The notes beneath the pieces were generated by a model. That model worked only from the letters and a program-made list of their open reading frames with translations, searched no databases and was not told the DNA's origin. Positions 1-64,000 of a stretch of 64,000 nucleotides of DNA are shown piece after piece. Origin of the DNA: Leptospirales bacterium (GTDB taxonomy: Bacteria; Spirochaetota; Leptospiria; Leptospirales; Leptonemataceae); the NCBI GenBank assembly GCA_019694655.1, contig JAIBBN010000003.1, positions 62,001 to 126,000 on the forward strand. The letters are read 5' to 3'. The position numbers were made by a program, and so were the translations under genes. The stretch's first letter is position 1, and the number at the start of each line of letters is the position of its first letter.

Positions 1-375
1 CTCAGTCCAGACAATGTAGAATTGCGCGGGCAGCTGCGCCAGGTGCAAACGGAACTCTGCGAACGCAACCGATTGCGCGGAAGGCAGACGGAAGCCTCGG
101 GGCGCAGCATCGAAGCGCTGCGCATCTTTGCTGGCGGCGAGTGCATGAACGCCGATGCCGCCCGGCTGCGCCATAGCCTGCGCGGGGAGTTTGACGGCAT
201 CCTGGAGCAAGGTCTGACCAGTTATCACGGGCGCGACTATCGAGGGGCCATCGAAAAGCTAGAGCAGGCACTGCTCATCGATCCAGGCAGCCAGAACGCG
301 CGCGCCTACCTGGATCTGGCGCGCAAGAAACTGCAGGCCCTTGAGCGCTTGCAGCGCCAGCAGCCTGTTCGCTGA
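1..375 (+). CDS. TPR-repeat protein, C-terminal end (partial)
   Basis: The reading frame is open from the first base, so this is the 3' end of a gene that starts outside the window. The last ~40 residues have the small/large residue pattern of a tetratricopeptide repeat (Y-x-G-A-I-x-x-L-E-Q-A-L-x-x-D-P), followed by a helical basic tail rich in Leu, Lys, Arg and Gln. TPR units are protein-binding scaffolds; nothing else about function can be read here. A TTG at 22 could be mistaken for the start, but the sequence before it also codes for TPR-like residues. The next gene in the same direction begins about 75 bases downstream. Confidence 0.7.
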   Translation, partial: LSPDNVELRGQLRQVQTELCERNRLRGRQTEASGRSIEALRIFAGGECMNADAARLRHSLRGEFDGILEQGLTSYHGRDYRGAIEKLEQALLIDPGSQNARAYLDLARKKLQALERLQRQQPVR

Positions 376-450
376 ATCGCTCCGCAGGGCAGACCGATGC
401 CAGCGGCGATTCGCGCTTGCGATGGGGCGCTGGAAGCGTCCTGCTGGGTC

Positions 451-981
451 ATGAGTCCGAAGCCAAAGTGGATCGCCCGTCGCTGGCTGCTGCGCATTAC
501 GCCGGGTCGGACCGATGAGCTGCTGGATATTGAAATCCTGAAATCCGAGCGCATTCGCAGTCTGGCAGTGTTGAGCATTGTCGCCAGCGGCGCACTTGTC
601 TGGCTGGCGATCTATCTCCTGGCAAAAGACTCTTTCAATGAGTCGCTGGGCATGCAGTTCCCCTTTGAAGCGCTGCTCTTTACTCTGGTAGGCGCGGCGC
701 TGTACGAGAGCGGTCTGGCGCTGGCGCTTCGATTTCTGATTGCGCGTCGCCGCCGTTTTCCCGACGTTCCGCGCCACCTGCATACAATTCTGGAAACATC
801 GATTCCCGGAATGCTCCTCTGGATTCTCTGTGAACGATTGACGTCGCCGCTTTTCGCCCTGCTTTCGCCGCTGACACTGATCTTCTTTCTGTTTATCATC
901 CTTTCCATCTTGCGTTTGCGCATGGGGCTATCCGCGCTAACCGGTTTGACGGCGGCCATCTGGCTGGCGGCGCTCTCCTAG
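451..981 (+). CDS. Membrane (N-terminal) part of an interrupted class III cyclase
   Basis: This 176-residue product is almost all membrane helices: after a basic, Trp-rich N-terminus there are about five hydrophobic segments, the last ending directly at a TAG stop (979-981). The next frame-matched codons (982 onward) continue with a short polar loop, one more hydrophobic helix and a complete class III cyclase domain. I therefore read 451-1800 as one original gene: membrane sensor domain, then catalytic domain, split by an in-frame stop. The ATG at 451 is chosen because it directly precedes the conserved-looking basic stretch; an in-frame ATG at 397 is also possible. No strong ribosome binding site is visible for either. 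Confidence 0.6.
   Translation: MSPKPKWIARRWLLRITPGRTDELLDIEILKSERIRSLAVLSIVASGALVWLAIYLLAKDSFNESLGMQFPFEALLFTLVGAALYESGLALALRFLIARRRRFPDVPRHLHTILETSIPGMLLWILCERLTSPLFALLSPLTLIFFLFIILSILRLRMGLSALTGLTAAIWLAALS
979..981 (+). other. In-frame amber (TAG) codon splitting the cyclase gene
   Basis: The reading frame is the same (frame 1) on both sides of this TAG. The residues before it end a membrane helix; those after it read R-Y-L-P-Q-I-P-A-D-L-A-P, then another helix and the cyclase linker. One base change (for example TAT/TAC Tyr or CAG Gln to TAG) would explain it. A sequencing error, a true nonsense mutation, or readthrough are all possible; sequence alone cannot choose between them. Confidence 0.7.
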
Positions 982-1044
982 CGCTATCTTCCGCAGATAC
1001 CGGCGGATCTGGCGCCGTCCTACTTGCGATCGACGGTCCCGGCC

Positions 1045-1800
1045 ATGGCGCGCGCAGCGCTGTTGCTGGTGGCCGGCCTCGTGGCCGGTTTTGTGGGGCG
1101 CCAGTTGCGTCTGCGATTGTCGCATTCTCTTGATCTGGTTGAGGAGCGCAATCGGGTCGTGGGCATGTTCGGTCAGTATGTGAGTCCGGAAGTTGTCGAT
1201 CGGCTGCTGCAACAAAAGCAGGAACTGCCGCCCGAAATGCGGCACGTCTGCGTGATGTTCATGGATATCAGAAATTTCACGGCCTTTGCTGAAAAGCGCG
1301 GTCCGGAGGAGGTCATTCTCTATCTGAATACGCTCTTTCAAGAGCTGATTGAAATTGTGAACCGCCACAAGGGCATCGTTAACAAATTTCTAGGCGATGG
1401 CTTCATGGCCGTATTCGGCGCGCCGATCTCCAGCGAAGGGCGAGATGTGGACAACGCAGCGCGGGCCGCGCTGGAAATTCTGGAGCGCATCGATCAGCTG
1501 AATCGCAGCGGACAGATCGCTCCCACTCGCGTCGGCATTGGTTTGCATGCCGGGCCGGCAATGACCGGCAGCGTCGGTTCAGCAGATCGTAAGGAATACA
1601 CAATTATTGGCGACACGGTCAATCTCGCATCGCGCGTAGAACAATTGAACAAAGAGCATGGCAGCGAGCTTCTGGCCACCGATGCAGTGGTGAGCCAGCT
1701 TGGCGCCGACGCTGTCGCCCGCGGATTGCAGGCCCGCGAATTGCCAACGGTGCAGATCCGCGGGCGCGAGGCCCCGGTTCGACTTTTTCGCCTGCGCTGA
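1045..1800 (+). CDS. Class III adenylate cyclase catalytic part
   Basis: Makes cyclic AMP from ATP at the inner membrane, if translated. A single helix (residues ~3-18) leads into the typical linker M-F-G-Q-Y-V-S-P-E-V and a full class III cyclase domain (~65-215). Catalytic residues are intact: metal-binding Asp74 (MFMDIRNF) and Asp118 (KFLGDGF), the adenine-selecting Lys114, and the transition-state Asn193/Arg197 pair (TVNLASR). Lys114 favours an adenylate rather than guanylate cyclase. It is in frame with the upstream membrane fragment and separated from it only by the TAG at 979. The start is uncertain (ATG 1045, or TTG 1024); neither has a clear ribosome binding site, which supports the split-gene reading. 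Confidence 0.8.
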   Translation: MARAALLLVAGLVAGFVGRQLRLRLSHSLDLVEERNRVVGMFGQYVSPEVVDRLLQQKQELPPEMRHVCVMFMDIRNFTAFAEKRGPEEVILYLNTLFQELIEIVNRHKGIVNKFLGDGFMAVFGAPISSEGRDVDNAARAALEILERIDQLNRSGQIAPTRVGIGLHAGPAMTGSVGSADRKEYTIIGDTVNLASRVEQLNKEHGSELLATDAVVSQLGADAVARGLQARELPTVQIRGREAPVRLFRLR

Positions 1801-1822
1801 GGTCGTTGCCGCTCTCCGTATC

Positions 1823-2377
1823 TCAACGCTGGAATTGCTCGAGATCCTGTCCGGCCAGCGCCTGCTCCAGGCGCTGTGCGTGGCGCTCGACGCTTGCTGA
1901 GGTCTCATCGTCGACAAACATCCCCGTTGCTTTGACTACGGCTTCGGCTGTGGCCTTGTTGGATTCAAATTCGCGTTCGATCGTCTGCCGCGAGTTTTCC
2001 AGCTGCTGTCGGGTTTCGGCTGGCAGGTCGTTGCGCGCCAGCTGTTGCTGAATCTCAGCCAGACCCTCTTGCTTTTTCTGCTCCAGTTCCTTTATAAAGG
2101 AGCGCGCTTTGACCACGCTGAAGGCCAGGGCGATCTTGGCGTTGGTCTGCTGGAATTGGGCCAGGCTTTCAAATCCCGCTTCGCGAGCGATTTTTTCCAT
2201 TTGCGCATCGTCGCCGCCCTGTCCGCCAGGCGCGCCTGCGGCGCGCATGCCGTCTGCGGCGCGAATGTACTTTTCGATGGTGGCGTCGTCGATGGCGCCG
2301 CCCAGCAGTTTACTGCAGAGCGTGAATGCTGCCAGACATAGCAGGATAAACAGGAAGATTGGTTTGCGCAAGTTCAT
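1823..2377 (-). CDS. Putative envelope lipoprotein, coiled-coil
   Basis: A 184-residue protein of unknown function. The start at 2377 (ATG AAC) has a GGAG eight bases upstream; an in-frame ATG 12 bases earlier overlaps that GGAG and is less likely. A hydrophobic signal segment ends at a Cys (residue ~22, A-F-T-L-C-S), a relaxed spirochaete-type lipobox. The mature part is charged, almost all helical and rich in Gln, Glu and Lys, with heptad-like spacing (~90-150) and no Cys or catalytic motif. It lies downstream of the GlpT-like transporter gene on the same strand with an 85-base gap and could be co-transcribed. Exported location is well supported; function is unknown. Confidence 0.6.
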   Translation of the reverse strand: MNLRKPIFLFILLCLAAFTLCSKLLGGAIDDATIEKYIRAADGMRAAGAPGGQGGDDAQMEKIAREAGFESLAQFQQTNAKIALAFSVVKARSFIKELEQKKQEGLAEIQQQLARNDLPAETRQQLENSRQTIEREFESNKATAEAVVKATGMFVDDETSASVERHAQRLEQALAGQDLEQFQR

Positions 2378-2453
2378 TGCATACTCCATCGGTAGTTGCC
2401 AGAGAAGGTGTCTCCCGGATTGCTGCGGTCAAGCAGAACAGCCTTGCCGATCG

Positions 2454-2472
2454 CCCGCGGTTTAGCCGCGGG
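2454..2472 (-). other. Perfect GC-rich hairpin over a stop codon
   Basis: CCCGCGG, loop TTTAG, CCGCGGG: a perfect 7-bp stem whose loop holds the TAA stop (read on the minus strand) of the GlpT-like gene. There is no T-run, so it is not a classic intrinsic terminator; it could affect mRNA stability or translation of the downstream gene. Confidence 0.45.
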
Positions 2473-3775
2473 GGCGCAGTTTCACGGTAAAGATCAGGAG
2501 GAATACCGAGAGCAGCGAACAGCCAAGGATAAAGTAGAGCATTTGGTCCCAGCTTTGCTCGGCAAGCACGCCCGAAATCTTGGCCATGGCGGCTCGGCCG
2601 CTGTAGCCCGCCAGCCCAATGAAGCCGGCGGCAGCGCCCACTGCCTTCTTCGATGAAAAGTCCAGGGCAGCAATGCCAATCAAAGCAACAGCGGGATAGA
2701 CGAAACAACCAATGACCGCAAAGGCCGCATAGACGACCCACAGCTCGCTGTGCGGTGCGTAGACCAGTACGGCAAACGCGCCAGTGACAATCACCATGCA
2801 CAGCAGGCTGACCAAACCGCGCCGCCCCTTCAATCGATCTGAATACCAGCCAACCAGGATCGTCGTGGGGATGGCGGCGGTTTCCAGCACCGAGGTGCTG
2901 AATCCGGCGGCAACAATATCCACGCCGCGCGCCTCTTTCAAGAAATGCGGACCCCAGTCAATCATTGCATAGCGCGCAATATAGACAAAGAAATTGGCCA
3001 GCGCAAAGGTCCAGATGATTCGATTGGTCAGCACGTTGTCAATGATCAGCTCGCGAATGTTCAGTTCCTTCTCATGCGTTTCACGACCTGCCGGCGGATA
3101 GTCGTTGCGAAACTCTTCAATGGATGGCAAGCCGAGGGACTGTGGCGTATCACGCAGACGCGCAAGGAGGTACAGGGCGCCAGCCAGTGCAATCGCGCCG
3201 GGTATGTAAAAGGCGGCCTGCCAGCCGATGACTTTCGTGAGCAGTGCGGCCAGCGCGCCGATGCTTGCCCCGCCGACGTTGTGCGCGGTGTTCCAGATCG
3301 AAAACTTCAGGCCCCGTTCATTTTCGCTGAACCAGTGGCCAAGCGTGCGACCGCAGGGCGGCCAACCCATGCCCTGAAACAATCCGTTCATTCCCCACAG
3401 CGTTAGATGCAGCCAGTAGTCATGCGCTGCCGAAAAGGCGAAGTTGCAGAACGCCGTCAGCGCGAGGCCGAGGGCCATGAAGGTGCGCGGGTTGGAGCGA
3501 TCCGACCAGGCCCCCATGAAAAACTTTCCGACTCCATAGGTAATTGCGGTGATGGCCGCAAAGTCGGCCAGTTCGCTCTTGCTGTAGCCCAGCGCTGCGC
3601 CGAAGTCGGCCTGCACCGGCGCCAGATTGTTGCGCACCAGATAGAAAAGCGAATAGCCGATGAAGGTCGCTTCCAGCATTTGCCAGCGCAACCAGGGGAA
3701 GCGCCGTTGCACCTCGGCCTGCGGCAATTGCGGACGGTGCGCGGCCGGCTGCAGGAAGGGGAGGTTGGCAAGCAT
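2462..3775 (-). CDS. MFS transporter of the organophosphate:phosphate antiporter (GlpT/UhpT) type
   Basis: A 437-residue, 12-helix inner-membrane transporter. The N-terminal half has the OPA signature: Y-L-V-R-N-N after helix 1, the loop D-R-S-N-P-R between helices 2 and 3, and W-G-M-N-G-L-F-Q-G-M-G-W-P-P followed by W-F-S-E-N-E-R-G. Known members exchange glycerol-3-phosphate, hexose phosphates or phosphoglycerate for phosphate; the substrate here cannot be told. The frame is open to 3862, but those codons run into the divergent glyoxalase-like gene. The ATG at 3775 gives the family's usual length and leaves a 65-base shared promoter region, though no ribosome binding site is obvious. Confidence 0.85.
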   Translation of the reverse strand: MLANLPFLQPAAHRPQLPQAEVQRRFPWLRWQMLEATFIGYSLFYLVRNNLAPVQADFGAALGYSKSELADFAAITAITYGVGKFFMGAWSDRSNPRTFMALGLALTAFCNFAFSAAHDYWLHLTLWGMNGLFQGMGWPPCGRTLGHWFSENERGLKFSIWNTAHNVGGASIGALAALLTKVIGWQAAFYIPGAIALAGALYLLARLRDTPQSLGLPSIEEFRNDYPPAGRETHEKELNIRELIIDNVLTNRIIWTFALANFFVYIARYAMIDWGPHFLKEARGVDIVAAGFSTSVLETAAIPTTILVGWYSDRLKGRRGLVSLLCMVIVTGAFAVLVYAPHSELWVVYAAFAVIGCFVYPAVALIGIAALDFSSKKAVGAAAGFIGLAGYSGRAAMAKISGVLAEQSWDQMLYFILGCSLLSVFLLIFTVKLRPRG

Positions 3776-3840
3776 GCGCTCGAATCTGGAAGAGGCGCCC
3801 TTGCCGGCAATCTCATTCAGCGTACATTTTGGAGAAAGCG

Positions 3841-4266
3841 ATGCCGCGATTTCAGCCAGCAATCAATCATCTTGCGCTGTTTGCCCGCGATCTGCCGGCG
3901 CTGGCGCACTTCTATGGCCAGACGCTACAATTATCGGAACTGGCGCGCCGCTTCGGGACCGCCGGCGAATTGCGCGCCGTCTGGTTCAACCTGGGCCCCA
4001 GCGTATTGATGCTGGAACTTGCCGACGCGCAGGCGGCTTCTGCAGCGCCATCGCTGCCGCCGGCAATGCGTCCGGCCGGCGCCTTTCTCTTGGCCATCAA
4101 CGTCGATGATCGCCAGCGTCAGCGATTGCTGGCTGCGCTTGCCGATGCGGGCGTCGCGCTACTCCGCCAGAGCGAATACAGCGACTATTTCCTGGATCCC
4201 GAAGGCAATCGACTGGCCCTGAGCCGGTTTGAAATCGCAACATTTCTTGAGGCCGAGGGCGAGTGA
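3841..4266 (+). CDS. VOC/glyoxalase-fold protein
   Basis: A 141-residue protein of the vicinal oxygen chelate superfamily: two beta-alpha-beta-beta-beta modules, opening with N-H-L-A-L-F-A-R-D-L and F-Y-G-Q-T-L, and ending with D-Y-F-L-D-P-E-G-N-R-L-A-L. Metal-ligand candidates are His10 and a Glu/Asp near the end (D-P-E-G-N). Members include glyoxalase I, dioxygenases and antibiotic-binding proteins, so the substrate is open. The ATG at 3841 is chosen for GGAG six bases upstream. It is divergent from the GlpT-like transporter and 49 bases ahead of the next membrane protein gene. Confidence 0.75.
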   Translation: MPRFQPAINHLALFARDLPALAHFYGQTLQLSELARRFGTAGELRAVWFNLGPSVLMLELADAQAASAAPSLPPAMRPAGAFLLAINVDDRQRQRLLAALADAGVALLRQSEYSDYFLDPEGNRLALSRFEIATFLEAEGE

Positions 4267-4315
4267 AATCAGTTGCAGGCCGCCAGCCAGGCGCCTGATT
4301 CGACAGCCGGAAGCT

Positions 4316-4837
4316 ATGCTGAACACGTCGCCCAGGAAACGCCCGCTGCGCCGCCTGATTTTTCCGATCCTGCTGATGATCGTGATCTACGTACTGCTGG
4401 GCAATGCTCGCAGCGTTGCCGAGAATCCCTTTTTTCCAGGCGCCAGCATCAGCGTAAACCGCATCGTGCCCGTGCTCGGCGGCGTGCTCTTTGGCCCCTG
4501 GGCGGGCCTCGCAGTTGGATTACTGGGCACCGCATTCAATGCAGTCTCCCCGGGCGGCGGCTACTTTGAATGGTTGAGTATTTTGCCGCATGCCCTGATG
4601 GGCCTCGCTGCCGGAATCCTGGCGCGCATGACGCCAACGCCGCTGCCGATGCTGGCCGTGTATCTGGGCATCGCCCTGCAGGCCGCCGCCTTCTGGATTG
4701 CAGGCGAGACCAGCTGGATCGAACTCAGTCGATCAAACTTTATCTGGCGTCAGCTGAGCGATGGATTGGTAACGATCATGGCAGCTCTGGTAGTGGCGGC
4801 GCTATTCCGCATTACTGCCGCCAGCGTACGCGATTGA
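4316..4837 (+). CDS. Six-helix membrane protein resembling an ECF transporter S component
   Basis: A 173-residue integral membrane protein. After a basic N-terminus there are about five to six hydrophobic segments with Gly-rich helices (V-L-G-G-V-L-F-G-P-W-A-G-L-A-V-G-L-L-G-T) and the P-G-G-Y-F-E-W loop pattern seen in small-molecule-binding S components of energy-coupling factor transporters. No EcfA/EcfT genes are nearby, so a solitary S component using a shared energising module, or another six-helix family, are both possible. A weak GGAAG lies just before the ATG. The gene abuts the following AI-2E family gene, so the two are probably co-transcribed. Confidence 0.55.
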   Translation: MLNTSPRKRPLRRLIFPILLMIVIYVLLGNARSVAENPFFPGASISVNRIVPVLGGVLFGPWAGLAVGLLGTAFNAVSPGGGYFEWLSILPHALMGLAAGILARMTPTPLPMLAVYLGIALQAAAFWIAGETSWIELSRSNFIWRQLSDGLVTIMAALVVAALFRITAASVRD

Positions 4838-4870
4838 ATGGCCCATCAGTCTCTGCCAGGTGAGATCGCT

Positions 4871-6019
4871 ATGGAAGAACAAAGTATGCCCGTTTCGCTG
4901 GAAAAACGCGTCTGGTTTGGCATGGCCCTGATCGGCGCTGCACTCACTTTCTTTTTTGCGCTGGGCTTCTATTTCTACACCATATTGCTCAGCCTGGCGC
5001 TGGGTCTTGCCCTGATTACGCTGGTGCGCAAGTTGCGCGGCGACCTTTCCAGCAAACTGGATCCCTATCGACTCTCTGAACGGCGTCGTCAGGCGCATAC
5101 GATTGTCATTGCCGCACTCTGGATCATTTCCGCCGTCTATTTACTGCTTGTTTCTCTGGAGGACCTGAATCAGGCGCTCGATCGACTGCGGCCCGGTTCG
5201 CTGAGCTGGCAGACTTTTTACGATCAGGGACTCCGGCCTTTCTTGCCGCGCGAGGTGCGCACCAGCGCCTACTTTCAGGAGATCTTTCAGTCGACCGGCG
5301 ACTATCTGGGGGCGCTGCTGCAGGCAAAATTTGCGCAGATTCCAACCGTGCTGTTCACCTGCCTGTTGATCATACCGCCAATGCTATTCCAGTACTTTCG
5401 CAGCGGTCAGGACCTTCGCCAGCGCATGGCACTACGCTTGCCGGAAGAGTTTCGCTCCAGCTTCGAGCAGGCCTGGTTGCGCACCGGGGCGCAACTCAAT
5501 GACTATCTTACCGTCGCGGTTGCCGAGGCAACGGTGGTGGGCGCCATTTCCTGTCTGGGCTTCTACATTGGAGGCGTCAAGGGCTGGCTGATTCTTGGAG
5601 TGCTTGCCGGCCTTGCCAATATGGCCCCGGTTTTCGGGCCGATCATTGGCGCCATTCCGCCAGTGATGATCTCGCTGGCCTTGCGCGATCCGACCGCCGC
5701 CCTGATCGCGTTAGCTACCAGCGGCTTTGCACATGCCGTCGACAATCTGGTGCTGGTGCCGGTGATGGTAGCGCGCAAAGTCCAGGTCAATCCGCTGGCT
5801 GCAATGTTGCTGCTCTTGACCGGCGCCGCGGCCTTTGGCGCGATTGGCATTGTCTTTGCGGTCCCTGTCTATCTGGTCTACCGCATCATTCTGACCGAAA
5901 GCTACGGCGCACTGGTGCGCGTTTACGATCCAGGAATCGCGGCGGCCTTTGAATCGCGGCAGCAGGCGCTAGCGGATCAGCAGGCCCCTCAGCAGCAGTC
6001 ACAACAGCAACAGCAGTAG
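4871..6019 (+). CDS. AI-2E/PerM family transporter with a glutamine-rich tail
   Basis: A 382-residue inner-membrane protein with about seven helices, in the layout of the AI-2E exporter (PerM/YdiK) family: two N-terminal helices, a soluble loop (~75-140), then L-I-I-P-P-M-L-F, and the family's C-terminal helices with P-V-F-G-P-I-I-G-A-I-P and L-V-L-V-P-V-M-V-A-R-K-V-Q-V-N-P-L. Family members move small molecules or ions; the substrate is unclear. ATG 4871 has AGGTGAG seven bases upstream and is preferred over the ATG at 4838 that abuts the previous stop. The last ~20 residues are mostly Gln, encoded by a CAG/CAA run, which is unusual. Confidence 0.85.
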   Translation: MEEQSMPVSLEKRVWFGMALIGAALTFFFALGFYFYTILLSLALGLALITLVRKLRGDLSSKLDPYRLSERRRQAHTIVIAALWIISAVYLLLVSLEDLNQALDRLRPGSLSWQTFYDQGLRPFLPREVRTSAYFQEIFQSTGDYLGALLQAKFAQIPTVLFTCLLIIPPMLFQYFRSGQDLRQRMALRLPEEFRSSFEQAWLRTGAQLNDYLTVAVAEATVVGAISCLGFYIGGVKGWLILGVLAGLANMAPVFGPIIGAIPPVMISLALRDPTAALIALATSGFAHAVDNLVLVPVMVARKVQVNPLAAMLLLLTGAAAFGAIGIVFAVPVYLVYRIILTESYGALVRVYDPGIAAAFESRQQALADQQAPQQQSQQQQQ

Positions 6020-6039
6020 TCCCCACTTTGTCGCGCCGC

Positions 6040-6336
6040 TCAACGTTGTAGCGGGGCCTCCGGAGAACGGCGGCTGAGATGTCCCTGCAGCGATCGGCGC
6101 AGTCCGAAACGACGGTCCACCAGCGGCAGCAGTGCGCCCTCAATGACTGCCGCCAGTACAAAGGGCGTGGCCAGCGATGCCAGCAGCAACGCGGCCAGCA
6201 GGGCCGGGCGCTGCCAGTTGGCCAGCGCCGCCATGCAGACAATGCCAGCGCTCCAGATTGCCAGCGAAAGGATCAACGCCGACCTTTGCAGGCGGCGGGC
6301 CCAGCGAGCATGCTGCAGAAAGCTTCGAATATGCAT
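6040..6336 (-). CDS. Small two-helix membrane protein, unknown function
   Basis: A 98-residue protein with a basic N-terminus, two hydrophobic segments (~20-42 and ~46-68) and an Arg-rich C-terminal tail. AGGGAG lies nine bases before the ATG, which supports translation. It is convergent with the AI-2E family gene and lies 134 bases downstream of the channel gene on the same strand. It matches no family I recognise; two short helices with basic flanks fit a small subunit or regulatory membrane protein, but that is a guess. Confidence 0.5.
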   Translation of the reverse strand: MHIRSFLQHARWARRLQRSALILSLAIWSAGIVCMAALANWQRPALLAALLLASLATPFVLAAVIEGALLPLVDRRFGLRRSLQGHLSRRSPEAPLQR

Positions 6337-6470
6337 AGTGTTTCGCTCCCTGGCGATGCAGCCAGCATCGCGGATTGAATCTCTATGCAGTCAGACGAAT
6401 CTGCGTTGCCTGTGGTTGCGACAAATTACGGTCCGAAAAAAGCGAACTTCGCGCCCGTCCGGCCGTCCCG

Positions 6471-8432
6471 CTATTGCTCGTCTTCGGCAAGCGTAATCAG
6501 CATGTCATCGGGGCCCAGATCGAAGGTCTCATCCTGCGGCGGAATCAAGCGCACGCCAAAATTGTTTTCCGGCGATTGCTCCGCGCCGCCCAGTCGGATG
6601 CCGATCAGCGTCTCGTTGCGCGCTCGCGCTTGAACGATGCACTGCGCATAACTCAGGCGCGCCGGCAGATTGCCGAAAAAGAGCGAGGCGGGTTTGAGAT
6701 AGACCTCGGCGCCGTCGGCGCTGAATAGATCGTCATAGATCGCCATCACGTCCGGCTCCTGTGATACCTGGGCGACGATTCGAGAAACAAACTGATTGGA
6801 GATCAGAAAGTCGCGTACGCCTGTTTGCAGAACCAACTCAATATTTTCGGAGTCCATCACCTCGGTGATCAGTTTGGTGTCCGGCTCGCGACCGTTTTGC
6901 GCTGTCGTCTGTCGGAAGTGCTGGCGGAACTGCAACAGAATGGCAATGGAGTCAGCGTCTACTTCCTCGGCGCTTTCGCCGTCGCCGGCCAGCAGCAGGG
7001 CATTGTCATAGCTTTCTGGCTGCAGACGCGCCAGAATATCGGGAGAGTGGACGTCGGCTTGAATCAGTTTGATGCTCAGGTTGCTGCGCGATTCGCGCAG
7101 CGCATCAACGGCGGACTTGATCGTTTGCGTCGGCTGGGCGACAACGACATGGATTTCCGATCCGGGGCTGGCGTAATCGGCATATTCCCCGATGATTAGC
7201 GGCGTCTTGGAATTCCAGCCAACCAGCAATTGCTTTTCCGGCTTCAATTCGCGGCGTCCCTGCGGCAAGAGAGCGGGGGCCAGCGCCGGGCCAGCGTCCA
7301 GACAGCGAATGGTTGAATCATCCTCGGCCAGAACAATCGCCTCTTCGCCATCAACTGGCTTGTAGCTGGCCGGCGGATTCAGATGAATCTTGCCTTGCAC
7401 GTCGCGAAAGCCAAGCAGCGCACAAGCGGGAAAGGCCAATTGCAGAAGGTCAAAGCTGCGGCCGCCCCAGCCGCCCGCGTGGCGATAAAAGTAAAACTCA
7501 CAGCCTTCAAAGCCGACCAGATTCTGATAAACGACTGCCAGACCGGAGGTGCGCGAGGTTTGCACCAGCAGCCGCGCCAGAATCAGATCTTCGTGGATTG
7601 CCACGATTCGACCGGGCGCCAGAGCCTCTGCCAGCTTGCGATTGCGGTCCAGATGCAGTTCGGCGGCGATGGGCGGCGCCACATTGTCGCAGGCGGCCAG
7701 GATAGCCAGAATTGCCTTGAGGACGCGCGCATCGCCATTGGCGCGCGCATCGCGCGCGGCGGATGAACCGGCTTCATTCAAGACGACTACGCCGCGCGCT
7801 TCGCCTACCGCCATCTTGCGCAACGAATCGATGCTGGTGGTAGAGCCGCTGCGCGTAATGATGCGCGTCGATTTGCGGTCCTCGATGTGCTCCGCAAAGT
7901 AATCGTCCATTGTCTCTTTGTCCGCTTCGGCCAGAACGCCAATTGCCGCGTCGCGCTCCGATTCATTGGCGATGATCAACTCGCGTATCACCTCCACCGA
8001 TCGATCGCGAAAGCCCAGAATCAACGTGTGCCCGCTCTCCAGCACTGCGCTCTTGCCCTTGCGCAATTCCTGGAGCCGCGCCTCAAATTGCTGCGTAATG
8101 AAGGCAACCAGGCTGGAAAAGAGGACCAGCCCCAGGCTGACAGTGGCAATGCCCCAGAATTTGTTCAGCGCGTTGGCGTCGCCGTCTTCGGCCACCGCTC
8201 CGGCGTCCGATATTTGTAAAAAGGTGCGCCACAGCTGATCATTGAGCGCCTGCAGGTTTTCGTCCGGCCAGATCAGGCCGCCCAGCAGTCGCAACAGGGC
8301 CATCGCCGCGTAAGCAATGGCGAACAGGCTGATCAAGGCCAGAAAGACGGAGAGACCGCCGCGGGCCATGAAGTTGTCGATCGCGTAGCGCAGGCGCGCG
8401 CCAAAGCTGGCGCGTTGTTTGGAAGATGACAT
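6471..8432 (-). CDS. CASTOR/POLLUX-related ion channel with RCK-like NAD-binding domains
   Basis: A 653-residue membrane protein. Two membrane helices (~26-49 and ~92-114) flank a pore-like segment (L-W-R-T-F-L-Q-I-S-D-A-G, ~67-79), followed by a long cytosolic part with two Rossmann-like domains; the first begins H-T-L-I-L-G-F-R-D-R-S (~135-145) and is of the TrkA-N type. The acidic pore and cytosolic layout match bacterial relatives of plant CASTOR/POLLUX cation channels. The frame is open to 8912 but that extension has no membrane or domain features and overlaps the divergent CDF gene. ATG 8432 is the natural start although no ribosome binding site is clear. Confidence 0.8.
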   Translation of the reverse strand: MSSSKQRASFGARLRYAIDNFMARGGLSVFLALISLFAIAYAAMALLRLLGGLIWPDENLQALNDQLWRTFLQISDAGAVAEDGDANALNKFWGIATVSLGLVLFSSLVAFITQQFEARLQELRKGKSAVLESGHTLILGFRDRSVEVIRELIIANESERDAAIGVLAEADKETMDDYFAEHIEDRKSTRIITRSGSTTSIDSLRKMAVGEARGVVVLNEAGSSAARDARANGDARVLKAILAILAACDNVAPPIAAELHLDRNRKLAEALAPGRIVAIHEDLILARLLVQTSRTSGLAVVYQNLVGFEGCEFYFYRHAGGWGGRSFDLLQLAFPACALLGFRDVQGKIHLNPPASYKPVDGEEAIVLAEDDSTIRCLDAGPALAPALLPQGRRELKPEKQLLVGWNSKTPLIIGEYADYASPGSEIHVVVAQPTQTIKSAVDALRESRSNLSIKLIQADVHSPDILARLQPESYDNALLLAGDGESAEEVDADSIAILLQFRQHFRQTTAQNGREPDTKLITEVMDSENIELVLQTGVRDFLISNQFVSRIVAQVSQEPDVMAIYDDLFSADGAEVYLKPASLFFGNLPARLSYAQCIVQARARNETLIGIRLGGAEQSPENNFGVRLIPPQDETFDLGPDDMLITLAEDEQ

Positions 8433-8606
8433 CAGAGTGAGAGGGCTTTTCGCCCGGCGACTGTAAAGCGCTTTTCGCCGTGCTGACTGGCAGCAAGGCC
8501 TGGCGCGTTCCAGCGCAATCGCCTGCGAAAAATTCTTGAAGCTCAATCCGGCCGCCAGCCTGCTCGTCGCCGCCGCGGGCCAGGAAGTCTGCGATAGGAG
8601 TCTTAC

Positions 8607-9515
8607 TTGTCCGGACACGATTCTTCGTTGCGCGCGATCTTTTTTGCGCTCTTTGCCAATCTGGGCATCGCTCTGGCCAAGGGCGCCGCGGCGTTCTATA
8701 CTGGCTCCGGCAGCATGCTGGCCGAGTGCATCCACAGTACTGCTGACTGCGCCAACCAGTTGTTGCTTTTGCTTGGCCTGCGCCGATCGCGACTGCCGCC
8801 GGACGAAGAGCATCCGCTTGGCTACGGCAAAGTCGTCTATTTCTGGAGTTTCATTGTCGCCCTGTTGCTGTTTAGCGTTGGCGGGCTTTTTTCCATCTAC
8901 GAGGGCCTGCACAAGTGGCAGAGTTCGGAGGCGGTCGAAAACCCATGGGTCGCTTTAATCGTACTCGGCGTATCTATCGTGCTGGAGTCGGTCAGCTGCT
9001 ATGGCGCCTTGCGCGAAGCGCGCAAGTTGCGCGGCCAGCGCTCCTTCTGGTCCTGGCTTTCGCAATCGCGCAACGCTGAGTTGGTGGTTGTTCTGGGCGA
9101 AGACATTGCGGCGCTGCTTGGACTCAATCTGGCTTTTGCCTTTGTACTTGCTACGATGCTCAGCGGCGATTCGCGCTGGGACGCCGCCGGTTCTATTGCC
9201 ATTGGCATTGTATTGCTGGCCGTGGCGATCTATCTGGCGCGACACATCAAGGGGCTCTTGATTGGCCGATCGGCAGATCCTGAGATGCGCGCCATGCTCG
9301 AAGATCATATTGCCCGCGACCCGGCTATCGAACGCGTCCTTAAGGTGCTTACTGTGCAGTTTGGTCCGGATGTGATGCTTGCGGCCAAGCTAAAGCTCGC
9401 ATCCGACCTGTCCCTGGCCGAGGCGATAGACGCCATCAATCGACTGGAGCGCGAACTCAAGGCGGCCTTTCCGGCAGTGCGCTGGTCCTTTATCGAACCT
9501 GATATGCTCGACTGA
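8607..9515 (+). CDS. Cation diffusion facilitator (CDF) family metal exporter
   Basis: A 302-residue six-helix transporter that exports divalent metals such as zinc using the proton gradient. The helix-2 metal site reads H-S-T-A-D (H-x-x-x-D), and helix 5 carries E-D-I-A-A-L (E-D rather than the usual H-x-x-x-D in that position), followed by a C-terminal cytoplasmic domain (~215-302) of the usual dimerisation type. TTG at 8607 is the start: GATAGGAG sits six bases upstream. The substitution at the second half-site suggests a metal preference different from zinc (iron, manganese or cobalt are possible). Divergent from the channel gene and 26 bases ahead of the ABC exporter. Confidence 0.85.
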
Positions 9516-9541
9516 GCGCTCCGTTGCGCCAGGTTGGTCCG

Positions 9542-10492
9542 ATGGCTGCCGCTTTGAATTCGCGCCCTGAGACGATCCTCTCCATACGCGGATTGAACAA
9601 GATCTACAGCGGCGGGCTGCAGGCGCTGCAGGACATCCGCCTCGATATCCGCCGCGGCGAAATCTTTGCTTTGCTGGGACCAAATGGGGCTGGCAAGACC
9701 ACGCTGATCAGCGCCATTTGCGGAATTGTGCAGATCAGCTCTGGGACCATCCTGGCTGATGGACACGACGTGGTGCGTGATTCGCGCGCCGCACGATCGA
9801 TCATTGGCCTGGCGCCGCAGGAGCTGGCGACGGATGCCTTTGAGAGCGTGTGGGCAACAGTGCAATTCAGCCGCGGTCTTTTTGGCAAGCCGCCCGATGC
9901 GGCTTTCCTGGAACAGCTGCTGCGCGATCTGGCGCTCTGGGATAAACGTTCGGCGCGCATCATGACTCTTTCCGGAGGGATGAAGCGACGCGTGATGATT
10001 GCCAAGGCGCTGTCCCATGAGCCGCGCATCCTTTTTCTTGATGAGCCGACGGCGGGCGTCGACGTTGAATTGCGCCGTGAAATGTGGTCCATCGTGCGCC
10101 GACTGCGCGATCAGGGCGTCACCATCATACTGACCACGCACTACATTGAAGAAGCTGAGGAAATGGCCGATCGCGTTGGCGTGATTCAGAACGGTCGCCT
10201 GATTGTAGTTGAAGAAAAGGACGCCTTGATGCGCAAATTGGGCAAGCGTCAGTTGATCTTGCATTTGCGTCACCCGCTGCGATCAATCCCAGAAACGCTT
10301 TCCGATTTGCCGCTGCAGCTGGAAGGCAACGGCGAGTTGCTGGTCTTCAGCTATGATGCTGCGCGCGTCGAGAGCGGCATCAGCGAGTTGCTATCGCGTT
10401 TACAGGCGCAGCAGGTCGACTTCAAGGATATGCAGACCCGCGAGAGTTCTCTGGAAGAGATCTTTGTGAGCCTGGTAGGAGGCAAGCTGTGA
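9542..10492 (+). CDS. ABC-2 type exporter, ATP-binding subunit
   Basis: A 316-residue ATPase that powers the permease encoded just downstream. Walker A is G-P-N-G-A-G-K-T-T (~47-55), the signature is L-S-G-G-M-K-R-R and Walker B is [12 protein letters not shown], followed by T-T-H-Y-I-E-E-A-E. The C-terminal ~90 residues are the extension usual in NodI/DrrA-type ABC-2 exporters. Overlap of its TGA with the next gene's GTG shows translational coupling. ATG 9542 is preferred; an in-frame TTG at 9524 is possible. The substrate (lipid, polysaccharide or drug) is unknown. Confidence 0.9.
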
Positions 10493-11250
10493 ATCTGTAT
10501 GCCATCCGGGCTATTTATCGCTTTGAAATGGCGCGCACCGGCCGCACCCTTATGCAGAGCATCCTCTCGCCGGTGCTTTCCACCTCGCTCTACTTCATTG
10601 TTTTTGGAGCGGCGATCGGCTCGCGAATGACGGCGATCAATGGCGTAAGCTACGGGGCCTTCATCGTTCCCGGCCTGGTCATGCTTTCCATTTTGAACGA
10701 GAGCATCTCCAATGCCTCCTTTGGCATCTATATGCCCAAATTCACTGGCACGATCTACGAAACGCTTTCAGCGCCGATTTCCTTTGTCGAGGTGCTCTGC
10801 GGGTACGTGGGTGCTGCGGCCACCAAATCTTTGATCCTGGGCGCGCTGATGCTCGCGGCCGCCAGATTCTTTGTGGACTATCAAGTAGCGCATCCAGGCT
10901 GGATGCTATTCTACTTGCTGCTGACAGCAACGACCTTTAGCCTGTTCGGATTTATCATTGGCATCTGGGCCGACGGATTTGAGAAGCTGCAGATCATCCC
11001 CTTGCTGGTGGTAACGCCGCTGACCTTTCTGGGCGGCAGCTTTTATTCCATACAGATGCTGCCGCCGCTCTGGCAGACTGTCTCGCTTTTCAATCCGGTG
11101 GTATACCTGGTCAGCTGCTTTCGCTGGAGCTTTTTTGGATCGGCAGATGTCGACGTTCCGCTGAGCACAGCAATGATCCTGCTCTTCCTCTCCCTGTGTT
11201 TGGGCTTTGTCTGGTATGTCTTCCGCAGCGGCTGGCGGCTGCGTCAGTAA
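10489..11250 (+). CDS. ABC-2 type exporter, permease subunit
   Basis: A 253-residue inner-membrane protein with six helices in the ABC-2 arrangement. It carries the typical cytosolic entry [13 protein letters not shown], then P-G-L-V-M-L-S, and near the end [14 protein letters not shown]. The last resembles the F-x-x-G-x-x-[FY]-x-[IL]-x-x-L-P signature of NodJ/DrrB-type permeases. GTG start overlaps the stop of the ATPase gene by four bases, so the two form one transporter. It is convergent with the giant regulator gene, with only 21 bases between their stops. Confidence 0.9.
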
Positions 11251-11271
11251 CCGGCCGGCGCAGTCTGGCGC

Positions 11272-14200
11272 TCAACCGCCCCACAGGCGGCGCTCCAGGG
11301 CCAGCAGTTGTGCATCGCCTGGATAGGTATTGCGCGCGTCGGCCATCAGTGCGCGGGCTCGCGCGATTCGCCCGGCGCGTGCGCTCATTTCAATCAAATG
11401 CAGCAGATTGGGAATGTGCTCCGGCTCGCGCAGCAGCAGCCTCTCGCCTTCTTTGACGGCATCGTAGAATTGCTCCAGTTTTCCAAGGGCGACAGAAAGC
11501 GGAAAAAGGTAGCGAGTGAGGTGCGGATGCGCCGCCAGAAGGACGCTGCCTATTTCCGCCGTCCGTTCGTAGTCGTCGGCTTCGATAGCGCTTTCCAGTT
11601 CGGCAATGGTTTGTTTCATTACCTCCTGGTTCAAATCATCGAGCATGTTTTCACGCCAGCCCAGGCGCAGAATGGAAAGATCGTCGGAGGGATCGCCGTT
11701 TTGCAAGAGCGATCCAAAGACGCCGCGCAGGCTGCCGTCCTGTTCTTCAATGCAACGCAAAAAGCTGCGACCCTCGTCGCCCTTGTCATCGCCGCCGGAG
11801 GAAAATTCATCGCGCCCATCGGAGCCCAGGAATACCGCATCGCCGCAGCGCAGCGGCGTCACATCAATACAGGGAAACGCTGCCGGACGGTCATGACCCA
11901 GCTTGCGCAAGCGCTGACTGGCGAACAGGTAGCGCGCCCGGCCATCGCGATACAGCGCAATTTCCGGGTGCATGGCATTGATCGTGTACAATGAGCCGGT
12001 ATAGTCATCGAGCAGTCCAAAGACTGCAGACATCAGCATACTGCCTTCGAAGCTTTCGAAGGCCTTGTGCAGCGCGAAGTAGCAGCGCTGCAGCCAGTTT
12101 TCGGGCGAAATATCGCGGTCCTGCTCCGCCGAGAGCGTATGCTGCACCATGGATTTGAAAACCGTACCCAGCACCAGCACGCCGCCGGCGCCCTGGATTG
12201 ATTTGCCCATTGCATCGCCATTCAGAAATACAATGTAGGGTCGACCGCCCAGATCCATGTTCTCGGTGATATTGATATCGCCGCCCAGCTCCCACTGACG
12301 GTGGCGAAACATGAAGCGCTTCTTCTGGCGAACCATTGAATCTACGGAGGTATTGGCGCTGGATGCGCGGCTGCGACTGAGCGGCTCAATGAGCAACATG
12401 TTCAAGAAGTAGTCCATGTCCTGCTGTTCTTTCAGCTCGCGAACTTCATTCAGCGCTTTGCGCAGCTCGGCGGTCCGGTCCTCCACCTGCGACTCAAGAC
12501 TGGTATAGAGACGGGCGTTATCCAGGCTGATGGCGATCTGCGATGTCAGGACATTGAGCAATTCCATCTGACCGCGATTGAATGCGCCAGCGCTGAGCGT
12601 ATTCTCCAGGTAGACGGCGGCAACCAGCTTGCCGTGACGCAGAACGGGATAGCAAAGAACCGAGCGCGGCTGTCGGGAAAGAATGTAGGGGTCCTGAACA
12701 AAGAGTCCTTCGCGCGTGGCGTCGGCCAGCAGCACTACCTCTTCTGTTCGCAAAACATAGCGAACGATGCTGACGGCCAGCTCCTCCGTTTCTTCCAGCG
12801 GCGCATTGGCAAAGATCAGCGCGCCATCATTGCGGTTGGATGATGCGGCGACGCGCCAGCGTTCGCCGTCATGTAGCGTCAGGGCGCCGCGATCGGCGCC
12901 GGCTATCTCAAACAGAATTTGCAGCAAGCGATCCAGCAGGCGATCACTCTGAATTTCGCTGGAGATTGCCTGCGAGGCGCGAACGACAGCCTCCAGGTCC
13001 ATGGCGCTGCCGGCGTCGGTCAATGCGTCATCGGTTGCCGAGAGACCGGCGCTTTCCGGGTTTTCTCCAATAAAACGGGCCAGGGTCGCCGCCGCCTGGA
13101 CGGCCAGCGGTCGGCTGCCCCAGGTGCGGAAGGCGCCCTCCGCCAGTTGCAAATGCATGACGGCATATGCCTTTTCCTCCTGCGCGGCGCAAAGCTCAGC
13201 AAGCAGTTGGTGGGCGATTGCTTCCTCCAGCCAGAAGCGATTGTTTCGCGCCAGTCGTTGCGCTGCGTAGAGCTTGCTACGGGCTCGGCGGGTGCGGCGT
13301 TGTAATTGGAGCAGCAGGGCATGAGCAATGGCCGCTTTGTGCCCGTAGTTTTCCGGGCAATTGGCCGCCCAGCTTTGCAGCTGCCGCACGCAGCGCGCCA
13401 GTTCGCGACGAAGAGTCGCCCGCTTCCAGCCGCGGTGTTTCGCCGCTTGCCGGGCCGCAATCAGCGCCTGAAAAAAGCAGAGTTCCGGAATGAACATCAT
13501 TCCCAGCATCGCGCCGCTGAGCGGCAGCGCCAGACGCAGATAACGGTCGGCCTGCGTCAGGTCTCCAAAGAAGTACTCCAGTCGCGCTTTGCAGAGATAG
13601 TAATCGAAAAGGGCATTGGCATTGCTTGATGCCAGCCATTCGGGCAATGCGCTTCGCTCATCAAAGTAGTCACCCTGCAGCAGCAGCAAATCGCTGGCCT
13701 GTCCGCGCAGATTCTGGATGAACTGCTTGTTCAACTGATACAACTGGTAGGCGTTGTACTGCTTGAGACTCTGGAACAGATCATCGTGTCGGCGAAAGCT
13801 CTGCAGAGTCTCTTCCAGATTGCGACGCATCAAGGACATCTGGAAATGCATATTATTGAGCGCGTAGGAAGTGTACTGCAGGTCGCCATTGGCCAGCCCG
13901 CTTTCAATGGAGCGGCGAAAGATTGGCTCCTGTTCGCGCGCCGCCGTGCGCCAATGGGCGATCATTGTGGCGTGGATGAAGAGAACGCGGCATTCGATGG
14001 CCCGGGCGCGATCGCCGAATCGCTCGAGGGTTTGAATGGCCAGCTTTCCGAGTCGTTCGCCCGCCCGGTAGTTCCCCAGTGCGGCGCACTGCAATACGCC
14101 AAAGGTGGCGTAGGAAAAAGCGGTCAATGGCGCAGCGCCATAGCGCAACGAAAGGTTAACCATTTTCAGGACCAGCAGCGGGAAGAGCGCGGGTTCGCCA

Positions 14201-16890
14201 ATGTAGGCAGCTGCCAGACTGGCGTTGAGAATACGAATAGCAGCCCGCGCCCGGACCTCTCTCATCTCGCCAATTGCGGAGAGGCTTGTGATCGGTCGAC
14301 GGCCCCGTCGCCGCCAATAGCGGAGCAGTTCCAGGATCAGATTCCAGCGGCCGGCCCGGCGCGGCAGCGGCGCCTCCAGTTCGCGCAGTGATTCGCGCAG
14401 TTGCTGCAGCGCTTCGGTCATTCGATTCTGACTTACGTACATCGAAGCGCGCAGTTCAAAAATCGGCGCCTTATCGACGGCGTCCCTGGCATGGCGAAGG
14501 ATCACATCGAAGGTGGACTCCGCCGCCTCGTAGTCTTTGCTCAGGTATTCCGCCGCCGCTTTGCCGGAAAAGAGCCCAAGCGATTCCGTGTAGCGCTGCA
14601 GCCAGGCATCCTCGGGTAAAAGGTCGATAGCAACCTTGTAGTAGCCCAGGGCAGCGTCATAGGCCGTTGCCGCCAGCGCCCGATCAGCCGCCGTATGGTT
14701 CAGGCGCAATCCCTGTTCGCGCTCATCCGCATCGCGCAGCAGCGGCAGCGCCTGATTCAACTGGGTGACGACTGTAAAGATGTGATCTTCAAGTCGAAAC
14801 TGATCGAGCATCGCCAGGTAGCTTCGGGCGATCAGTAAATGCAGCCGCATGCGTTCATTGGAGTCGATCAGAGCATAGGTTGCTTCGCGAATCTTGTCGT
14901 GAGCAAAGTTCGCGTCGTTTTTGCCAAGGCGCAGGAATCCCTCGTTGGCCAGGCGGACAAGCGATTCGGATGATTGCTCCGGATCGTTCGTTTCAATTTG
15001 CAGAAATACGTCGCGACGAAACCATGCGCCCACGCAAGCAGCAACTTTCAATACCTGTTGATCGACTTCGCTTTGCAGACGAATCCGCTCGATCATGAAC
15101 TCCGCAACATTGGCGGAGATGTGCGCCTGCTCGACCTCTTCTGCGTTCCAGACCCATCCGGCGCCTTCGTAGCGGAGCAGCCGCTTTTGATAGAGGCTGC
15201 GAAAGACCTCGCCCACAAAGAAGGGATTGCCCTTGGTTCGATTGTAGATAAGCGTCGCCAGCCCGAGGGCCCGCGACTCTGGCAGCCGAAGCGTGTCTTG
15301 AACCAGCTGCGCAACGTCGGCCTCCGTCATCGGCGGCAGAGAAATCTCCAGCAGCGGCGCATCGCTACTGCGCAGCGATTCGAGCAGCTTGCTCAGCGGG
15401 TGGCTGTCATCGACCTCGTTGTCGCGATAGGCAAGTATGAACAGCAGGTGACGGATTTCGCGATTCCCCAGCGCGGACTCCAGCAGTCGAAGGCTGGCAG
15501 CATCGGCCCATTGCATATCATCCAGAAAGATTACGCTGGGATAGGACCGGCTGCCAAAAGCGGCGATGAAGCGCTGGAAGAGAATGTGAAAGCGGTTTTG
15601 CGTCTCCTGAGCGGACAGCGCCGCCAATTCGGGCTGCGGTCCAATGAGCGCCGAGAGCTCCGGAATGACGTCAATGATGGCGCGGCCGCCGTCGCCCAGG
15701 GCCTCCAGCAGGCGCTGCCGCCAGTAGTCTACGTAATCGGCGCTGCCGGTTAGAATTTGCCGAACCAGAGACTGGAAGGCGCGCACCAGTCCGCGATAGG
15801 GGACGTCGCGCTTGTAGCTATCGTACTTTCCATCGCCAAACAATCCGCGCGCTGCAATGATCGGCGCCTGCGCTTCTTGAATCAGGACCGATTTGCCAAT
15901 TCCCGAACGCCCCGATACGAATATCGTTTCCGTGCGGCCGGCTCGCGTACGCTCGAAGGACTGTACAATCTGCGCTACCTGCAGGCTGCGGCCGTAGAGC
16001 CTTTCGGGCATTGAGAAGCGGCTGCTGCGGTCGCGCTCGCCAACTGCAAGCTGCAGATGATAAAGGCCCTCTTCACCCCTGTTCTCCAGCTCCTGCTGAC
16101 AGAGCAGAAGATCAAAGAGCAGTCCATCGGCGCTCTGGTAGCGATCTTCCGGATTCTTTTCCAGGAGTCGCATGGCGATGGCTGAAAGCGCCGGCGCCGC
16201 GCCCACTCGCTCAGCCGGAGTTGCCGGCGTGCGAGCAATGTGAGCATGGATCAAACCGAGGGGGTCCTGGACCGAGAAGGGGGCGTCGCCGCACAGATAG
16301 TGATAGAAGATGGCCCCCAGCGAATAGAGATCGCTGCGATAGTCGACGGAGCGACTCATTCGGCCCGATTCCTCGGGCGACATGTAGGCCAGCTCGTCGC
16401 TTCGGGAGAGGTCCAGCAGCGGCGAGGGGCTTCGACGCTCGAGAAAGGTAGCGGCGCTGAAATCAAAGAACTGAATGCTGCCGTTGACCACGTTGTAGAG
16501 CATCGCCGCCGGTCGCATTGCCGAGAGCACGGCGCCACAGCTGTGCAGCCGGGCAAGGGCATGCGCCGCGCCGGTGACAATATCTAGCGCCAGGCTGTTG
16601 TCCCCGGGCCCTGGCGGCGGCAGCGGCGTTCCTCCGCGGTCTTCCAGGATCAGGCTGAGGCCGCGCGCGCCCTGCACCAGTCGCGGCGGCGTGAGCTGAA
16701 GCTGAGCGTACAGTTTCTGCAGAAATTCGTATTCCTCGCGCAGTCGCTTTTCTGTTTCACTCTGCCGCGGGCCGGGGATGCATTCGCGGACCAGCTCACT
16801 GCCGCCGTCCGTTTCGACGCGCAGCAGTTGCAGGCCATTGCGCTGTGCCAGGATAGTTCGCTGCGGACTGTCTACGGGAACATGCGCCAT
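11272..16890 (-). CDS. Giant signalling protein: pseudokinase, AAA ATPase, TPR, GAF and SpoIIE-type phosphatase
   Basis: An 1872-residue cytosolic regulator. Domains in order: Ser/Thr kinase-like fold (~1-270), AAA/STAND ATPase (~300-600, Walker A G-R-S-G-I-G-K-S), a long helical TPR-like region (~650-1230), GAF (~1270-1430), a coiled coil, a SpoIIE/PP2C phosphatase domain (~1500-1735) and C-terminal TPR-like helices. The kinase catalytic loop is degraded: HRD-x-K-x-x-N reads L-S-A-M-R-P-A-A, and DFG reads D-F-S, while the S-P-E and D-x-Y-S-L-G structural motifs remain. The SpoIIE acidic residues are kept (G-G-D-I, N-G-D-A-M-G-K, S-D-G-R-D, S-D-D-L-S). So it probably senses and dephosphorylates rather than phosphorylates. 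The ATG at 16890 follows the SDR stop by six bases. Confidence 0.85.
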   Translation of the reverse strand: MAHVPVDSPQRTILAQRNGLQLLRVETDGGSELVRECIPGPRQSETEKRLREEYEFLQKLYAQLQLTPPRLVQGARGLSLILEDRGGTPLPPPGPGDNSLALDIVTGAAHALARLHSCGAVLSAMRPAAMLYNVVNGSIQFFDFSAATFLERRSPSPLLDLSRSDELAYMSPEESGRMSRSVDYRSDLYSLGAIFYHYLCGDAPFSVQDPLGLIHAHIARTPATPAERVGAAPALSAIAMRLLEKNPEDRYQSADGLLFDLLLCQQELENRGEEGLYHLQLAVGERDRSSRFSMPERLYGRSLQVAQIVQSFERTRAGRTETIFVSGRSGIGKSVLIQEAQAPIIAARGLFGDGKYDSYKRDVPYRGLVRAFQSLVRQILTGSADYVDYWRQRLLEALGDGGRAIIDVIPELSALIGPQPELAALSAQETQNRFHILFQRFIAAFGSRSYPSVIFLDDMQWADAASLRLLESALGNREIRHLLFILAYRDNEVDDSHPLSKLLESLRSSDAPLLEISLPPMTEADVAQLVQDTLRLPESRALGLATLIYNRTKGNPFFVGEVFRSLYQKRLLRYEGAGWVWNAEEVEQAHISANVAEFMIERIRLQSEVDQQVLKVAACVGAWFRRDVFLQIETNDPEQSSESLVRLANEGFLRLGKNDANFAHDKIREATYALIDSNERMRLHLLIARSYLAMLDQFRLEDHIFTVVTQLNQALPLLRDADEREQGLRLNHTAADRALAATAYDAALGYYKVAIDLLPEDAWLQRYTESLGLFSGKAAAEYLSKDYEAAESTFDVILRHARDAVDKAPIFELRASMYVSQNRMTEALQQLRESLRELEAPLPRRAGRWNLILELLRYWRRRGRRPITSLSAIGEMREVRARAAIRILNASLAAAYIGEPALFPLLVLKMVNLSLRYGAAPLTAFSYATFGVLQCAALGNYRAGERLGKLAIQTLERFGDRARAIECRVLFIHATMIAHWRTAAREQEPIFRRSIESGLANGDLQYTSYALNNMHFQMSLMRRNLEETLQSFRRHDDLFQSLKQYNAYQLYQLNKQFIQNLRGQASDLLLLQGDYFDERSALPEWLASSNANALFDYYLCKARLEYFFGDLTQADRYLRLALPLSGAMLGMMFIPELCFFQALIAARQAAKHRGWKRATLRRELARCVRQLQSWAANCPENYGHKAAIAHALLLQLQRRTRRARSKLYAAQRLARNNRFWLEEAIAHQLLAELCAAQEEKAYAVMHLQLAEGAFRTWGSRPLAVQAAATLARFIGENPESAGLSATDDALTDAGSAMDLEAVVRASQAISSEIQSDRLLDRLLQILFEIAGADRGALTLHDGERWRVAASSNRNDGALIFANAPLEETEELAVSIVRYVLRTEEVVLLADATREGLFVQDPYILSRQPRSVLCYPVLRHGKLVAAVYLENTLSAGAFNRGQMELLNVLTSQIAISLDNARLYTSLESQVEDRTAELRKALNEVRELKEQQDMDYFLNMLLIEPLSRSRASSANTSVDSMVRQKKRFMFRHRQWELGGDINITENMDLGGRPYIVFLNGDAMGKSIQGAGGVLVLGTVFKSMVQHTLSAEQDRDISPENWLQRCYFALHKAFESFEGSMLMSAVFGLLDDYTGSLYTINAMHPEIALYRDGRARYLFASQRLRKLGHDRPAAFPCIDVTPLRCGDAVFLGSDGRDEFSSGGDDKGDEGRSFLRCIEEQDGSLRGVFGSLLQNGDPSDDLSILRLGWRENMLDDLNQEVMKQTIAELESAIEADDYERTAEIGSVLLAAHPHLTRYLFPLSVALGKLEQFYDAVKEGERLLLREPEHIPNLLHLIEMSARAGRIARARALMADARNTYPGDAQLLALERRLWGG

Positions 16891-16896
16891 GGCCAA

Positions 16897-17685
16897 CTAC
16901 CACTTGCCGGCGCTGAACCCTCCATCCACGGGAATCACGGCGCCTGTTACATAAGACGCAGCAGGAGAGGCCAGCCAGACTACAGTGTCAGCTATTTCTT
17001 CCGGCGCCGCAAATCTTTTCATTGCTGTAAGATCCAACTTTTTCTGCGTACGCTCTGGATTGGCCTGCAGACGTTCGGGACTGTTCATTCCGCCGAGTAC
17101 CGGTCCGGGCGCGATGGCATTGATGCGAATCTGCGCTGGGGCCGCCTCGATGGCCGCTGCCTTTGTCAGCGCCAGTACGGCGCTCTTGGAGGCGCAGTAG
17201 GCCGCCTGAGCGGGCAGAGCGATCAGGCCGGCGACCGAGCTATTGTTGATGATGGCGCCGCCCTTGCCGCGCGCCATCAATCCAATTTGCGCCTTCAGGC
17301 AATAGAAGACTCCGTTGAGATTGATGGCAATGATACGCTGCCACTCGTCGATACTCATTTCGGCGACGCTCAGATGCTTGCTGGCAGTTGCGCCGGCATT
17401 GTTGAAGGCTACGTCGAGGCGCCCTTCGCATCCGGCAATGTCCTCGTGCAAATTACGCACGGAATCCGCGTCGCTCACATCGCAGCGGATGAAACGGTGC
17501 GTGCGATTGGCGCCGAGGGCGGCCAGCGCTTCCCGGCCGCGAGTTTCATCGCGTCCGCTGATAATTACCAGGGCGCCCAGGGCGGCAAAGCGCCGGGCAA
17601 CGCAAAGGCCCATGCCGCTTGTGGCCCCCGTGACCAAAATGACCTGATCGGCAAAGGCGTCTTTCGATTGCGAGGCTTCGCTCAT
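16897..17685 (-). CDS. Short-chain dehydrogenase/reductase (SDR)
   Basis: A 262-residue classical SDR. Cofactor motif T-G-A-T-S-G-M-G (~20-27), N-N-A-G (~93-96), catalytic Ser in N-N-S-S-V-A-G, and Y-C-A-S-K (Tyr/Lys pair) are all present; the C-terminus ends with the usual V-D-G-G-F. S-G-R-D after beta-2 suggests NADP(H) use. The substrate is unknown. It overlaps the HAD-like gene upstream by four bases and the giant regulator starts six bases after its stop, so the three are one transcription unit. That a metabolic enzyme sits between two signalling-type proteins is notable. Confidence 0.9.
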   Translation of the reverse strand: MSEASQSKDAFADQVILVTGATSGMGLCVARRFAALGALVIISGRDETRGREALAALGANRTHRFIRCDVSDADSVRNLHEDIAGCEGRLDVAFNNAGATASKHLSVAEMSIDEWQRIIAINLNGVFYCLKAQIGLMARGKGGAIINNSSVAGLIALPAQAAYCASKSAVLALTKAAAIEAAPAQIRINAIAPGPVLGGMNSPERLQANPERTQKKLDLTAMKRFAAPEEIADTVVWLASPAASYVTGAVIPVDGGFSAGKW

Positions 17686-18359
17686 TCCCAGATCCGATCG
17701 CGGTCGGCGTCATTTTCGATGCGTTGCAGGAGGTCCAGAGTCACCTCGGCCAGCGCATCAATCTGGTAACGCACGCCAAGCTCGGTCATGGCCTGGCGCT
17801 GGAAACTGAAGGGATGGGCGATGTTCATGGCAATGAAGGGCGCCCGCGCCGCCCGCGCGGCGCGAGCAATCTCTGCTTCTTCATCCATAAACAGCGTCTC
17901 GCGCGGATCAAGTCGAAAGATATCGTAAATGATCTGGCGAACGCCCGGCCGGATATCGCGCGTTTGAATATAGCCAGGCCCGTCAAAGTAAGCTTCCAAT
18001 CCGCGCGTGTTGGCGTCGAAGTAAGAGCGGTCGGCGCCGCCGTAACAGACCACGCGGTAACCGCAGCCGCGCAGTAAATGCAGCATGGGCTCCAGTCCCG
18101 CATTGCGACGAATGCGCCGACTGCTTTCAAAGGCGCGGCGCTCCTGGTGATAGAGATTGACAATGTCCTCCTCCGTATGGGCAAGCCCGTAGCGTTCGAC
18201 CAGGAATCTGGCGGCATGACGCTGGGGCCTTGCAAATACGTTGGCCTCAACCTCGGCGCTGTAGGATACGCCCAGCTTTTCCGCTACAGCCAGGGTGATA
18301 GGCGCCAGAATGTTTTCCAGGACCACGCCGTCGAGGTGCAGAAAGACGTAGCGAATCAC
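17682..18359 (-). CDS. HAD-superfamily protein lacking catalytic residues
   Basis: A 225-residue protein with the HAD fold. Motif I reads V-F-L-H-L-D-G-V-V: the usual nucleophile Asp is His8, though the second Asp (10) and the Gly remain. Motif II, normally ending in Thr/Ser, reads V-V-C-Y-G-G-A; motif IV reads L-F-M-D-E-E-A. The helical cap lies between (~25-100). With nucleophile and motif II Thr/Ser both missing, phosphatase activity is unlikely, so a binding or regulatory role is more plausible. It is first in the operon with the SDR and giant regulator. Close but distinct from the beta-phosphoglucomutase-like group in length and layout. Confidence 0.75.
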   Translation of the reverse strand: MIRYVFLHLDGVVLENILAPITLAVAEKLGVSYSAEVEANVFARPQRHAARFLVERYGLAHTEEDIVNLYHQERRAFESSRRIRRNAGLEPMLHLLRGCGYRVVCYGGADRSYFDANTRGLEAYFDGPGYIQTRDIRPGVRQIIYDIFRLDPRETLFMDEEAEIARAARAARAPFIAMNIAHPFSFQRQAMTELGVRYQIDALAEVTLDLLQRIENDADRDRIWE

Positions 18360-18367
18360 CCGTCCCC

Positions 18368-19654
18368 CTACACAATCTGACGGCGCTCAATCAGCCGGCC
18401 GTAGCGGCGAATGGCTTCAGCCAGATTCTCGCTGCTATTCTGACTGATCTCCAGAATTTCAAAGCCAGCGCGGCGCTGATCGGAGGCGCTGCCATCCTCA
18501 GAGCTCCAGGCGCACCGGCAGCGGCCGTGGACGAAGCCGATGTTCTCGAATTGCATAATAAAATCGAGCGGTTGAGCATCGCCCGCCGGCGGCTGATCTT
18601 TTGCGGCCCCTCGCGCCGAGAAGCCGCCCTGAGAAAAGTCGAGCAGCGCCGATTGCCATTCGTGTTCTTGCTCATTGTCCTGGTAGTGGATGCAAATCTT
18701 CCGCTGTAAGTTGGGGGGCAAGGCAAAGCGCATGCTGCGATCCGAGTCCTCCGATTGCTGCGATTTCAGCCGACGATACAGTTTCAGAGGCAGTATGGTG
18801 CTGGAGGCCTGGACGCGACTGATTTCCTGGCCGTCCTGGTAGGCGCTGAAATGCATCAGTATGGCTCGCCACATTCCATCCTTGTCGACCTTCAGGGTGG
18901 CAGGTTCGGCAATCAGCTTAATTGGAAGATTGATGCGAGCGTATTGTAGAAACTGACTGCTGAGCGAATCCAGAAGGAAGGTTACGCCTTCGACAGGTAC
19001 ATTGCCGAAGACGTGGTGGCAGGCGATTCCAAACTGCCTTGCCGCCTCGGTTATGTGCATGCCGGAGATGTGTTTGAGATTGGGCGGAGCAAAGAAGCCA
19101 TGATCCTCGGGGATAAAGAGACTGGCATAGAAGCGGTCCACAGGAAAGCGGGCCCCGGATCGACACAGGATCTCCGATACGAGCGCTCGCTCCGCGGCGC
19201 TGCTGTAGAGTTCAAAAAGTTTCAGTGCGCGCAGGATTTGCAGCTCTTGCTCCTCATTCAGCGAGTCGGACAGCCAGTAATGGTCGGCTGGCGATTGCAG
19301 AGAGTAGATCGAACGCAACAGCTCCTGCGTTTCCGGGTTTGATTGCAGCTTTGCCAGCATGCCATTGGCCTCGGCGGCGTTCAGCTGTAGCGGAAGACCG
19401 CGCAGCAGATAGGCGGGGCCGTTGCGGCCGGCGCCTTGCGCATACAGGCGTTGGAGAACGATAAGCTCGTCGGCGCCAATCCGATCGCTCAAATGGGTTT
19501 CGAAGAAATCGGCATCGATTTCCCGCGGCAATTCCCGTCGTATGTTGGCCACAAATGAGTCGCTTTGATAGTATGTACGAGTGTAGTGATTGCTGACTAT
19601 GCGCGGTCCATAGGCGGTATGTTGGGCAATCCGTTCGGCAACTTGTACGGTCAT
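18368..19654 (-). CDS. PilZ-domain protein with a helical N-terminal region
   Basis: A 428-residue cytosolic protein. The C-terminal part (~300-428) has a PilZ-type motif, D-F-S-Q-G-G-F (D-x-S-x-x-G), after a basic patch (N-L-Q-R-K-I); PilZ domains bind cyclic di-GMP. The canonical R-x-x-x-R is only partly matched (Q-R-K), so binding needs testing. The first ~290 residues show no recognised domain. ATG 19654 is chosen for GGAGG five bases upstream (an in-frame GTG 12 bases earlier overlaps this site). The stop is only nine bases from the HAD-like gene start, so it may head the same operon. Confidence 0.7.
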   Translation of the reverse strand: MTVQVAERIAQHTAYGPRIVSNHYTRTYYQSDSFVANIRRELPREIDADFFETHLSDRIGADELIVLQRLYAQGAGRNGPAYLLRGLPLQLNAAEANGMLAKLQSNPETQELLRSIYSLQSPADHYWLSDSLNEEQELQILRALKLFELYSSAAERALVSEILCRSGARFPVDRFYASLFIPEDHGFFAPPNLKHISGMHITEAARQFGIACHHVFGNVPVEGVTFLLDSLSSQFLQYARINLPIKLIAEPATLKVDKDGMWRAILMHFSAYQDGQEISRVQASSTILPLKLYRRLKSQQSEDSDRSMRFALPPNLQRKICIHYQDNEQEHEWQSALLDFSQGGFSARGAAKDQPPAGDAQPLDFIMQFENIGFVHGRCRCAWSSEDGSASDQRRAGFEILEISQNSSENLAEAIRRYGRLIERRQIV

Positions 19655-19953
19655 GAGGGCCTCCACAGATGAATGGCCCCGATGCTAAGCGACAGCGCTT
19701 CCGGCGCCAAGCGCAATTTTACAATTTGTCTTAGTTTGGCAGTGTATAGTTAATATGACTTGTAAAGGTACTTTTTGAAATAACAGCGATTGACCATGGG
19801 ACGGGCCTCAGCGGCGGCGCGGGGGGTGGTCGGGATGCGGGTCGCCGGGAAAGGGTGGCGTAGCGGCGCGGGAGGGAAAAGGGGCAGCGGACGGTGGAAA
19901 GGGGCGACCTGCGAGCCAGGCTTAGCGCCAGGCCCGCGGGTCGTCCGCCTGGG
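19655..19953. promoter_or_regulatory. Intergenic region: AT-rich promoter zone beside a G-rich tract
   Basis: About 300 bases with no convincing gene. Bases ~19710-19790 are strikingly AT-rich and contain inverted arms TTTACAA (19718-19724) and TTGTAAA (19760-19766), probably promoter or operator of the PilZ gene on the minus strand. Bases ~19795-19950 are G-rich on the plus strand (many GGG/GGGG blocks), and lie just after the lipoprotein gene stop; no T-run terminator is visible. An open frame on the plus strand here is Gly/Arg-rich and unconvincing. Confidence 0.45.
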
Positions 19954-20382
19954 TCAATGGTGCATCATGCCCATTTCGGCGCAGGCTTCGGGCATATGAC
20001 CGCCCATCATGTCGCTGCAGGCGGCGCCAAGCATGGCGTCCATACAGGCCTTGGCCTTTTCCAGTTCGGCGCGTGTCAGCGGCCGAGCCGGTTCGTCGCT
20101 TCCGGCGGCCGGCTGACGCGACTGGGCCACTGAGGCTTCGAAGCGCGCCTGACAGGCATCGCCGCCTGGCATCATGCGTTCCGCCATCTCACGCTGTGCA
20201 GCTGGCAGACTGGCAAGCTGCTCACGCATACACGCGCTCATCTTGTCGCAAACTTTCTGGGAATAGCCCTTCATTTCGGCAGCAGCTTCCTCTGCGGAAA
20301 CGGGGGCGTTGGGATCTTTGGAGCAGGCTGCAAAGAGCGCCAGAAGGGCGGCTGCAGTCAGCGCCAGGGTTGCTTTGTTCAT
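19954..20382 (-). CDS. Cysteine- and methionine-rich lipoprotein
   Basis: A 142-residue exported protein. A signal peptide (~1-20) ends at a relaxed spirochaete lipobox (L-F-A-A-C-S). The mature part is helical and carries seven further Cys plus many Met (for example V-C-D-K-M-S-A-C-M and A-C-S-D-M-M-G-G-H-M). Such spacing suits disulfide-bonded helical hairpins, or copper/other soft-metal binding, and the cbb3 locus lies about 1.6 kb away; that link is speculative. ATG 20382 is chosen because the signal peptide begins there; the frame is open further upstream without exported features. It is 80 bases downstream of the exported beta-rich protein on the same strand. Confidence 0.75.
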   Translation of the reverse strand: MNKATLALTAAALLALFAACSKDPNAPVSAEEAAAEMKGYSQKVCDKMSACMREQLASLPAAQREMAERMMPGGDACQARFEASVAQSRQPAAGSDEPARPLTRAELEKAKACMDAMLGAACSDMMGGHMPEACAEMGMMHH

Positions 20383-20461
20383 ACCTGGCAACTCGCGGCC
20401 ACTGCTGGCGTGGCAATCGTAAATTGAGTGGCGCTTTGCAAATCTGTGGCGCCTCGCCCCC

Positions 20462-21610
20462 TCAGGGCGTGCGCGCTTGATTCTCCAGGACAGCGCCGCC
20501 CTCCGATGGCGGCGCCTCGCGCACGATTTGCTGAATCTCGCCCAGCGCAAAAGTGAAAGTCTGCGCGCCGCACTTGAATTCAATACTGCTGTTAGCGGAA
20601 AACAGGACTGCCCCGTAGCCGCCCACTTGAGCGTTCAGCGCCGGAGACGCGCTACCCGGTCGCAGTGATTCGATTTTTCCCGGCTCCAGGCGCAACGGTT
20701 CCAGACTGTCTGCGGCAAGCGCTCTGCCCTGTATGCTCACGATCTGTCCAATAAAAAGAGCGCCGTCGCTGGCGCTCAAATAGAGCGCCTGGGGCGCCGC
20801 TGGCGCTGGCGTCGCATTGCCCTGAACAGAGGCGATTTGCGCCCAGAGGACCTTGCGCACGCTGGCCCCGCGCAGCTCCAGTTCAGCGTCTGCCGGCAGC
20901 GCGCGGAAGTGCGAGCCATCGACCAACCGAACCTCGTACATGCCTTCGGTGCGAACAATCGATGCTACGCGCTCCGCTGGCGTTTGCAGCTGGCCGCGAA
21001 TTGTGCTGAAGCGTAGCTGGCCTTGCAACTGGCCTTCGATGCTTTCTCCGCTTTGCAGCTGCACTGAGGGCGTCAGACTGCGCGCCAGAAAATCAGCAAA
21101 ATAAAAGCGATGTCGAGCGGCATCGGCGTCGCTGTAATAATCCATGACAATTTCAACGCGGTCTACCGGGGCGCTTCCATTGTAGCGCACTACGTAGAAT
21201 TCCCCTTCCTGACCGTTACGCGAAATATTTTCGTAGGGTTGGCTGACATCAATGGCGCCGAGCTGCGTTTGGCCGCTGAACAGGGCGACCGAGGCCTTGT
21301 CCACGGTATCGGAATAAAAGCGCAGTGCGCGCAGCGCCACCGGCGATTTAAAGCGAAAGCTGAAGGTCACCACCTCGGACTGGTGGCGGACAAAGCTGTC
21401 CAGCGAAGAATCGAGAATTGCAACATCGCGACCTTCCGCTGGCGCGCTGCTGGAGTTGAGCTCAATTTGAGCGGCAGAAACGGCCGCGCCCAGCGCGCCG
21501 TGCGCTCCCAGGTTTGGCGTGGCAACAGCGCCCGGGCGTCCCTGCGCCAGCGCCGGTTGACTGAAGCTCAGCGCCGCCAGAAGCAGGGCCAGAAGTTTCC
21601 AGAAATGCAT
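20462..21610 (-). CDS. Exported beta-rich protein with repeated small modules
   Basis: A 382-residue protein with a signal peptide cleaved near A-L-A-Q (residue ~22). The first half (~70-185) looks like a beta-sandwich of the discoidin/carbohydrate-binding kind (F-S-F-R-F-K-S-P, L-R-F-Y-S-D-T, V-D-R-V-E-I-V-M-D). The second half holds about three copies of a short beta module with the pattern G-x-x-L-x-G-x-[IVL]-x-x-[IL] ending in I-x-x-[IV] (around 200-250, 290-335 and 350-375). No catalytic residues are evident. ATG 21610 has GGAG eight bases upstream. Likely periplasmic or surface; function unknown. Confidence 0.65.
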   Translation of the reverse strand: MHFWKLLALLLAALSFSQPALAQGRPGAVATPNLGAHGALGAAVSAAQIELNSSSAPAEGRDVAILDSSLDSFVRHQSEVVTFSFRFKSPVALRALRFYSDTVDKASVALFSGQTQLGAIDVSQPYENISRNGQEGEFYVVRYNGSAPVDRVEIVMDYYSDADAARHRFYFADFLARSLTPSVQLQSGESIEGQLQGQLRFSTIRGQLQTPAERVASIVRTEGMYEVRLVDGSHFRALPADAELELRGASVRKVLWAQIASVQGNATPAPAAPQALYLSASDGALFIGQIVSIQGRALAADSLEPLRLEPGKIESLRPGSASPALNAQVGGYGAVLFSANSSIEFKCGAQTFTFALGEIQQIVREAPPSEGGAVLENQARTP

Positions 21611-21966
21611 TGAGTACGCTCCGCGATCCAACAGACCGCTGCGGACGAGGGACGCTGCCAGTGGCGTCGCGTAAATCAACAAAATGCTCGAAGACTGGCC
21701 TTTTTTCCGGGATTTGCCGGCGGCGCTGACGGAAGTCGATCAGTCTAGAATCGCAGAGTATGTGCCGACGCTCATCATTTCCTTGCGATCGAATGCGTTT
21801 CGCCAGCTCGCCACGCAATACGGCCTCGTAGAACTACGGGGCGGCGCTGCCGCCTTCTGATACCTTCTCTCAAATCCTGATTTTTTCGCTCTTTGCGCGG
21901 CTTTTGGCTTGATAGGGGCCGCTGCTTCCAGGGCGCTGATTGCATCCTCTCAACGGAAGGATTTGA
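21611..21966. promoter_or_regulatory. Divergent intergenic region upstream of ccoN
   Basis: 356 bases separate two divergent genes and should contain both promoters. A short GC hairpin (GGCGGC-GCT-GCCGCC, 21840-21854) is followed by an AT-richer stretch (21860-21915). I found no TTGAT-N4-ATCAA (FNR/FixK-type) site and no confident -35/-10 pair. GGAAGGA at 21955-21961 is the ribosome binding site of ccoN. Confidence 0.4.
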
Positions 21967-23397
21967 ATGCAGCAACCAGAATACGACAACAGTATCGTTC
22001 GTGGCTGGGTAATCAGCGCTATCGTTTGGGCGGCGGCCGCATTGCTTGTGGGCGTGCTGATCGCTTTCCAGATGGTATTTCCCGAACTGAATACCTCTCT
22101 ACCCTATTTTAGCTTTGGTCGACTGCGGCCATTGCATACCAACGCCGCCATCTTTGGCTTCACCTTGAGTTTGGTGTTCGCCACGATGTACTACGCAGTC
22201 CCGCGTCTATTGAAGACCCCGCTGTGGTCGCCCGTGCTCTCCCGGGTCCATTTCTGGGCCTACATACTGACCATTATCTCCGCCGCCATTACACTGCCGG
22301 CCGGTTATACACAGAGCAAGGAATACGCCGAGCTGGAATGGCCGATCGATATCCTTATCGCCCTGTGGTGGGTGGTCATGTGTATCAACTTCTTCATGAC
22401 CATTGCCAAGCGCAATGAGAAGCATCTCTATGTAGCCATCTGGTTCTGGATTGCCACCCTGGTGACCATCCCGATCCTCTACATCGTAAACAATCTGGCA
22501 ATTCCCGCCGGACTGCTGAAATCCTTCTCTGTCTACTCGGGCGTAACCGATGCCAACATCCAGTGGTGGTATGGCCACAACGCCGTGGCCTTTGTGCTGA
22601 CCACGCCGATTCTGGGCATGATGTACTACTATCTGCCCAAGCACACGCGGCTGCCGATCTTCAGTCACCGCATCTCGATCATCCACTTCTGGTCGCTGAT
22701 CTTTATCTACATCTGGGCCGGCCCGCACCACCTGCTGTACAGCCCGGTGCCCGGCTGGGCGCAAACCCTGGGCATGGTCTTCAGCGTGGCGCTGATTGCG
22801 CCTTCCTGGGGCGGCATGCTCAATGGCTTTTTGACGCTAACCCAGGCCAAAGAGAAGCTGCGCACCGACGCCACCCTGAAGTTCATTCTGGTGGCGCTGA
22901 CCTTCTATGGCATGTCCACTTTTGAAGGTCCGATGATGTCGATCCGCGCCGTCAACGCGATCTCGCACAACACGGACTGGACCATTGGTCACGTGCACAG
23001 CGGCGCCCTTGGCTGGGTGGCTGGCATGTGTTTTGTGGCGCTTTACTATCTGGTGCCGCGGCTGTGGAATGCGAAGCTCTACAGCGAACGTCTGGCAGAA
23101 GTGCACTTCTGGCTGGCAACGGCCGGAATTCTGTTCTACGTAGTATCCATGTGGATTGGCGGCGTTGCTGAAGGACTGATGTGGCGCGCTGTCGACGCCA
23201 TGGGAGAACTGCAATACCAGACCTGGGCGGAAATCATTGATCAACTTAAGATCTACCGATTCTTCCGCGGACTGGGCGGTCTGCTCTTCCTCAGCGGCTT
23301 CCTTGTCATGTGCTACAATCTGGTAAAGACGATCCGCGCTTCTGGCGAGGGATTTGAGCCGGTAGATCTGCGCGAGGCGCAGCCTGCTCGCGCTTAA
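21967..23397 (+). CDS. ccoN: cbb3-type cytochrome c oxidase subunit I
   Basis: The 476-residue catalytic subunit of the high-affinity oxygen reductase in the inner membrane: 12 helices binding a low-spin haem and the haem-CuB site. The haem and copper ligands are visible: R-P-L-H-T-N near the start, W-W-Y-G-H-N-A-V-A-F (CuB His), A-G-P-H-H-L-L-Y (two CuB His) and T-I-G-H-V-H-S-G-A-L-G-W (haem His). Tyr in W-W-Y-G-H-N is the family-specific cross-linked region. GGAAGGA six bases upstream sets the start. It is the first gene of ccoNOQP. Length matches the family. Confidence 0.97.
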   Translation: MQQPEYDNSIVRGWVISAIVWAAAALLVGVLIAFQMVFPELNTSLPYFSFGRLRPLHTNAAIFGFTLSLVFATMYYAVPRLLKTPLWSPVLSRVHFWAYILTIISAAITLPAGYTQSKEYAELEWPIDILIALWWVVMCINFFMTIAKRNEKHLYVAIWFWIATLVTIPILYIVNNLAIPAGLLKSFSVYSGVTDANIQWWYGHNAVAFVLTTPILGMMYYYLPKHTRLPIFSHRISIIHFWSLIFIYIWAGPHHLLYSPVPGWAQTLGMVFSVALIAPSWGGMLNGFLTLTQAKEKLRTDATLKFILVALTFYGMSTFEGPMMSIRAVNAISHNTDWTIGHVHSGALGWVAGMCFVALYYLVPRLWNAKLYSERLAEVHFWLATAGILFYVVSMWIGGVAEGLMWRAVDAMGELQYQTWAEIIDQLKIYRFFRGLGGLLFLSGFLVMCYNLVKTIRASGEGFEPVDLREAQPARA

Positions 23398-23409
23398 CAG
23401 GAGTCCATA

Positions 23410-24096
23410 ATGAGCGAATCGAAAATACCAAAAGAGCTTACAGTCTACGAAAAGCTCAGCGCCAAACTGGATTCCAAAGCGCTGCGCTTTACCATCTTCA
23501 CCACGATCGCCATACTGATTGGCGGTCTGGTGGAAATTCCGCCCTTCTTCATGATGGGCCAGGTGCAACCCACGGACCAGCAAAAGCCGTACAGCGCGCT
23601 GGAACTGGCCGGTCGCAACGTCTACCAACAAGAAGGCTGTTTCTACTGCCACACGCAATTGATTCGCCCCTTCAAGTGGGAGACGGATCGCTGGGATAAA
23701 GCCCGTCAGTATGGACCGGAGCCTTATTCCAAAGCTGGCGAGTTTGCTTATGATCATCCCTTCCTGTGGGGGTCGAAGCGCACCGGTCCGGACCTTTCGC
23801 ATGAGTCCACCATCCGTCCCAGCGCGGCGTGGCACTACGATCACCTGCGCAATCCGCGTGCAGCGGTAAGCCAGTCGATCATGCCTGCCTATCCATGGCT
23901 GGAGAAGACGCCGATCGATGTCGCCGAGACGCTGGCCAGCATGCGCGCCCTGAGCGTTGTTGGCGTGCCCTACAGCGATGCGCAGATTTCGGCGGCCGAG
24001 AGCGAGCTGGCCGGAAAGACACAGGCCGATGCGCTTGTCGCCTACCTACTGAAACTGGGACGCGACAGTGTGGCGCCACAGGCTGCCTCACGGTAA
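23410..24096 (+). CDS. ccoO: cbb3-type cytochrome c oxidase subunit II (mono-haem)
   Basis: The 228-residue c-type cytochrome subunit that feeds electrons to CcoN. One N-terminal membrane anchor (~27-50) is followed by a periplasmic domain with a haem c site C-F-Y-C-H (~77-81), R-P-F-K-W-E-T-D-R-W and the axial Met region (Q-S-I-M-P-A-Y-P-W). AGGAG lies six bases upstream of the ATG; the gap to ccoN is 12 bases. All key elements of the family are present. Confidence 0.96.
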   Translation: MSESKIPKELTVYEKLSAKLDSKALRFTIFTTIAILIGGLVEIPPFFMMGQVQPTDQQKPYSALELAGRNVYQQEGCFYCHTQLIRPFKWETDRWDKARQYGPEPYSKAGEFAYDHPFLWGSKRTGPDLSHESTIRPSAAWHYDHLRNPRAAVSQSIMPAYPWLEKTPIDVAETLASMRALSVVGVPYSDAQISAAESELAGKTQADALVAYLLKLGRDSVAPQAASR

Positions 24097-24102
24097 GCGT
24101 CG

Positions 24103-24312
24103 ATGGACGAGTTGTTGATCGGAATCTACAAGGGTTTGCGTTTGCCGCTGCTGGGCATGGTGTTGTTGTTCATCACCTGGTATATCTACCGCCCGTCGCG
24201 CAAACGCGAACTGGAGCAGGCTCGCTTTGATATGCTCAATGACGAGCTGGACCCTGAACTGGGCGAACGCGCCCGTATGGCCGCCGAGGGGCGCGCCCAG
24301 GAGGCGAACTGA
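24103..24312 (+). CDS. ccoQ: cbb3-type oxidase small subunit (CcoQ-like)
   Basis: A 69-residue protein with one hydrophobic helix (L-L-G-M-V-L-L-F-I-T-W-Y-I-Y-R-P-S-R-K) and an acidic C-terminus. Position between ccoO and ccoP, size and the Y-x-P-x-R-K after the helix identify CcoQ, which stabilises the complex. No catalytic residues are expected. It is separated from ccoO by six bases and from ccoP by two, so it is translated as part of the operon. Confidence 0.85.
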   Translation: MDELLIGIYKGLRLPLLGMVLLFITWYIYRPSRKRELEQARFDMLNDELDPELGERARMAAEGRAQEAN

Positions 24313-24314
24313 CA

Positions 24315-24857
24315 ATGGCAGATAGAAAAGAATATCGTGATGACGAAGAGATCTACGAGGGTCGCGGCTGGCTTCCCACGTGGTGGACAGTGATGCTGTG
24401 GGCTGGCTTTGCCTTTGCTGCTGTCTATAGCATCTACACCCATGGAGTCGCTGGCTGGTCGCAGGAAGCGCAGTACCGCGAGGAAAGCGCCGCCATCGAA
24501 GCGCTGCGTCCCAGAACAGTGGCCACGCTGGGCGAAGATGGCGCCAATCCGCTGCGCGGCGATGCCGCGGCCATTGATCGCGGTCATAAGACCTTCCTGG
24601 CCAACTGCGCTGCCTGTCACAAAGAAGATGCTACCGGTAATATCGGTCCCAACCTGACTGATACGACCTGGTTGCATGGCAATACGGACCGCGCCCTTTT
24701 CGCGCTGATCATGGAAGGAGCGCTTACTCCGGACACCTGGAAGCAAAATCCTCCCAAGGGACCAATGCCGGCGCACAAGGACCTGCTTGGCGCTCAGAAA
24801 GTGTTGGAGGTCATGTCCTATCTGGCTACATTGAATACAAGTTTGAAGCCCAGATAA
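24315..24857 (+). CDS. ccoP: cbb3-type oxidase subunit III with a single haem c domain
   Basis: The 180-residue c-type cytochrome that delivers electrons to the oxidase. An N-terminal anchor (G-R-G-W-L-P-T-W-W-T then helix ~22-42) precedes one cytochrome c domain with C-A-A-C-H (~96-100) and an axial Met in G-P-M-P-A-H-K. Standard CcoP has two haem c sites and ~290-310 residues; here only one is present. Mono-haem CcoP occurs in some lineages, but it changes the electron-entry route. It is followed by two hairpins and then ccoG. Confidence 0.9.
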   Translation: MADRKEYRDDEEIYEGRGWLPTWWTVMLWAGFAFAAVYSIYTHGVAGWSQEAQYREESAAIEALRPRTVATLGEDGANPLRGDAAAIDRGHKTFLANCAACHKEDATGNIGPNLTDTTWLHGNTDRALFALIMEGALTPDTWKQNPPKGPMPAHKDLLGAQKVLEVMSYLATLNTSLKPR

Positions 24858-24864
24858 GCATGGC

Positions 24865-24881
24865 GCGCTGCCAGACAGCGC
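24865..24881 (+). other. Hairpin after ccoP (first of two)
   Basis: GCGCTG, loop CCAGA, CAGCGC: perfect 6-bp stem eight bases past the ccoP stop, with no T-run. Together with the next hairpin it may mark an mRNA processing or partial termination point between the structural oxidase genes and assembly genes. Confidence 0.45.
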
Positions 24882-24902
24882 ACAATCGATGCAGGAACCG
24901 TC

Positions 24903-24932
24903 CGTCTCCCTGGCCGCTGTAGCCGGGAGACG
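24903..24932 (+). other. Stable hairpin between ccoP and ccoG
   Basis: Arms CGTCTCCC and GGGAGACG pair perfectly, with GGC/GCC inside (one bulged T) and a 7-base loop: 11 paired bases in all. There is no T-run, so intrinsic termination is doubtful; an attenuator or stabilising 3' structure for ccoNOQP mRNA is more likely. The ccoG ribosome binding site begins 14 bases later. Confidence 0.5.
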
Positions 24933-24958
24933 CGGCGGGGATCGCAGGGGAGGGCCGG

Positions 24959-26296
24959 ATGGTAATCGCCAGGCCAATCGAAGGAAAACACCGCTCAATC
25001 AAGAATCGAATCAACTATCTGCTATTCGCCCTGTTCATGGGGCTTCCCTTCATTCGAATTGGCGGCGTGCCGCTGGTGCTGCTCGATATCCCGGCGCGCA
25101 AGTTTCATATCTTTGGCCTTACCATCTGGCCGCAGGAGCTGTACTTCCTGCACATGCTGGTCATCTTTCTGGGCCTCTCGCTTTTCTTTTTTACGGCGTT
25201 GTTTGGCAGGATCTGGTGCGGTTACGCCTGTCCGCAGACAATCTTTACTGATGCTTACAATTTTACCGGAAAGCTGATCGTCGGCAGCGCCTTTGGCAAG
25301 CCGACGATGACTGCGCTGGATCGGGTCAAGCTGGCTGTGATCTGGCTGCTGCAGTCTTTCTTCTTCAGTTTCATCTTCCTCGCATACTTTGTACCGTTTG
25401 AGGAAATGTTCCGTCGCCTGGCGCATTTTGAAGTATTTGCCGCCGGATCATCGCTGCCCGCCTTCTGGGTATTGGCCCTGGGCGCTTCCACGGCAGTAGC
25501 TTTCTTCAACATGTTCTACTATAGAGAGAACCTCTGTCGCTATGTTTGCCCTTATGGCCGCTTTCAGACGGCGCTGCTCGATCGGCACAGCCCGATCGTC
25601 ATGTACGATTTGAAACGCGGCGAGCCGCGACGCGAAAAAAAGCAGAAGATCGGCGACCACGGCGGGGACTGCATCGATTGCGGCATGTGTGTTCAGGTTT
25701 GTCCGACGGGCATCGATATTCGCGATGGTCTGCAAATTGGCTGCATTACCTGCGGGTTGTGTGTCGATGCCTGTGCCCAGGTGCTTTCGCGCTATGACAA
25801 GCCGACGCTGATCGACTACCGCACGGTGCATGAAAGCGAAAATCCGACGATTGGCCGCCACCGTCCCTACTTTCGGCCGCGTACATTGGTCTATGGCATC
25901 CTGATCAGCATCACTATCGTAAGCTTTGCAGTGATGCTCTATTTGCGCACGCCCATCTACGCCGCCGTATTGCGCGACCAAAGCATCCCTTCCGCTTTCA
26001 TTCCGGGCATCGGCTACCAGAATGTCTTTGAAATCCATGTCGGCAACAAGTCGGCCAATCCGCTGAACCTTGACCTGCGCCTGGAAAGCGATCGCGGTCT
26101 GGAGCTGGCCTCAACGCAGGAGGGCTTTACGGTCCCGCCGGAAGACCTGACCAGCATGCGCGTCGTAGTGCGCTATCCATCGCCAGCCCCGCAGGCGGCG
26201 GGCGCGGCGCCTGTGACCTTTGTATTCCAGGACCGCGACAACCCCTCCAACGTGCAGCGCGTCAAGGCCAGTTTCAATCTGGTCTCGGTGCAGTAG
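24959..26296 (+). CDS. ccoG: Cytochrome cbb3 oxidase maturation protein, polyferredoxin type
   Basis: A 445-residue membrane protein (CcoG/FixG/RdxA) that reduces copper(II) for oxidase assembly. Five membrane helices carry conserved W-C-G-Y-A-C-P-Q-T and Y-V-C-P-Y-G-R-F-Q; a cytosolic bis-[4Fe-4S] domain follows with C-I-D-C-G-M-C-V-Q-V-C-P and C-I-T-C-G-L-C-V-D-A-C, then a C-terminal Ig-like domain. GGGGAGGG precedes the ATG. It starts the second gene block (G-H-S, SafE-like, I), 101 bases after ccoP. Confidence 0.95.
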   Translation: MVIARPIEGKHRSIKNRINYLLFALFMGLPFIRIGGVPLVLLDIPARKFHIFGLTIWPQELYFLHMLVIFLGLSLFFFTALFGRIWCGYACPQTIFTDAYNFTGKLIVGSAFGKPTMTALDRVKLAVIWLLQSFFFSFIFLAYFVPFEEMFRRLAHFEVFAAGSSLPAFWVLALGASTAVAFFNMFYYRENLCRYVCPYGRFQTALLDRHSPIVMYDLKRGEPRREKKQKIGDHGGDCIDCGMCVQVCPTGIDIRDGLQIGCITCGLCVDACAQVLSRYDKPTLIDYRTVHESENPTIGRHRPYFRPRTLVYGILISITIVSFAVMLYLRTPIYAAVLRDQSIPSAFIPGIGYQNVFEIHVGNKSANPLNLDLRLESDRGLELASTQEGFTVPPEDLTSMRVVVRYPSPAPQAAGAAPVTFVFQDRDNPSNVQRVKASFNLVSVQ

Positions 26297-26303
26297 GCCT
26301 TTG

Positions 26304-26819
26304 ATGTCACGATCGCTGCGAACAGCTTTCATCACTATCGGCCTGTTTTTTGCCGTACTCTTTGCGGCTGGCGCTTATACAATGAAGCTGGCCTTTGCCG
26401 GGCACGAGCCTGCTTTGAACGAAGGCTACTACGAAATGGGCCTCGACTATCAGCCGCGCCTGGACGCGCTGCGCCGCGGTCGCGAACAGGGCTGGCGTCT
26501 GCTTCCCGATTTCGAAAACCACGCCGTACTGTCCAATGCAGCGCCGGTGGTTGTGTGGCGGCTGCAGGCGCCGCCCGGTCGCAGCATCGAGAGTGCAAAA
26601 CTGAGTATTACCGTGGAGCATCCGGCCTCCGTGCGCGGCCGGCGCCAGGTGCAGGCAACTCTGGATCAGGCGCAACGCGAGGGCCCATCGATGCTGGTCT
26701 TTCGCACGCCGTTGAAGTTTGAAAGATCCGGCGTCTATGAAATTCAGGCGGAACTCAGCGTCAATGACGCAGTGGTCGTCGGCGTCTGGCAGCTTAGCGT
26801 AGCGTCCGGAGCGCACTGA
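26304..26819 (+). CDS. ccoH: FixH/CcoH-like oxidase assembly protein
   Basis: A 171-residue protein with one N-terminal membrane helix (~8-26) and a periplasmic beta-rich domain, as in FixH/CcoH, needed to assemble or stabilise cbb3. N-E-G-Y-Y-E-M-G-L-D-Y matches the family's N-terminal pattern. The frame is open upstream into ccoG, but ATG 26304, seven bases after the ccoG stop, gives the correct length. Its TGA overlaps the ccoS ATG by one base. Copper sites are not obvious. Confidence 0.8.
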   Translation: MSRSLRTAFITIGLFFAVLFAAGAYTMKLAFAGHEPALNEGYYEMGLDYQPRLDALRRGREQGWRLLPDFENHAVLSNAAPVVVWRLQAPPGRSIESAKLSITVEHPASVRGRRQVQATLDQAQREGPSMLVFRTPLKFERSGVYEIQAELSVNDAVVVGVWQLSVASGAH

Positions 26820-27055
26820 TGCCGGGACTGTTGATCATGCTACCCATCGCCATTGTACTGGCCTTGACCTTTCTGGGACTGTTCTTCTGGAGCATGCGCA
26901 ACGGCGACATCGAGGACGCAGAAATGGCTTCGTTGCGCGTGGTCATGGAGGACGATGATGGCGTTGACCTGAGCGTTGGCAGGAATAGCGGCAAAGAATC
27001 CCCCGCAAGGTCAAAGGTCGGCGGCGGCAAATCCGGGGGGAGCGCGCTGGCGTGA
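26819..27055 (+). CDS. ccoS: cbb3-type oxidase assembly protein CcoS
   Basis: A 78-residue small membrane protein: one helix (~4-26) ending in F-F-W-S-M-R-N-G-D-I-E-D, a close match to the CcoS signature (W-A-x-x-x-G-Q-[FY]-[DE]-[DE]) in position. CcoS is needed to insert cofactors into CcoN. The tail is longer and Gly/Ser/Lys-rich. The gene starts inside the ccoH stop and the SafE-like gene's GTG start overlaps its end, showing tight coupling. Confidence 0.85.
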   Translation: MPGLLIMLPIAIVLALTFLGLFFWSMRNGDIEDAEMASLRVVMEDDDGVDLSVGRNSGKESPARSKVGGGKSGGSALA

Positions 27056-27759
27056 GCGCCATGCTTGGCCTCGCGCTCCTGCAGGGCGTGGTGGGCTCCG
27101 TACACTGCGCCGCAATGTGCGGCCCTTTTGCCTGCGCGCTCAGCGCCGGGCAGCGCAGCCTGACGGTTCAACTGCTCTACAATCTCGGTCGCAGCCTTTC
27201 CTATATGACGGCGGGCATGCTGCTCGGCTGGCTTGGCGTGGGCGCAGATGCCTTCTTATTTCGCGATGCCGCCGCGTGGATCGGGGCCTTGCTGATGATT
27301 TACTTCGGTCTGGCCACAATCTTTCCAGCGCTGCAGTGGAAGACGCCAATCAGCAGCTGGATCTATGCGCCCATGCGTATGGCCGGTCGCCTGCTTGGTT
27401 CGCGTGCGGCGCGCAGTGAAAACGCCCTGCTGCTTGGCATCGTCAGCGGACTCTTACCCTGCGGCTTGCTGTATTCGGCCTACGGACTGTCCCTTGCTCA
27501 AGGGCATCCGCTGGGCAGCGCAATGGTGATGTTTGCGTTCAGTCTGGGAGCTTATCCCGTACTGCTTGCGATCGGGCTGCTTAGCGGCGAGGCCGGTCGA
27601 CTGCTTCAGGGGCGGCCGGCGCGCGCCGCCCTTGGTTTGTTGATGCTGCTGGCCGGCTTCTGGATCATTATCATGCGCTACCAGGGTCAAATGCATCACA
27701 GCCATGAGATGGCTCCTGAGCAATCGGCGGCCGAAGCTCCGGCCGGGGTGCTGCGATGA
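27052..27759 (+). CDS. SafE/TauE-like membrane protein of the cbb3 locus
   Basis: A 235-residue membrane protein with about six helices, of the sulfite exporter TauE/SafE-type superfamily (YggW-adjacent/CcoA-like neighbours in other genomes). M-C-G-P-F-A-C-A (residues ~22-29) and G-L-L-P-C-G-L-L-Y (~140-148) are typical of the group found beside ccoS and ccoI. These conserved Cys/His residues suggest a role in metal or thiol handling for oxidase assembly, but the substrate is unproven. GTG 27052 overlaps ccoS; ATG 27061 is possible. It overlaps the ccoI start by four bases. Confidence 0.8.
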   Translation: MSAMLGLALLQGVVGSVHCAAMCGPFACALSAGQRSLTVQLLYNLGRSLSYMTAGMLLGWLGVGADAFLFRDAAAWIGALLMIYFGLATIFPALQWKTPISSWIYAPMRMAGRLLGSRAARSENALLLGIVSGLLPCGLLYSAYGLSLAQGHPLGSAMVMFAFSLGAYPVLLAIGLLSGEAGRLLQGRPARAALGLLMLLAGFWIIIMRYQGQMHHSHEMAPEQSAAEAPAGVLR

Positions 27760-30254
27760 GCGCAGCGCTGAGCGCCGCTGCGCCGGCCGTTGCAAAGCTA
27801 CAGCATTGCAGACATTGTGGTCAGAGTCTTCCGCCGGGCAAGGCGCCCGCCGAGGCCCTTGATCCCGAGACGCAAGGTCCGGTCAGCTTCTGCTGTACGG
27901 GTTGCGCCGGCGCCTTCCAGTGGATCCACGAATCTGGCGCCTCTGCCTACTACCGCTTTCGCAGCGAGTACGCGCCGCGTCCAGGCGAGGGTTTGCCTGA
28001 CGACCTTTACACGATGCTGGAAAAGGAAGCGGCAGCCGATGAGAGCGGCTTTCGCAGCGGCGTCTATCGCCTGGAAGGATTGCATTGTGCCAGTTGCGTC
28101 TGGCTGAACGAGAAACTGCTCTCCCGTCTGCCCGGGGTGGATCAGGTTAAGGTGCAGCTGGCCAGCGGCCGCGTGCGTTTGCGCTGGAATCCGGCAGCAA
28201 GCAGTCTGGCTCAAATCGCCGCCGAGGCGCGACGCGCCGGCTATGTCCTGTCTCCGGCTTCCGGCGCCGAAGGCGGCCGCGAGGACCAGCTCTCGACCGA
28301 TCTTTTGCGTCGCATGGCTCTGGCCGGCTTCTTTGCCGGCAACATCATGCTGATCAGCGTTGCGCTGTATGCGGGCTACTTTGACTTCATGGACCGCTAC
28401 ACGCGAAACTTTTTTCATCTGACCGGCTTTTTACTGGCCACGCCGGTAGTCTTTTATTCGGCGCGCGTTTTTTTCCGCGGCGCCTGGTCGGCCTTGAAGC
28501 TGCGCCTGCTGAGCATGGACATCCTTACTTCGCTGGGAGTACTGCTGGCTTACAGCTACAGTATCTTTGCCACGCTGGCCGAACGAGATCAGGTTTACTT
28601 TGATTCGATCTGCTTTGTAGTTTTTGTGGTGCTGATCGGGCGCTTCATTGAGCGGAGGCTGCGCAGCCGTGCGCTCTACTTGCTGGAAAATCTTGGCAGC
28701 CGTGCGCCGCGCGCGGCGCGCCTGGTCGCTGCCGATGGCATTCACTGGATTCCCAGTTCGCAGATTGCGCCGGGACAGCGCCTGCGCCTGCTGCCCGGCG
28801 AAGCGCTGGCGGCGGATGGCGAACTGCTTGCGGAACGCGCCGAGTGCGATGTTGCCGCTCTCACCGGCGAATTCGAACCGGCCCTCTACCGCCGCGGACA
28901 GGTCATACCAGGCGGTGCAAAGGCCCTGGGGGCCGGCTTTGATATACTGGTTCGACGCGAGGCCTCGGCCAGTTACTTGAGTCGACTTAAAGAACTGGCG
29001 GAGAGCTCCATCGATAGCGCGCCGCGCGGGCAGCTGCTTGCCGAGCGTATTGGCCGCTGGTTTGTCGCCTTTGTTCTTGTGGCGGCGACGGGGACGGCGC
29101 TCTACTGGGCGTGGTGGAAGGGCGATGTCGGCGCGGCGGTTTTGAACACCGTTGCACTCTTGATCGTAGCCTGCCCCTGCGCCTTGAATCTGGCCATTCC
29201 CTCGGCCTCCATTGCTGCGGTGCAGCGGGCCTTCCGACGGGGCGTAGCCCTGCGCGACGCCAGCGCACTGGAGCGGCTGGCGGCGGTGCGAACTATGGTC
29301 TTTGACAAGACGGGCACGCTCACCGCCGGTCGTTTGAAACTTGCCGCTGTTCAGATTCTCGATGCTTCCATCGACGAAGTGCGCGCCCTGCAACTGGCTG
29401 CGGACCTCGAATCCAGTGCGGCCGTGCGTCATCCCCTGGCCGAGGGATTTCGTCGCGCTGCTGGCGCCTCCGCAACCAGCTTTGACTCCGCGACGTTTTC
29501 GCCAGGCTGCGGCGTCGAAGGCAAGGCCGGCGGCGCCGCGTATCGACTGGGCGCACTGCACTGGCTGCAGGCCGACATGCGTGGCGCACTGGCGCCGCCG
29601 CCGATGGCCGCAATCGGCATGAGCGTCTATCTCTGGCAGCTGACAGAAGGGCAAGCCCGCCCCCTGGCCGTGTTTGGATTCGAGGATTCGCTGCGCGAAG
29701 GCGTGCCGGCGATGCTGGCTGAACTCTCGCGACACATGAAGATCTTTTTGCTCAGCGGCGATCATCCGCAAAATGTCGAGCGGCTGGCAATGAGCCTTGG
29801 AATTGTTGATTTTGCCGGCGGCCGACTGCCGGAAGAGAAAAAGGCAATGCTCCGCGACCTCAAGCGGCGCGGCCCGACGGCCATGGTCGGCGACGGCGCC
29901 AATGATTCTGGAGCTCTGGCGCAGGCTGATGTGGCGATCAGTTTTGCCCATGGCGCAGATCTGGCCATTGCGCAGGCCGATCTGCTCTTGCTGAACGAGG
30001 ACCCTGCTGCACTTTCCTATGCGTACCTTCTGGCGCGCTCCATGCGCCGCAAGGTGCGTCAGAATCTGGCCCTGGCCTTCCTCTACAACGCCGCCCTGGC
30101 GCCGCTGGCGATGATCGGACTGCTCAATCCGCTGGTTGGCGCACTTTTTATGGCAGCCAGCTCGATCACGGTGGTTCTCAACTCCCTGGCCCTTCGGTTG
30201 CCGCGGCATATAACCGAAACTGAAAAAGAGCTATGGAACTCCGCGAATACGTAG
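27756..30254 (+). CDS. ccoI: Copper-translocating P-type ATPase of cbb3 assembly
   Basis: An 832-residue P1B-ATPase that moves copper across the inner membrane for CuB insertion. From the N-terminus: a Cys-rich extension (C-R-H-C-G-Q, S-F-C-C-T-G-C), a heavy-metal-associated domain (G-L-H-C-A-S-C-V-W, ~108-116), eight helices with the C-P-C motif (V-A-C-P-C-A-L-N), the phosphorylation site D-K-T-G-T-L-T, the H-P dipeptide (R-H-P-L-A-E-G) and G-D-G-A-N-D-S-G-A-L. The Cys-rich N-terminal extension is typical of FixI/CcoI. Its last ~20 bases overlap the next gene. Confidence 0.95.
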   Translation: MSAALSAAAPAVAKLQHCRHCGQSLPPGKAPAEALDPETQGPVSFCCTGCAGAFQWIHESGASAYYRFRSEYAPRPGEGLPDDLYTMLEKEAAADESGFRSGVYRLEGLHCASCVWLNEKLLSRLPGVDQVKVQLASGRVRLRWNPAASSLAQIAAEARRAGYVLSPASGAEGGREDQLSTDLLRRMALAGFFAGNIMLISVALYAGYFDFMDRYTRNFFHLTGFLLATPVVFYSARVFFRGAWSALKLRLLSMDILTSLGVLLAYSYSIFATLAERDQVYFDSICFVVFVVLIGRFIERRLRSRALYLLENLGSRAPRAARLVAADGIHWIPSSQIAPGQRLRLLPGEALAADGELLAERAECDVAALTGEFEPALYRRGQVIPGGAKALGAGFDILVRREASASYLSRLKELAESSIDSAPRGQLLAERIGRWFVAFVLVAATGTALYWAWWKGDVGAAVLNTVALLIVACPCALNLAIPSASIAAVQRAFRRGVALRDASALERLAAVRTMVFDKTGTLTAGRLKLAAVQILDASIDEVRALQLAADLESSAAVRHPLAEGFRRAAGASATSFDSATFSPGCGVEGKAGGAAYRLGALHWLQADMRGALAPPPMAAIGMSVYLWQLTEGQARPLAVFGFEDSLREGVPAMLAELSRHMKIFLLSGDHPQNVERLAMSLGIVDFAGGRLPEEKKAMLRDLKRRGPTAMVGDGANDSGALAQADVAISFAHGADLAIAQADLLLLNEDPAALSYAYLLARSMRRKVRQNLALAFLYNAALAPLAMIGLLNPLVGALFMAASSITVVLNSLALRLPRHITETEKELWNSANT

Positions 30255-31666
30255 CGCTGACCGGCGCGTTGAAATCATCGCAACCTGTCCGATTGCCGAT
30301 CAGCGTTCTGGCCAGCACACAGCAAAACCTGGCTGTCGGTCTGCTGGCCAACGCCCTGGCCGATATTGGCGCCGCTCATCTGCAACCAGCAATCAATCTG
30401 GCCGTTCAGGAATTGCTGAACAACGCCGAGCTGGCGCTGCACTTTGAAGACTTCCTGAGCAGCAGCGGTCGCCAGGCGGACGATCCGGAAGGAAGATCGG
30501 CCTTTGCTGGCGAGTGGAAAGAGAAAAGCGCGGCATTGCGCGCCGCCCTGCGCAAGAAGCCGCCGCGCATTCAACTGGAGCTCAAAATCGAAAATGGCGA
30601 ACTGTTTGTCGCCGTTCATGGTTTGGGCGCGCTCTATCCATTTCAGGAGGAGCGTATCCGCCAGCGTTTGCAGGCGGCAGCAGCGGCGGACAGTTTACAA
30701 TCACTGGAGAAGATGAACTGGAAAACAGAACAGGGCGGCGGCCTTGGCGTAGCGGTCGCTGCCATTGCCCTGCGCCGGGCCGGCGGAGAGCTGCAGTTCC
30801 ACAAGAGCGCCGAGGGCGTTCGCTTCCAATTCAAGGTCGCTCCGGCGCGCGCCGCCGAGGAGCGGGTCGATCCGGGCGTTCTGCTCGAACTGGAGGCGAT
30901 CCCGGCTTTTCCCGAGCACATTCGCAAACTGCGCGAACTCTGCGACTCGCCGGTCTCCAGTCTGAAGCAAGTCGCTGATTTTTTGAATCGCGAGCCGGCG
31001 CTGGCCAGCGGCATCATTCGCCTGGCCAACAGCGGCGGCTTTGCCGGCGGCAATATCATTGATCTACACGAGGCGGTGAAGATCGTCGGGCTTCGCAATA
31101 TTTCTCAGCTCTTGTTGCAAGTGGGCGCTCTGGAAGTGCTGACCGCACGTTATGGCGGCAATGAGGAATTGATTGAACATCCCGTGCGCGTAGCATCCTT
31201 TGCTCGCTCGCTGGCCAAACGAAACAAGCGCGCAGCACTGGCCGATCAGGCCTATGTCGGCGGCTTGCTGCACGATCTAGGCAAACTGGTGCTGTACGCC
31301 GCGACGCGTAATCGTCCGGGATACGATTTTCTAAGTCATCATCGCAGCCGCAATAGCGTGGTGGAGATCGAAGAACTGGCCTGGGGCGTCGGACATGCGC
31401 GGGTAGGCGCCATGCTGGCTGCCAAATGGAATTTCCCTGCGCCCTTGATCGCCGCCATCGAGCGCCACCACGCGCCCCTGGCAACAGCCGACGCCCACCG
31501 CGACTTGTGTGACATGGTTTATCTGGCCAATGCTATGGCTGACAGTCTCGACGGCCAGTTGGACTTTTACTGTCTGGATCCGGGCGTTCTGGAGCGCTTC
31601 AATTTGACCAGCGAAGAGGCGTTCCTGATGCTCTCTTCGGCCCTGGACAGCGAAGCCTCGCGCTAA
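30233..31666 (+). CDS. HDOD-domain protein with an N-terminal ATPase-like domain
   Basis: A 477-residue cytosolic protein. The N-terminal half (~30-205) resembles a GHKL (histidine-kinase-type) ATPase: N-box-like A-V-Q-E-L-L-N-N-A and late G-G-L-G-V-A-V-A-A-I-A-L-R-R-A-G-G. The Asp of the G1 box is not clear, so ATP binding is uncertain. The C-terminal half (~220-420) is an HDOD domain, with L-L-H-D-L-G-K and H-H-A-P-L, used in bacteria for signalling and second-messenger-linked control. It begins within the end of ccoI (22-base overlap), so it is probably co-expressed, though functional links to the oxidase are unproven. Confidence 0.8.
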   Translation: MELREYVALTGALKSSQPVRLPISVLASTQQNLAVGLLANALADIGAAHLQPAINLAVQELLNNAELALHFEDFLSSSGRQADDPEGRSAFAGEWKEKSAALRAALRKKPPRIQLELKIENGELFVAVHGLGALYPFQEERIRQRLQAAAAADSLQSLEKMNWKTEQGGGLGVAVAAIALRRAGGELQFHKSAEGVRFQFKVAPARAAEERVDPGVLLELEAIPAFPEHIRKLRELCDSPVSSLKQVADFLNREPALASGIIRLANSGGFAGGNIIDLHEAVKIVGLRNISQLLLQVGALEVLTARYGGNEELIEHPVRVASFARSLAKRNKRAALADQAYVGGLLHDLGKLVLYAATRNRPGYDFLSHHRSRNSVVEIEELAWGVGHARVGAMLAAKWNFPAPLIAAIERHHAPLATADAHRDLCDMVYLANAMADSLDGQLDFYCLDPGVLERFNLTSEEAFLMLSSALDSEASR

Positions 31667-31667
31667 G

Positions 31668-31707
31668 GCGACGCGATCCTGGCAGCAGGCCTGTTAGCTA
31701 GCGTCGC
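31668..31707. terminator. Possible terminator hairpin between convergent genes
   Basis: GCGACGC (31668-31674) pairs perfectly with GCGTCGC (31701-31707), and the 26-base loop contains a CCTG/CAGG inner pair. It lies at the 3' ends of two convergent genes, which fits a terminator, but there is no T-run on either strand. Confidence 0.35.
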
Positions 31708-33155
31708 AGGTCGCCCAGGCGGCGCACAAATTTCACGATCTGGTAGTTCCAGCGATAGAAAATGAAACGCAGCGGTCGCGACTGGTAGCGGCAGACGTGG
31801 CCCACAGGCAGGCTGCGGTTGCGGCGATTGCTCCAGGTGATTTGCCCGCGAACGGAAATTGGCCGCCAGCGGCCGGGCAGTCCGTCGCTTTCCTGACCAT
31901 TGAGGTCGCCAAAGCGCAGCGTAAGGATTTCGCCGTCGGCAAAACTTTCGAGCGCCGATAAGAATACGCCCGTAGGTCGAAGATCAAAAAGGCTGAGCGT
32001 GACTTCGCGTCCGTCCTGCCGCGCTACGGCTGCGCCGCAAACAGCCGGCGTGCGCAACATCAGGTCGCGAAAATAGAGAAAGTTGATTTTATCGCTCAAC
32101 AACAGCAGTACTGCAACCGCCGCCGGAAAAAGTGAAAACAGCGAATGAATCAGCGGGCCATCGAGGTCCGGCAAGCGTCGCGGAAGTTGCAACGGATCAT
32201 GCAATAGCCACGCGGCAAGCGCCGCCAGCAGGAAGAAGACTCCAGCTGCCGTGCGCCAGGGTCCCCAGACCGAAAGCAGTAGTTGCGGCGTTTCCTCGGG
32301 CGCTTCTTGCATTTCATCGAGGCGCTTCTCATACTCGCGCTGGGCGAGCGCCACATCGAGATCGTCCGCGTCGATGCCTATCATCTGCAGTACATTTCGT
32401 CCAAACTGGACGCGGGCCTGGGCCAGGGTCAGCTCCAGCCAGATCATGCCAATAATCAAAAGCGGCGAGATCAGGTAGACCGCCGCTCCGCCGCGCAAGA
32501 TCATCCAATCGTAGAGTCCGTGGATCAGGATCGGCCAGAACAAAGCAGCGAAGATTCGTCGGTAGCGGCGCAGGGAGAGCCAGCCGCTACCGGTTCGCTG
32601 CGCTGAGGCTGCGGCCGCTTCACTCTCTGTTGCCTGGAGCGATTCGGATTCCTGCAGTTGCAAAAAGGAAGGGCTGGAGAGCAGGGACATGGATACGAAC
32701 CAGGCCATGATGCCCGAGAGGAATGCATGCAGCGGGATGCAGGTTAGACTGCGCAGTAGAATGACGTAGCCCGGAAAGCCGGCCGCATAGTACAGATTCT
32801 CGGCTACCGCAAAGCCCAGACCAATGAGAATTCCATCGAACACGCCTTCCACGGCGGTGAAGGTTTCGCTACTGCGCCGGAGCACGTTGTAAATAAACAG
32901 GAAGCGCACCAGCTCCTCGATGGCCGAAGCGTGCAGGAATGCTTCGATCAAAGGGCTATTGTCTGCTGGCAGGAGCTGGTGCAGTGCGCGCTGAACCAGC
33001 ATGGTCAAGGAGGCGCTGAAAAGGCCGAGAAAGAAGGCGCGGCTTTGCAGGATGATCGAACGGCGAAAGACGAAGTGCCTGAAGTAAGCGAAAAAGAATA
33101 CGGCAAAGACCCCCAGGGGGGCCGCTACCTTGACTACGCTTTCCAGTTTTTCCAT
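31698..33155 (-). CDS. PrsW-type intramembrane protease fused to a PilZ-like domain
   Basis: A 485-residue protein with about eight to nine membrane helices. The protease motif is visible: E-E-L-V-R-F (Glu80/81), G-F-A-V-A-E-N (Glu119/Asn120) and C-I-P-L-H-A-F (His143), as in the PrsW/CAAX-type Abi superfamily that cleaves anti-sigma factors. After two more helices, the last ~110 residues form a beta domain with F-D-L-R-P-T-G-V-F (D-x-R-x-x-G, the PilZ-like motif with Arg for Ser) and a Trp/Arg-rich strand region. Joining a membrane protease to a PilZ-like sensor is unusual. Start ATG 33155. Confidence 0.7.
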   Translation of the reverse strand: MEKLESVVKVAAPLGVFAVFFFAYFRHFVFRRSIILQSRAFFLGLFSASLTMLVQRALHQLLPADNSPLIEAFLHASAIEELVRFLFIYNVLRRSSETFTAVEGVFDGILIGLGFAVAENLYYAAGFPGYVILLRSLTCIPLHAFLSGIMAWFVSMSLLSSPSFLQLQESESLQATESEAAAASAQRTGSGWLSLRRYRRIFAALFWPILIHGLYDWMILRGGAAVYLISPLLIIGMIWLELTLAQARVQFGRNVLQMIGIDADDLDVALAQREYEKRLDEMQEAPEETPQLLLSVWGPWRTAAGVFFLLAALAAWLLHDPLQLPRRLPDLDGPLIHSLFSLFPAAVAVLLLLSDKINFLYFRDLMLRTPAVCGAAVARQDGREVTLSLFDLRPTGVFLSALESFADGEILTLRFGDLNGQESDGLPGRWRPISVRGQITWSNRRNRSLPVGHVCRYQSRPLRFIFYRWNYQIVKFVRRLGDLRR

Positions 33156-33189
33156 CTTCAGATATGCTCAGCGTACCGGAAAGCCTGTA

Positions 33190-33228
33190 GAGAAAAAAAA
33201 CGCTCCGGCCGTTTCCAACCGGAGCGTT
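33190..33228 (-). terminator. Intrinsic terminator
   Basis: On the minus strand: AACGCTCCGG, 10-base loop, CCGGAGCGTT, then a run of eight T. The perfect 10-bp GC stem plus T-run is a textbook Rho-independent terminator, 23 bases past the stop of the repeat lipoprotein gene. Confidence 0.92.
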
Positions 33229-33250
33229 TCGCCTCGAAGCAAAGGACCGA

Positions 33251-34891
33251 TCAGGCGTTTGGGCGCAGGCGTCGGTAGGCGTAGATTCCAGCCAAACCAA
33301 GGGCTGAGATCAACACGGTAGCGGCAAGCGCAAAGACGCCGCCATTGCCTGATTTGCGCAAATAGCCGGCCAGCGCCGAACGGTGCGATTCGCCAATGCG
33401 CTCCAGTTTGATGCTGCGGATTTTTACGTTTGCATCATAGTCGCCTTCTTTGAAGCTATCGTTCAACCAGGTGACCAGGAGCAGCTGATTGCCGCCGGTC
33501 AGGTCAATTGTCGTTGATCCGCTCTTGTACTTGTTGTCGGCGGCTTCGACGTTCAACGCGGCGGTTACGCCATCGGCGGCCAGTAAGAGCTGAAAGGCAT
33601 CGTATCCGCGCGGGAGTTTCAGCTCGCCGTGATTTCTGGCCTCCACCGTAACGCGGTACTGTCCCGCCGGCAGATTGGCAAAGCAGAAGCCAGCGGCCTG
33701 GTTTTGCCAGTAGGTGTAGAGCGCGCCCTCGTCATCCAGGAAGAAACGGCCATTGGTGTAGCACATTTCTGATCCGCTGCGGTCCAGAGAGGATGCGGCG
33801 CTGACGCCATCAGCGTCCTCTACCCACACATCGCCAATCTGAATGTTTGCATCATAGACGCCTTCCAGATAAGCGTCGTTGGTCCAGACCAGGTTCAACT
33901 CCGGATTTCCTTCTTCCAGTTGGACCAGTACGGAGCCCGTATTCCATTCGCTGTCTGATGCTTTGATCAGCATGCTGCCAAGGACTCTGTCACTGTGACG
34001 ATCTTTGACCAGCACGATGAAGCTGGTGTAGAAAGAGGGCAGGGGGCCGTGGATATTGCGCGCCTTCACATGGAGACGGACCCAGCCGCTATTGCACTGG
34101 TGGAGTACTTTGGCGACCAGTTCCTGATCTTGCCAGTAGGTGTGCAGCAGGCGGTCGCCGCTGTTGCCATCGGTATACCATTTTCCGCCCTCCGGATGCA
34201 GTTGGACGGTGCGCTTGCTGCAATCGTCGCCGCTGGCGTTTTCATCATCAGAGTTGCCGTTACCGTTACCGCCAGCATTTCCATTGCCGTTGCCGCCAGC
34301 GTTACCATTGCCGTTGCCATTGCCGCCAGTATTGCCTGAACCGCTGTCGCTATCGCCGCTGCCTGATCCGCTGCCACTATCGGCGCTGCCTGATCCGCTG
34401 CCGCTATCGGCGCTGCCAGAGCCGCTGCCGCTGTCGCCGCTGCCAGAGCCGCTGCCGCTGTCGCCACTGCCAGAGCCGCTGCCGCTATCGCCACTGCCTG
34501 ATCCGCTGCCGCTATCGGCGCTGCCAGAGCCGCTGCCGCTACCATTGTCGGCGACCTGGTCCGTATCGCTGCCGCTCTGACCGTCGTCGCCTGGAGGAGT
34601 CTCCTCGCCCCAGCCGCCGCCGCTGTCTTCATCCCCGCCAACTACGACGCCGCTGCCGCCGCCGCCCGAGCTTGTATCGCCCGGCGCCGGATCAGCCGGC
34701 GGATCCAGTGTAACCGGTTCGGTGGCCGGGGTGTCTCCGGCGGAACCGCTGTAGTCATCAGGCGTTACGCCCGGTCCGCCAAGTCCCGCCAGCAGAAGTA
34801 ATGGCAGCAGATTGTCATCGCTGCCGCCACAGGTGGTTGCTCCGCCGCTCAGCAGCGCAACCAGCAACGCTCCAGTAATAATACGCTTCAT
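33251..34891 (-). CDS. Surface lipoprotein with Ser-Gly repeats, two CBM60-like modules and a C-terminal anchor
   Basis: A 546-residue exported protein. A signal peptide ends at a relaxed lipobox (G-A-T-T-C-G, Cys21). Residues ~70-225 are low complexity: Gly/Asp/Ser, then seven 9-residue units D-S-G-S-G-S-G-S-[GA] (126-188), then A-G-G-N-G-N-G-N repeats. Two beta modules follow (~228-355, ~370-505); each has Y-W-Q-[DN]-Q early and, near the end, [LV]-x-W-x-N-D-x-x-x-E-G-x-Y-D-A-N-[IV]-x-I, like calcium-dependent CBM60/CBM36 xylan-binding modules. A C-terminal membrane helix and R-R-L-R tail end the protein. AAGGAAAG precedes the ATG. Probably surface-exposed glycan binding; inferred. Confidence 0.8.
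   Translation of the reverse strand: MKRIITGALLVALLSGGATTCGGSDDNLLPLLLLAGLGGPGVTPDDYSGSAGDTPATEPVTLDPPADPAPGDTSSGGGGSGVVVGGDEDSGGGWGEETPPGDDGQSGSDTDQVADNGSGSGSGSADSGSGSGSGDSGSGSGSGDSGSGSGSGDSGSGSGSADSGSGSGSADSGSGSGSGDSDSGSGNTGGNGNGNGNAGGNGNGNAGGNGNGNSDDENASGDDCSKRTVQLHPEGGKWYTDGNSGDRLLHTYWQDQELVAKVLHQCNSGWVRLHVKARNIHGPLPSFYTSFIVLVKDRHSDRVLGSMLIKASDSEWNTGSVLVQLEEGNPELNLVWTNDAYLEGVYDANIQIGDVWVEDADGVSAASSLDRSGSEMCYTNGRFFLDDEGALYTYWQNQAAGFCFANLPAGQYRVTVEARNHGELKLPRGYDAFQLLLAADGVTAALNVEAADNKYKSGSTTIDLTGGNQLLLVTWLNDSFKEGDYDANVKIRSIKLERIGESHRSALAGYLRKSGNGGVFALAATVLISALGLAGIYAYRRLRPNA
34346..34516 (-). repeat. 27-base tandem repeat coding for a Ser-Gly linker
   Basis: Seven near-identical 27-base units, each coding D-S-G-S-G-S-G-S-[GA]. 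The period shows directly in the DNA as recurring GGCTCTGGCAGCGGCGA-like blocks. Copy number is likely to vary between strains through slippage. Downstream (34247-34333) are further, less regular Asn/Gly repeats. Confidence 0.85.
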
Positions 34892-35176
34892 AGTGCTTTC
34901 CTTTTTCCCCGCGCCAACGAGTCGTCCTCGAATATCGCGTTACTACAGTCTTATATACGGTCAGCCTCCCATTCCCATTACCGGCTCACTATGAGATTTC
35001 TGCCGCAGATGTTCAGAAAGTGCTAAAATCAGGCCTTGCGGGGGGGGCTGGCAAAGCTCCCAATGATGGCCGCTCGGCGACGACCCAGCCCCTGTCGCGG
35101 GGCGCTCAGGACGCAATTTCTTAAATATTGACTTATTCGATCGTTATTTGAGCCTTGGCTGCACGGCCCCTCTCTC
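34892..35176. promoter_or_regulatory. Divergent regulatory region of the lipoprotein and sulfate operons
   Basis: 285 bases with no gene. A TATATAAG-type box lies at 34951-34957 on the minus strand, a possible -10 for the lipoprotein gene. On the plus strand there is an 8-base G run and hairpins (GGGGGCT/AGCTCCC around 35042-35061; GCCCC-TGTCGC-GGGGC at 35088-35103), followed by TTGACT (35128-35133) and an AT-rich dyad before the Rrf2 gene. No known riboswitch consensus fits. Confidence 0.5.
35125..35147 (+). promoter_or_regulatory. Candidate Rrf2-type operator
   Basis: Imperfect dyad ATATTGA-N9-TCGTTAT (5 of 7 positions symmetric), about 30 bases before the Rrf2 gene and overlapping a TTGACT box. 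Rrf2 family repressors such as IscR bind dyads of the form ATA...GACT...TAT. Autoregulation is therefore plausible but unproven. Confidence 0.4.
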
Positions 35177-35641
35177 ATGCGCCTATCCCGGAAATCTGAC
35201 TATGCACTGCGCGCCATTTTCATGCTGGTCGATCATCGTGGCCGCGGGCCGCTTTCCATTCGGCAGCTGGCAGAGGCCAACCGAATTCCCAAACCTTTCC
35301 TGGAACACATCCTGCTGGAGATGAAGGCGCGCGGTTGGGTCGAGAGCTTGCCCGGCAAACGCGGCGGCTACCTGCTGGCCCGCGACCCGGCAGAAATCAC
35401 AATGGGTATGATAGTGCGCCATTTTGACGGGATTCTGGCGCCAATTGATTGTGTTTCGGTTGCCGCTTATCGTCGCTGCAGCCAGGAAAGCGTCTGTCGC
35501 TTTCGACGCGTGCTGCTGGAAGTGCGCAATGCAGTGGCCAGCATGATGGATCAGGCCAGTCTTGAGGTCGTTCATCAGCGCGCGCTGGTATCGCATCGCG
35601 AGGTCTTCTCCGAAGGCTTCGTTGGCGGCGGAGGCATCTAG
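35177..35641 (+). CDS. Rrf2-family transcriptional regulator
   Basis: A 154-residue DNA-binding protein. The winged helix (~1-80) has the family's opening (M-R-L-S-R-K-S-D-Y-A-L-R-A), P-K-P-F-L-E-H-I-L and K-R-G-G-Y-L-L-A. Three Cys follow (Cys92, Cys101, Cys107; C-x8-C-x5-C), positioned as in [Fe-S]-binding members IscR/NsrR (C-x5-C-x5-C) but with a wider first gap. An iron-sulfur or cysteine/sulfide sensing role in control of the sulfate genes that follow is a good hypothesis. The next gene starts only five bases after its stop. No ribosome binding site is clear upstream. Confidence 0.88.
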   Translation: MRLSRKSDYALRAIFMLVDHRGRGPLSIRQLAEANRIPKPFLEHILLEMKARGWVESLPGKRGGYLLARDPAEITMGMIVRHFDGILAPIDCVSVAAYRRCSQESVCRFRRVLLEVRNAVASMMDQASLEVVHQRALVSHREVFSEGFVGGGGI

Positions 35642-35645
35642 GCCT

Positions 35646-36731
35646 ATGACTTGCCAGGTCCGCGGCGCTGAGCCTGAGCCCACAATAACGACTGAATTAG
35701 ACGTATATAGTCCGATTCGCGGCGGAGGATGGCGGCGGCGCCTGTGGCCGTTGTTTGGTCTGGCGCTGGCGGCGGCCTGCAGTCAGGGCGGCCCCGAGCG
35801 CCGGCTCCTGCATGTTTCCTTTGATTCTACTTCCGAGCTTTTTGCGCAGTTGAATCCAGTCTTCCTGGAGCAGTGGCAGGTCTACAGCGGTCAGCGCTGG
35901 CAAATGGACCAGAGCCACGGCGGCTCCGCGCGCCAGGCGCAAGCCGTACTGGAGGGCCTCGATGCCGACGTCGTCAGCCTGGCCCTGGCCTATGATGTCG
36001 ACCAGCTTGCCGATCCAGGCGGCCTGCTTTCCGTCGACTGGCAACAGGATCTGCCCGAGCACAGTTGCCCCTTTTTCTCCACCATTGTCTTCGTTGTGCG
36101 TAAGGGCAACCCCTGGCGAATTAGGGACTGGAACGATCTTTTGCAGCCGGGACTCAAGCTGGTCATGCCCAATCCGCGCAGTTCCGGCGGCGCTCGCTGG
36201 GCTTACCTTGCGGCCTGGGCGACGGCGCGCAGACGCGGCGGAGGGGAAACGGAGGCCCGCCGTTTTCTGAAAGCATTGCTTGCCCATGCCCAGTCGCTGG
36301 CGCCCAGCGCCCGGGCGGCGGCCAGCGACTTCGTTCAGCGTGGCCGCGGCGATGTGCTGCTGGCCTGGGAGAATGAAGCGCAATTGATCCTCGAGCGCCT
36401 GGGACCGGAAGGCTTCGAAATTATTACGCCGCCCATCAGCATTCTGGCCGAGCCGGCTGTTGCCGTAGTTGCCGCAAATGTCCGTCGGCACGGGGCCGTG
36501 CAAATTGCCCGGGCTTACCTGCATTACCTCTACCAGCCACAAGCCCAGGCGCAAATCGCTCAGTTCCATTTCCGCCCTCGGGATCACGCTGCATTTGCTC
36601 TGGGAAATTTCAGCAAGCTGCAGTTGCTGGATATTCGCCAGGAGTTTGGCGGCTGGCGCCAGGCGCAGCGTCGTCATTTTGCCGACGGCGCCGAATTTGA
36701 TCAAATTTTCGAAGAGGTTTTCCGGCCTTGA
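35646..36731 (+). CDS. Sulfate ABC transporter substrate-binding lipoprotein
   Basis: A ~361-residue protein of the Sbp/CysP family, binding sulfate or thiosulfate in the periplasm. Lipobox A-L-A-A-A-C-S is at ~residue 46; the mature part starts with V-S-F-D-S-T-S-E-L-F and contains Q-S-H-G-G-S-A-R-Q-A, the family's sulfate-loop signature, plus A-D-V-V-S-L-A-L-A-Y-D-V-D. The N-terminus ahead of the signal is longer than usual, so the real start may lie downstream of ATG 35646 (an upstream GGAGG is 12 bases away). Second gene of the sulfate operon. Confidence 0.88.
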   Translation: MTCQVRGAEPEPTITTELDVYSPIRGGGWRRRLWPLFGLALAAACSQGGPERRLLHVSFDSTSELFAQLNPVFLEQWQVYSGQRWQMDQSHGGSARQAQAVLEGLDADVVSLALAYDVDQLADPGGLLSVDWQQDLPEHSCPFFSTIVFVVRKGNPWRIRDWNDLLQPGLKLVMPNPRSSGGARWAYLAAWATARRRGGGETEARRFLKALLAHAQSLAPSARAAASDFVQRGRGDVLLAWENEAQLILERLGPEGFEIITPPISILAEPAVAVVAANVRRHGAVQIARAYLHYLYQPQAQAQIAQFHFRPRDHAAFALGNFSKLQLLDIRQEFGGWRQAQRRHFADGAEFDQIFEEVFRP

Positions 36732-36901
36732 GCGCAAAAGTCGCACACGGCGAGCTGCCCAGGGATCCTGCGAATGAGCGCGGCGCGTCGGCCGGTTCTG
36801 GCAGCGTCTTTCATGTGACATTGCTGCGACAATTGACCCCTGTTTGTCATGACTTTGTAATGTGGCTGTGGGATTACAGGATGCTTACAGGAGCATCTCG
36901 A

Positions 36902-38587
36902 ATGGATTTCAAAATAGCCCGAATGATCGCGCTGGCGGCGGGGCTGATCGCCGCTGCGCCCTGGCCTTTGCTGGCTTACGAAGAAGAATGGAATGATCCA
37001 AAATTCGCCGATCCGGCCCCCGCTGTCGAGGAACCGGGCGGCGCGGAGCAGCTCTTCCGCGATTCAAGATTCCGCCTCGACGGCGTGGTATGGGCAGGCT
37101 ATGAGTTTTTGGACTATCAGGCCAATGGCGCCAGCGACAGCTCCGGTCCAAACTCGGAAAAAGCTGGCTTTCGCGTGGGGCGCGCCTATGTCAACGCGCG
37201 CGGCGAGGCAGTGCGCGGACCCTATCAGGGCTTTGGCTTTCGCGTGACATTTGACGCAGCGCCAGCCGCCGGTTTTGGCGACGGATGTTCGGCCGACGGC
37301 AATTCGGCCTGCACGGGCGCCAATACCAGCCTCGCCTTTCTTAAGTACGCCTATATGAATGTGCCGCTCTACGCCGGCGGACGGCTTTTTCTTCGATTCG
37401 GGCAGCAGGAGACGCCGCTGATTGATGCGCCCAATGGCATTTCGCTGCAGGAAATCTGGGACTACCGCTATCTGGATTCCGATGGCAAGCCCATGTACGA
37501 AGAGCTGGGACTTGGCTCCTCCACGGACCGCGGTCTGAGCATCAACTTCAAACACGACTATCTCGGGATCTCCGCCTTACTTGGCAATGGCGAAAGCTAC
37601 ACGCGCGTCAATGCCCAGCAAATACGTCGCCAATCGCTGAGCGATCTGGCGCGAGGCGAAGGCGACTCCTATGGTCTGGATTTTTACGGCGCAGTGAGTC
37701 TGCGACCGACCGGCAAGGATCGCGATCTGGAATTGACCCTTACGCTCCCCTTTCGACTGCGCAACATTACAGGCATTGCTCCGGAAGAGACCAGCTTTGC
37801 ATCGGTGGATCTGAGCAATCCCGCCGCGCCGCAGGCCAGTTATCTAATCGGCGACGAACGCGCCAAAAAGGACGCCGCCTACGGTTATGAAGCGGATGGC
37901 GTAATTCGCAGCGGCGATCTCAGTTTTACTGCCGGCCTCGGCCAGGCGGTGCGCGTCGATCGACGCGGACGCGCCTTCAGTTACAATCAGACGACTCTGG
38001 CCAATGGCATTGATCCAAACAATCAGACGCAAGTTCTGAACAGCATCAGCGTCGAGGAAGACGCCTATGGCGTAGCAAGCTACTTCTTTGCTCACGCGCG
38101 CTATGAATGGCTGGGCGCCTTCTTTCGCTACAGCGAAGGGAACTCCGATTCGGCCCTCAATGGCGCGCTGGGCGTCAGCACGCGGAAAAGCTGGCTTTCG
38201 CAAATGATCAATGCCGATCGCGCCGACGGCGTGCTGGGCAATTTGAGCTTCGGTGAAACGCGCAGTCTCGACCTGGGTCGTTCGCGTTTTCGCAAAATCA
38301 CCTACGGTTTGACCTGGCACGCCAATGACCGCTTTCGGCTGAGCATTGGCCTGAGCCGGATCACCGGAACGACTGCCAGCGGCGGCGAGCGCCGCGTCAA
38401 CGCACTGCAGCGCGTTTCCGGACAGGGCGCGGCTTCCAGTTTGAATCTGGCGCAGCAGCTGGAAAACAGTGCAAGTTTCAAATCCCAGCTTGGACTCAGC
38501 TCCAACGACCGCGTCGATCTGAACGACTTCATCGGCCAGCGCCAGGTCGAACAGCAGATCTTCGTTCGCTCACAGTATCTCTTTTAG
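36902..38587 (+). CDS. Outer-membrane porin of the sulfate operon
   Basis: A 561-residue exported protein. A signal peptide (~1-26, ends A-P-W-P-L-L-A) is followed by a beta-barrel-like sequence: alternating aromatic/polar strands (for example F-R-L-D-G-V-V-W-A-G-Y-E-F, Y-A-Y-M-N-V-P-L-Y-A-G-G-R-L-F-L-R-F), ending in the C-terminal Phe of outer-membrane proteins (R-S-Q-Y-L-F). It resembles phosphate-selective (OprP-type) porins in size and style. AGGAG lies nine bases before ATG 36902. Its place between the binding protein and permeases suggests sulfate or oxyanion entry through the outer membrane. Confidence 0.8.
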   Translation: MDFKIARMIALAAGLIAAAPWPLLAYEEEWNDPKFADPAPAVEEPGGAEQLFRDSRFRLDGVVWAGYEFLDYQANGASDSSGPNSEKAGFRVGRAYVNARGEAVRGPYQGFGFRVTFDAAPAAGFGDGCSADGNSACTGANTSLAFLKYAYMNVPLYAGGRLFLRFGQQETPLIDAPNGISLQEIWDYRYLDSDGKPMYEELGLGSSTDRGLSINFKHDYLGISALLGNGESYTRVNAQQIRRQSLSDLARGEGDSYGLDFYGAVSLRPTGKDRDLELTLTLPFRLRNITGIAPEETSFASVDLSNPAAPQASYLIGDERAKKDAAYGYEADGVIRSGDLSFTAGLGQAVRVDRRGRAFSYNQTTLANGIDPNNQTQVLNSISVEEDAYGVASYFFAHARYEWLGAFFRYSEGNSDSALNGALGVSTRKSWLSQMINADRADGVLGNLSFGETRSLDLGRSRFRKITYGLTWHANDRFRLSIGLSRITGTTASGGERRVNALQRVSGQGAASSLNLAQQLENSASFKSQLGLSSNDRVDLNDFIGQRQVEQQIFVRSQYLF

Positions 38588-38605
38588 GCGCGCGATGGAG
38601 GCCGG

Positions 38606-39430
38606 GTGAAAGCAAGATTCAAGAAGCACAGCATCTTACCCGGCTTTCGTCTGACCCTTGGCTACAGCGCCTTCTACACGCTGGCGGCAGTGTTACTGCC
38701 GCTGGCGGCAGTATTCTGGAAGGGCGTCGAAGGCGGCGCATTTCTGCGCGCCGCCTTCGACCCGCGGGCCTTGCAAGCTTACCGTGTCAGCTTTGGCTGC
38801 GCCCTGCTGGCTGCCGGACTCAATGCCTTCTTTGGCTTTGTTACTGCGTGGGCTTTAGCCCGTTACCAATTCCCGTTCAAGCGTATACTGGACGCTGCCA
38901 TTGATCTACCCTTAGCCATACCCACGGCAGTTTCGGGCATTGCCCTGTGCGCTGTCTTTGCCCCGGACGGCTGGCCCGGGGCGTGGTTTTATGCCCTTGG
39001 TATTGAGACGGCCTACACTCCCCTGGGCATCGTCATTGCGCTGACCTTTATTGGACTGCCATTTGTGGTACGTACCCTCCAGCCGGCCTTGAGCGAGCTG
39101 GACCGGCAATTTGAGGAAGCGGCCTTGAGCCTGGGCGCCTCGCGCTGGCAGTGTTTCTGGCGAGTCATCCTGCCGGAAATGGCGCCGGCGCTTTTGATTG
39201 GCTTTGCCCTGGCATTTGGCCGAGCGCTTGGCGAATATGGCTCGGTGATTTTTATCGCTGGCAACATTCCCTACCGCAGTGAGATTGCGGCGCTGCTGAT
39301 TGTCTCCCGACTGGAACAGTACGACTATCATGGCGCAGCGGCCATCGCCTGCGTGATGCTGCTGATTTCCTTTTGCGGATTGCTGGCCTTGAATTTGCTG
39401 CAGCGCCGCCTCAGCAGGGGGAGCGCTTGA
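38606..39430 (+). CDS. cysT: Sulfate ABC transporter permease CysT
   Basis: A 274-residue inner-membrane protein, one of two permeases that carry sulfate. Six helices and the coupling-loop signature E-E-A-A-L-S-L-G-A-S-R-W-Q-C-F-W-R-V-I-L-P (split here across the loop) identify CysT/CysU; also A-L-G-E-Y-G-S-V and D-L-P-L-A-I-P-T-A-V-S-G. GTG start at 38606 with GGAGG seven bases upstream. Its stop overlaps the cysW start by one base. Confidence 0.93.
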   Translation: MKARFKKHSILPGFRLTLGYSAFYTLAAVLLPLAAVFWKGVEGGAFLRAAFDPRALQAYRVSFGCALLAAGLNAFFGFVTAWALARYQFPFKRILDAAIDLPLAIPTAVSGIALCAVFAPDGWPGAWFYALGIETAYTPLGIVIALTFIGLPFVVRTLQPALSELDRQFEEAALSLGASRWQCFWRVILPEMAPALLIGFALAFGRALGEYGSVIFIAGNIPYRSEIAALLIVSRLEQYDYHGAAAIACVMLLISFCGLLALNLLQRRLSRGSA

Positions 39431-40284
39431 TGGATCAGCGGCCGTCGGCAGACAGGCAGGCGCCGCGAGTCAGCGGCGATCCAATGTGGCTCAAGGCCGC
39501 CTGTATAGGCCTCTCCTTTGTCTTTGTTGGCATTCTGGTGGCGACGCCCGTGGCGGCCATTTTCCAGCAGGCCCTGGCAAATGGCATCGGAGCATACTGG
39601 CAGGCGATCAGCAGCGACCAGTCCAGGCAGGCGATTGTACTCAGCCTGCTGGCCGCCTTTGTCGCCGTCCCATTGAACACGACCTTTGGAATCGCCGCGG
39701 CGTGGGCCATCGCTCGTTTTGAATTTCCAGGGAAGGCAACCTTTTCAGCAATCATCGATTTGCCCTTCTCTGTTTCACCGGTCATTGCCGGTCTGGTCTT
39801 TGTCTTGCTCTTTGGCGGTCGGGGCCTCTTTGGAGAATGGTTACAAGAGCACAACTTTCGAATTATTTTTGCCGCGCCGGGCATTGTCCTGGCCACTGTT
39901 TTTGTAACTTTTCCCTTTGTGGCGCGGGAATTGATTCCTTTCATGCAGGCCCAAGGCGCTGAAGAAGACGAGGCCGCCATGAGTCTTGGCGCCAGCGGTT
40001 TGCAAACCTTGCTCCGCGTTACGCTTCCTTCCATCAAGTGGAGTCTGCTCTACGGCATGATCCATTGCGCCGCCCGGGCCATGGGCGAATTTGGCGCAGT
40101 CGCCGTAGTTTCCGGACACATTCGCGGTCGCACGGTTACCGCGCCGCTGCAGGTGGAGATACTTTTCAATGATTTCCAGTTCACTGCGGCCTTTGCCGTC
40201 GCCTCGCTGTTGGCCGCGATGGGACTGGTAACTCTGCTCTTGAAAATCTTGCTCGAAGGACGTCGCGCCGATCATGGAAATTGA
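39430..40284 (+). CDS. cysW: Sulfate ABC transporter permease CysW
   Basis: A 284-residue membrane permease, partner of CysT. Conserved [13 protein letters not shown] (membrane entry), the coupling loop [17 protein letters not shown], then [10 protein letters not shown], typical of CysW. ATG 39430 is set by the overlap with the cysT stop; the frame is open a little further upstream. The end overlaps the cysA start by 11 bases. Confidence 0.92.
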
Positions 40285-41320
40285 AATCAAAGGTCTCACC
40301 AAGCAGTTTGGCGATTTTGCCGCACTGCGCGGCGTTGATTTGCGGGCGCCATCGGGCGCCTTGACGGCGCTGCTGGGACCAAGCGGTTGCGGTAAGACGA
40401 CGCTCTTGCGTATCGTTGCTGGATTAGAAACAGCAGACGGCGGAGAGGTGCTCTTTGGCGGCCAGCCGGCGGCGGCGCAGCTCAAGCAAAGGCGCGTCGG
40501 CTTTGTCTTTCAGCACTACGCTCTTTTCCGACATATGAGCGTCTTTGAGAATGTCGCCTTTGGACTGCGCGTCAAGCCGCGCCAGCAGCGACTGTCGCGC
40601 CCGGCGATTCGCGAGAAGGTGCTGGAACTGTTGCACCTGGTGCAGCTCAGCGGCTACCAGGATCGCCTGCCGGCGCAACTATCCGGCGGCCAGCGGCAGC
40701 GGGTTGCCCTGGCGCGGGCCCTGGCCGTGGAGCCGCAGGTCCTTTTGCTGGATGAGCCCTTTGGCGCGCTGGACGCTGGCGTCCGCCGCGAATTGCGCCG
40801 CTGGCTGCGCAAACTGCATGATGAAGTAAAGATTACATCGCTCTTTGTTACCCACGACCAGGACGAAGCTCTGGAGGTCGCCGATCAGGTGGCCATCATG
40901 CGCGCCGGAAAACTGGAGCAGGCGGGCGCTCCGGAGGCCGTTTACGCCCGTCCGGCGACGCCCTTTGTCTTTGAGTTCCTTGGCGCTGTGAATCTGTTCC
41001 ACGGGCGAATGGAAAACGGGGCCTTGAACGTCAGCGACGTTCATTCCGAAGAAGCCGATCGCGCAGCGCTGGTCTATGTGCGTCCGCATGAGCTGGCCCT
41101 TTCCCGTCAGCGCGCCGCCGATTCATTGTTTTCAGCCACAGTGGAGTCGATTCGATCTGCCGGGCCGGCGGTACGCGTGTTGCTGCGCAGCGAGCGCGGC
41201 CAGAATCTGGAGGCCGAGCTGAGCGCCGAGCAGGGGCGTGCACTTGCTTTACTGCGCGGCGAAAGCGTCTTTGTGGCCCTGCGCAACAAACAGGTATATT
41301 TCGAAGATTTTGTGATTTGA
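40274..41320 (+). CDS. cysA: Sulfate ABC transporter ATPase CysA
   Basis: The 348-residue ATPase for CysTW. Walker [10 protein letters not shown] (~36-44), signature L-S-G-G-Q-R-Q-R-V, Walker [12 protein letters not shown], and the H-loop F-V-T-H-D-Q-D-E-A. The C-terminal ~110 residues form the TOBE-type regulatory domain (V-R-P-H-E-L-A-L-S). ATG 40274 lies inside the end of cysW. It is the last gene of the sulfate operon; no clear terminator follows. Confidence 0.95.
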
Positions 41321-41448
41321 CCTTCCCGGAAAGCGCTGCGCCATTCCTGGTCGAGGACCGAGGAATCTGCATCCGGCGCCGCAATTTCCAGGATCGACGC
41401 CGGATTTCTTCTTGCTGTCCGCGCCGTGCCGGTTGCAGCTCTGGCGCT

Positions 41449-42606
41449 ATGGCCGATTACTCAACGACAACAACCGTCTCCTGGGGCGAACGCCTCAAAC
41501 AATCCATCACCACTACTCTGGTAGGCGCCGGGCTATTTCTGGCCGCCTTTCCAGTCCTGTGGTACAACGAACGCTGCTCGGTGGATAACATCCGAGGACT
41601 GGAAGCTTACGCCCAGGAATTGCGCAGTGTCGATGCCAACAGCGTCAGCGGCGCCGACGAGGGCAAGCCGGTGCATCTCAGCGGGCAGGCGGTGACCACC
41701 GAAACCTTGCACGACGATCTCTTTGGCGTTTCACGGGTTGCAATCCGCATTGAACGCGATGTAGAAATGTATCAGTGGAAGGAAACAGAGGAAAAAAAGA
41801 CGCAAAACAATACCGGCGGCAGTCAAACGACCACCACTACGTATAAATATACCACCGAGTGGTCTTCCAGCTATCACGATTCCTCCCGCTTCAAGGAACG
41901 CAGCGGACATTCCAATCCCTCCATGCCGGCGCACAGCCAGACTTTCACGGCAAACAATGTAACCATCGGCGCGCGACGCTTCAGCGCGCAGATGATCAGC
42001 CAGATCGGCGGCAGCCAGGAGCTGGTTCCGGATAATGCCGGCGGCATGAGCCTGGCCGGACGCAGCGGACAGGCGGAGGGCGGCTACATCTATTTCAGCC
42101 AGGGCAGTCCTGGCAGCCCACAGGTGGGCGATGTGCGCGTGAAATTCAGCTATGTGCCATCCGATCAGACGGTTACTATCTTTGCCCGCCAGACTGGCAA
42201 TTCTTTCGCTGGTTTGCCGCGCGAACATGGTACAGACATTTTGCGCGTCGATATGGGCCAGCTCTCCAAAGAGCAGGTAATCGAGGCTCAGGCCAGTTCG
42301 GATAAGGTGATGCGCTGGATTCTACGGATCGGCGGTTTTGCGGCGATGTGGATTGGCCTTGCCCTCTTTTTCCGGCCGCTGCGCGTGCTGGCCGATGTGT
42401 TGCCTTTTCTGGGCAGCCTTCTGGGGGCCGGCCTGACCATTTTCTCCGGCATCATTTCAGTGGTGCTGAGTTTCAGCACGATTGCGATCGCCTGGATTTT
42501 TTATCGGCCGCTGCTGGGCCTTGGACTTCTGGCAGTTGTAGCAGGGGCCATCGCTCTGGCCGTATTCATCGTCAAGAAACGCAAGGCCGCAGCGCAAAGC
42601 GCCTGA
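41449..42606 (+). CDS. TMEM43-family membrane protein
   Basis: A 385-residue membrane protein of the TMEM43 family, known from bacteria and animals. An N-terminal helix (~24-44: V-G-A-G-L-F-L-A-A-F-P-V-L-W-Y-N-E) is followed by a large soluble loop (~45-285) with the conserved W-x-E-x-x-x-E-K (Y-Q-W-K-E-T-E-E-K-K), then three to four C-terminal helices. Its role is unknown (the animal protein works at the nuclear envelope/ER). The preceding 128 bases hold no gene; ATG 41449 is the first sensible start, though the frame is open from 41317. Followed by a strong terminator. Confidence 0.85.
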   Translation: MADYSTTTTVSWGERLKQSITTTLVGAGLFLAAFPVLWYNERCSVDNIRGLEAYAQELRSVDANSVSGADEGKPVHLSGQAVTTETLHDDLFGVSRVAIRIERDVEMYQWKETEEKKTQNNTGGSQTTTTTYKYTTEWSSSYHDSSRFKERSGHSNPSMPAHSQTFTANNVTIGARRFSAQMISQIGGSQELVPDNAGGMSLAGRSGQAEGGYIYFSQGSPGSPQVGDVRVKFSYVPSDQTVTIFARQTGNSFAGLPREHGTDILRVDMGQLSKEQVIEAQASSDKVMRWILRIGGFAAMWIGLALFFRPLRVLADVLPFLGSLLGAGLTIFSGIISVVLSFSTIAIAWIFYRPLLGLGLLAVVAGAIALAVFIVKKRKAAAQSA

Positions 42607-42652
42607 TTGCATAGTGCAATGTATGCGGCGCAGCGTCAGGCTACGCCGCAGG
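42607..42652 (+). other. Two hairpins before the terminator
   Basis: ATTGCA-TAG-TGCAAT (42607-42621) spans the TMEM43-gene stop area, and TGCGGCG...CGCCGCA (42624-42650) follows. Neither has a T-run; with the next stem they form a run of three structures at the end of the transcript. Confidence 0.35.
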
Positions 42653-42656
42653 CCAG

Positions 42657-42685
42657 ATCCCCCGCAATTGCGGGGGATTTTTTTT
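42657..42685 (+). terminator. Intrinsic terminator after the TMEM43-like gene
   Basis: ATCCCCCGC, loop AATT, GCGGGGGAT, then eight T. A perfect 9-bp GC-rich stem with T-run; clear plus-strand Rho-independent terminator. The T-run overlaps the stop of the convergent gene. Confidence 0.95.
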
Positions 42686-43250
42686 AGCCGATCTCGCCGC
42701 TTTGCAGGCTGTGATGCACAAGCAGAAAAGCAAAAATCAGTCGATCAAGAGTCCGCGCTAGAGCGGCGTGCTCCATTTCGTCGATGCGGCCGTCGGCCAG
42801 GGCCAGGCCGTAGAGTCGCACCAGCTGTTTGAGTCGCGCACTGCGCATCACCTTCAGCCACCGCCCGATATCATGCTCCTGCATATGGCGCTGAGGACCC
42901 AGCTGACCCAGGCCATGCCAGCGACCGCCCTCCAGGCGAAGGTGCAGGCGAAACTCGTGGCGTAAATCGGTGCAGTCAAAGGCGGAGGCGCTTTCCAGGC
43001 GGGCGCGCATAGCCAGCAAATGATTCAGCGCATCATCCAGACGCGCAGCCAGTTGAAAGCGCTCCTGCCCGACCAGTTGGCCATCCGCAGTAAGACGACG
43101 AAATTCCTGATCCGCTTCATTGATCTTCTGTAGCAAGGTTTGCAGCCAGAATACCGTCTGCGAAGCGGCCGCCAGGTTGTAAGCGGGCCGAAAGCCTTGC
43201 GCTTCTACTACGCCGTCGCTGCGCAGAACGATCTGGTTCTGAGCGCTCAT
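42684..43250 (-). CDS. Conserved-looking cytosolic protein of unknown function
   Basis: A 188-residue, mostly helical protein with an acidic N-terminal beginning (M-S-A-Q-N-Q-I-V-L-R-S-D-G) and long amphipathic helices (~35-75, ~130-185) with heptad-like Leu and Arg. His-rich spots (H-M-Q-E-H-D, V-H-H-S) are present but form no motif I recognise. ATG 43250 overlaps the MFS stop by four bases, so it is translated with the MFS transporter and may serve it. The C-terminus overlaps the plus-strand terminator. Confidence 0.55.
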   Translation of the reverse strand: MSAQNQIVLRSDGVVEAQGFRPAYNLAAASQTVFWLQTLLQKINEADQEFRRLTADGQLVGQERFQLAARLDDALNHLLAMRARLESASAFDCTDLRHEFRLHLRLEGGRWHGLGQLGPQRHMQEHDIGRWLKVMRSARLKQLVRLYGLALADGRIDEMEHAALARTLDRLIFAFLLVHHSLQSGEIG

Positions 43251-44473
43251 GCCGCTTCGGCCGCCGCCTGTGGCGAGCTGGCAGCCGGCGCGCCATGGAT
43301 ATGGAGCATGCGCGAAAGCAGCAGCGCAATGACGCACAATGCTGCCGCCGTCGCGCCAGCGCGGTCAAAATGCTCGATCACGCCCTGATGATCGCTGATC
43401 AGCGCGCCGCCCAGCGCCGCTGCCGCGCCCATGCCAATTTGTTGCACCGCCGAATTGATACTCATGAAGCCGCCGCGAATCCGCGCCGGTACTGTAGAAG
43501 TGACCAGGGCCATGGCCGGAATGAAGCGGCCATTGGCGGTGATGAAAAAAAGCGTCGTTGCGCTCAGCGCCGCCCACAAAGGCGAGGGTCGCATGTTGCT
43601 GATCCAGAAAATGGGTATCAGCGAAAGTAAGAGGAACAAAGAGAAAACGCGACGCTTGCCAAAGCGATCGGAGAGATGTCCGACAGTGGGCGCCGAAATG
43701 AAGGTCGCCGCGCCGCCTACAAAATAGATCCAGAACAGGTCTTCGTTGGCCACGCCAACATTCTTCTCCATGTACTGAGCAATCATCGGAATGATGGTGA
43801 AGTGTCCCAGCATTAGAAAAAAGGTAAAGACCAGGGCCTGCGCCACGCCGGGTTGTTCAAGCAGTGAACGCAGTCGCAACCAGGGATGAGCGCGCTGGCT
43901 CTCGTCGATATGAGCGCGCATCGATGGCACAAGGGCGGTAATTGCCGCCAGCAAGATCACGCCCAGAGCGGCAACGGCCACAAAGGGGGCGTGCCAGCCA
44001 ATGTGATGCGCCAGCTTGAGCCCCGCCGGAACGCCAAACACCGAGGCCGCCGAAAAGGAAAGCATCACTATGCCCATTGCGCGACCGCGAAATTCCAGGG
44101 CGACGGCGTCGCCGGCTATGGTGAGTACCAGCGCGCCGGTCACCCCGCCAAAAGCCCCGGCCACGGTGCGCGCGGCCATCAGGCTGTAGTAGTCGGGGGC
44201 GATGGCACAGGCCAGCGTGCCAAGGGCGAAGCCAGCATAGAGCCAGAACAGCGCCGCTTCGCGATCCAGGCGATCGATAAACAAGAAAACAACCAATCCG
44301 GCAATAGCGGCGCTGATGCCATAAGCCGAAACCAGCCAGTTGAACTGGCGCACACTGATCTGAAATGCCTCGGTCAATTGCGGCGACAGCGGCATCATCA
44401 CCATGAAGTCGATGATGTGCGTAAACTGCACCGCGGCAAGCGCCAGCAACAAATAGAGTTCTTTACGGGACAT
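43247..44473 (-). CDS. MFS exporter (arabinose-efflux/multidrug type)
   Basis: A 408-residue, 12-helix major facilitator with motif A-like G-H-L-S-D-R-F-G-K-R-R (after helix 8) and helix 2-3 region D-R-L-D-R-E-A. T-V-A-G-A-F-G-G-V-T-G in helix 5 is motif C-like, typical of drug and sugar exporters. Substrate unknown. ATG 44473 is preferred (first residues before helix 1); the upstream open frame lacks membrane features. It is coupled to the small unknown gene downstream and divergent from the three-part signalling gene. Confidence 0.85.
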   Translation of the reverse strand: MSRKELYLLLALAAVQFTHIIDFMVMMPLSPQLTEAFQISVRQFNWLVSAYGISAAIAGLVVFLFIDRLDREAALFWLYAGFALGTLACAIAPDYYSLMAARTVAGAFGGVTGALVLTIAGDAVALEFRGRAMGIVMLSFSAASVFGVPAGLKLAHHIGWHAPFVAVAALGVILLAAITALVPSMRAHIDESQRAHPWLRLRSLLEQPGVAQALVFTFFLMLGHFTIIPMIAQYMEKNVGVANEDLFWIYFVGGAATFISAPTVGHLSDRFGKRRVFSLFLLLSLIPIFWISNMRPSPLWAALSATTLFFITANGRFIPAMALVTSTVPARIRGGFMSINSAVQQIGMGAAAALGGALISDHQGVIEHFDRAGATAAALCVIALLLSRMLHIHGAPAASSPQAAAEAA

Positions 44474-44632
44474 GGCTATCAGGTCAAAAAAAAGCCGGGG
44501 GCCTGCGGCGACCACTGAAAGACTGCATCCGGTTTGAAAGCGCGCATGGAAGGAGTCGCTTCTGTGCGGCAGAGCAGACCGCAATATGTAGTTGCCGCCC
44601 TCCAGGCGCCCGCTGCTCTGTCACACTACAGT

Positions 44633-45901
44633 ATGCGCAACATCGCCGTTCTTTGCAATGATGAGCAACTGAATGCGGAGATTGCCGCCGCCTGTCAGGA
44701 GTTCGATGACGAATTCAGCCCGGTCTTTCTGGCTGCGGTCGATTCTTTCGTGCAGTATTTGAACTACGAACTGCCGGAGATCGATATCGTCTATTTCGGC
44801 GCTGCCGGCGTCGACGTCAGTACGGCCCTCGATGCCGTAAAGAACGACCCCTGGCTTCACTTTGGCGGAAGCATTGTCATCTACGATGAAGCAAGCGAAC
44901 ATGACCTGCTGGAACGCTTTCGAGGCGTCAACATCATCGCCCTGATCCATCGCGACCGCGTTTCACTCTATCTGCCGCGCGCCCTTTCTGTCTTGTATCT
45001 AAATCGAAGCATCCTCTTCCAGCGAGATTTGCACGCTCTGTTGCAGGCCAATCTGGAAGGCGCTTTCGTCATGAACAACGACCCCTTTGACGCCGCCACC
45101 TATTCTAATCTACTATCCAACTTTCTTTATAACTCCAATTTGCTTTCTCTGGAGGGGAAGTACGACTTTAACACCGCCCTGACCGAACTGCTCTACAATG
45201 CAATCGAGCACGGCAATTGCGGCATAACCTTCGAAGAGAAAAGGGAATTTCTTGCCGGCAACTCCGACATAGTTCGCTTGATTCGCGAAAAGAATCAGGC
45301 GCCGGAGGTAGGTCGACGCAAGGTGCGCCTGAACTACCGCATTTCTCCGGAGCGCTCTTCCTTCGCCATTCAAGATGAGGGCGCCGGATTCGACTGGCGC
45401 AGCCGCTACGGTCGCGAGGAAAACACGGAAGAACTGCATGGTCGCGGCATAATGATTGCGCGCCACTACTTGAAAGAGTTGCGCTACAATGAAAAGGGCA
45501 ATGAGGTCTATTTTGAAATTGGCCATCTGGAAAATGAAAGCAACGCTGTGCCGCGCGTCTTTTCGCAGACTGCTGTTGAGGAATATCAAGACGGCGAAAT
45601 CGTATTTCGCCAGGGAGACTCTTCCAGCCACATCTACTACATTGTGGCCGGTCGATTCGATATTTTTGCTAACGATCGGAAAGTATCGACCCTTACTCCA
45701 GCCGACATCTTTCTGGGCGAGATGTCCTTTTTGTTGAACAATCGACGGTCAGCTACCGTGGTAGCGGCCGGCGGCGGTTCCTTGATCAAGCTTTCCAAAG
45801 AAGCGTTTATCAACGCCATCAAGCGCGAGCCGCACTACGGAATATTTCTGGCGCGGCTGCTGGCGCAGCGACTGCAGCAATTGCACGACTTTCCGGTTTG
45901 A
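44633..45901 (+). CDS. Signalling protein: response-regulator-like, anti-sigma-type ATPase and cNMP-binding domains
   Basis: A 422-residue cytosolic protein. Residues ~1-130 resemble a receiver domain lacking clear phosphorylation residues. Residues ~150-295 are a GHKL ATPase of anti-sigma/RsbW type: N-box E-L-L-Y-N-A-I-E-H-G-N, G1 D-E-G-A-G-F, G2 L-H-G-R-G-I-M-I-A-R. Residues ~310-410 are a cyclic-nucleotide-binding domain with the phosphate cassette G-E-M-S-F-L-L-N-N-R-R-S-A-T-V. This suggests cAMP/cGMP control of a kinase-like switch, fitting the cyclase at 1-1.8 kb. Start uncertain: ATG 44633 begins the domain; GTG 44564 has AAGGAG upstream. Confidence 0.75.
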   Translation: MRNIAVLCNDEQLNAEIAAACQEFDDEFSPVFLAAVDSFVQYLNYELPEIDIVYFGAAGVDVSTALDAVKNDPWLHFGGSIVIYDEASEHDLLERFRGVNIIALIHRDRVSLYLPRALSVLYLNRSILFQRDLHALLQANLEGAFVMNNDPFDAATYSNLLSNFLYNSNLLSLEGKYDFNTALTELLYNAIEHGNCGITFEEKREFLAGNSDIVRLIREKNQAPEVGRRKVRLNYRISPERSSFAIQDEGAGFDWRSRYGREENTEELHGRGIMIARHYLKELRYNEKGNEVYFEIGHLENESNAVPRVFSQTAVEEYQDGEIVFRQGDSSSHIYYIVAGRFDIFANDRKVSTLTPADIFLGEMSFLLNNRRSATVVAAGGGSLIKLSKEAFINAIKREPHYGIFLARLLAQRLQQLHDFPV

Positions 45902-45934
45902 ATTGTGACGCCGTGGCCGGCGCCAGCTCCGTCT

Positions 45935-46339
45935 TCAAAAGGGCAGGCGCGATCCAATCAGCGGGATTTCTTTGCGTCGCAGCCAGAGAATGGAAGCCGA
46001 TAGCAGCAGGGCGGTCATCGCCAGCGCAAAAAGCAGGCCGCCATCATCCTGTACGACTACGCCAAGCGGACCGAGGTGCGCTGCCAGCGCGCCAAACATA
46101 GCGCCTGCGCTCAACACTGCGCCGCTGGCGGCGCTGCGAGGAATCACCAGCAGAATAGCAGCGACCAACTCCATGATGCCTGAGCCAATGCGTCCCCACG
46201 GTTCTGCCCCCAGCGTCGTAAAGATATACACCGACTCTGGCGCTGCTGTAAATTTGAAGAAGAGCGTCTGTACCAAGATCAATGCGACGACGATCTGAGC
46301 AATCCACAGGTAGTAGTTGCGGGGCGATGCGCTTGCCAT
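45935..46339 (-). CDS. DoxX-like membrane protein
   Basis: A 134-residue, four-helix membrane protein of the DoxX/DoxD-like group: helix 1 W-I-A-Q-I-V-V-A-L-I-L-V-Q-T-L-F-F-K-F-T, loop with E-P-W-G-R-I-G-S-G-I-M-E-L, and later G-A-M-F-G-A-L-A-A-H. The group includes thiosulfate-quinone reductase subunits and oxidative-stress-linked proteins; the exact role here is unknown. ATG 46339 is preferred over 46390, which overlaps the neighbouring gene region more. Divergent from the GNAT gene, with 80 bases between starts. Confidence 0.65.
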   Translation of the reverse strand: MASASPRNYYLWIAQIVVALILVQTLFFKFTAAPESVYIFTTLGAEPWGRIGSGIMELVAAILLVIPRSAASGAVLSAGAMFGALAAHLGPLGVVVQDDGGLLFALAMTALLLSASILWLRRKEIPLIGSRLPF

Positions 46340-46419
46340 ATTGGGCTTTAGTCGCTCTGGCGCGGCATCCGTCACCGAAAAAAGTTGCATCGGGCGCCGG
46401 CCGCCGTCGAAAACGGTTC

Positions 46420-46854
46420 ATGATTCAGTCGCTGCAGTTTGAAAGTTTGGAAGACCCTGCCGGGGATCTGCAGGAAGAACTCTGGGAGCGGCTGCGCGAG
46501 CACGGTCGCGGCAAACTCAGTAATCCGGCCCTGGCCGAGCACGCCTCGCTGGCTATTCTTGCTCGGGAAGATGGCGTTCTGCGCGCCGGACTTCTGGCGC
46601 TTACTTATTTCCAGGGGATGAATCTGCAATGCCTGTGGATTGACCAGAGCTGGCGCGGTCGACGTCTGGGATCGCATATGCTTGGCCTGGCGGAAGAGGC
46701 GGCCAGGGAGCGTCATTGCAACGTGATATTTGGCCACAGCTTTGGATTTCAGGCGCGCGACTTCTATGTCAAACACGGCTATGAAGTTTTCGGGGTGATT
46801 CCCGAGTATCCGCCGGGGCACGGTTGTAGCTTTCTAAAGAAAAGCCTGGCCTGA
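46420..46854 (+). CDS. GNAT-family N-acetyltransferase
   Basis: A 144-residue acetyl-CoA-dependent acyltransferase. The acetyl-CoA loop reads R-G-R-R-L-G-S-H-M-L (R-x-x-G-x-G/A variant, with Leu-Gly), preceded by the beta-4 strand L-Q-C-L-W-I-D-Q-S-W and followed by A-R-D-F-Y-V-K-H-G-Y. The pattern resembles YjdJ/RimI-like small GNATs; the acceptor is unknown. Start ATG 46420 directly before the first strand. A strong hairpin follows the stop. Confidence 0.75.
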   Translation: MIQSLQFESLEDPAGDLQEELWERLREHGRGKLSNPALAEHASLAILAREDGVLRAGLLALTYFQGMNLQCLWIDQSWRGRRLGSHMLGLAEEAARERHCNVIFGHSFGFQARDFYVKHGYEVFGVIPEYPPGHGCSFLKKSLA

Positions 46855-46891
46855 GGCCGGCGAAATCAGCGACCGCCGGCTCAGGTTCTTT
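46850..46891. terminator. Bidirectional terminator between GNAT and DoxX genes
   Basis: CCTGAGGCCGGCG pairs with CGCCGGCTCAGG through 12 base pairs with a single bulged G, 11-base loop, followed by TTCTTT on the plus strand. It begins inside the GNAT stop and ends just before the stop of the convergent DoxX gene, as expected for a shared terminator. Confidence 0.75.
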
Positions 46892-46895
46892 GCGT

Positions 46896-47342
46896 CTAGC
46901 CCTTCAGCTTGCCGCCCAGAATTCCGTCCACGCTGGCCATGCCGCCGCCGCGGATCGTCAGAGCAATGGAGATGCCGATGGCCAGGAAGTGCAGCTCCCA
47001 GCCGAGACCGGCCTGTGTACTCACGAATCCAATGGCCCGGTGCATCAGAATTGCAGCGCCAATCATGATTACGCCCAGGCTGGCCGCGCTGAAACGGGTC
47101 AGAAAGCCGGTCAACAGGCCAAGCGAGCCAAAGGATTCGCCAATGATTACCAGAAAGGCGACCACCCCGGGCAGACCGGCGCCGGTCAAAAAGCCATAGG
47201 TCCCTTCAAAGCCGTAGCCGCCAAACCAGCCAAATAGCTTCTGCATGCCGTGCGGGAAAAAGAAAAGCCCCAGCGTTAGCCGCAGGATCAGGGAGATGTA
47301 GTCGCTGCTGTCAGTTTTCAGCAGTTTTTGTAGCACGCTCAT
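46896..47342 (-). CDS. DoxX-family membrane protein
   Basis: A 148-residue four-helix membrane protein, a closer DoxX match than its neighbour: R-L-T-L-G-L-F-F-F-P-H-G-M-Q-K-L-F-G-W-F-G-G-Y-G (split after the helix) and helix 2 G-V-V-A-F-L-V-I-I-G-E. AAGGAG seven bases before the ATG. Members are often induced by oxidative or thiol stress. It is divergent from the sigma factor gene, sharing a ~130-base promoter region with a GGAACC box. Confidence 0.88.
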   Translation of the reverse strand: MSVLQKLLKTDSSDYISLILRLTLGLFFFPHGMQKLFGWFGGYGFEGTYGFLTGAGLPGVVAFLVIIGESFGSLGLLTGFLTRFSAASLGVIMIGAAILMHRAIGFVSTQAGLGWELHFLAIGISIALTIRGGGMASVDGILGGKLKG

Positions 47343-47416
47343 TTTAGCTCGCTCCTTGCCGCCAGCGGCGGCGGCGACCGGTGGCCGCCGTGTGTTTCTC
47401 TATTTGTAACCGCACG

Positions 47417-47422
47417 GGTTCC
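47417..47422 (-). promoter_or_regulatory. Possible ECF-sigma -35 box (GGAACC) for the DoxX gene
   Basis: GGAACC on the minus strand, about 75 bases upstream of the DoxX ATG, matches the -35 typical of ECF sigma factors; a GAGAAA follows at 16 bases. The -10 is not a clear consensus. The divergent sigma factor gene next door could recognise it. Confidence 0.3.
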
Positions 47423-47473
47423 AAAAGGTACGCATTTTTTTTGGCCGGGCGGGCCTGCGGTGGGAATTGTAGA

Positions 47474-48196
47474 ATGCTTGCCGGCGGCGCTATTTGTGAT
47501 GATGCTGGTTACAAAATTGCGCGCTGGAGCCAAGCCCTGTCCACCCTGTCATCGGCCCTTCTGTCCAAAGCCAGACCGCGTCTTTCGCCCGCAGACCCGG
47601 AGCGAGAACTGCGTTTGCGCCTGGAGCAAAGGCAATCGGAGCGCGCCTTGACGCTGATCGAACGGCACTATGGCCCCAGGCTGAAACGTCTGGCGCTGCG
47701 CTTGCTTGATGATGAAGATGATGTCGCCGACGCCATGCAGGAGACGATGATTGCCATCCATCGCTCGCTGGATCGCTTTGGCGGGCGTTCGCGCGTCTAC
47801 ACCTGGGTTTATCGGGTCGCTTTACAAACGCTGCTGAACTGGCGCCGGGCGCGTTCTCGCCGCCGTCGCCGGGAAAATCCTTCGACCATGCAAGCGGATA
47901 TGGCCGGCGCCAAAGCGCCCGATAAAATTTGCGAGGAGCACTTTCGTCGCCAAATGCTGCGCTCCGCACTACTGGAACTGCCCGCCCGCCAGCGAATGAC
48001 CTTGCTTCTCTTCGAGGATCAGGGTTTTAGTATTCGCCGGATTGCCAATTTCTTTCAAGAGGACGAGCGTGCAACGCGCGCTCGTCTGCACCGGGCCCGC
48101 GCTACGCTGCGTAAGGCGCTGCAGAAGGACCGCCGGCTGCCAGGCGAAGAATTGCTTGGACTCTTTCGCATCGATGCGGTCGGCCGCTTACGCTGA
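47474..48196 (+). CDS. ECF-type RNA polymerase sigma factor
   Basis: A ~240-residue sigma-70 family protein. Region 2 is seen as R-L-A-L-R-L-L-D-D-E-D-D-V-A-D-A-M-Q-E-T-M, then R-V-Y-T-W-V-Y-R-V-A; region 4 as L-P-A-R-Q-R-M-T-L-L-L-F-E-D-Q-G-F-S with a helix-turn-helix after it. A basic linker (R-R-A-R-S-R-R-R-R-R) joins them. No anti-sigma gene is adjacent, so control is unclear. The N-terminus is uncertain: ATG 47474 is chosen; the first ~60 residues before region 2 look non-conserved, so a later start is possible. Confidence 0.85.
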   Translation: MLAGGAICDDAGYKIARWSQALSTLSSALLSKARPRLSPADPERELRLRLEQRQSERALTLIERHYGPRLKRLALRLLDDEDDVADAMQETMIAIHRSLDRFGGRSRVYTWVYRVALQTLLNWRRARSRRRRRENPSTMQADMAGAKAPDKICEEHFRRQMLRSALLELPARQRMTLLLFEDQGFSIRRIANFFQEDERATRARLHRARATLRKALQKDRRLPGEELLGLFRIDAVGRLR

Positions 48197-48302
48197 GCGT
48201 CGGCGCCGGCATCAAAGCATAGGCGCGCTATCCGCTGCGTCCGGTCCGCGGATTGCCCTCGCCCAACTTGACGTCTGACAGGCTGCTGCCTGGCTCAGCC
48301 GG

Positions 48303-49274
48303 ATGGGCTGGCCTTTCAGGAACATTGTCTTTGAAGGCGGCGGCGTCTGGGGCGCCGCCTATGGCGGCGCACTGCTCAAGCTGGAAGAGCAGGGGATACT
48401 TGCCCAAATGGAACGCGCCGCGGGCACATCGGCGGGCAGTATTGCCGCCCTGACTGTAAGCCTGCGCTACAATGCTCACCAGATGCGCAAGCTGTTGCGC
48501 GACCTGGATTTCAGCAGCTTCACACAAAAATCCGAGCCGCTAAAATTCCACGATCGCTATGGCTGGTATACGACCGGAGCGCTGCTGGACTGGATTCAGC
48601 AATTGATCCGCGAGGCGGGACCCAATCTGGGCCGCGATTTGACCGGACAGGAGACCTTTGCTGATTTGAAGGCGGCCGGGGCGCTCGATCTGGTCGTTTT
48701 CGCCGCCGATCTGAATCGCCGCCGATCTATAGCATTCAGCGCGCAAAATACGCCTGCCGTTCCGGTGGCGGAGGCGGTACGCGCCTCGGCCTCCATTCCT
48801 GGATTTTTTCAGGCCTGCGAATTGAAGGTCAATGAGGAAAGGGCGCATATTTTTGTCGATGGCGGGATTCTGATCAACTATCCGATCATGGCCTTTGATC
48901 GCAATCGCCCCAATCGAGCAACGCTGGGTTTGAAATTTACCAGGCGCCGCCAGCAGCCAGACGCCCCGGCGGCGGATTTCAGTTTTGGCATGTGGTCGCA
49001 GTGGGCGCGCCAGCTCTACGATACGATCAGCAATCAGCGCAATGAAATTCTCTATCGAACTCCAATCTATTTGCGTCGGACAATCTTTATTGATGTCGGC
49101 GAAGCCTCCGCAGTCAATTTCGCCATCAGCGATTGGGAAAAGAATGAACTGATGGAACGCGGCTACCAGGGCGTGGAACGATTTGTGCACCGCTGGCAAA
49201 CGGAGCACAGCCCGCTGGGACTGCTGCGCCGGCTATTTGGCTGGCGGCCGGAGCGCAAAGAGGCGGGTCTGTGA
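48303..49274 (+). CDS. Patatin-like phospholipase
   Basis: A 323-residue lipid acyl hydrolase of the patatin/RssA type. Oxyanion loop G-G-G-V-W-G, nucleophile elbow G-T-S-A-G (Ser ~39-41), and catalytic Asp in the D-G-G motif (F-V-D-G-G-I-L) form the Ser-Asp dyad. Ends in a basic C-terminus. It may remodel or degrade membrane phospholipids; a regulatory role is also possible. Start ATG 48303 places the strand M-G-W-P-F-R-N-I-V-F-E-G-G-G at the N-terminus, as usual. Ribosome binding site weak. Confidence 0.88.
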   Translation: MGWPFRNIVFEGGGVWGAAYGGALLKLEEQGILAQMERAAGTSAGSIAALTVSLRYNAHQMRKLLRDLDFSSFTQKSEPLKFHDRYGWYTTGALLDWIQQLIREAGPNLGRDLTGQETFADLKAAGALDLVVFAADLNRRRSIAFSAQNTPAVPVAEAVRASASIPGFFQACELKVNEERAHIFVDGGILINYPIMAFDRNRPNRATLGLKFTRRRQQPDAPAADFSFGMWSQWARQLYDTISNQRNEILYRTPIYLRRTIFIDVGEASAVNFAISDWEKNELMERGYQGVERFVHRWQTEHSPLGLLRRLFGWRPERKEAGL

Positions 49275-49316
49275 ATCGCGGCGCCGCGCCGGCGCAACTG
49301 CAGCGGCGGATGAGCG

Positions 49317-50165
49317 ATGCCCGAGCTTCCTGATCTGGAGTACGTGCGTGATCGACTCCGCGACGAGCTGCTGTCCTCCGGCCCGCGCGACCTGATGGAG
49401 TTCCGCGTTCGCCAGCCGGTGGTCATTCGCAATTTGAGCGGGCGTCCGCTGGAGGATTTGATGGCCGGCTGCCAGCTCGCCGGCATCCAGCGCGTCGGGC
49501 CTTTTCTGCAGTTTGAATTCGGCCAAGCGCGCCTGGCGGTGCATCCGATGCTGGCTGGCGCCTTTCGCCTCGCCGAACGGCCGCAGATGCGCGCCCTGTG
49601 CGTCGCCTTTCGCTTTGGCGAGCAAAGCTGGCTTTGCTACGGCGACGATAAAAAGATGGGGAAACTATACTTTTACCTTTCCGGCCAGGAATCTATGGTC
49701 CCGGACTTGCTCCACGCGGGGCTGCCGGTTCTATCCCCGGAGTGCAGCGAAGGCGCCTTTCTCGATATCCTCGCTCGCCGTCGCCAGCAGGCGCGTGCAT
49801 TCTTGATGGATCATTCCAACCTCAGTGCAATAGGCAATGCGTACGCCGATGAAATCCTTTTTGAAGCCGGAATTCATCCCAAGACATCGGTTCAGCAATT
49901 GAGCGACGAACAGCGTCGCCGACTGTTTCAGGCCGTTCGGAGCGTACTGCAGCAAGGCATCGAACATGTTCGTGCGGCCGGCCGCCCGATCGAAGAGAAA
50001 GTACGCGATCATATGCAGGTGCGCAATCGCAAGGATCAACCCTGTCCGCGCTGTGGGACGCGCATTCGTCGGGCTAACGTCCTTGGCTACGACGCCTTTT
50101 TCTGCCCGAGCTGCCAGCCGGATACAAAGCGCGGATTCATTGATTGGCGACTGACCGAGGCTTGA
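49317..50165 (+). CDS. Fpg/Nei-type DNA glycosylase, divergent
   Basis: A 282-residue DNA repair glycosylase. The catalytic N-terminus is kept (M-P-E-L-P, Pro2/Glu3), with A-I-G-N-A-Y-A-D-E-I-L-F-E-A-G-I-H-P in the helix-two-turn-helix region and a C-terminal C-x2-C...C-x2-C zinc finger. Two residues that contact DNA phosphates are changed: the Lys expected after G in the R-G-K loop is Pro62 (R-V-G-P-F-L), and the zinc-finger Arg is Tyr (G-Y-D-A-F-F-C-P). It therefore differs from classic Fpg and Nei in DNA recognition; substrate unknown. Confidence 0.8.
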   Translation: MPELPDLEYVRDRLRDELLSSGPRDLMEFRVRQPVVIRNLSGRPLEDLMAGCQLAGIQRVGPFLQFEFGQARLAVHPMLAGAFRLAERPQMRALCVAFRFGEQSWLCYGDDKKMGKLYFYLSGQESMVPDLLHAGLPVLSPECSEGAFLDILARRRQQARAFLMDHSNLSAIGNAYADEILFEAGIHPKTSVQQLSDEQRRRLFQAVRSVLQQGIEHVRAAGRPIEEKVRDHMQVRNRKDQPCPRCGTRIRRANVLGYDAFFCPSCQPDTKRGFIDWRLTEA

Positions 50166-50267
50166 AAGGCGGCCGGAAAGCGGCTTTACGGCGCCGGCCA
50201 TTGGCCTATTCTGGCTGACCCGCTGGCGCAAGCTGCGGCTGCGAGGCGTCCGTTGACGCGCAATTTC

Positions 50268-51125
50268 ATGGCCCCAAAAAAGAAACACGCACACAAGAAC
50301 AACTACTACAACGACATTGCTCTGAAGCTGGCCAGCGAAGTCTTCGGCGTCGAACACTTGCACTATGGCTACTTCAAAGGGATCCAGGCGAACATTGAAA
50401 ACCTGCCTCGCGCGCAAGACGCCTATCTCAAGAATTTGCTGAGCTTTATTCCCAGGAAAGGCGTCAAGAGGATCTTCGATGTCGGCTGCGGCGCGGGGGG
50501 AGCGGCAGCGGCGCTGGTGAAGCGCGGCTACCAGCTGGTCTGCCTGGCGCCGGATCCATATTTGATTGAAAAGACGCGACAGCGGACGGCCAACAAGGTA
50601 CAAACCATCACCGACCTCTACGAGAATGTCGAGGATGAGGTTCCTGGAGCGTCAATGGACTTGATCCTGATGTCGGAGTCATGCCAGTACGTAAACGTTG
50701 ACGCCGGCTTTGCCAACCACCGCCGCTTCTTGAGGCCGGGCGGCTATCTCCTGGTTGCCGACTTTTTCCGGACCAGGCCGGCCGATGAACGCAATCCCAG
50801 TAAGTCGGGTCATATGCTGGGGCCCTTTCTGGAGGCCGCACAGCGCAGCGGATTTCAGCTGTTGCGCCAGCAGGACATCACCGAGGCGGTAGCGCCTACA
50901 ATGGATCTCTACCAGTCCTTCATTACCAATCGAATCTTTCCGGTCGTTGAGGCGCTGCTGGAACTCCTGCGTCGCGCGCTGCCGCGCACATTTGCCGTAT
51001 TTCGTTTTTTTCTGGGCAAGCGCGCGTCCGCGTTGCAAAGCAAATACCAGAAACAGGGCGCAGCGCTATTCAAGGAATATAAACGTTACATGGTATTTTT
51101 GTTTCAGCTTTCCGCCAATTCCTGA
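50268..51125 (+). CDS. SAM-dependent methyltransferase
   Basis: A 285-residue class I methyltransferase. SAM-binding motif I reads I-F-D-V-G-C-G-A-G-G-A, motif II/IV region L-M-S-E-S-C-Q-Y-V, then F-L-R-P-G-G-Y-L-L-V-A-D-F-F. The N-terminus (K-K-K-H-A-H-K-N-N-Y-Y-N-D-I) is basic; the C-terminal ~90 residues are helical with basic/aromatic character, perhaps binding a membrane or lipid. This is like the UbiE/ArsM-type or cyclopropane-type group; the substrate is unknown. ATG 50268 is preferred; an in-frame TTG at 50253 is possible. A MAPEG gene follows 9 bases on. Confidence 0.8.
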   Translation: MAPKKKHAHKNNYYNDIALKLASEVFGVEHLHYGYFKGIQANIENLPRAQDAYLKNLLSFIPRKGVKRIFDVGCGAGGAAAALVKRGYQLVCLAPDPYLIEKTRQRTANKVQTITDLYENVEDEVPGASMDLILMSESCQYVNVDAGFANHRRFLRPGGYLLVADFFRTRPADERNPSKSGHMLGPFLEAAQRSGFQLLRQQDITEAVAPTMDLYQSFITNRIFPVVEALLELLRRALPRTFAVFRFFLGKRASALQSKYQKQGAALFKEYKRYMVFLFQLSANS

Positions 51126-51134
51126 AAAGGGGTC

Positions 51135-51557
51135 ATGAATCCTTCTCTCCTATACCTGATCGCGGTTTGTCTCTGGTTCATGCTGCTTGGACTGGCGGTG
51201 GTCAGCTGGCGGGGCCTTGCCGTCCTCGGTCGCAAAAAACGCATCAATCAGTTCCCGGGCGGAGTACAGCATGGCGGCGACGCCTACTGGCGCCTGAATC
51301 GCGCCCATGCCAACACTGCCGAAAACTTGCCGCTCTTTGGCGCCGTTGTGCTTGTGGGCAATATCAGCGGCGCCGCCGGCGAGACCTTCGCCTTACTGGC
51401 CCTGGTTTACTGGTTGTTTCGCATGATCCAATCGGTCATCCACGTTAGCTCCGGTTCGGAAATTGCCGTGACCTTGCGCTTCAGCGCTTACTTCGTACAG
51501 CAGATCTGCGTTTTGTTGATGGTCTTCCAGATCTTGCGCCATGCCGCCTTGATCTGA
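51135..51557 (+). CDS. MAPEG-family membrane protein
   Basis: A 140-residue four-helix membrane protein of the MAPEG family (glutathione transferase-like membrane enzymes). Typical N-terminal strand/helix, then the loop with Q-H-G-G-D-A-Y-W-R-L-N-R-A-H-A-N-T-A-E-N-L-P as R-A-x-x-N-x-x-E-N core, followed by three helices. Residues for glutathione contact (Arg, Asn, Glu of R-A-H-A-N-T-A-E-N) are present. Probably acts on lipid peroxides or xenobiotics; real activity is unproven. Nine bases after the methyltransferase gene and 16 bases before the peptidase gene. Confidence 0.85.
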   Translation: MNPSLLYLIAVCLWFMLLGLAVVSWRGLAVLGRKKRINQFPGGVQHGGDAYWRLNRAHANTAENLPLFGAVVLVGNISGAAGETFALLALVYWLFRMIQSVIHVSSGSEIAVTLRFSAYFVQQICVLLMVFQILRHAALI

Positions 51558-51573
51558 GGCGGAGCAGAGCGCA

Positions 51574-53919
51574 ATGCGCCGGGAACGAAGCGCGCACGTC
51601 GCGGCCCTGCTGCTGCTGGCGGTCTTTTTTTTGCTTGGGCTTCTTCTGCCTGGAATACACTGGCAGTTGCAACAGCGCTCGCTGAGCGCTTCTGCGGCTG
51701 ACGGCGATCTGGCCAGAATCGACGCACTGCGCGCCCGCCGATTCTTTGTACGCTTCAATCATGGCTCGCGCGTTTCGGGCAGCCGCGGATTGCGCCGCGC
51801 CGGCGATGAGCTGCTTGCGGCCCTGGCAGAGGACGATATTCGAGGAGCAGTGCGCGGCGGTCAGATGCTGCTGGCCCCGGCTGCCGGTTTCGCGCAGCTT
51901 GCCGGGCTGCGAAATATTCTGGTCCATCTTCGCGGCCAGGGCGACGGGTCGCGGGCATTGCTATTGATGGCGCACTATGATTCCGCGCCTGGCAGCGAGG
52001 GCGCCAATGACGACGGAGCTGGCGTCGGCGCTATTGTTGCTGCCTTGCGCGCCCTGAAGGCAAGCGGGCGGATCTACCGCGACGCGGCCGGAGATTTGCG
52101 CCTGCAGGCGCCTGTGGACCTTATGGCGCTTTTTACCGATGGCGAAGAGCGCGGTCTCCTGGGGGCTCGCGCCTTCTTACAGGATGACGCTCTGGCCAAT
52201 CGCGTAGCGGCCGTCGTCAATCTGGAAGCGCGCGGCGCTGATGGGCCGCCGCTGCTTTTTGAACTTGGCCCCGGCAGCGGCGGTCTGGTGCGCAGCGCCC
52301 TGCGATCGCCGGCAGTCCAGTTCCATTCGCTATCCGATCCATTGTTTGGTCTTCTGCCCTACGGCACAGATTTTGCGCCCTTCAAGAGCGCAGGCATCGC
52401 CGGCGTCAATCTGGCTTTCATTGAGGGGCCCGAGCACTACCACAATGCCCTCGACGCAGTCGCCTATTCCAACTTTGCATCGCACCTTGCTCTGGCCGGC
52501 GCCGCTCTGCGCATTGCTGAGGATTGGATTGCAAATGCGAACCCACAAAGCTCAATGCAGCCCGATCTGGCCGGATTCAGCCTGGGGAGCGGCGGCATTC
52601 TGCTGGAGCGTCGCAGTGCTCAAGTACTGAGCCTGCTGGCGGCATCGATCTGGCTCTGGATTGCATTCTGGCATCTGCGGCGCTGCAGCGCGGGCCGCAT
52701 GCTGTCGCTCTGGCTATCTGTTCGCTGGCTAGTTCCGTGGATTGTTCTAGCGCTATGCTGGTTGCTGATCTGGCGAGGCGCTCAGGCCTGGCTCCCCGAG
52801 TTTGCCGGGCGTAGCTCGGGGGGAGAAATATGCACTGCTAAATGGTTGAAACCTGGACTTCTACTGGCCTTGATCGGACTTGCCTGGCGTTGGCGCCTGC
52901 GCTGTCCGGCCTTGCGCCAGGCAGAAACGGCGCGCTTCGAACGAGCCCTGATCTTCGGCATGCTGGCCTTGCTTTTCAGCTTTGACGGCGCTGCGGCTGC
53001 CTGGCTGGCGCTGCCGCTTGCTGCCGGCGCTCTTCCGGCGCAAGGCGCCCTGCGCCTTGCATCGCCGTGGCGAATGGTCGCCGAAAGCCTCGCCCTGGCG
53101 CCGCTGGCAATCAGTCTTGGCTGGCTCTGTTCCCTGCTCCATTTTTCCCTGGCGCTAAGTTCGATGTGCGGTTGGACTGCATTGCCGGCTGCGCTCCTGC
53201 CCTCGCTTGCGGCAGGAGCAATTGCCGAGCAGCAATGGCAACGGCGCAGCGCTCTGGTCTGTATCCTGGGAGGCGCGGCGCTTGCTCTGGGCTCGATGCT
53301 TGGCGCAAACGTCTCCTGCCCGTTGCAGGACAGCCTGATCTATTTGCAGGCCGGCGGCGAGGCGCAGTACGCCAGTTGTGATCAGCCGGCCGATGCCTTT
53401 GTGCAAAGCGTACTTGGCGCCGACTCAGCAGAGCGACCGCCGCTCATTACCGCGGCGCCGTTGTGCTGGCCCTTTGGCCGCGTCGGCGCAAGCCCGCGCT
53501 TTGTGGCGCGCGGAGCGCCGCCCCCCTTGCTGCAGTTTCAAACGGCGCCAGGCTTGCTCAGGCTGCGCGCCCAAAGCAGGCGCGCGGCGCCGCACCTCTT
53601 GCTGCGACTTCAACACAGTTCGCCGCTGGAATTGGAGTGGTCCGGAAAGAGAATACGCCTGCAGGCCCCAGACCGCTGGTATTCGCCGGCGCCTGGCGCC
53701 ACCCTGCTGCTGATCAGCGACAGCAACTTGCCGGGCGGCGCCGTTGAGCTGCAGATTCGCGGCAGCGTGCAGGCCATCCAACTGATCGACCAGAGCTCGG
53801 GTCTCCCATGGGGCTTGCAGCCTGCCGGCCGTGCTGCGCTGCCAGGCGGCCGTTTTCCCTGGAACGACGGCATGATTGTTGCCGGCCCCAGATTCGCGCT
53901 TCCGGCGCTGGCCGAGTAG
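51574..53919 (+). CDS. M28-family zinc metallopeptidase with C-terminal membrane domain
   Basis: A 781-residue membrane protein. One N-terminal helix (~9-27) anchors a periplasmic M28 aminopeptidase domain (~65-310) with zinc ligands His134/Asp136 (M-A-H-Y-D-S), Asp147 (A-N-D-D-G-A-G), Glu191/192 (D-G-E-E-R-G-L-L-G) and His in E-G-P-E-H-Y-H-N. About eight to nine helices follow (~350-600), then a beta-rich C-terminal domain. This layout matches the bacterial relatives of the eukaryotic M28 membrane peptidases. Likely processes peptides or lipoproteins; substrate unknown. Confidence 0.88.
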   Translation: MRRERSAHVAALLLLAVFFLLGLLLPGIHWQLQQRSLSASAADGDLARIDALRARRFFVRFNHGSRVSGSRGLRRAGDELLAALAEDDIRGAVRGGQMLLAPAAGFAQLAGLRNILVHLRGQGDGSRALLLMAHYDSAPGSEGANDDGAGVGAIVAALRALKASGRIYRDAAGDLRLQAPVDLMALFTDGEERGLLGARAFLQDDALANRVAAVVNLEARGADGPPLLFELGPGSGGLVRSALRSPAVQFHSLSDPLFGLLPYGTDFAPFKSAGIAGVNLAFIEGPEHYHNALDAVAYSNFASHLALAGAALRIAEDWIANANPQSSMQPDLAGFSLGSGGILLERRSAQVLSLLAASIWLWIAFWHLRRCSAGRMLSLWLSVRWLVPWIVLALCWLLIWRGAQAWLPEFAGRSSGGEICTAKWLKPGLLLALIGLAWRWRLRCPALRQAETARFERALIFGMLALLFSFDGAAAAWLALPLAAGALPAQGALRLASPWRMVAESLALAPLAISLGWLCSLLHFSLALSSMCGWTALPAALLPSLAAGAIAEQQWQRRSALVCILGGAALALGSMLGANVSCPLQDSLIYLQAGGEAQYASCDQPADAFVQSVLGADSAERPPLITAAPLCWPFGRVGASPRFVARGAPPPLLQFQTAPGLLRLRAQSRRAAPHLLLRLQHSSPLELEWSGKRIRLQAPDRWYSPAPGATLLLISDSNLPGGAVELQIRGSVQAIQLIDQSSGLPWGLQPAGRAALPGGRFPWNDGMIVAGPRFALPALAE

Positions 53920-54060
53920 CTGCCCGCAACCCACGCCGGGCGCAAAGCGATTGACCCAAAAAGCCGGACCGGGCCAAAAGTGCCGTCGCGGGCGAACAGC
54001 GCGGCAGAATCTGGCGTCCAATGAACCGGCAAAGTTCCGTAGACGCTTTCGGAGTTTAGA

Positions 54061-54603
54061 ATGTTAAAAATGCGATCCATCAGCGGCGCCCTGCTTTCCC
54101 TGGTCTGTTGCGCTTGCATCGCTTCGGCGCCGCGCGGCGAAGCTCTGCCGATCATGCAGGGCGAACTGGATCCGCGCATCCACAAGTTGATGGGCTCGCA
54201 GAGCGAACTCTACATGGCGCCGGACAGCATCCAGGCTTATCTGGTTTCCTCGGAACCCGCCCGGCGCGGCGACCGATTGGAAACCTTTCCAGTGCTGCAG
54301 CGCGGGCCGTTGCTGACTGCAGAGCAAGCGGGGCGACTGCAGCGCATGATGATCAACCCGCAAAGCTACAACTTTAACTCGGTCAAGAAGTGCCCCTTTT
54401 TGCCGCGTCTCGGCCTGGTTTTTTACAAAGGCGACGAGCGCGCGCACATCCTGGTATGTTTTTCCTGCAATGAATGGAGCTTTGGCTCCGGCGATCGCGG
54501 CGCTATCGAAGATATGGATTCGGTACGCCCGGAATTGCTGCGGCTGGCGCGCGAGCTCTTTCCTGATGACCAAGTCTTCCGCAGCCTGGAGGCGGCTCGA
54601 TGA
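54061..54603 (+). CDS. Exported protein with a C-F-S-C motif, partner of the caspase-like gene
   Basis: A 180-residue exported protein. A short signal peptide (M-R-S-I-S-G-A-L-L-S-L-V-C-C-A-C, with Cys at the cleavage site) may make it a lipoprotein. The mature part has K-K-C-P-F-L-P-R (~112-119) and L-V-C-F-S-C-N-E-W-S-F (~138-148), a conserved-looking pattern with paired Cys. The 143-base upstream gap has no gene. GGAG lies six bases before ATG 54061. The stop overlaps the next gene's ATG by four bases, so the two are made together. Function unknown; possibly a redox-active or metal-binding partner. Confidence 0.7.
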   Translation: MLKMRSISGALLSLVCCACIASAPRGEALPIMQGELDPRIHKLMGSQSELYMAPDSIQAYLVSSEPARRGDRLETFPVLQRGPLLTAEQAGRLQRMMINPQSYNFNSVKKCPFLPRLGLVFYKGDERAHILVCFSCNEWSFGSGDRGAIEDMDSVRPELLRLARELFPDDQVFRSLEAAR

Positions 54604-55820
54604 GAAAAAAAGAATCAATCACTCAACTGATTTCAGGCGCCTGTCTGGCGCTGCTGATTGCTGTGGCGCCCGCGGCGCTATCGGCGCAAACGCTGCACGC
54701 TGTTATTGCCGTGGATTCGGCGGACAGCAGCATTGGCGAGTCGGTCCAGAAGGATCTCGAATCGATGACCGCTCTGGCGCGGGAGATCAGCGCCAATACC
54801 GGCATGCGATTGAATCTGAAGCAAATCAGCGGCCGTCAGCTCAATGAAGGCAGTTTGATGGGCGCAGTTCGTGCATTGCGGCCAGCGCAAAACGACATGA
54901 TCTTCTTTTACTATTCGGGCCACGGCTTTCGTCGTCAGACGACGCAAACCAACTGGCCGGTGCTGGCGATTCCGAATTCCGGCGGCATTGAATACAGCCG
55001 CATTCTCAGCGAATTGAGCGCCAAGAATGCGCGCTTCACGCTGGCCCTGGCGGACGCCTGCAATAGTTACATCGATCGTTCGGTGTCGCCGACTATGAAC
55101 TTTCGGGCCTTCAGCGAGCCCAGCGCCAACAACTACCGACAGCTATTCTTGCAAAGTCGCGGCCGGGTCTTCGCCACCAGCTCCAAGCCTGGACAGTATT
55201 CTTATGCCTATGATGACGGCGGCGCCTTTACTCTGGAATTCATGAAGGCGTTGCGATCCGAGCTGAACGGACAGCAGGCCCCCAGCTGGGATCGCATGAT
55301 GCGTCAGGCCGGTCGTCCCATTGGATCGGGGAGTTCCGTAATGAATCCGGTGGTGCAGGTTGCCTTGAATCAGTCGCCGGGCAACGTGGCTGACAACGAT
55401 ACGCCTCCGGGCCCGCCCGGTCCGCCCACGCCGCCGCGTCCCAATCAAACGACGGAGGATGAGGACGAGGCTGTCGATATTGAAGACGTAACGGAGTACG
55501 ACGACTCCGACAGCGACGATGACGCCACGGAAGTTGGCAGCGAGGCATATTGCAACGAGCTGCGTGATTTTATGGGCACATTGCAGCGCATGGAATCCAA
55601 CATGCCGGCAAACGTGAATCTCAGCCGGGACCGCACCCGTCGCGAGCAGTTGCGCCGCATGGCCGATCAGCTGGCGCAGATGGGCGGCGATGATCGCTAT
55701 GGCGCGATTGTAGAACGGCTGTCAATTGCCGTAAAGCTTAACAATTGGTCCGGTTTTCGCGCCGCTTTTCGCGATCTTAAAAGTTACATGACCGGCCACC
55801 AGCGTCAACACTGCCGCTGA
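54600..55820 (+). CDS. Secreted caspase-like (C14/metacaspase-type) protein
   Basis: A 406-residue exported protein. Signal peptide cleaved near A-L-S-A-Q (residue 30). The caspase-like domain (~30-230) keeps the catalytic dyad: His108 in Y-Y-S-G-H-G-F and Cys154 in A-D-A-C-N-S. The linker that follows is Pro/Gly-rich (P-P-G-P-P-G-P-P-T-P-P) then strongly acidic (D-E-D-E-A-V-D), and the C-terminal ~90 residues form a helical domain with Cys pairs. Bacterial metacaspase-like proteins are usually cytosolic or tied to ATPases; a secreted one is unusual. ATG overlaps the previous stop by four bases. Confidence 0.82.
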   Translation: MRKKESITQLISGACLALLIAVAPAALSAQTLHAVIAVDSADSSIGESVQKDLESMTALAREISANTGMRLNLKQISGRQLNEGSLMGAVRALRPAQNDMIFFYYSGHGFRRQTTQTNWPVLAIPNSGGIEYSRILSELSAKNARFTLALADACNSYIDRSVSPTMNFRAFSEPSANNYRQLFLQSRGRVFATSSKPGQYSYAYDDGGAFTLEFMKALRSELNGQQAPSWDRMMRQAGRPIGSGSSVMNPVVQVALNQSPGNVADNDTPPGPPGPPTPPRPNQTTEDEDEAVDIEDVTEYDDSDSDDDATEVGSEAYCNELRDFMGTLQRMESNMPANVNLSRDRTRREQLRRMADQLAQMGGDDRYGAIVERLSIAVKLNNWSGFRAAFRDLKSYMTGHQRQHCR

Positions 55821-57020
55821 TTGGAACATGACTTGACGGAGGCGGGCGCAACGAGCCCGCTTCCGGTCAGAGTGTCTACGCCCCCCGACGTTTCGCTGAT
55901 CCTGCCTACCTACAATGAAGCGGAGAATCTACCGATTCTGCTGCAGCGACTGGCAGAGGCCCTCAAAGGACGTCGCTACGAGATCATTGTTGTCGACGAT
56001 AACAGTCCGGATCGCACCTGGGATGCCGCCTCTCGCGCTTCGCAGGCCGACGATCACATTCAGGTAATTCGGCGATTTGAGGAACGCGGGCTTTCGTCCG
56101 CAGTGTTAACCGGCATGTCTGCAGCTCGCGGCTTGTGTCTGGCGGTGATGGACGCCGATTTGCAGCATGATGAGCGAATTCTTCCGCAGCTGATCGACCA
56201 GGTTCTGCAGGGCGAGGCGGACATCGCTGTCGGCAGCCGCGGCGCCGAGGGCGGAGACTACGGGGCCTGGTCGCGCCGCCGACGTTTGATGAGCTGGGCG
56301 GCCGCCTTTGCCGCGCGTCTGGCCTTGCCCATCAAGATGACCGACCCGATGAGCGGCTATTTCGTCATATCGCGCGAAGTATACCGCGAGACGGCTGAAC
56401 AGATCAACCCGCGCGGCTTCAAGATTTTGCTGGAATTTGTAGGGCGAGGGCCGCGCTGGCGTATCCGCGAGACCGGGTACAGCTTCCGCAATCGTATTCA
56501 TGGCGAGACCAAGCTCAGTCCCTCGGTCATACGCAATTACTTTGTTGCTCTCTATGATTTACGCTTTGGCCGCCTGATTCCGCCCTCCTTCCTGATGTAC
56601 GGGGCGGTCGGCGCCAGCGGGGTTCTGGTCAATCTGATCGGGTTGCAGCTGGGCGAACTGTTGGGTTTGCCGCATTTGAAAAACGAAATTTTGCCCTACT
56701 TTGGTCCGATCTATCTGGCCGCAGTCCTGGGCTACCAACTGGCAATTTTGACTAACTATGTGTTAAATAACTATTTTACTTTCTGGGAACGGCGGCGTCG
56801 CGGTTGGGACAACGTGAGTGCGCTGCTTGTATTTCAGGCGGTCAGTATGCTGGGATTTCTGGTCTATCTGGCCGTCTTCCATCTGTTGCAGGCCAATGGC
56901 TTTCTGCTGGGCGCGCTCTCCGAGGAGCCGCGTCGTGCGGTGAATGCCATCGTCGGCACCCTGGTTGCGATGGTTACCAACTACTATCTAAACATCAGCT
57001 TTACCTGGAAAAGCAAATGA
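55821..57020 (+). CDS. Family 2 glycosyltransferase fused to a GtrA-type membrane domain
   Basis: A 399-residue inner-membrane protein of the polyprenyl-phosphate sugar transferase type. The N-terminal part (~25-240) is DPM1-like: L-P-T-Y-N-E-A-E-N-L, V-V-D-D-N-S-P-D-R-T, and the metal-binding M-D-A-D-L-Q-H-D (D-A-D and H). The C-terminal ~150 residues hold four helices of GtrA type (~255-395). Such proteins make undecaprenyl-phosphate sugars used by membrane glycosyltransferases, such as the next gene. TTG 55821 abuts the caspase stop; another TTG at 55833 is possible, so the start is uncertain. Confidence 0.88.
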   Translation: MEHDLTEAGATSPLPVRVSTPPDVSLILPTYNEAENLPILLQRLAEALKGRRYEIIVVDDNSPDRTWDAASRASQADDHIQVIRRFEERGLSSAVLTGMSAARGLCLAVMDADLQHDERILPQLIDQVLQGEADIAVGSRGAEGGDYGAWSRRRRLMSWAAAFAARLALPIKMTDPMSGYFVISREVYRETAEQINPRGFKILLEFVGRGPRWRIRETGYSFRNRIHGETKLSPSVIRNYFVALYDLRFGRLIPPSFLMYGAVGASGVLVNLIGLQLGELLGLPHLKNEILPYFGPIYLAAVLGYQLAILTNYVLNNYFTFWERRRRGWDNVSALLVFQAVSMLGFLVYLAVFHLLQANGFLLGALSEEPRRAVNAIVGTLVAMVTNYYLNISFTWKSK

Positions 57021-59002
57021 AGTTCGCGCCTGTCGCCCTCTGGCAAACTTCGCGCGCGATCGCTCTGGCCCTGACCGGCGGCGCGCTTTTTGCGGCGGCA
57101 TCGACCTTTTTTGTTTCCTGGCGCATTTTTCAGTCGGAGTGCAGCTCGCGCGACGTTTTGCAGCCCGATGGCAATGTGCGCATGACCGAAGCGCTGGATC
57201 GTTACCAGGACTTGCGCGATGGTCGCGTACTTCGCACCCTGAGCGGTTATTTTTTGCAAGGCGACACCTGGCCGCCTTTTCGATCTACCATTGCCCTGGC
57301 GATCTTTGCTGCTGCCGGTCCGTCGCAGGAGGCGGATGCAGCGATTTCGCTTTTTTTCTACGGTCTACTCTACCTGGCTCTGGCGATCATTTTTTTGCGG
57401 CTGGGTCCAGGCTGGCTGAGCGGGGCCTGCGCCTTTGCCTTTTGCAGCGCGATGCTGCTGAGCGCAGGCGAGCTGCCCGCTTATTCTCTGGCTTCGATGC
57501 TCGAAACGCAGGGGATGTTCTTTCTAAGCCTTGCTTACTTTGCGCTTTTTGAACTGTATCGCAGCCCGCCGAGTCCGCCGCGCTGGCTGTGGATCTGGCT
57601 GGCTGTCGCCCTCGTCGGTCTGGCCGCTACCAAGTATCCATACGCTCTGATGCTGCTGGCCGCGGCGCTGGCTGTAGAGTTCCTGCGTTCGCCCGCGCAG
57701 CTTGCTGAATTTGTGGCTGGCCTGCTTGTCGATCGTTACCGCGGGCTGCGACGGCTGCTGGCGGCGGCGGCGCTGCTTGCCGTGCTGGCGATTCTTTTTG
57801 CAGGCAAACTGGGCTACACCGGTCTGAACAGCAAGACGCCGCGCTATGCAATCTGGCTAATTGCACTGGCCCTGTTCCTGGATTTGAACTGGGGATTCTT
57901 ACGACAGCCTGAACTGTTACGGCGCGCACCGCATACGCTGCGCGCCATCTACCTGTGCGGCGCGGCGCCCTTTGCCGCCTGGATTCTCCTGCACCCCGAT
58001 CGCTTCTCCAGTATCATTGGCGGGCAATTCTGGCAGCCGCCGCCGGGCATTGATCCTTCTTCGCTATTTCGCTCCTCATTCTTTGAGACCTTGTTCTTGC
58101 ATATCTTTGCGCACGGCGGCGTTTTCCTGATTTTGCTGCTGGCGGCGCTGCTGGCCCTTGGCTTGCTTTTGTGGCGGGGAGGCGGGCCCGGGACAGAGCG
58201 CGCCGGGCAGTCCCCGGCCATCGAGACGCCGGCGCTCAGAAAAATTCTCCCTGGACGTCAGGCGGAGTCGGCAGTCAAGGCCCTGCATTGGCTGTCCGTA
58301 CGGCTGCGTCCCTTGCGCCATCCGCTGGCCTCGGCTTTCTTCCTGATCTGGCTGCAATTTCTGGCGCAAGAAGTCTTTTCGCCTAACAAACAGGATCGCC
58401 ACATCTACCATTTCCTGCCAGCGATGCTGCTCAGTTGTTCGCTCCTGGTGTTGCATACTTCTGGCTTTGTTCGTGATCAAAGGCTGCAGGGCTTGTTGCG
58501 CTATTTGCTCCCAACCGCCTTCGCCATTGCTGCTGCGGCGCTGGCGCTTTTACCGGGCGGAGCTTTGCGCAGCGACTGGGCCCGAGTCGACGGACGCCAG
58601 TTCTGCTTTACAGGGCGCGAGGCGCAGCTTTTCGAACCTGCGCGCTGGACAGTACGACAGCTTGAGGCGGGGCGGCGAACGATCGTGCTCAACTGGATGC
58701 ATGGCGCGCCCATTTCCCGCGGACAGCGCGAGCAGGGCAGTGAGATCGACCTGTTGCTTCGCGTCGCCGCAATCCAGGCCGGAGGCGCAGTGCGCAACGA
58801 TAGCCGCTTTCTGTGGAAGGACTGGAGCGAGTTTGATCGATTGCTGGCCGTGACGCCGCTCTGTGACGCCGCGCAGACGCAGGCGCGCGTTGCACGGCGC
58901 GCAGCCCAGGTTGGAGCGGCCTTCGAGCTGTTGCGCAGCGCAAGAGAGCCGGGGGGCAGAATCTGCAGCTACGAGTTTGCCCTGAGCGTTCCGGGATTGT
59001 GA
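57017..59002 (+). CDS. ArnT/PMT-like membrane glycosyltransferase (GT-C fold)
   Basis: A 661-residue membrane protein with about 12 helices and a large periplasmic C-terminal part, as in GT-C enzymes that use polyprenyl-phosphate sugars (ArnT, PMT-type). The first external loop contains the acidic pair expected for catalysis (R-M-T-E-A-L-D-R-Y-Q-D, ~45-56), then G-D-T-W-P-P-F. It overlaps the DPM1/GtrA gene by four bases, so they form a lipid-linked sugar donor plus transferase pair, probably modifying a cell-envelope molecule. Substrate unknown; the assignment rests on topology and context. Confidence 0.7.
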   Translation: MKFAPVALWQTSRAIALALTGGALFAAASTFFVSWRIFQSECSSRDVLQPDGNVRMTEALDRYQDLRDGRVLRTLSGYFLQGDTWPPFRSTIALAIFAAAGPSQEADAAISLFFYGLLYLALAIIFLRLGPGWLSGACAFAFCSAMLLSAGELPAYSLASMLETQGMFFLSLAYFALFELYRSPPSPPRWLWIWLAVALVGLAATKYPYALMLLAAALAVEFLRSPAQLAEFVAGLLVDRYRGLRRLLAAAALLAVLAILFAGKLGYTGLNSKTPRYAIWLIALALFLDLNWGFLRQPELLRRAPHTLRAIYLCGAAPFAAWILLHPDRFSSIIGGQFWQPPPGIDPSSLFRSSFFETLFLHIFAHGGVFLILLLAALLALGLLLWRGGGPGTERAGQSPAIETPALRKILPGRQAESAVKALHWLSVRLRPLRHPLASAFFLIWLQFLAQEVFSPNKQDRHIYHFLPAMLLSCSLLVLHTSGFVRDQRLQGLLRYLLPTAFAIAAAALALLPGGALRSDWARVDGRQFCFTGREAQLFEPARWTVRQLEAGRRTIVLNWMHGAPISRGQREQGSEIDLLLRVAAIQAGGAVRNDSRFLWKDWSEFDRLLAVTPLCDAAQTQARVARRAAQVGAAFELLRSAREPGGRICSYEFALSVPGL

Positions 59003-59045
59003 TTGCTCTGATCGGGGCGTCGCCGACGCGTCTGGAACTGCCAGG

Positions 59046-59067
59046 CCGCAAAAAGCCCTGCGGTTTT
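59046..59067 (+). terminator. Weak terminator-like hairpin
   Basis: CCGCA, 8-base loop, TGCGG, then TTTT, about 43 bases after the GT-C gene stop. The 5-bp stem is short, so termination is only possible. The remaining bases to the radical SAM gene hold no gene. Confidence 0.35.
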
Positions 59068-59173
59068 AGTCGACATCTGGCGCGCGCACTCCGTTCTTGC
59101 AGGCAGGCCTGTTCCTGGCGAAGCGCGGCAAACGGCCGACGCCGGGCAGGCCACAGGGCCGGCGGAGGTACCT

Positions 59174-60394
59174 ATGTCAAAGGCAGAAATGGCGCGCTAC
59201 TTGCCGAAGTTGATCAGCAAGCGCAACAGCATGCCCTTGTACATCACCTGGTTTGTTACCAATCGCTGTAACCTGTTCTGCGAGCACTGCTTCTACAGCG
59301 CCGAATTGAATCAGCCCTCGCAGGAATTGAGCCTCGAGGAAGTCGAGCGCTTCACCGCCACCATGGACCCCTTTCCGGTCTTGCTCTACAGCGGCGGCGA
59401 GCCCTTCATGCGTAAGGATCTGGCGGAGGTCACGCACGCTTTCTACCGCAACTGTCAGATCAAATACCTCAGCATCCCCACCAACGGCACCTTTCTCAAG
59501 CCAACGGAGGAGATTGCATCGCGCATGCTGGAGCTCTGCCCGGATGCCACTATCGTTCTAAATTTTTCCATCGATGGATTGGAACCGGAGCACAACCGCA
59601 TCCGCGGCTCCAACAAGTCTTTCGCCAACGTGTTGCGCACATTCCATCACATGAAGGCCCTGAAGCAAAAATACAAAAACCTGCGCACTGGCTTTGTCTG
59701 TACCTTCACTGCAACCAACCAGGACACCATTCACAGCCTCTACGATTTCTTGAAGCAGCAGGGGCCGGACAATATTTCCATTAACCTGATTCGCGGTACG
59801 CCCAAAGTGCCGCAAACCAAGAATATCGACTTAGCGCGCTTCAAGGAAATCACGCAGCGCGTTCAGGCGGACCTGGAGAATTCCTCGCTGCCCGGCTATG
59901 ATGAATTTTTGGCCGCCATGTCGCACAAGAAGTACGACATGGTAATCAGGACCTATGAGGACAACGCCTTCCAATCCATCTGCTACGCTTCGCAGATTGC
60001 CGGCGTTATCTATCCCAATGGCGATGTCTACCCCTGTGAATTGCTGGATAGTTCCAGAATGATCGGGAATATTCGCGATTTTGGGCTGGACTTTCGCAAG
60101 TTGTGGAAGAGCCAGCGCAACCGTGAAATCGCCGACTGGATCGTTGATACGAAATGTTTTTGTACGCATGAGTGCAACGTACATTGCAACACCGCCTTCA
60201 ATCCGAAGCTATTTACGCAAATTGCGGCCAGCGCGGCGTTGCGCAAGGCGCGCAGTATCTTTGTTTCGCGTCCCGCTCCGCCGGCCGGGCCGCAGCTGCA
60301 GCCGGACGCCGCATTGGAGTCGGGCATGGCCCTTGGCCACGAACATCACGCCCAGGCCGAAGAAACTCCGGTAGCGCCTGGCTCGCATCGCTGA
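59174..60394 (+). CDS. Radical SAM protein with SPASM-like C-terminal cysteines
   Basis: A 406-residue enzyme that uses a [4Fe-4S] cluster and SAM to start radical chemistry. The cluster motif is N-R-C-N-L-F-C-E-H-C (Cys32, Cys36, Cys39), followed by S-G-G-E-P-F (the GGEP motif) and the barrel. C-terminal Cys clusters (I-C-Y-A..., V-Y-P-C-E-L-L, C-F-C-T-H-E-C-N-V-H-C) fit a SPASM/twitch domain carrying extra Fe-S clusters, as in peptide-modifying maturases. The tail (~360-406) is Pro/Ala/His-rich. GGAGG lies seven bases before ATG. Substrate unknown; no small peptide gene is seen nearby. Confidence 0.88.
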   Translation: MSKAEMARYLPKLISKRNSMPLYITWFVTNRCNLFCEHCFYSAELNQPSQELSLEEVERFTATMDPFPVLLYSGGEPFMRKDLAEVTHAFYRNCQIKYLSIPTNGTFLKPTEEIASRMLELCPDATIVLNFSIDGLEPEHNRIRGSNKSFANVLRTFHHMKALKQKYKNLRTGFVCTFTATNQDTIHSLYDFLKQQGPDNISINLIRGTPKVPQTKNIDLARFKEITQRVQADLENSSLPGYDEFLAAMSHKKYDMVIRTYEDNAFQSICYASQIAGVIYPNGDVYPCELLDSSRMIGNIRDFGLDFRKLWKSQRNREIADWIVDTKCFCTHECNVHCNTAFNPKLFTQIAASAALRKARSIFVSRPAPPAGPQLQPDAALESGMALGHEHHAQAEETPVAPGSHR

Positions 60395-60472
60395 GCTTCA
60401 ACACAGGCGGCGAATGCTGGCGCGCCAGGGGATTGAGCAAGGCGAGTAAAGCGGACGAGAGGAAGAATTGGC

Positions 60473-61759
60473 ATGGTGAAACAAATGACCTCAGGCGCCT
60501 TTCAAGCCGGTAAGCTTGCCGTCAGCGCCGCAGACTGGAGCGCTGGATTTGCACTGCAGGGCGTGCGCCAACTGCTTTCAGCTTCACTGAGCTGGGGTGC
60601 TGCGGGCCTGCGCGCTGCAGCGGCGGCAGCAGAAGCGGCGCCCGGGGCCGCCGGTCTTGCCGATGCTGCCGAAAAGGCCGCGCAGTCCCTGCAGCAAGCC
60701 CATGACTCGGCCGACGCCGGTCTATCGCGCGCCATCCAGACGGTTGGCCTTTCCATGCGGCGCGCCCTGGATGCAGTGGAAGGAGCTGATGGCGCGCTGC
60801 ATCGCGCGCTTTTTGAAGACATTCGCGTCTCCAGTATCCTCGGGCGGTCCTTTGGCGGCATAACCGAGGTCTCTTCGATTGAGGCATCCTTTCGACTTGC
60901 CGGCCGCGACGTTTCCATCGACGAGCTGGTCGCCGACTTTCAGCGCAGCGCATTACCGTCGGCTGCCATTTGCGTACCCGGTTTGTTTTGTGATGAAACG
61001 CTATGGGATGGAGAGGCCGGCGCCGGCGCAGCCAACGCCAGCCTCAGCGACGAAATGCGTCAGGCCGGATACTACCCGCTGATGCTTCGTTTCAATCCGG
61101 GGCTGCATATTTCCGAAAATGGGGCGCACCTGCTGCGGTTGATGGAGTCATTACTGCAATCGGAGACATTTCGTACGCAGCAACTGATTGCGATTACCTA
61201 CAGTCAGGGCGGATTGATTCTGCGCAGCGCTCTGTTACAGTCCAGGAAGGATGGAAGAAATCTACACCAACGATTGCAGCGCGCGCTGCTGGCGGCCTCG
61301 CCTGATGGCGGTTCCTATATCGAAAAAATAGGCTTCTGGTTGGGCATGGCTCTGGGGGCCGTGCCAGCGCCTGGCATGCAGGCCGTCGCCTGGGTTGCCG
61401 ATCAGCGCAGCGATGGCATCAAAGATCTTTCGCACGGGATCATCCGTCAGGAGGACTGGCAGGAGGGCGGGCAGCTAGAACGTTACGGCGCTCAACGCTA
61501 CTTTGGCGAGCTTGATGAGATCGATGCCTACCAGGTCTACAGTCTGACCGCCGCCAAAGGCGAGCTCTGGACCGCCTGGTGGGGAGATGGCATTTGTGAA
61601 GAAGCCAGTCTCAAGGCAATCAGCGATCTGGCCTACCGGAAGCGCGCCGATGGCATAGAGCGTGTGACCGTGCTATACGGCGTATCGCACTTCCAACTGC
61701 TCGGTTCAGAAGGCTATCTGCAATGTCTGCGGCGTTTCTTGAAGTCCAAATCGGCTTAG
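60473..61759 (+). CDS. Alpha/beta-hydrolase fold protein, lipase-like, with Ala-rich N-terminus
   Basis: A 428-residue protein. The first ~110 residues are amphipathic and Ala-rich helices (A-A-A-A-A-E-A-A-P-G style), possibly membrane- or lipid-associated. The hydrolase part (~155-425) has the nucleophile elbow I-T-Y-S-Q-G-G (T-x-S-x-G rather than G-x-S-x-G) with Ser ~244, and later H near V-S-H-F-Q-L-L. The esterase/lipase identity is likely but Asp is not certain. GAGGAAG lies before ATG. Possible function is lipid or polyester (PHA-type) turnover; unproven. Confidence 0.65.
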   Translation: MVKQMTSGAFQAGKLAVSAADWSAGFALQGVRQLLSASLSWGAAGLRAAAAAAEAAPGAAGLADAAEKAAQSLQQAHDSADAGLSRAIQTVGLSMRRALDAVEGADGALHRALFEDIRVSSILGRSFGGITEVSSIEASFRLAGRDVSIDELVADFQRSALPSAAICVPGLFCDETLWDGEAGAGAANASLSDEMRQAGYYPLMLRFNPGLHISENGAHLLRLMESLLQSETFRTQQLIAITYSQGGLILRSALLQSRKDGRNLHQRLQRALLAASPDGGSYIEKIGFWLGMALGAVPAPGMQAVAWVADQRSDGIKDLSHGIIRQEDWQEGGQLERYGAQRYFGELDEIDAYQVYSLTAAKGELWTAWWGDGICEEASLKAISDLAYRKRADGIERVTVLYGVSHFQLLGSEGYLQCLRRFLKSKSA

Positions 61760-61776
61760 CGCCTGCTGTCGGCCGC

Positions 61777-61812
61777 AGCGCCAGTGGCATGGCGCTTCAT
61801 TGATTTTTCCCG
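61777..61812 (+). terminator. Terminator after the lipase-like gene
   Basis: AGCGCCA, loop GTGGCA, TGGCGCT: perfect 7-bp stem, followed by TTCATTGATTTTTCC. It lies 18 bases after the stop; the T-run is interrupted, so moderate strength. Confidence 0.55.
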
Positions 61813-61821
61813 GGCTTCCTA

Positions 61822-62853
61822 TCATAACGGTCGCGCGTCTGCATTGCGCGGATTGAAGACGCGCACGTCGACGCGATAGCGTTCCGGTTCATGGTAGATG
61901 CCGCGAAAGATTCCGTAGCGAAGCAAGCCGTAGACCATGCCCAGCGCATAGCTCAGGTGGTGAACTGGATAGAGCAGAAGCGTCAGCAGCGTCACTGCTG
62001 CACTCTGACAGCGTCCCAGCGCCGCGCCCGCCGACCAGAAGGCCAGTGCGCTGTAGAGCGCCAGCGGAGCGGCATAGAGCCATTTCCAGAGAGGGGCTAC
62101 AGGCAGGAGCATCGCCAGCGGAAGACTGAGCAGATAGAGTGCAAAGGCAAGCGGCGCCAGAAAAATCATCTCGAAGGCGTGCGGTTTGATCAAGAAGTGT
62201 TCGACTCTGCTCTTGCCGTACTTTGCAATCTGGTTGCTGAACTGTCGAAGACTGCTGCGCTGGCTGCGGTACACCGGAATGTCCGGATCATAAATCAGGC
62301 GATTGCCGTCGGCCGCAAGGCGGTTGATCAGCTCGTTTTCTTCGTTGCCTGAGTGAAAATTTGTATTGAAGCCGCCAGCCTTGCGTACCGCCGATGTGCG
62401 CATGCTCTGATTGCAAAGGATCAATTCTCGCTCGTTGCTGTCGCGGCGTTCGCCAATGGACATGTAACGGGCGCGGATACCCGCTGTGGCAAAGCTCGAT
62501 TGGAAGATCTGACCAAAGGCCCGCTGCAGGCGCGTGTCGCTGGCAGGGGTCAGCGATGGCCCGCCGATGGTCGCGATGCGCGGGTCCGCCGCGTACATGG
62601 CCAGGTGCTTGCGAACATACTTCTCGTCCGGAATGATGACATCGTTATCCAGAAAAAAAATAAAATCGCCGCTGCAGCGATTCAATCCCTCATTGCGCTG
62701 CACCGAGCGGTGGCGGCCAACGCACACTACGATTTCGATCTTCGCAGCGGGATAATCCTGGCGGCGAATGGAATCCAGACTCAGCTGGTATTCCCCGCCA
62801 GGCGGAATCGGAATCAGGAAGCTAATTTTCGGTAGTTGCTTAGCGGAAGCCAT
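61822..62853 (-). CDS. Family 2 glycosyltransferase, membrane-associated
   Basis: A ~343-residue protein with a GT2 catalytic domain (~8-225): L-I-P-I-P-P-G-G-E-Y-Q-L-S-L (strand 1), V-V-C-V-G-R-H-R-S, and the metal motif F-L-D-N-D-V (D-N-D). A Q-x-x-R-W-type acceptor motif is absent; R-R-D-S-N-E-R-E and G-N-E-E-N-E-L are present instead. Three helices follow near the C-terminus (~240-320). It likely adds a sugar to a lipid or polysaccharide. The start at 62853 avoids overlap with the divergent cyclase-family gene; the frame remains open to 62994. Confidence 0.75.
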   Translation of the reverse strand: MASAKQLPKISFLIPIPPGGEYQLSLDSIRRQDYPAAKIEIVVCVGRHRSVQRNEGLNRCSGDFIFFLDNDVIIPDEKYVRKHLAMYAADPRIATIGGPSLTPASDTRLQRAFGQIFQSSFATAGIRARYMSIGERRDSNERELILCNQSMRTSAVRKAGGFNTNFHSGNEENELINRLAADGNRLIYDPDIPVYRSQRSSLRQFSNQIAKYGKSRVEHFLIKPHAFEMIFLAPLAFALYLLSLPLAMLLPVAPLWKWLYAAPLALYSALAFWSAGAALGRCQSAAVTLLTLLLYPVHHLSYALGMVYGLLRYGIFRGIYHEPERYRVDVRVFNPRNADARPL

Positions 62854-62948
62854 ATCGGGAAGCCGCCTCCGCCGCTTTTTCTGCTGGTCGGGCGGCGCTG
62901 AGCTGGCGGTCTTGGGAGAGTCGAGTAAATCGGCCAGGCCCGTGTCCC

Positions 62949-63587
62949 ATGAAACTGTACGATATATCCATTGATTTGACGCAAAGTCTGCCACACTGGC
63001 CGGGCGAAAAGGGCTTTTCGATAGAAAAAACCCATCGCGGCGACGTCTGTGTAAGTGAAATCGCTATGGGGCTACATTGTGGGACGCACCTTGATGCGCC
63101 CTTTCACTTCTTGCCGCAGGGTCGTAAGCTGGACGCCATACCGCTTTCCAGTTTCATGGGGCCGGCGCGGCTGCTGCATATCCCGGATTCGCCGCGAATT
63201 GAACGCGCACACCTCGAAGGACAGGATTGGACCGGCGTGCGTCGCGTACTCTTTCGCACGCGGAATTCGGATCAGGATTGGCGCAAGGCGCCCTTTGACG
63301 AGGGCTTTGTCGGCCTCTCCGTCGAGGGGGCATCATTCCTCGCGGAGCGCGGAGTGGAGCTGATTGGCATCGATTATCTTTCCATTGAGCCCTTTGGCTC
63401 CGATGGAACCGTGCATAACATCCTGCTGGGCAAGGAAATCGTGATACTGGAAGGCCTGGTTCTTGGCGCCGTTCCGGCGGGCGATTACTTTCTGGTAGCG
63501 GCGCCGTTGAAGATGCCCGGCGCTGAAGCCTCGCCTACGCGCGCCTTCTTGTTGCAGAGTGATGCTCTACGCAACGCGGAGCTGTAA
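62949..63587 (+). CDS. Cyclase-family (formamidase-like) metalloenzyme
   Basis: A 212-residue enzyme of the kynurenine formamidase/cyclase family. The zinc-binding motif is H-C-G-T-H-L-D-A-P (His43, His47, Asp49), with D-L-T-Q-S-L-P-H-W-P-G at the N-terminus and later L-S-I-E-P-F-G-S-D-G. The family hydrolyses amides or cyclic substrates; kynurenine formamidase (KynB) is one member, but this sequence may act on another substrate. Starts ~95 bases from the divergent glycosyltransferase. Its TAA overlaps the next ATG by one base. Confidence 0.85.
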   Translation: MKLYDISIDLTQSLPHWPGEKGFSIEKTHRGDVCVSEIAMGLHCGTHLDAPFHFLPQGRKLDAIPLSSFMGPARLLHIPDSPRIERAHLEGQDWTGVRRVLFRTRNSDQDWRKAPFDEGFVGLSVEGASFLAERGVELIGIDYLSIEPFGSDGTVHNILLGKEIVILEGLVLGAVPAGDYFLVAAPLKMPGAEASPTRAFLLQSDALRNAEL

Positions 63588-64000
63588 TGAAAGCAACGCG
63601 TCTGGCGCTTCTTGGTCTTGGCCGCATGGGCCTGCCGCTGCTGCAGCGCGCCGCAGAACTCGGCGTCGACTGTGCGGGTCTCGATCTGGATAAGTTCCGA
63701 CGAGAGCAGGCGTCGCAGCTCGGACTTAAGAATTTTGCCAGCCTGAAAGATTTGCGCGATTGGTCCAGGCGCGATGCCCTGACCGTCCTCTTGCTGCCCG
63801 CCGGTCCAATCATCGACCAGGCCCTCAGCGATCTGGACCTGGCTTCCGGGGAGCTGATTGCGGATTTTGGAAATTCAAACTTCAACGATTCCCGCCGGAG
63901 GCAATCGCAGCTGAAGGACGTCGGCGTTGATTTCCTGGATGTCGGTATGAGCGGCGGGGTGGAGGGCGCCCGGCATGGTCCATCCTTGAGCGTAGGCGGC
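63587..64000 (+). CDS. gnd: 6-phosphogluconate dehydrogenase, decarboxylating (partial)
   Basis: The first 138 residues of a gene that runs past the window end. The nucleotide-binding motif G-L-G-R-M-G (~10-15) and D-V-G-M-S-G-G-V-E-G-A-R (~119-130, the substrate-binding signature S-G-G-V-x-G) identify the 6-phosphogluconate dehydrogenase/hydroxyisobutyrate dehydrogenase family, most like NAD-dependent 6PGDH. L-D-L-D after strand 2 (acidic) favours NAD over NADP. It catalyses the oxidative decarboxylation to ribulose-5-phosphate in the pentose phosphate pathway. It overlaps the previous stop by one base. The rest is outside the window. Confidence 0.88.
   Translation, partial: MKATRLALLGLGRMGLPLLQRAAELGVDCAGLDLDKFRREQASQLGLKNFASLKDLRDWSRRDALTVLLLPAGPIIDQALSDLDLASGELIADFGNSNFNDSRRRQSQLKDVGVDFLDVGMSGGVEGARHGPSLSVGG

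Follow-up and report, generated by a model that had tools for sequence, protein, structure and literature searches.

A C-terminal tail on unrelated spirochaete lipoproteins is paired with a PrsW-PilZ intramembrane protease and suggests a previously unrecognised protein-sorting system

Introduction

In the GlyGly-CTERM/rhombosortase system, a three-part C-terminal tag with a Gly-rich motif is cut by an intramembrane protease, a serine rhomboid enzyme (PMC3237569, PMC6219818). The MYXO-CTERM/MrtX and JDVT-CTERM/MrtJ systems also combine a three-part C-terminal tag with a dedicated intramembrane protease, of the glutamic type and of the CPBP family; the MYXO-CTERM tag has an invariant Cys, and the MrtJ gene adjoins a single target gene (PMC11980579). 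PrsW, by comparison, is known for cutting anti-sigma factors, RsiW in the case of Bacillus subtilis, and this role has been extended to LIC_20173, a PrsW-PilZ protein of Leptospira interrogans for which an anti-sigma factor was suggested as the substrate (PMC12943098).

Here we describe a lipoprotein gene and its neighbouring protease gene from a stretch of 64,000 nucleotides (hereafter the window) of a Leptospirales bacterium, and compare them with these systems. The source genome (G000) comprises 3.9 Mb, and its relatives, picked by name, were metagenome-assembled Leptospiraceae, Leptospirales and other Spirochaetota.

Results and Discussion

The tailed CBM60 lipoprotein

The lipoprotein gene occupies positions 33251–34891 of the window on the (-) strand (whole ORF, exact coordinates) and encodes 546 aa. 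A signal peptide of aa 1–20 (34832–34891, (-); read from sequence) precedes Cys21, which is retained in homologs having a complete N-terminus; the lipobox (..GGATTC, followed by GG) is imperfect with respect to the general consensus, with Thr at -1. Beyond the Cys lies a low-complexity Gly/Ser/Asp/Asn stalk (aa 22–222; 34226–34828, (-)), within which a 27-bp unit is repeated in tandem 7.7 times with 90% matches (34333–34541). Both the N-terminal lipoprotein signal and the Ser-Gly/Asn-Gly stalk of the original prediction were therefore borne out, the latter as a true tandem repeat. Homologs of the tailed lipoprotein were found in 13 of 41 related genomes, its own genome counted, and no paralogue was found when that genome was searched. 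Scanning of contigs with the alignment recovered 16 loci, compared with no match for a scan with the single sequence.

The stalk is followed by two modules that had been predicted to be CBM60-like, a prediction upheld by both profile and model. Module 1 (~aa 224–358; 33818–34222, (-)) has a W-x-N-D..D-A-N pattern that is invariant among homologs, and module 2 (~aa 368–501; 33389–33790, (-)), the model of which is closest to CBM36 (1ux7, 7ay3, XynJ), has decayed in some relatives. Pfam CBM60 (PF16841) matched the whole protein in two stretches (E 5.4e-9; 36.9 bits, cut-off 28.2), and the modules searched singly against the genome scored 24.2 and 19.1 bits, each below the CBM60 cut-off. An AlphaFold2 model of the modules and tail, built from 14 homologs (mean pLDDT 89.6), consists of two beta-sandwiches, a short helix at the juxtamembrane motif and one long helix. 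When the module 2 model was used in a fold search, CBM36 xylan-binding modules were matched at Z 14.0 (7ay3), 13.7 (1ux7) and 14.2 (XynJ), with CBM6 and CBM35 close behind at Z 12–13, and the exact family is not fixed by fold; CBM60 structures were absent from the fold matches listed, where CBM36, CBM6 and CBM35 were present. A sequence profile run against solved structures gave no CBM60 match and matched cyclodextrin glycosyltransferases weakly (E 0.014). Whole-model Foldseek TM-scores were low (0.2–0.35, rmsd 10–24), probably reflecting a different placement of the two domains and the tail. Judged from profile and model, the label "CBM60/CBM36-like" appears well founded for both modules; they differ from the known xylan-binding modules in that no glycoside hydrolase is attached. 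Binding of sugar and of calcium is a prediction, as is the role of glycan-binding surface adhesin first guessed for the protein.

The C-terminal tail

The protein ends in the juxtamembrane motif SALAGYL (aa 505–511; 33359–33379, (-)), then RKSGNGG, a 21-aa hydrophobic helix (~aa 519–539; 33275–33337, (-); from model and alignment) and the basic end RRLRPNA (aa 540–546; 33254–33274, (-); from the alignment). The three-part C-terminal signal originally read from this single sequence is a conserved feature, its form being kept in 14 of 14 aligned homologs. In a wider alignment of tails (A4, 31 sequences), the consensus motif S-x-L-x-[AG]-[FY]-[LI] is followed, after a short variable spacer, by a run of ~20 hydrophobic residues and then by K/R; no Cys was present in these tails, unlike the MYXO-CTERM tag. 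The helix is followed by about 3–13 residues. A stub of this length is too small to form a signalling domain in the cytosol and so speaks against signalling by classical regulated proteolysis.

The prospect of further proteins with the same tail in the same genome, raised with the original prediction, came to nothing: a tail-model scan of the window's genome returned one match, the protein itself, and related genomes had up to four tailed proteins each. Uniqueness within a genome does not refute a sorting signal, since JDVT-CTERM/MrtJ is a published pair of one enzyme and one target (PMC11980579). Across the genomes, matches to the tail model other than CBM60 and LruC proteins included a VWA-like lipoprotein (L192), a ~375-aa family (L193, L194, L195), a Ser-Gly-Ser-Glu repeat protein (L201) and others. 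The tail is missing from some LruC-domain and CBM60-domain proteins and is thus a separable module.

The neighbouring PrsW-PilZ protease

The next gene downstream, outside 33251–34891, encodes a PrsW-PilZ intramembrane protease of 485 aa (31698–33155, (-)), the candidate tail-processing enzyme. It matches Pfam PrsW-protease (PF13367; 6.1e-16, 59 bits, cut-off 23.5), and residues E80, E119, N120, H143, H212 and D216 are invariant in eight aligned enzymes. Against the NCBIfam PrsW equivalog it scored 57 bits, below the cut-off of 225, and it is therefore not a B. subtilis-type PrsW. Its PrsW part is followed by two helices and then a beta-barrel, the PilZ-fold domain (~aa 372–459; 31779–32042, (-)), which was assigned from a Pfam match in a homolog and a fold search of the model. 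Pfam PilZ was over cut-off in the close homolog L027, the window protein itself having no Pfam PilZ match, and Foldseek matched the window protease model (pLDDT 81.1) to the PilZ domains of PA0012 and Alg44 (prob 1.00, E 0.016–0.1). The search recovered the PilZ part, with no solved PrsW-like protease among the first 50 matches. Binding of c-di-GMP by PilZ was judged by the presence of [D/N]xSxxG together with RxxxR within the domain; [D/N]xSxxG was absent from the PilZ region of all PrsW-PilZ proteins scanned, and arginines are reported to be missing in LIC_20173 (PMC12943098). More distant members of the group have an extra cyclic-nucleotide-binding domain.

An intrinsic terminator lies between the lipoprotein and protease genes (33197–33230, (-); 15-bp stem, 4-nt loop and T run), with an MFE of -32.5 kcal/mol over a 66-nt stretch (z -4.9). 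Given its strength, the two genes are not simply one operon. If the protease were made by read-through, the terminator would leave the enzyme far less abundant than the substrate.

Pairing of tail and protease across genomes

A PrsW-PilZ gene adjoins a CBM60 homolog at 12 distinct loci (the window, L026, L027, L028, L030, L031, L038, L042, L090, L092, L094 and L096), which show tandem, divergent and convergent gene orders and reach Spirochaetota outside the family. Starting from PrsW-PilZ genes, six more loci with a tailed LruC-domain lipoprotein were recovered (L100, L113, L114, L121, L123 and L124), and a seventh LruC/PrsW-PilZ pair is present at a contig end in G028. Counted over the 41 genomes, 16 of 33 PrsW-PilZ genes adjoin a tailed lipoprotein (including that of G007, L042, a CBM60 homolog with a tail too divergent for the tail model), against ~0.03 expected by a rough estimate that ignores relatedness. 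When gene places were compared, 0 of ~26 short PrsW genes without PilZ were located beside a tail.

The two components also co-occur across genomes: both are present in 23, PrsW-PilZ alone in two, the tail alone in one and neither in 15 (Fisher p 3e-8, and p 0.003 within the two families having them; both values uncorrected for phylogeny). In G004, a 78%-complete genome, tailed proteins were present and PrsW-PilZ was not detected, and in genera g2 and g3 the sole PrsW-PilZ gene is not beside its presumed targets. That the tail is carried by unrelated spirochaete lipoproteins and is paired at the gene level with PrsW-PilZ is well supported; a three-part tag is common to otherwise unrelated proteins, and a single protease family accompanies it.

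An exchange of partners can be followed using the HDOD-domain gene that is the convergent neighbour of the protease gene in the window (30233–31666, (+)), a syntenic marker in L026, L100, L113 and L114. The order HDOD/PrsW/CBM60 is found in the window and L026, and HDOD/PrsW/LruC in L100, L113 and L114, the HDOD genes past PrsW at these five loci having ~40% identity. In the PrsW tree, the window/L026 set and the L100/L113/L114 set were grouped with full support, and the tree overall mixes partners such that several changes of partner type are needed. The ectodomain is exchanged whereas the enzyme remains associated with the tail, an indication that the tail is the part that is matched. In the literature searched, from which subscription papers were largely absent, we found neither a description of this pairing nor any paper covering both PrsW and CTERM, and an earlier description elsewhere is possible.

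LruC and LIC_20173 of Leptospira interrogans

In two public records of the second replicon of L. interrogans (plasmids in PLSDB), a PrsW-family gene lies 44 bp downstream of an LruC-domain gene. LruC is a lipoprotein linked to equine uveitis. The L. interrogans protein resembles that of the window in its lipobox, Ser/Gly/Asn stalk, S-x-L-x-[AG]-F-L tail (SELMGFLL..helix..KRR) and adjoining PrsW gene, and differs from it in having an ectodomain of the LruC type (LruC_dom, TIGR04456) instead of CBM60. The LruC homolog of serovar Copenhageni is LIC20172 (PMC8280789) and the PrsW-PilZ protein is LIC_20173 (PMC12943098), so that the neighbours carry consecutive tags; these identities were drawn from the papers, locus-tag order and the records of other strains rather than from the Fiocruz L1-130 record. 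LIC_20173 shares the domain order of the window enzyme (PrsW, two extra helices and a PilZ domain without the c-di-GMP motif; PMC12943098), and a PrsW-PilZ gene of its kind adjoins tailed LruC in both L. interrogans records. The difference lies in the partner, an anti-sigma substrate being proposed for LIC_20173 in that paper, whereas the window enzyme is paired with a CBM60 protein. For the lipoprotein LruC, an outer-membrane location is reported (PMC5406399), which is difficult to reconcile with a helix that stays in place and fits helix removal.

Proposed mechanism and alternative explanations

Taken together, our data suggest a previously unrecognised protein-sorting system. We consider it likely that the tail is a sorting and release signal, that PrsW-PilZ cuts it and frees the lipoprotein from the inner membrane, and that the same pairing operates across Leptospirales, where it would serve several unrelated lipoproteins including LruC of L. 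interrogans. Under this scheme, which is the most economical one, the tail would keep the newly exported protein, already lipidated at its N-terminus, in the inner membrane, PrsW-PilZ, as a glutamic intramembrane protease, would cut in or beside the tail helix, and the cut lipoprotein would move on to where it finally resides, which is probably the outer membrane. Regulation of the enzyme by its PilZ domain, or by the cyclic-nucleotide domain of some relatives, may be envisaged as a speculative addition. In a stronger form, which we regard as doubtful, enzymes with PilZ/cNMP domains would release tailed lipoproteins (CBM60, LruC, VWA and others) only upon an intracellular signal, placing the make-up of the outer membrane under control after translation.

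In operation, the tail and PrsW-PilZ would resemble sorting systems of the rhombosortase/myxosortase kind, yet belong to neither, because no rhombosortase was found and neither Gly-Gly nor Cys is conserved in the tag. By analogy, close counterparts would be MrtX and MrtJ (PMC11980579), from which the present system differs in that the enzyme belongs to the PrsW family and has PilZ, sometimes cNMP, domains, and in that the targets already bear an N-terminal lipid signal. The double anchor, regarded as odd in the original prediction, is understandable if the C-terminal helix serves only transiently. That prediction rightly identified an unusual double anchor, which proved real, and the kind of system, but wrongly named the enzyme as a rhombosortase.

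Gene adjacency could alternatively reflect a regulatory partnership. The lipoprotein might be a periplasmic sensor subunit, with its uncut helix binding and controlling PrsW-PilZ in the membrane; the helix and motif are conserved, the ectodomains vary as sensor domains do, and the enzyme has cytosolic sensor-like domains. We nevertheless consider such a subunit unlikely, as tailed proteins outnumber PrsW-PilZ enzymes in several genomes (four and two, respectively, in G003), and LruC is reported to be located in the outer membrane (PMC5406399), away from the enzyme. PrsW-PilZ might also act in signalling by cutting an anti-sigma factor, as PrsW does in B. subtilis and as has been proposed for LIC_20173, in which case the adjoining lipoprotein would be unrelated or merely co-regulated. 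No anti-sigma gene was recognised among the immediate neighbours listed, the report that makes the proposal does not mention LruC (PMC12943098), and a signalling role leaves unexplained both the repeated linkage, in three gene orders, to one type of tail and the exchange of ectodomains on a retained tail; we find it quite unlikely. Tails of this kind can be simple anchors, and the C-terminal helix could accordingly be the permanent, unprocessed second anchor of an inner-membrane adhesin, but the repeated pairing with an intramembrane protease and the outer-membrane location reported for tailed LruC (PMC5406399) make this very improbable. Lastly, processing of a GlyGly-CTERM signal by rhombosortase, as first predicted, shares the general three-part layout and the Gly-Asn-Gly-Gly before the helix, but was rejected as having next to no likelihood, since none of 31 genomes had a rhombosortase over the TIGR03902 cut-off (ordinary rhomboids were present in them), no NCBIfam CTERM model matched the window protein, and the Gly-Gly is found in the window sequence only and is not conserved among homologs.

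If tails are indeed cut by PrsW-PilZ, then PrsW would be a protein-sorting enzyme in addition to its known role, and another protease family would be added to those processing C-terminal sorting tags. Furthermore, LIC_20173 would gain a concrete substrate in LruC, the route of a helix-tailed lipoprotein to the outer membrane would be explained, and the label "PrsW family protease next to hypothetical lipoprotein" would become a testable enzyme-substrate pair throughout Leptospirales.

Additional observations

Several further features were noted in the course of the analysis. The source genome has a second PrsW-like gene (L044:4221–6356, contig 8; 711 aa) of a different subfamily. Related genes in L103 and L106 share a comparable neighbourhood, in which a CRP-like gene and a membrane protein whose C-terminal end is similar are found and a tailed lipoprotein is absent. 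The VWA-like tailed lipoprotein in G011 (L192:2606–4546) contains the sequence DNSGSM, and a shorter relative in G004 (L197) is also tailed. In G006, a 347-aa tailed lipoprotein without an NCBIfam match (L043:6768–7811) is encoded at a distance from the PrsW-PilZ gene of that genome. Just past the start of the lipoprotein gene in the window, a gene for an Rrf2-family regulator (35177–35641) adjoins one for a sulfate ABC transporter substrate-binding protein (35562–36731).

The residues that follow the lipid Cys were also compared. Across L130–L159, a Lys-rich spacer leading into a hydrophobic cluster is common in the tailed lipoproteins (CGKKKNPFLLLL, CSHKKKGILLPFL), and the corresponding stretch of untailed LruC proteins tends to be acidic (CNSSEDPNLAWLL). 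This difference between tailed and untailed proteins is possibly a lipoprotein sorting determinant. In the window lipoprotein, the lipid Cys (34829) is followed by CGGSDDNLLPLLLL.
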